Below, piece by piece: positions 1-14,783 of a DNA stretch of 14,783 bases; within the stretch, counting starts at the first letter, position 1; every line of letters starts with the position of its first letter. Source of the stretch: Mycobacterium sp. (GTDB lineage: Bacteria; Actinomycetota; Actinomycetes; Mycobacteriales; Mycobacteriaceae); contig JAOPWF010000479.1 in assembly GCA_025965815.1 (NCBI GenBank), positions 1 through 14,783 on the forward strand, read 5' to 3'. The translations under genes were made by a program, and so were the position numbers. The notes under the pieces were generated by a model. That model was given only the letters and a program-made list of their open reading frames with translations, was not told the origin of the DNA and did no database searches.

Positions 1-17
1 ATAGGGTGTTTCCCTAT
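1..17. terminator. Possible terminator hairpin downstream of msrA
   Basis: ATAGGG and CCCTAT form a perfect 6-bp inverted repeat around a 5-base loop. It begins 23 bases past the msrA stop. The stem touches the window edge, so its full length and any T-tract for the minus-strand transcript cannot be seen. It could end the msrB-msrA transcript or that of a convergent gene outside the window. Confidence 0.3.
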
Positions 18-39
18 TCCTGGGAGCCAGCTGTGAGCG

Positions 40-582
40 TTAGGCCTCTTGCGTAGACCGCTCGCCCGGTTCCGCTCCTCGCTTGCGCGGCGGAAGCTTC
101 CAGTCCGGCCGCGGGAAGTGGCAGGTGTAGCCCCACGGCAGGCGCTCGAGATAGTCCTGATGCTCGGGCTCGGCCTCCCAGAAGTCACCCGCGGGCACGA
201 CCTCGGTGACCACCTTGCCCGGCCACAGTCCCGACGCCTCGACATCGGCGACGGTGTCCAGCGCGATGCGCTTCTGCTCGTCGTCGGTGTAGAAGATCGC
301 CGAGCGATAGCTCATCCCGACGTCGTTGCCCTGGCGGTTCTTCGTGGTGGGATCGTGGATCTGGAAGAAGAACTCCAGCAGCGCCCGGTAGTCGGTGGCG
401 TCGGGATTGAAGGTGATCTCCACCGCCTCGGCGTGGCTGCCGTGATTGCGGTACGTCGCGTTCGGCGTGTCGCCGCCGGTGTAGCCGACGCGTGACGAGA
501 TCACGCCCGGCTGCTTACGGATCAGATCCTGGACACCCCAGAAGCAGCCGCCCGCGAGGATCGCCTTGCTGTAGGTCGTCAT
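40..582 (-). CDS. msrA: Peptide-methionine (S)-S-oxide reductase MsrA
   Basis: This 180-aa cytosolic enzyme reduces the S epimer of methionine sulfoxide in proteins and free methionine, using thioredoxin-type reductant. The family signature GGCFWG is at residues 11-16, with the nucleophile Cys13. The conserved HAEAVEITF stretch carries the likely catalytic Glu52, and Tyr44 precedes it. The only other cysteine, Cys154 in GYTCHF, fits a resolving cysteine. Length is normal for single-domain MsrA. The ATG overlaps the msrB stop (ATGA, 579-582), so the pair is probably translationally coupled and covers both sulfoxide epimers. From memory it is the orthologue of M. tuberculosis Rv0137c, which also sits next to the NTF2-like and SDR genes found downstream here. 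Identification is firm. Confidence 0.97.
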
Positions 583-1040
583 GCCTGCTCCTTCACGTTG
601 TCGAACAACTTGGTGTATTCCCCATATCCTTCCGCCTCAAGATCCTCGAGGCGAATGAACCGCAGGGCCGCCGAATTGATGCAGTAGCGCTGACCGCCTT
701 CGGCCCGCGGACCATCGGGAAACACGTGGCCCAGGTGGCTGTCGCCGTGTGCCGAACGCACCTCGATACGCATCATCACGTGGCTGAAGTCCCGCTTCTT
801 TACGACGTTACCGTCGTCGATGGGCTTGGTGAAGCTCGGCCAGCCGGAGCCGCTGTCGAACTTGTTGACCGACGCGAAAAGCGGCTCACCGGACACCACG
901 TCGACGTAGATCCCGGCGTCCTTGTTGTCCCAGTACTCGCCGGTGAACGGACGCTCGGTCCCGTTCTTCTGCGTGACGTGGTACTGCTCCGGCGACAACG
1001 TGCTGACCGCGGCCGGATTCTTGTTGAACTCCTTCGCCAC
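579..1040 (-). CDS. msrB: Peptide-methionine (R)-S-oxide reductase MsrB, zinc-free type
   Basis: This 153-aa enzyme reduces the R epimer of methionine sulfoxide and complements MsrA encoded downstream. MsrB landmarks are [13 protein letters not shown] (27-39), the SGSGWPSF block (63-70), DSHLGHVF and the catalytic [11 protein letters not shown] with Cys120. The two CxxC pairs that bind zinc in form-1 MsrB are absent: the positions read [10 protein letters not shown] and [13 protein letters not shown]. Cys120 is the only cysteine, and the place where many MsrBs carry a recycling cysteine (SGCGWPSF) is Ser. The GTG start at 1040 is chosen over the upstream in-frame ATG at 1136 because AGGAGG stands just before it and the family homology begins there. 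The gene is first in the msrB-msrA pair and 55 nt downstream of the broken DUF222/HNH gene. Confidence 0.95.
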
Positions 1041-1044
1041 ATGC

Positions 1045-1050
1045 CCTCCT
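1045..1050 (-). promoter_or_regulatory. Consensus ribosome binding site of msrB
   Basis: A perfect AGGAGG (within AAAGGAGGG) lies 4 nt before the GTG at 1040. It fixes the msrB start there. An ATG overlapping this GTG is out of frame. Confidence 0.8.
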
Positions 1051-1095
1051 TTGATGTGTGTCGGGTACAACCTGAAGCGTTGTTCAGAAAGTCCC

Positions 1096-2142
1096 TCAGA
1101 AGGGCGGCGGCTCGTCGTCGCTGCCGGGCGGGGCACCGGTCAGGTAGTTGGCAATCTGCTCTTGTCGTTTTCGTCGTTTCTGCTGGTTCTGGTGTCGTTC
1201 GGTAGTGATGTGGTCGGCCCGGTTCTGCGCTCGGGTGCGCCGGCGCAGGGGCATCATCGCCGTGCGTTCGGTGCACGGCTGGGCGGGTCGTTCAGGGATG
1301 TCGAGATCCCCCGTTGGCGCGCTCAACGCCGGGAACAGCAGCGTGCTGCCCGGAGTAGTCACGTAGGTGTGGCCGGCCGGGGAGGTCCAGATCACCGTGC
1401 CGTCGGGCAGCTGCGTGTCGTGCCAGCGCCAGAACGTCTTGATCAGGTGATGCTTGCGACACATGCACTTCAGGTTCGACGGATGTGTGGGGCCGCCGTC
1501 GCCGTGCGGCACGCTGTGGTCGATATCGCAGCCCACCGCAGGTTGGTCGCAGCCAGGAAACCGGCAGGTCAGGTCGCGGCAGCGAATGAAATCGGCGAGT
1601 CTGGCGGACGGCACGTAGCCGGGCTCGGGTGGCGAGTCGGCGGGATGGATCAGCGGCCGTAACTTGGCCGCCTTCGCCAGTTGGGCGACCAACTCGGCCG
1701 GGATCAGCTGCTCAGCACCGGACAGATACCCGGGGGCATCGCCCGCCCCGTTCACGGTGGCCTGCTCGGCCACCACGTGGATGACGACGTTGCTCGCTGT
1801 GCGTGGCGCGGTCCGTTGCGGGCAGACCGGGTTGTCACACCGGCAGTCCAGCCGATCGGCCCCGGCCGCCAGTACGCCCAGAGCGTCGGCGCGGCGCTGC
1901 GGGCGAGTGCGCGGATCCGCATCACACACCGTGGCCGCCAACGCATTCAGCCGCTGATCCAGGGCGTGCGCGTCGGTGGCGTAGAGACGGCCGTCGATGC
2001 CAGCCATTCCGGCGTCCGTATCCCAGATCGACACCTCCCGGTCGGCCGCGGCCTCACGCTGACGACGTACCGCGTCGCGGTCCACCGCGGCGACGATGAG
2101 ATCGATGCGGTGTTCAGCCGGCCGCGGGTCATCGACGGCCAT
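1096..2142 (-). pseudogene. DUF222/HNH endonuclease (13E12 family), 3' part after a frameshift
   Basis: This is the C-terminal two thirds of a 13E12-repeat-type protein: the rest of DUF222 followed by an HNH nuclease domain. The domain shows paired metal-binding cysteines (CRFPGCDQPAVGCDIDHS) and the HNH core running from DIDHSVPHGDGG through the Asn of SNLKCMCRKHH. It ends in a basic, Gln/Arg-rich tail. Homology starts at about HRIDLIVAAVDRDAV, just after the frame change near 2112; the nominal ATG at 2142 precedes it in a frame with no homology. The first part of the same gene is the 1947-2555 reading frame. Joined, they give roughly 485 aa, normal for the family. These genes are multicopy in mycobacteria, and their biochemical role is not established. 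Whether the split is a real mutation or a one-base sequence error cannot be told here. Confidence 0.85.
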
Positions 2143-2555
2143 CGCGGCGCCCGCACCGCCAACTGCCCATCCACCACGGCCAACACCTGCTCGTCGGTAA
2201 TCAGGTCGGTGCGATACACGATCGTCTGGAACATCCGGAAGTCGATATCACCCGCGGCGAATACCGCCGCGACCCGCGGCGCCCGCTCCCGCATCGCCCG
2301 GGCATACCGCAGATGACTGCCCGCCATCGCCAGACTGATCCGCAACGCCGCAGCAACCTCGGCGGCCACCGCATCCCAGGTGTCGACCGCCCACGTCGCC
2401 GTCTCGCCCGATTCCCGCAGCCGCAACACATAAAACCCGCCTATCGCCGCGAGCCGCCGCGCACAAGCCTGAGCCTCGGAACGCGACGACGCACACACCT
2501 CGTCGATCAGCGCCCTGGTCTCCGCGGTATCCGCCGGGACGAATATGTCGAACAT
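1947..2555 (-). pseudogene. DUF222 N-terminal part of the frameshifted 13E12-family gene
   Basis: Residues from MFDIFVPADTAET to about RWPSMTRGRLN (about 148 aa) are a typical DUF222 start. The homology then continues in the next frame (HRIDLIV...), so frame is lost around 2110-2118. Restoring one base after CTGAAC rejoins the halves. The rest of this frame, to 1947, is out-of-frame sequence. An upstream in-frame ATG exists at 2585. ATG 2555 is preferred because it is overlapped by an SOS box and lies 7 nt past a TATACT -10 element, so the transcript would be leaderless and LexA-controlled. DUF222/HNH genes with SOS boxes on their start codon are known members of the mycobacterial LexA regulon. 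Confidence 0.8.
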
Positions 2556-2563
2556 AGGTTCGA
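2548..2563. promoter_or_regulatory. Perfect LexA (SOS) box on the start of the DUF222/HNH gene
   Basis: TCGAACATAGGTTCGA matches the mycobacterial SOS box TCGAAC-N4-GTTCGA in all twelve fixed positions. It covers the ATG at 2555-2553 and touches the -10 element, so bound LexA would block initiation directly. Confidence 0.85.
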
Positions 2564-2568
2564 GTATA
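2563..2568 (-). promoter_or_regulatory. -10 element for a leaderless DUF222/HNH transcript
   Basis: TATACT on the minus strand lies 7 nt before the A of the ATG at 2555, which is the spacing expected for a leaderless mRNA. No good -35 hexamer is visible. Confidence 0.5.
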
Positions 2569-2602
2569 AGGAACGGGTCGGACAAATCCTCGACAGCGGC
2601 AA

Positions 2603-2616
2603 TAGAACGTGTTCTA
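2603..2616. promoter_or_regulatory. KstR-type operator
   Basis: TAGAACGTGTTCTA is a perfect palindrome that satisfies the published KstR pattern TnnAACnnGTTnnA. KstR is the TetR-family repressor of mycobacterial cholesterol catabolism. The site lies 11-24 nt upstream of the GTG at 2627 and overlaps its likely -10 element, so it should repress the NTF2-like/SDR transcript. It is 39 bp from the SOS box that controls the divergent gene. Confidence 0.75.
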
Positions 2617-2620
2617 GTTT
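2615..2620 (+). promoter_or_regulatory. Candidate -10 element for the NTF2-like gene
   Basis: TAGTTT fits TANNNT and lies 6 nt before the GTG at 2627, with no Shine-Dalgarno sequence between. This suggests a leaderless transcript starting at the GTG. Confidence 0.45.
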
Positions 2621-2626
2621 TCTACT

Positions 2627-3133
2627 GTGACGACCAAGGTCTTTACCCGCGAGGAACTCGCAGCGGCGTTCGAGGTCTTCGAGCAGACGGTTGCCCGTGC
2701 CGCCGAGACCCGTGACTGGGATCCCTGGGTGGAGCAGTACACACCCGATGTGGAGTACATCGAGCACGCGGCAGGCACCTGGAGGGGCCGCGAAGAGGTG
2801 CGTGCCTGGATCTGGAAGACGATGTCCACCTTTCCCGGCAGTCACATGACGTCGTTCCCGTCGTTGTGGTCGGTGATCGACGAGGCGGCCGGGCGGATCA
2901 TCTGCGAACTCGACAACCCGATGGTCGACCCGGGCGACGGCACCATCATCAGCGCGACCAACATCTCGATCGTGACCTACGCCGGCGACGGGAAGTGGCG
3001 CCGGCAGGAGGACGTCTACAACCCACTGCGCTTCGTCGCCGCGACGATGAAGTGGTGCACGAAGGCCGAGGAACTGGGCAACCTCCCCGAGGAAGCGGCC
3101 GACTGGATGCGGCAGTGCGGGCGGCGCAAGTGA
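2627..3133 (+). CDS. NTF2-like (SnoaL-type) protein, Rv0138-like
   Basis: This 168-aa soluble protein has the look of the NTF2/SnoaL cone fold: an N-terminal helix pair (FEVFEQTVARAAETRDWDPWVEQYTPDVEYIEHAAGTWRG, with a typical start-of-barrel pattern), REEVRAWI, then beta-rich segments ending at YNPLRF. The fold serves small hydrophobic ligands as isomerase, hydrolase or binding protein, and no catalytic residues can be assigned with confidence. The GTG start has no ribosome binding site but follows a KstR palindrome and a -10-like TAGTTT, so it is probably leaderless and sterol-regulated. It overlaps the SDR gene by 4 nt (GTGA). KstR control plus an SDR partner suggests a role in sterol or lipid side-chain metabolism, which is inference. 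From memory it corresponds to Rv0138. Confidence 0.85.
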   Translation: MTTKVFTREELAAAFEVFEQTVARAAETRDWDPWVEQYTPDVEYIEHAAGTWRGREEVRAWIWKTMSTFPGSHMTSFPSLWSVIDEAAGRIICELDNPMVDPGDGTIISATNISIVTYAGDGKWRRQEDVYNPLRFVAATMKWCTKAEELGNLPEEAADWMRQCGRRK

Positions 3134-4161
3134 GCGGCCTGCCCAAACTCGTCATCGGTGCCAACGGATTCCTCGGCTCGCACGTCACCCGTCAGCTGGT
3201 GAGCGAGGGGGCCGAAGTCAGGGCGATGGTGCGACCGAACGCCAACACCGTCGGCATCGACGATCTGCACGTGACCCGGTTCGTCGGCGACGTCTTCGAC
3301 ACCGCGACGCTCCGGAAAGCCATGGCCGGCTGCGATGTCGTCTATTACTGCGTCGTCGACACCCGCGCCTGGCTCAGTGACCCGGCGCCGCTGTTCCGCA
3401 CCAACGTCGACGGGCTGCGCAACGTCCTGGACGTCGCCAGCCAAGAAGGCGTGGCCGGCGGCCTGAAACGCTTCGTGTTCACCAGCAGCTACGTGACGGT
3501 CGGGCGCCGCCGCGGCCACCGGGCCACCGAAGAAGACACCATCGGGACGCGCGGGCTGAGCCCGTACGTCCGCTCCCGGGTGCAGGCCGAGGAGATGGTG
3601 CTGCGCTACGCCCGGGATTCCGGCCTTCCCGCGGTCGCGATGTGTGTGTCCACCACCTACGGCAGCGGCGACTGGGGCCAGACTCCGCACGGTGCGATCA
3701 TCGCCGGTGCCGCCTTCGGCAAGCTGCCGTTCGTCATGAGTGGCATCTCCCTGGAAGTGGTCGGGGTCGACGACGCCGCCCGGGCGTTGATCCTGGCCGC
3801 CGAGCACGGCCGCAACGGCGAACGCTACCTGATCTCGGAAAAAATGATCACCAACACGGAGGTGGCGCGCATCGCCGCGGAAGCCGCCGGAGTGCCGCCA
3901 CCGAGCAGGTCCATCCCACTGCCGGTGATGTACGGCCTTGCCGCCATGGGCAGCCTCAAGGCGCGGCTCAAAAAGACCGACGAGCGGCTGACCCTCGGCT
4001 CGGTCCGGCTGATGCGCGCGGAGGCCGAGGTGGACAGCGGCAAGGCAGAACGCGAACTCGGTTGGCGCCCTGCACCGGTCGAAGACTCGATCCGCGCGGC
4101 GGCCCAGTTCTGGGTCGGTCTGCGCGACGCGAAGCGCAACAGTAAGGCGGCCGGCCACTAG
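3130..4161 (+). CDS. Extended SDR: NAD-dependent epimerase/dehydratase, 3-beta-HSD-like
   Basis: This 343-aa extended short-chain dehydrogenase has the NAD(P)-binding GANGFLG motif at residues 10-16, VVYYCVVDTRAW in the next strand region, TSSY at 118-121 (active-site Ser) and a substrate domain after residue 170. At the YxxxK active site the sequence is YVRSR (Tyr146, Arg150), so the usual Lys is Arg. The GTG start at 3130 overlaps the stop of the NTF2-like gene; earlier in-frame starts lie inside that gene and have no homology. The pair shares the KstR-controlled promoter. Members of this family oxidise or epimerise sterols and sugars; the substrate here is unknown. From memory it is orthologous to Rv0139. 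Confidence 0.88.
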   Translation: MSGLPKLVIGANGFLGSHVTRQLVSEGAEVRAMVRPNANTVGIDDLHVTRFVGDVFDTATLRKAMAGCDVVYYCVVDTRAWLSDPAPLFRTNVDGLRNVLDVASQEGVAGGLKRFVFTSSYVTVGRRRGHRATEEDTIGTRGLSPYVRSRVQAEEMVLRYARDSGLPAVAMCVSTTYGSGDWGQTPHGAIIAGAAFGKLPFVMSGISLEVVGVDDAARALILAAEHGRNGERYLISEKMITNTEVARIAAEAAGVPPPSRSIPLPVMYGLAAMGSLKARLKKTDERLTLGSVRLMRAEAEVDSGKAERELGWRPAPVEDSIRAAAQFWVGLRDAKRNSKAAGH

Positions 4162-4171
4162 CCTCGACGCC

Positions 4172-4993
4172 GTGACTGCCGACAAGGTTCGCGTCGATCT
4201 GAGCGGCGCGCCGCAGACCATGCTCGCGACGCTGTACGCGAAGGCGCTCGACGCCGACGCTGCCCATCCGATCCTCGGCGACCGGTACGCCAAGGAGATC
4301 GTCGAGCGGATCGACTACGACTGGAAGAAGACCACGATCACCGCGCGCACCGCTCCGTCGGTGACCACCCGGTCGGCGCACTTCGACAACTGGGTCCGGC
4401 AATTCCTGGCCGTCCATCCGCAGGCCGTGGTGCTGCACCTCGGCTGCGGGCTGGACAGCCGATTCTTCCGGCTGGAGCCCGGCCCCGGGGTCGAGTGGTA
4501 CGACGTCGACTATCCCGACGTCGCAACGCTGCGGGCGCAGCTGTATCCCGAGCGGGAGCACTACCACGTCGTCGCCGCGTCGGTCACCGACCCGGCGTGG
4601 CTGGCGGAGATACCGGGGGACCGCCCAGTTCTGATGATCGGCGAAGGACTGACGATGTATCTCACCGACCAGGACGGCATCGCGCTGCTGCGCCGAGTCG
4701 TCGACCACTTCCCGTTCGGGGAGCTGCAATTCGACGCGTTCAACTCGCTGGGCACCAAGTCGCAATGGACCAACGCTGTGGTGCGCCGGTCGGGATCAAC
4801 GCTGCACTGGGCGATCAACGGCCCCGACGACATCATCGAGGCGGTGCCGGGCGTGCGGCTGCTGGCCTGGGTGTCGCCGTTCGACTCCGACACCTTCAAA
4901 CGAGTCCCCCGCGCCTACCGCGTGATGGCCAAGGTCATGTCGCTGGTGCCCGCCATGCGCTACATGGCGCAGTACCACCGCTACGCGTTCTGA
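4172..4993 (+). CDS. SAM-dependent O-methyltransferase, leucine carboxyl methyltransferase/TcmP family
   Basis: This 273-aa class I methyltransferase carries the SAM-binding glycine loop VLHLGCGLDSR at residues 87-97, followed by VEWYDVDYP (108-115), whose acidic residues normally hold the ribose, and GEGLTMYL further on. The pattern is that of the LCMT/TcmP family, which methylates carboxyl or hydroxyl groups of small molecules; the substrate cannot be read from the sequence. The GTG start lies 10 nt after the SDR stop with no clear ribosome binding site, so it is probably the third gene of the NTF2-like/SDR transcript. The sequence downstream is gene-poor. It is unrelated in sequence to the CrtT-like methyltransferase in the carotenoid operon. 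Confidence 0.88.
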   Translation: MTADKVRVDLSGAPQTMLATLYAKALDADAAHPILGDRYAKEIVERIDYDWKKTTITARTAPSVTTRSAHFDNWVRQFLAVHPQAVVLHLGCGLDSRFFRLEPGPGVEWYDVDYPDVATLRAQLYPEREHYHVVAASVTDPAWLAEIPGDRPVLMIGEGLTMYLTDQDGIALLRRVVDHFPFGELQFDAFNSLGTKSQWTNAVVRRSGSTLHWAINGPDDIIEAVPGVRLLAWVSPFDSDTFKRVPRAYRVMAKVMSLVPAMRYMAQYHRYAF

Positions 4994-5141
4994 CGCATGC
5001 CGAGCACCGGCTGTTTGCACCGTCCGTCACTGAAATCGGCGGCCCACGGCCAGCGACCGCGCCCGTCCGCTCACACCAGCTGTACGGCCCGGAACTCGCT
5101 GCCGTAAAACGCCACCGCCGCGTACATGTGCGCGTCGGGGC

Positions 5142-5300
5142 GGGTACGTCGGGCACGGGGTCACCGTCACAACCTGGCGGGTCGGACGCTCGCCGACCTC
5201 GTGCTGGGCCGCGAGACGCCGTTGACGGCACTGCCCTGGGGTGAATCACCGCTCCCGCAACTGGGATCCCGAGCCGCTGCGCTGGCTGGGGGTTGCTGAT
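5142..5300 (+). pseudogene. Remnant of a FAD-dependent (DAO-type) oxidoreductase C-terminus
   Basis: Three short stretches in alternating frames read as one protein end: GYVGHGVTVT (5142-5171), NLAGRTLADLVLGRE and following residues to LPW (5171-5239), then VNHRSRNWDPEPLRWLG (5241 on). GHGVT...NLAGRTLADL followed by HRSR.WEPEPLRWLG is typical of the end of DAO-fold flavin oxidoreductases in mycobacteria. Two frame changes and the missing N-terminal part show that the gene is dead. It may mark a deletion or an older gene arrangement between the methyltransferase and the DUF427 gene. Confidence 0.65.
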
Positions 5301-5476
5301 CGAGTTAGCCGCCTGCGATACATCAGCCATACTGCGGTGCGCTGCCACTTCAGCCAGCTCCAAGCTGACCCCGATATCTGACGGTGGGAGCTGCAACGCC
5401 TCGGTCAACAGCTGTCATGGCGCGCGAAATGGACCGGCTATGAGCGACCTCCGGAAGAAAAGACGAGTCCTGGCAC

Positions 5477-5517
5477 GTTGCCTCTGAGATACGCCACCCG
5501 CGTTCAAGAGAGGCAAC
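5477..5517. repeat. 9-bp inverted repeat covering the DUF427 ribosome binding site
   Basis: GTTGCCTCT (5477-5485) and AGAGGCAAC (5509-5517) are exact reverse complements separated by 23 bases. The right arm contains the likely Shine-Dalgarno AGAGG before the ATG at 5521. In RNA the hairpin would hide the ribosome binding site; in DNA it could be a protein-binding site. Confidence 0.55.
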
Positions 5518-5520
5518 ATC

Positions 5521-5895
5521 ATGAGTGACCGTCCCGTACTCCAGCCCACCGCCGAGCATCCGATCACCGTCGAACCCACCGGCAAGCACGTGACGGTGCG
5601 GGTCAACGGCGAGGTCGTCGCGGACACCGACGACGCGCTGACGCTGCAGGAGTCCACCTATCCCGCGGTGCAGTACATCCCGTTACGCGACGTCGTGCAG
5701 ACCGTGCTGCAGCCCAGTGACACCACCACCTACTGCCCGTTCAAGGGCGACGCGAGCTACTACAGCGTCACCACAGCCGGCGCCACCGTGGACGACGCGA
5801 TCTGGACCTACGAACAGCCCTACGAGGCGGTCGCCGGCATCGCCGGACATGTCGCGTTCTACCCGAACAAGGCCGACGTCGCCGTCACGCCTTAG
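5521..5895 (+). CDS. DUF427 family protein, Rv0140-like
   Basis: This 124-aa protein consists of one DUF427 domain. Recognisable blocks are HPITVEPTGKHVTVRVNGEVVADT (a beta-rich start), the LTLQEST..VQYIPLRDV stretch, the conserved TYCPFKGDASYYS and the C-terminal AIWTYEQPYEAV..IAGHVAFYPNKADV. The family is a small beta-barrel of unknown biochemical function and is widespread in actinobacteria. ATG 5521 is preceded by AGAGG at about 7 nt, inside an inverted-repeat arm. Its stop overlaps the stop of the convergent Rieske gene (5892-5895), so the two transcripts must run into each other. From memory it is orthologous to Rv0140. Confidence 0.9.
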   Translation: MSDRPVLQPTAEHPITVEPTGKHVTVRVNGEVVADTDDALTLQESTYPAVQYIPLRDVVQTVLQPSDTTTYCPFKGDASYYSVTTAGATVDDAIWTYEQPYEAVAGIAGHVAFYPNKADVAVTP

Positions 5896-6905
5896 CGGCG
5901 GCTGCGCACGGCGTACAGCCGCTCGGCATAGGCGAGGTCGTCGCGCCACAGTCGGGTCGCCGCGTGCCGCATCAGCGGGGTGATCAGCGCCGTGACCCGG
6001 CGCGCCTGGGCGAAGCCGGTGCGGTCGGAGTGCGCGATGACCGCCTCGATCACCGCGGTAAGCGGCCCACCGTCGGGTCCCGGACCGACCGGGGTGGCGT
6101 GCGTCTCGACGACGCTGCCGGTCCCTTCGCCGTCGACGATCCGCATCACGATGGTGCGGCGTTCCGGGCTGGTGAACTCGGCGATCACCGGAACCCCCAG
6201 TCGGCCGATGCGGAAGGTCACGGCGACCAGGAACCGGTCGTCGGCCGGGTCCGCGCCGTCGTCGTCGGTGGTGGGTGAGCTGAGCACCTCGAGGCTGGTA
6301 AACGAGTAGGGGTGGAGCCACGCCCCGTGCCACGGGTCGAGGCGGTTGGCGATGACGTCGGACGGTTCGCAGACGCCGACCAGCCGGGTAACGGCGTGCA
6401 ATTGAGCGCCGCTCGGCCGCACCGGGATGACTGGCCGGTCGAGTGGTTCTTCGCCGCCGACGGCGTCCAGCCGGACCCACGCCAGCACACCGTCGTCGTG
6501 GCAGCGGAACGGCCGCCAGCCGAATTCGCGCCTGCCGTCCAGGCGCAGCCCGTGCCAAGGACAGATCAAGGTGCCGCAGTCGATCGTTCCAGTGGACAGG
6601 TCGGCGCCCAGGTGCGGGCACGATCCGGGACCCACATGCAGCCCGTTTTCCTCGTCACGCCAGGCGACGATCTCGATCCCGCCGACCGACACCCCGAACG
6701 GCCGGTTCCGGACAATGTGGTCGCTGGCGGCGAACACGAACCAGTTGCCCGAGGGGCGTCGTTGCGACCGCTGTAGCGCGGCGTCGATGATGGCCGGTTG
6801 CGCGTCGCGGTAGGTGGGACGTTGGCCGCTCCACCGCAACCGTGGAAGCAGTTGCAGTGGAGAGCGTTTCGACCACCGCATACTCATGCCGGTACGGTTG
6901 CTCAT
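5892..6905 (-). CDS. Rieske non-heme iron oxygenase (DUF5914-like) of the carotenoid operon
   Basis: This 337-aa protein has an N-terminal Rieske [2Fe-2S] domain with Cys96-x-His98 and Cys115-x-x-His118 (CPH...CPWH). The C-terminal part carries Asp190-x2-His193-x4-His198 (DPWHGAWLH), the signature of the mononuclear iron site in Rieske oxygenases. Asp322 or Asp323 in RDDLAYAE may be the third ligand. It is therefore probably a catalytic oxygenase and not merely an electron carrier. No ferredoxin or reductase gene is adjacent. It is the last gene of the crt operon, its ATG overlapping the crtU stop (ATGA). Position suggests oxidation of a carotenoid, perhaps an aromatic end group, but no such activity can be proven from sequence. 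It is convergent with the DUF427 gene. Confidence 0.88.
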   Translation of the reverse strand: MSNRTGMSMRWSKRSPLQLLPRLRWSGQRPTYRDAQPAIIDAALQRSQRRPSGNWFVFAASDHIVRNRPFGVSVGGIEIVAWRDEENGLHVGPGSCPHLGADLSTGTIDCGTLICPWHGLRLDGRREFGWRPFRCHDDGVLAWVRLDAVGGEEPLDRPVIPVRPSGAQLHAVTRLVGVCEPSDVIANRLDPWHGAWLHPYSFTSLEVLSSPTTDDDGADPADDRFLVAVTFRIGRLGVPVIAEFTSPERRTIVMRIVDGEGTGSVVETHATPVGPGPDGGPLTAVIEAVIAHSDRTGFAQARRVTALITPLMRHAATRLWRDDLAYAERLYAVRSRR

Positions 6906-8437
6906 CGCTGTGGCTGCCTTTCTCCGCCGGCGAGCCGGCGCAATGTCGCGGAACGGCCCTGAACGGGGACGGTGTGCAAGGGGTGACCGGCCAGCCCCCA
7001 GTGCGCCAGCAGCCGGTTGCCCGCCGACCAGCCGGTGGTGGCGGCGCGCTCCATCAGGGCCACCGGCAGATCGATGCGGATGCCGTCACCGGCAAGGGCG
7101 AGGGCGGGGTGGGGCGTGGCAATGCCAGGGCGCCGGGCGTGGTCGCCGGGCGCGAACTGCGGGCAGTCGTTGCGGGTCAAGATGCGTTCGTCGACGATGT
7201 TCGCCCGCGCCGTCTCGGGATACAGCGCGTGCAGCCGGTCGAGCAGACGCCCGCGCAGCCCGTCACCGGCCCGCCCGCGCGGCACGGCATACGAGTGCAA
7301 CTCCACGACGGAGCCGCCGGTCCGGCGTGCCCATTCGGCGGCTTGATGCTCGTAGCGCTCGAGCACGCTGACATTGTCCAGCGGCTCCAGACCGCCGGTG
7401 CCGAGAAACGGGGGCCGGTCGGCCGCGACGGGCCGGTCCAGCCACAGTCGCTGCACGACGAACGGCTGCGCGGTGCGCATCTCCCCGACCCGGGAGCGCC
7501 AGCCGGCGTCGCCGAGGTCGGGGGAACTCGCGGCGATGCGTTGCAGCCCGGCGACATCGGCGGCCAGCACGACACCGTCGGCGTCGACGTGCTCTCCGCC
7601 GGCATGTACCCGGAAGGGTTGTGCCGCATCGGTTTCAATCGCGTCGACGGTGGTACCGGTACGGAACCGCACGCCACGGCTCAGCAGGTACTCCCGCAGT
7701 GGCTCCCACAGGCAGGTGTCGAAGTTGTCGTCGGCGACATCGAAGATCAGGCCCTCGCTGGAGCCAAGGAAGTAGATGTGGAACATGGCGGCGAGCTCGG
7801 CGGCCGACAACTGCGCGGGCTCGGCGAAGAAGCTCCTCGAGAACACCTCGAACGCCAGATGCCTTGCCGCGGCGGGGAAGTTGATCTGCTCGAGGAAGGC
7901 CTCGGCGTCCAGATGATCGAGCCGGTGATAGATGTCCGGCACCGACACCGCCGCCAGCGGCGCAGCGGCGCGCGCGTTGAGCTGCACCAGGTCCCGCAGC
8001 CGGAAGGTGGGGCTGCGCAACGCGAATGCCACCGCGTTCCACGGTGGTGTGCGGGGCAGTCCGTGGAAGGTGTCGCGGCGGCCCTGGGCGTCCACCAGCG
8101 GGTAGTCGTCGACCGGTGTCAGCCTGCACAGCGCAGGGTCGGTGCGCCGCAGCAGGTTGCGCAGGTTGTAGTACTGGCGGAAGAAGGCGTGGAAGCCGCG
8201 GTTCATCGCGACGTCGGTGCCGTCGGGAAGTTTCTCGGTCCAGCCGCCGACCCGCCCGCCGAGGTAGCCCTCGCGCTCGATCACCTCCACGGTCACACCG
8301 CGTTCGGCCAGTCCGGTCGCGGCGGCCAGCCCCGCGATGCCGGCGCCCACCACCACCGCGCGCGGCCGCGAGGCCAGCTGCCCGGCGTCCAAGGCCCCGT
8401 TCAGCCCAGGATGCAACACGCGGCGCGGATCGGTCAT
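6902..8437 (-). CDS. crtU: Beta-carotene desaturase/methylase CrtU (carotenoid phi-ring synthase)
   Basis: This 511-aa flavoprotein belongs to the CrtI-like FAD amine-oxidase superfamily. The dinucleotide motif GAGIAGL is at residues 31-37, with Glu54 at the end of the second strand and GYLGGRVGGW after it. MNRGFHAFFRQYYNLRNLLRR (from residue 78) is the strongest CrtU marker and is absent from phytoene desaturases. CrtU desaturates the beta-ionone ring and shifts a methyl group to give the aromatic phi ring, turning beta-carotene into isorenieratene. The start ATG 8437 overlaps the methyltransferase stop (ATGA); the longer open frame up to 8872 runs through the methyltransferase gene. The function is assigned by family and by the lycopene cyclase genes encoded upstream in the operon. 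Confidence 0.9.
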   Translation of the reverse strand: MTDPRRVLHPGLNGALDAGQLASRPRAVVVGAGIAGLAAATGLAERGVTVEVIEREGYLGGRVGGWTEKLPDGTDVAMNRGFHAFFRQYYNLRNLLRRTDPALCRLTPVDDYPLVDAQGRRDTFHGLPRTPPWNAVAFALRSPTFRLRDLVQLNARAAAPLAAVSVPDIYHRLDHLDAEAFLEQINFPAAARHLAFEVFSRSFFAEPAQLSAAELAAMFHIYFLGSSEGLIFDVADDNFDTCLWEPLREYLLSRGVRFRTGTTVDAIETDAAQPFRVHAGGEHVDADGVVLAADVAGLQRIAASSPDLGDAGWRSRVGEMRTAQPFVVQRLWLDRPVAADRPPFLGTGGLEPLDNVSVLERYEHQAAEWARRTGGSVVELHSYAVPRGRAGDGLRGRLLDRLHALYPETARANIVDERILTRNDCPQFAPGDHARRPGIATPHPALALAGDGIRIDLPVALMERAATTGWSAGNRLLAHWGLAGHPLHTVPVQGRSATLRRLAGGERQPQR

Positions 8438-9159
8438 TGCGGCCCGTCCGCGAGGAAAGTATGCACGACGTTGCGCTGCCAGCCCGGCATGGTTTCGCTG
8501 TGCACCGCGGTGAACCCGGCGTCGCGCAATCTTTTCCGCAGCGGCCCGGCGCCGTCGAACGCCGCGACACTGCGCCACAGATGCCGGTAGAGCGTGGCGT
8601 CGCGGGTCTGCCGCCAGCCCAGCGGGATGATGATGCCCCAGCACACCGCGTGCCACACCGACGTCGCCAGGCGCGAGTCGCGGACCGAGTACTCGTGCAG
8701 GGCAAGCGTCGCGCCGGGCCTCAGCAGGGTGCGGAACCTCTCCAGCTGGGCATCCGGATCGGCCAGGTTGCGCAGCAGGTACGCGGCGAGGATTCCGTCG
8801 AACGGCCCGTCCACGCCAGCGTCCGCGAGCCCTTCGATCGGGGTGTGCACGAACCGGACCGAGGACGGCCACGGCTTGCGGACCGCCTCGTCGAGCATCC
8901 CCTTCGACGCGTCGACGGCGACGATCTCGGCGTGTGGTGCGACGGACAGCAGGGCGGCGGTGGATGCCCCGGTGCCGCAGCCCGCGTCGAGCAGCCGCAG
9001 CCCGCGGCCGTCATCGGGAATTCGCATGCGGCGCGCCGACATTCGCAGGTGTTGGTGATATCCGGGGTTGGCGTTGACCAGCCGGTCGTAGGCGGCGGCA
9101 CCGCCGTCGAACGCGGCCGGTACCTCGCCGCGGGACAACCCGCCGTGACCGACACTCAT
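8434..9159 (-). CDS. crtT: CrtT-like class I SAM methyltransferase
   Basis: This 241-aa methyltransferase of the UbiE/type-11 fold has LLDAGCGTGAST at residues 56-67, the acidic strand end VAVDAS (Asp83) and the LLRNLADPDAQLERFRTLLRPGATLALHEYS block typical of the family. A hydrophobic segment (SVWHAVCWGIIIPLGW) suggests membrane association. Streptomyces isorenieratene clusters have a methyltransferase called crtT next to crtU and crtY, and the location here matches, though its reaction is not established. Starts overlap by 4 nt on both sides (crtYd upstream, crtU downstream). With the Rieske oxygenase in the same operon, O-methylation of a hydroxylated carotenoid is a reasonable guess. Confidence 0.8.
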   Translation of the reverse strand: MSVGHGGLSRGEVPAAFDGGAAAYDRLVNANPGYHQHLRMSARRMRIPDDGRGLRLLDAGCGTGASTAALLSVAPHAEIVAVDASKGMLDEAVRKPWPSSVRFVHTPIEGLADAGVDGPFDGILAAYLLRNLADPDAQLERFRTLLRPGATLALHEYSVRDSRLATSVWHAVCWGIIIPLGWRQTRDATLYRHLWRSVAAFDGAGPLRKRLRDAGFTAVHSETMPGWQRNVVHTFLADGPQ

Positions 9160-9491
9160 GTTGGTTCATCCTGCGCCTCGGTTGCCCGCGACCGCTGCCT
9201 TTCCCACAGCAGCAACACCGCCGTCACCAGTGCGAAGCCGAACAGGAAGTCTTCGACCGGGATGTCGAAGGGGAACCGCAGGCCGCTGATGTGACGCTCG
9301 TCGTAGAGCACGATCGGCGCGCTCAGCTTGGTGAGCCAGCCGTCGACCGGGATCTGGAAGCCGAGCACGATCACCATTGACAGCCAGTAGGCCGGCTTGC
9401 GGAACAGCCCCGTCCGTAGCACCGCGAGTTCACCGATGACTACGACGACGACGGCCAACAGCGCCGGCAGTGTGTAGCCGAGGCCCATCAT
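9156..9491 (-). CDS. crtYd: Lycopene cyclase subunit CrtYd
   Basis: This 111-aa membrane protein is the second half of the actinobacterial heterodimeric lycopene beta-cyclase. Three membrane segments are visible (about 6-26, 34-50, 80-96). The conserved acidic motif before the last one reads PVEDFLFGF (78-86), and the protein ends in a charged tail. Two ATG codons start it (9491 and 9488); the first overlaps the crtYc stop as ATGA. Longer open frames upstream are out of frame with crtYc and can be ignored. CrtYc and CrtYd act together to cyclise both ends of lycopene to beta-carotene, the CrtU substrate. Confidence 0.9.
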   Translation of the reverse strand: MMGLGYTLPALLAVVVVVIGELAVLRTGLFRKPAYWLSMVIVLGFQIPVDGWLTKLSAPIVLYDERHISGLRFPFDIPVEDFLFGFALVTAVLLLWERQRSRATEAQDEPT

Positions 9492-9823
9492 CGGACCTGC
9501 TTCACGCGCTTTGTGAGCCGGTGCACCAGCGTGCTCACCGCGTTGTAGGTGAGCAGGCCGCACAACGGGATCACCAGGAAGAACAGCACTTCCTCCAACG
9601 GAATGTGGCCGGGCAGTTCGATACCAGTCATGTAGGCCGGGTTGTAGCTCCACAGGTGCCCCCCGATGGCCACGGCGTCCCAGATCAGAAAAACGACGGC
9701 CACCGGGAGTATCGCTTTGGCGGTGCGCAACGGCTGCCGGTAGACCCCGGGGCCGAACAGTTCCAGCGGTGCGGTGATCACCAGGCAGGCGCCCAGCACG
9801 ATCAGGTACTGACACCGGTCCAT
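9488..9823 (-). CDS. crtYc: Lycopene cyclase subunit CrtYc
   Basis: This 111-aa membrane protein is the partner of CrtYd. Three hydrophobic segments (about 5-24, 38-55, 78-97) flank the family motif PLEEVLFF (75-82), matched by PVEDFLFGF in CrtYd; the repeat reflects ancestral duplication of one three-helix unit. Both subunits are required for cyclase activity in characterised actinobacterial systems. The start ATG (9823-9821) shares one base with the crtB TGA, giving a TGATG junction that favours coupled translation. Lengths of the two subunits are equal and typical. Confidence 0.9.
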   Translation of the reverse strand: MDRCQYLIVLGACLVITAPLELFGPGVYRQPLRTAKAILPVAVVFLIWDAVAIGGHLWSYNPAYMTGIELPGHIPLEEVLFFLVIPLCGLLTYNAVSTLVHRLTKRVKQVR

Positions 9824-10785
9824 CAGGCCGCCCCGATGTCGGAACCCCGGGCCGGCTGGGCGTCACAGCGGCGGGCCCGCCATGCCTGCGCCAGGCCGGA
9901 GCCGGCAACCCGCAGCCGTCGCGCCGTGCCGACTGTGGCGCGCCTGTTGAAGACGGCGAAGTCGTCGGCCTCGATGCGGTCGAGGATCTCGGAGTACAGG
10001 GTCAGTGCCGTCGCCACGCACGGGCGTGACCGCGGCGCGAGCAGGTTCACCCCGTTCCGGGCGAATCGGTAGACCCCGCGGGTGATGTCGTGCTGTTCGG
10101 CCAGTGCCCGACGCACCCGTGGATCGGTGCGACGGTGGGTGTGGCACCACATCAACAGGTCGCGGTCCACTTCGAACGCGGCCAACTCGTCGGCGGGAAG
10201 GTAGACCCGGTTACGGCTGAGGTCCTCGTCCACGTCACGCAGGAAGTTGGTCAACTGGAACGCTTTTCCGAGGGCGGCCGCATACGGCGCCGCCTCCGCG
10301 GCCGGGCCGACGGTACCCAGCACCGGCAGTAGTTGCAGCCCAATGACTTCCGCTGAGCCACGCATGTAGCTGTTGAGGGCCGCGCGGTCGGGGTAGTCGG
10401 TGATGCTCAGGTCCATCCGCATCGAGCGCAGGAAGTCCTCGAACAGGTCCGACGCGATGTTGTATGTACGTGCGGTGTGCAGAACGGCCGCGAGCACCGG
10501 GTCGTCGCTGTGGTCGTCGCCGGCGAAGAACTCGTCGGCGAGCCGGTGCAGCCGCGCAGCCCGGACTTCGGCGTCCAGGCTGGGGTCGAGGTCGTCGAGG
10601 ATGTCGTCGGCCTGGCGGGCGAAGCCGTAGAGGGCGTGCACCGCGGGCCGCTGCGCCGGCGTGAGCAGTCGGGTCGCCAGGAAGAAGGTGCGGCCGTGCC
10701 GGGCGTTGAGTTCCCGGCAGCGACGGTAGGCACTGCGCAGGCGTGGGTCGCGCACTCCGGCCGCGTCCAGTTCGGATCGAATCAC
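9823..10785 (-). CDS. crtB: Phytoene synthase CrtB
   Basis: This 320-aa prenyltransferase joins two GGPP molecules to phytoene, the first committed carotenoid step. Both Mg-diphosphate-binding motifs are intact: DDILD in RQADDILDDLD (from Asp60), and Asp184-Asp188 in QLTNFLRDVDED. ALYGFARQAD and RNRVYLP are further squalene/phytoene-synthase signatures, and the length is normal. The start is GTG at 10785, overlapping the crtI stop (GTGA) and preceded by GAAAGGGG with 6-nt spacing, a strong ribosome binding site. Its substrate must come from a GGPP synthase encoded elsewhere, because the candidate gene upstream of crtI is a remnant. Confidence 0.96.
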   Translation of the reverse strand: MIRSELDAAGVRDPRLRSAYRRCRELNARHGRTFFLATRLLTPAQRPAVHALYGFARQADDILDDLDPSLDAEVRAARLHRLADEFFAGDDHSDDPVLAAVLHTARTYNIASDLFEDFLRSMRMDLSITDYPDRAALNSYMRGSAEVIGLQLLPVLGTVGPAAEAAPYAAALGKAFQLTNFLRDVDEDLSRNRVYLPADELAAFEVDRDLLMWCHTHRRTDPRVRRALAEQHDITRGVYRFARNGVNLLAPRSRPCVATALTLYSEILDRIEADDFAVFNRRATVGTARRLRVAGSGLAQAWRARRCDAQPARGSDIGAA

Positions 10786-12308
10786 GGCTGACCCCTTTCG
10801 GACGACAGGGCGGGAGGGGTCCCGGTCGGCGCCGCGGGCACACCGGTGATCCGGTCGGCGGCCAGCCGGCCGGAGAGCATCGCGGTCGGCACGCCGACGC
10901 CGGGCACCGTCGAGGAACCGGCGAGCACGGCATTGTCGACGCCGCGCACCGTGTTGGCCGGCCGGAAGGGGCCCGTCTGGCCGAACGTGTGGGCCAGCGC
11001 GAACGGTGTCCCCGCCGCCATCCCCTGGCGTCCCCAGTCATCCGGGGTGACGACGTACAGCACCTCGGCGTCGGAGCCGAGGCTGGGCAGCAGCCGGTCC
11101 GCGACCGTGCCGATGATCTGGTCGGCGTAGGCACTGCCGGTCTGCGCCCAGTCGATGTCACCGCGGGCGAGGTTCGGGGCAGGCGCGAGGATGTAGAGCA
11201 GGTCCCGATCGTCCGGGGCGAGAGTGGGATCACTGGCCGTCGGCCGGGTGACCAGCAGCGACGGGTCATGCATCAACGCTCCGTCGCGGATGATGTCGGT
11301 GAAGGTCTCCTTCCACGCCGCGCCGAACAGGATGTTGTGGTGCGCGGTCGCCGGTTCGAGGGCGCGGGTGCCGACATGCACCACCACCGCCGACGGCGCG
11401 TGCCGCACCGACAGCATCCGGCGTGGTTGCCGGCCCAGCAGCTCGTAGGTCTGGGGCAGTTCGGTGGTCAGCACGACCGCATCGCACGCGATCCGCTCGT
11501 TGTCGGTGCGCACCGCGGTGATCCGGTCGCCCGAGCGTTCCAGCGCCGTCACCGGCGAGCCGTACCGGAACGTGACGCCCGCGTCGACAGCGGCCGCGGC
11601 CAGCGCGTCGGGCAGCGCCCGCATCCCGCCGCGCGGGAAGTACACCCCCGCGACGGTGTCCATGTAGGCGATGACCGCGTACACCGCCAGCGCCTGCTGG
11701 GGCGGAACTCCGGCGTAGAGGGCCTGGAAGGTGAAGATCCGCTGCAGCCGCTCGTCGGCGAGGAACCGCCGGACCACGCGGTCCCAGCGGCGGAAACCGC
11801 CGATCGCCGCGAGCCGGGCGAGCTGCGGCGTCAGCAGCGACAGGGGTGAATCGAAGTTGGCGGCGATGAAGCCGTCGAACTCGGTGCGATACAGCTTGCC
11901 CAGCCACTCCCGCAGGCGCAGATAGCCGGACGCTTCGTCCGGGCCGGCGAATTCCTCGACGGCCGCGACCATCCGGTCGGCATCGGTGTGCACGTCGATG
12001 GCGCTGCCGTCGGCGAACGAGGCGCGATAGGCGGGCGTCACCGGCAGCAGGTCGAGCCGGTCGGCGGGTGTCTCGCCGACGGCCGCGAACGCGTCGTCGA
12101 TGATGTCGGTCATCGTGAGCACCGTCGGGCCGGTGTCGATCCGGTAGCCGTGGGTGTCGATCCGGCCGACGCGGCCGCCCGGCACGGTGTCGCGCTCCAC
12201 CACGGTCACTTCGCGGCCACGGCCGGCCAGCTGCAGCGCCGCGGACAGCCCTGCCAGCCCGGCGCCCACGACGACCACATGATCGGTGCTGCCGCCGACG
12301 GTACGCAT
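10782..12308 (-). CDS. crtI: Phytoene desaturase CrtI
   Basis: This 508-aa FAD-dependent desaturase converts phytoene to lycopene in successive dehydrogenations. The FAD-binding motif VVGAGLAGL is at 13-21, followed by VVERDTVPGGRVG. The C-terminal bacterial phytoene-desaturase signature reads NAVLAGSSTVPGVGVPTAMLSGR, including the conserved PGxGVP element. ATG 12308 is preceded immediately by an in-frame GTG (12311). AGGAG lies 7 nt before the GTG and 10 nt before the ATG, so either start is possible. The open frame reaching 12623 is upstream sequence without homology. It is the first intact gene of the operon and lies 25-28 nt after the stop of a GGPP-synthase-like remnant. Confidence 0.95.
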   Translation of the reverse strand: MRTVGGSTDHVVVVGAGLAGLSAALQLAGRGREVTVVERDTVPGGRVGRIDTHGYRIDTGPTVLTMTDIIDDAFAAVGETPADRLDLLPVTPAYRASFADGSAIDVHTDADRMVAAVEEFAGPDEASGYLRLREWLGKLYRTEFDGFIAANFDSPLSLLTPQLARLAAIGGFRRWDRVVRRFLADERLQRIFTFQALYAGVPPQQALAVYAVIAYMDTVAGVYFPRGGMRALPDALAAAAVDAGVTFRYGSPVTALERSGDRITAVRTDNERIACDAVVLTTELPQTYELLGRQPRRMLSVRHAPSAVVVHVGTRALEPATAHHNILFGAAWKETFTDIIRDGALMHDPSLLVTRPTASDPTLAPDDRDLLYILAPAPNLARGDIDWAQTGSAYADQIIGTVADRLLPSLGSDAEVLYVVTPDDWGRQGMAAGTPFALAHTFGQTGPFRPANTVRGVDNAVLAGSSTVPGVGVPTAMLSGRLAADRITGVPAAPTGTPPALSSERGQP

Positions 12309-12336
12309 CACCCACACACTCCTGAACCGTTGAAGT

Positions 12337-12568
12337 TCATGCCGCCCGCGCGGTGCAGGTGGCCGCCATGCTGACCAGCGCGGCCTGCATCGTCCCGTCG
12401 ACCTGGCTGTCGTTGATCTGCTCGTGGGCGATGGGTGGTGACGTACCGCGAGGTTTCGTCGAGAACGGCCTGCCTGACACCGTTTCGCCAGGTGTCGAAC
12501 CCGGCCTCGTAGGCGGTCAGCGGCGGTTCGGGCGCGGGCGTCAGCAGCCATCCGTTGATACGGCCCAC
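12337..12568 (-). pseudogene. Probable remnant of a GGPP synthase (crtE/idsB-like) gene with internal deletion
   Basis: From the GTG at 12568, preceded by GAAAGGG at 5 nt, the frame reads VGRINGWLL, then PPLTAYEAGFDTWRNGVRQ, then AVLDETSRYV. This resembles the N-terminus of actinobacterial polyprenyl diphosphate synthases. After about 46 codons the sequence continues one frame over as AHEQINDSQVDGTMQAALVSM...CTARAA and a stop at 12337, which looks like a plausible protein C-terminus. The total is 232 nt, one base more than 77 codons. The simplest reading is a gene that lost its middle, including both Asp-rich motifs, with the join near 12428-12434. The assignment rests on short similarity plus position just upstream of crtI, where crtE is common; an unrelated small frameshifted gene is the alternative. 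Confidence 0.5.
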
Positions 12569-12631
12569 TGTCGCCCTTTCCCCAAAAGGTCCTGCCGCTC
12601 GCCGCCCGTGGCGCGAACCGCACTTCTGTTG

Positions 12632-12659
12632 ATACCCCGCCGCGGCGATTGCAACCACC
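12632..12659 (-). promoter_or_regulatory. SigF-like promoter of the crt operon
   Basis: On the minus strand, GGTGG (12659-12655) and GGGTAT (12637-12632) are separated by 17 nt. The -10 is a perfect match to the mycobacterial SigF consensus GGGTAY. The -35 is weaker against GGWWT. Transcription would start near 12625, some 55 nt before the remnant's GTG. SigF control of carotenoid production is reported in M. smegmatis. Confidence 0.55.
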
Positions 12660-12665
12660 GGAGAA

Positions 12666-12680
12666 ACGTGACGATCACGT
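12666..12680. promoter_or_regulatory. 15-bp palindrome upstream of the crt promoter, possible operator
   Basis: ACGTGA and TCACGT are perfect reverse complements around CGA. The site lies 7 bp upstream of the candidate crt -35 and between the crt operon and the divergent TetR transcript, a usual position for a TetR-type operator or an activator site. Confidence 0.45.
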
Positions 12681-12729
12681 CATCTATTCGCCGGTGGCGG
12701 CCGCGGGAGTCGCCTTCCGCGCCGAAACC

Positions 12730-12735
12730 TATGAT
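12730..12735 (+). promoter_or_regulatory. -10 element for the SDR-remnant/TetR transcript
   Basis: TATGAT differs from TATAAT at one position and lies about 39 nt before the ATG at 12769. A convincing -35 was not found. Confidence 0.4.
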
Positions 12736-12768
12736 CTCCTCACATGCGTTAAGGGGGAGGTAAAGCCC

Positions 12769-12915
12769 ATGCAGTCGAGTACACGCGGCTCGGTGCTCGA
12801 CCTGTTTCGACTGGCCAACGCGGTCGCCGTCGTGGTGGTGTTCCTGGCCGGACCCGCGTCCAGCTACATCACCGGCGTCACACTCGCCATCGATGGCGGG
12901 ACCTCCGGTCACTGA
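12769..12915 (+). pseudogene. 48-codon remnant of a short-chain dehydrogenase C-terminus
   Basis: The frame ends VVVVFLAGPASSYITGVTLAIDGG followed by TSGH, the standard end of a classical SDR (...FLAS..ASYITG..L.VDGG). The Rossmann motif and the catalytic Ser-Tyr-Lys are missing, so it cannot be an active dehydrogenase. The ATG at 12769 is preceded by GGGGGAGG with 8-nt spacing, an unusually good ribosome binding site for a dead gene, so a 48-aa peptide may still be made. It sits 9 nt upstream of the TetR gene and would be cotranscribed, possibly serving only as a leader that carries ribosomes to the regulator. Confidence 0.65.
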
Positions 12916-12924
12916 GAGCGGGAC

Positions 12925-13566
12925 ATGCCACGACCCACGAAACCGCTGATCACCCGAGCGATCGCCGTGCAGGCATCGATCGAGATCATCGACGCCGATG
13001 GCCTCGACGCGTTCAGCCTGCCGCGGCTGGCGGAGCATCTCGGTGTACGTGCCCCGTCGCTGTATCACCACTTCTCCGATAAGAGTGAGATCCTTGCCGC
13101 CGTGGCCCGTCAGATCGCCGGTGCGTCGATCCGCCCGCGGCGCAAGCCGGGACCGGACTGGCCGGAGTACTTCGTCGCCCTCGCAGTGAACTTCCGGCAC
13201 GCCATCCTGCGGCACCGCAATGCCGCCCCGGTGCTGCTTGCGCACCTGCCCCGCGACGTGCTCATCGGCGGCTACGAGGACAGCGCGCGGTTCCTGCACG
13301 CCTCCGGTGTGCCGCTGGGACTGCACGTGCGGATCCTGGACGGAATGGAGACCCTGTCGATCGGCGCTGTGCTAACCGAGGCGGTCCGGCCGCCGGGCAA
13401 GAGGGGCGGAATCTTCCCCAACGTCGATCCGGTGTCCCAGCCGCTGCTCACCAGCGCACTGGCCGCCAACGAACTCACCTCGGGGCAGCTGTTCGAGGAG
13501 ATGGTCCGCAGCTTCCTGTGCGGGGTGATCCGCGAAACCGGTGACCCGACGCCGGGGGTGAAGTGA
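12925..13566 (+). CDS. TetR/AcrR family transcriptional regulator
   Basis: This 213-aa repressor-type protein has the TetR N-terminal DNA-binding domain. Helix 1 is ITRAIAVQASIEIIDADGLDAFSLP, and the helix-turn-helix is RLAEHLGVRAPSLYHHFSDKSEILAAV (34-60), including the family hallmark SLYHHFSDKSEIL. The C-terminal ligand domain is not recognisable as a specific subfamily. It is transcribed away from the crt operon, with the ACGTGA-CGA-TCACGT palindrome in the shared upstream region, so it may regulate itself and the crt genes; that is inference. The stop overlaps the glycosylase start by 4 nt (GTGA). Confidence 0.9.
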   Translation: MPRPTKPLITRAIAVQASIEIIDADGLDAFSLPRLAEHLGVRAPSLYHHFSDKSEILAAVARQIAGASIRPRRKPGPDWPEYFVALAVNFRHAILRHRNAAPVLLAHLPRDVLIGGYEDSARFLHASGVPLGLHVRILDGMETLSIGAVLTEAVRPPGKRGGIFPNVDPVSQPLLTSALAANELTSGQLFEEMVRSFLCGVIRETGDPTPGVK

Positions 13567-14501
13567 CCAGCGACGCCGCCGCCCGCGCGGAGCGGCTGAA
13601 CCGGCGCGTGGTCTTTGACGGACCGGTCGGCCCGATGAGCACGTTGTCGCCGCTGCGCCACGGCCGGGGCGATCCGTGTTTCCAGGTCAGCGAGGACGGC
13701 GCCATCTGGCGGACGACTCTGATGCCGACCGGCCCGGTGAGTGCCCGCATCACCCGGTCGGCGACCAATGCCGTGGACTGTGCGGTGTGGGGCAGCGGCG
13801 CAACGGAGTTCGCGGATGGACTGCCCGCCCTGCTGGGGGCCGAGGACGACCCGTCCGGATTCGCGCCGGACGAGCCGACCATCGCGGCCGCGCATCGGCG
13901 CGTTCCGCACCTCCGGATCGGCCGCAGCGGGCGCGTACTGGAATCGCTGGTTCCCGCTGTCCTGGAGCAACGGGTGTACGGCAAGGACGCCTTCCGGGCG
14001 TGGCGGCTGCTGGTCACCAAGTTCGGCACACCCGCACCCGGACCGGCACCGGCGCGGATGAAGGTGCCGCCGCCGGGCGACGTGTGGCGGCGGATCCCGT
14101 CCTGGGAGTTCCACCTGGCCAACGTCGACCCGGGGCGGGCGCGCACGGTGGTCGGCTGTGCCCAGCGCGCCGACTCCTTGGAACGGCTCTGCGCCCGGCC
14201 GGCCGAGCAGGCCAGGGTTGCGCTGACCTCGCTACCCGGCGTCGGAGTGTGGACCGCCGCCGAGGTCGCGCAGCGTGCTTTCGGGGACGCCGACGCGTTG
14301 TCGATCGGCGACTACCACCTCGCCAAGGTGGTCGGCTGGAGCCTGCTCGGCAGGCCGATCGACGACGACGCGATGGTGGCCCTGCTCGAGCCGCTGCGGC
14401 CGCACCGCTACCGCGCGGTCCGGCTGCTGGAGGTCAGTGGCCTGGCCCGCAGTCCGCGGTTCGGCCCACGGCAGGCGATTCCGAATCTGCGCGCGCTGTA
14501 A
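13563..14501 (+). CDS. HhH-GPD DNA glycosylase, AlkA-like (Rv0142-like)
   Basis: This 312-aa protein has a divergent N-terminal domain and a C-terminal helix-hairpin-helix glycosylase domain. The hairpin reads LPGVGVWTA (224-232), and the following DALSIGDYHLAK places Asp250 where AlkA has its catalytic Asp. No Lys is present in the hairpin, so a monofunctional base-excision enzyme for alkylated or otherwise damaged purines is likely. VLEQRV in the first helical part is also typical. No iron-sulfur cluster cysteines are seen at the C-terminus. The GTG start overlaps the TetR stop, so the two are cotranscribed. From memory it is the orthologue of Rv0142. The substrate range is unknown. Confidence 0.85.
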   Translation: MTSDAAARAERLNRRVVFDGPVGPMSTLSPLRHGRGDPCFQVSEDGAIWRTTLMPTGPVSARITRSATNAVDCAVWGSGATEFADGLPALLGAEDDPSGFAPDEPTIAAAHRRVPHLRIGRSGRVLESLVPAVLEQRVYGKDAFRAWRLLVTKFGTPAPGPAPARMKVPPPGDVWRRIPSWEFHLANVDPGRARTVVGCAQRADSLERLCARPAEQARVALTSLPGVGVWTAAEVAQRAFGDADALSIGDYHLAKVVGWSLLGRPIDDDAMVALLEPLRPHRYRAVRLLEVSGLARSPRFGPRQAIPNLRAL

Positions 14502-14508
14502 CGCCTGC

Positions 14509-14535
14509 TGATTACCGAGTGGCGCCCACGGGTAC
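14509..14535 (+). promoter_or_regulatory. SigF-type promoter of dps
   Basis: TGATT (14509-14513), 16 nt, then GGGTAC (14530-14535) matches the mycobacterial SigF pattern GGWWT-N16/17-GGGTAY at all but one base. Transcription would start near 14542, about 33 nt before the ATG. Dps of M. smegmatis is reported to be under SigF and SigH. Confidence 0.65.
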
Positions 14536-14574
14536 ACGCGGGAAGACAGACGATCATGCGCGAAGGAGCAATTG

Positions 14575-14783
14575 ATGCCACAGTTCACCATTCCCGGGAT
14601 GACCGACCAGCAGGGCACGAAAGTCGCGAACCTGCTGCAGAAACAGCTGAGCACCTACAACGATCTTCACCTGACGCTGAAGCACGTTCACTGGAACGTC
14701 GTCGGGCCGAACTTCATTGGTGTCCACGAGATGATCGATCCGCAGGTCGAACTGGTTCGTGGCTACGCCGACGAGGTCGCCGA
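14575..14783 (+). CDS. dps: Dps, DNA-binding ferritin-like protein (5' part, runs off the window)
   Basis: The first 69 residues are present. Dps forms a dodecamer that stores iron, removes Fe(II) and hydrogen peroxide, and coats DNA during starvation. The MPQFTIPGMTD start, the LLQKQLSTYNDLHLTLKHVHWN helix and NFIGVHEMIDPQVE match Dps1 of M. smegmatis as I remember it. His and Asp/Glu in HWN and HEMIDPQVE form the inter-subunit ferroxidase site. ATG 14575 has AAGGAG at 6 nt, a near-ideal ribosome binding site. The gene is cut by the window end and not by mutation, as far as visible. Confidence 0.95.
   Translation, partial: MPQFTIPGMTDQQGTKVANLLQKQLSTYNDLHLTLKHVHWNVVGPNFIGVHEMIDPQVELVRGYADEVA

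Follow-up and report, generated by a model that had tools for sequence, protein, structure and literature searches.

A CrtV-type Rieske oxygenase at the end of a mycobacterial crt operon: a probable ring hydroxylase of aromatic carotenoids

A Rieske oxygenase gene closing the crt operon

The window analysed here, a stretch of 14,783 nucleotides from a Mycobacterium genome assembly, carries a carotenoid (crt) operon whose final gene encodes a Rieske oxygenase, raising the question of which reaction such an enzyme performs in pigment formation. The operon lies on the minus strand in the order crtI-crtB-crtYc-crtYd-crtT-crtU-Rieske, and every junction overlaps by 1 to 4 bp. Specifically, crtI (10782..12308; phytoene desaturase, TIGR02734), whose start is placed at an ATG inside the longer ORF 10782-12623, is followed by crtB (9823..10785; phytoene synthase, PF00494), the lycopene cyclase halves crtYc (9488..9823) and crtYd (9156..9491, starting at an ATG that overlaps the crtYc stop; both PF18916), crtT (8434..9159; UbiE-like SAM methyltransferase, PF01209), crtU (6902..8437; beta-carotene desaturase/aromatase of the amino-oxidase family PF01593), and the CrtV-type Rieske oxygenase gene (5892..6905; 337 aa, PF00355 and PF19299/DUF5914). 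As the initial annotation had noted, the Rieske gene is the last of the operon and is coupled to crtU, the two genes overlapping by 4 bp.

The next gene past the end of the Rieske gene encodes a DUF427 protein on the opposite strand, and scans for terminators and promoters between 5300 and 7200 found nothing. The strict SigF promoter GTTT-N14-18-GGGTA has no match in the window, and a relaxed SigF match upstream of crtI was discarded because its spacing is at odds with the published consensus. The crtE gene lies outside the operon; polyprenyl synthase genes are found on three other contigs of the genome assembly, which is 81% complete. A Pfam scan of 19 ORF queries from the window identified no ferredoxin or ferredoxin-reductase domain, which is compatible with the earlier suggestion that the electron partner is encoded elsewhere. 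Two further features of the window lie past the end of the operon: a row of genes for a SnoaL-like protein, an NAD-dependent epimerase and an LCM-type SAM methyltransferase (2627-4993, plus strand), and a DUF222 gene (1096-2585, minus strand) split over two overlapping frames (profile positions 121-306 at 1096-2142 and 3-125 at 1947-2585) by a frameshift that is either real or from assembly.

The Rieske protein has the features of a Rieske oxygenase alpha subunit, namely C-x-H/C-x2-H cluster ligands and a D/N-x2-H-x3-4-H motif with a bridging Asp, and fold comparison recovers the two-domain fold of the family. The cluster ligands are C96-x-H98 (6612..6620) and C115-x2-H118 (6552..6563), the mononuclear iron motif is D190-x2-H193-x4-H198 (6312..6338), and the candidate third iron ligand is one of D322-D323 (5937..5942), all encoded on the minus strand. 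Every one of these residues is invariant in 105/105 aligned rows, so the complete ligand set read from the sequence by the initial annotation is borne out. The iron motif sits in the segment NRLDPWHGAW-x-HP, invariant in a 15-row alignment. The structural alignment to dicamba monooxygenase extends to the end of the C-terminal helix that carries D322 and D323, and its end favours D323 over D322, given what we take to be the ligand numbering of dicamba monooxygenase; a sequence-only alignment of this helix with two Rieske paralogues from the same genome is too weak to separate the two residues.

The closest solved folds include O-demethylases as well as hydroxylases; these matches serve for fold class only, and the absence of a family among them carries no weight. 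A sequence profile search of the PDB aligned little outside the Rieske domain. The best sequence match in the PDB is the 3-ketosteroid 9-alpha-hydroxylase KshA. That the nearest folds are the guaiacol and dicamba O-demethylases could be read as favouring O-demethylation, with the enzyme taking off the methyl group that CrtT added. Since a hydroxylase is the best match by sequence, neither comparison decides the reaction type, and we regard demethylation as very unlikely.

Association of the Rieske gene with crtU and crtT

We surveyed a class sample of 374 genomes, scoring CrtU with the window protein as query (E<=1e-50), CrtT at E<=1e-30, and the Rieske protein by PF19299. Only the best candidates were scored (4 per genome for CrtU, up to 8 for PF19299, 7 for CrtT and up to 21 for the P450), which means that additional weak copies could escape, and related genomes within the samples are not independent. 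CrtU was present in 88 genomes, PF19299 in 80 and CrtT in 79, and none of the three was found in 286. The Rieske gene occurs only together with CrtU (80/80 genomes; naive Fisher p 6e-73, a value far too small given relatedness), and CrtT likewise (79/79). At the genus level, DUF5914 is present in 17/117 and CrtU in 20/117. A phylum sample of 296 genomes gives the same picture, with all 15 DUF5914 genomes falling within the 17 that have CrtU and the DUF5914 gene adjoining crtB or crtU in 15/15.

The association that the initial annotation had asked to be surveyed is therefore, at genome level in these samples, without exception for crtU and not absolute for crtT, which accompanies the Rieske gene in 74 of its 80 genomes; absence of CrtT from the other six (G260, G506, G510, G513, G518 and G623) was confirmed at their crt loci. 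Named loci were taken as the best 80 of 532 relatives, mostly mycobacteria with two Nocardia, and the fetched stretches contain crtU in 78/80 and crtT in 76/80. The four without crtT comprise three operons from which it is missing (L089, L094 and L100) and one in which the contig end cuts it (L047).

The two fetched stretches without crtU (L049 and L052) both carry a crtI-crtB-crtT-Rieske operon, and genome G454 has a comparable crtI-crtB-crtYc-crtYd-crtT-Rieske operon, again without crtU. These operons would be expected if the substrate of the Rieske enzyme were an acyclic carotenoid, or some other or further lipid, its association with crtU reflecting linkage only. However, both the L049 genome (G296) and G454 retain a lycopene cyclase, and both have a divergent, 42%-identical CrtU elsewhere in the genome. 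The L052 genome (G297), in which CrtU has no match, is a 3.7-Mb MAG, and the association with CrtU across the class-sample genomes is 80/80. We therefore give this reading little credence, and have dropped the idea that operons of the L049 type make no aromatic carotenoids, as a divergent CrtU is found elsewhere in G296 and G454.

Divergent CrtU proteins, about 42-44% identical to that of the window, lie outside the crt operon at L119 (G296), L120 (G307), L156 (G071), L172 (G454) and L177 (G566). In 5/5 of these loci the gene adjoins a CrtI-like gene (29-32%), and the divergent CrtU may have a function different from that of ordinary CrtU. Copies of crtU without a Rieske gene beside them are also found in an extra crt copy in G305 (L121) and as a second crtU in G451 (L163).

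Several other loci deviate in their composition. In G260, a Rieske/DUF5914 frame without a stop (L018:979-2499, minus strand; 507 aa in total) runs over a stretch matching CrtYc (tblastn 1132-1422), and may represent a fusion of the oxygenase with a lycopene cyclase half, although Pfam does not call a cyclase domain there; G510 shares this family code, and there the frame stops after the Rieske protein. Ten genomes with a Rieske operon, some of them incomplete MAGs, have no CrtYc/CrtYd (PF18916) anywhere (L030, L035, L041, L063, L079, L088, L093, L097, L049 and L052), and elsewhere in 9/10 of them there is a strong PF05834 CrtY/CrtL-type cyclase, suggesting that the type of lycopene cyclase has been exchanged between closely related operons. 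Two loci from records labelled as Bifidobacterium breve MAGs (L045 and L055) contain a mycobacterial-type crt operon, with a Rieske protein 66-68% identical to that of the window; these bins are probably mixed or wrongly labelled. In one record set of uncultured Mycobacterium, two contigs (L033 and L034) carry crt operons with equal match figures and represent either a duplicate contig or a recent duplication.

A cytochrome P450 in place of the Rieske gene

Eight CrtU genomes of the class sample have no DUF5914 protein. Three of them (G192, G436 and G628) have a CrtU of the divergent kind alone (43-44% identity with that of the window) and no CrtT, Rieske gene or P450. The other five (G198, G375, G577, G625 and G634) contain an ordinary CrtU (50-54% identical) together with CrtT, and in 5/5 one orthologous cytochrome P450 lies inside the crt cluster. 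The G198 copy (L143:8558-9874), which was scanned, is confirmed as PF00067, and those of the other four genomes are 63-96% identical to it. The P450 gene directly follows crtU in 4/5 clusters (G198, G375, G577 and G634), in G198 with the 4-bp overlap also seen for the Rieske gene of the window; in G625 it instead precedes crtYc, at the opposite end of the operon.

The two oxygenases exclude each other in this sample. The P450 orthologue is found in 0/80 Rieske genomes, four of which have 43-45% relatives on a different contig from crtU or at least about 60 kb from it, and in none of 75 other genomes (72 without CrtU and the 3 with divergent CrtU only), where two 40-41% relatives are present. 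Leaving aside the three divergent-only genomes, the remaining 85 CrtU genomes divide into 80 with the Rieske gene and 5 with the P450, with none having both and none having neither; G454 is counted among the 80 though its CrtU is of the divergent kind. No CrtT genome lacks both oxygenases (0/79), the 5 without the Rieske gene being those with the P450. The exchange is conserved across three family codes, and G451, which belongs to the genus of G625, carries the Rieske gene. A tree of 47 CrtU proteins, selected from the loci collected, places the P450 clusters in a single clade (98) within a larger one that includes Rieske clusters, indicating that the exchange is one event in the history of CrtU and not five. 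P450s of the cluster type are numerous (1794 proteins at E<=1e-60, a count that takes no account of genomic context), and named relatives among the best 120 of these include Isoptericola, Serinicoccus and Ornithinimicrobium. A P450 has reportedly been suggested for hydroxylated isorenieratene in Brevibacterium.

The distribution is thus nested, CrtT occurring within the genomes that have either oxygenase and these within the genomes that have CrtU, which is the trace expected of a pathway running from CrtU through a hydroxylase to a methyltransferase. Both the exchange and the nesting support the order CrtU, ring hydroxylase, methyltransferase. An alternative, in which the Rieske enzyme assists aromatisation by CrtU through a permissive oxidation for the methyl shift and no hydroxyl group is kept in the product, would account for the 80/80 association with CrtU and the tight coupling in the window. 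Such a role leaves the nesting of CrtT unexplained and fits poorly with the three divergent-CrtU-only genomes that lack both oxygenases; moreover, crtV is dispensable for isorenieratene in Streptomyces griseus, according to work cited in the accessible part of PMC5993118, which reports the same of crtT. We consider a helper function highly improbable.

Proposed role of mycobacterial CrtV and its relation to known systems

Our preferred reading, and a likely one, is that CrtU makes an aromatic carotenoid whose ring ends the window gene product then hydroxylates, after which CrtT methylates the product. CrtV would act as a Rieske-type mononuclear non-haem iron monooxygenase, with hydroxylation most likely at C-3 of the isorenieratene phi ring, at one end or both. 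Electrons would be supplied by a ferredoxin and reductase encoded elsewhere, enter via the C2H2 Rieske cluster of an adjacent subunit and cross the bridging D190 to reach an iron predicted to be held by H193, H198 and D322/D323, where O2 would be activated. CrtT would then methylate the hydroxylated product, presumably at the new phenol oxygen, to give mono- or dimethoxy aromatic carotenoids. We infer the substrate, the position, the order of steps, O- rather than C-methylation, the subunit assembly and the electron partner from the comparisons given here. The UbiE family, to which CrtT belongs, consists largely of C-methyltransferases, and O-methylation is for that reason not secure. By extension, we favour on balance the view that DUF5914 is a Rieske family for ring hydroxylation of aromatic carotenoids, that a P450 took over this step in one actinobacterial lineage, and that CrtT uses the product of either enzyme. 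To our knowledge, no Rieske family devoted to hydroxylating the rings of aromatic carotenoids has been characterised so far.

For Streptomyces, the hydroxylase/methyltransferase hypothesis is already in print (PMC5993118, 2018). In the accessible part of that paper, CrtaV is described as a Rieske non-haem iron oxygenase and proposed to be a leprotene (isorenieratene) hydroxylase, with CrtaT as a methyltransferase, on the basis of cluster content and metabolites and not gene by gene. The S. argillaceus cluster, with crtV and crtT, was expressed in S. albus, and the products listed there are leprotene, beta-isorenieratene, 3-hydroxy- and 3,3'-dihydroxyleprotene and three methylated derivatives; the latter are proposed from molecular formulae, and the main product is a dimethylated 3,3'-dihydroxyleprotene. 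The empty-vector control was unpigmented, and the experiments described in that part of the paper include no removal of a single gene. S. albus J1074 has its own isorenieratene cluster (PMC3992020, accessible part), which could contribute to the metabolites observed. The initial annotation had foreseen an oxygenated and possibly methylated aromatic carotenoid that had not been assigned: the pattern of crtU and CrtT fits hydroxylation followed by methylation, but "not assigned" is only partly right, as roles for Streptomyces CrtaV and CrtaT had been proposed in PMC5993118.

The same product list bears on the order of steps. If the Rieske enzyme were instead a 3-hydroxylase of the beta ring, like CrtZ or CrtR-type enzymes, acting before CrtU aromatises the hydroxylated ends, the same gene associations would be expected, and a position after crtB and not crtU, as in the Streptomyces-like genomes described below, would be natural. 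However, the products listed in the accessible part of PMC5993118 include no hydroxylated beta-ring carotenoid, which favours hydroxylation after aromatisation, and the Rieske gene is found in 0/286 genomes without CrtU, though makers of other cyclic carotenoids are presumably among them. Hydroxylation of the beta ring first is therefore unlikely, if less so than the other alternatives considered.

Evidence against ring hydroxylation by CrtV comes from several hosts in which the Rieske gene is or may be present and for which a hydroxylated or methylated product is unreported. Most Streptomyces pathways stop at isorenieratene, according to work cited in the accessible part of PMC5993118, and the pigment of M. 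smegmatis is given simply as isorenieratene (PMC4694148, accessible part). In the latter source, the final gene of the M. smegmatis crt locus is MSMEG_2343, annotated as a "methylesterase", and, judging by this old name of crtV, it is probably the Rieske gene described here; crtV of S. coelicolor (SCO0188, in the SCO0185-0191 locus) is likewise listed as a "putative methylesterase" in the accessible part of PMC8539372. The Rieske enzyme is discussed as such in PMC5993118, and not in the accessible parts of PMC9789016, PMC4694148, PMC7693655, PMC3992020, PMC2889829 or PMC8539372.

In the open literature searched, we found no direct test of the proposed role of CrtV and no paper on DUF5914; nor did we find there the genome-wide nesting, the Rieske/P450 exchange or the extension to mycobacteria, which are new here, although an earlier report may exist in subscription papers. 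If ring hydroxylation by CrtV is correct, a Pfam family still named DUF5914 would gain a function, and Rieske enzymes would join the carotenoid hydroxylases. Many pigmented mycobacteria would make hydroxy- or methoxy-isorenieratenes rather than plain isorenieratene, and many mycobacterial and streptomycete pigments called isorenieratene would probably be incompletely described. The 3,3'-dihydroxyleprotene is credited with superior photoprotective properties in work cited in the accessible part of PMC5993118. The Rieske/P450 exchange makes the 2018 hypothesis testable by single-gene swaps.

Among known systems, the closest is CrtV (CrtaV) of Streptomyces, a Rieske protein encoded, like that of the window, in a crt cluster that also contains crtU and crtT. 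All 8 phylum-sample genomes of one genus (6.1-9.2 Mb), taken to be Streptomyces from layout and genome size, carry immediately downstream of crtB a gene for a DUF5914 protein 54-57% identical to that of the window, and crtT-crtU lie close by in an opposite operon. This is the crtEIBV/crtYTU layout described in the accessible part of PMC5993118 and also that of S. coelicolor (PMC8539372, accessible part). In the window, by contrast, a single continuous operon closes with crtU and then the Rieske gene. Judged by the layout and by the 54-57% identity to the protein encoded at the crtV position, the window gene is most likely mycobacterial CrtV. The crt-cluster P450 takes the same place after crtU in 4/5 clusters but is an unrelated haem enzyme. 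KshA, dicamba monooxygenase and the guaiacol O-demethylase 7qwt, among the matches listed, are only 13-18% identical over the fold and occur in other genomic contexts, whereas the catalytic domain of the window protein belongs to a separate Pfam family, DUF5914.
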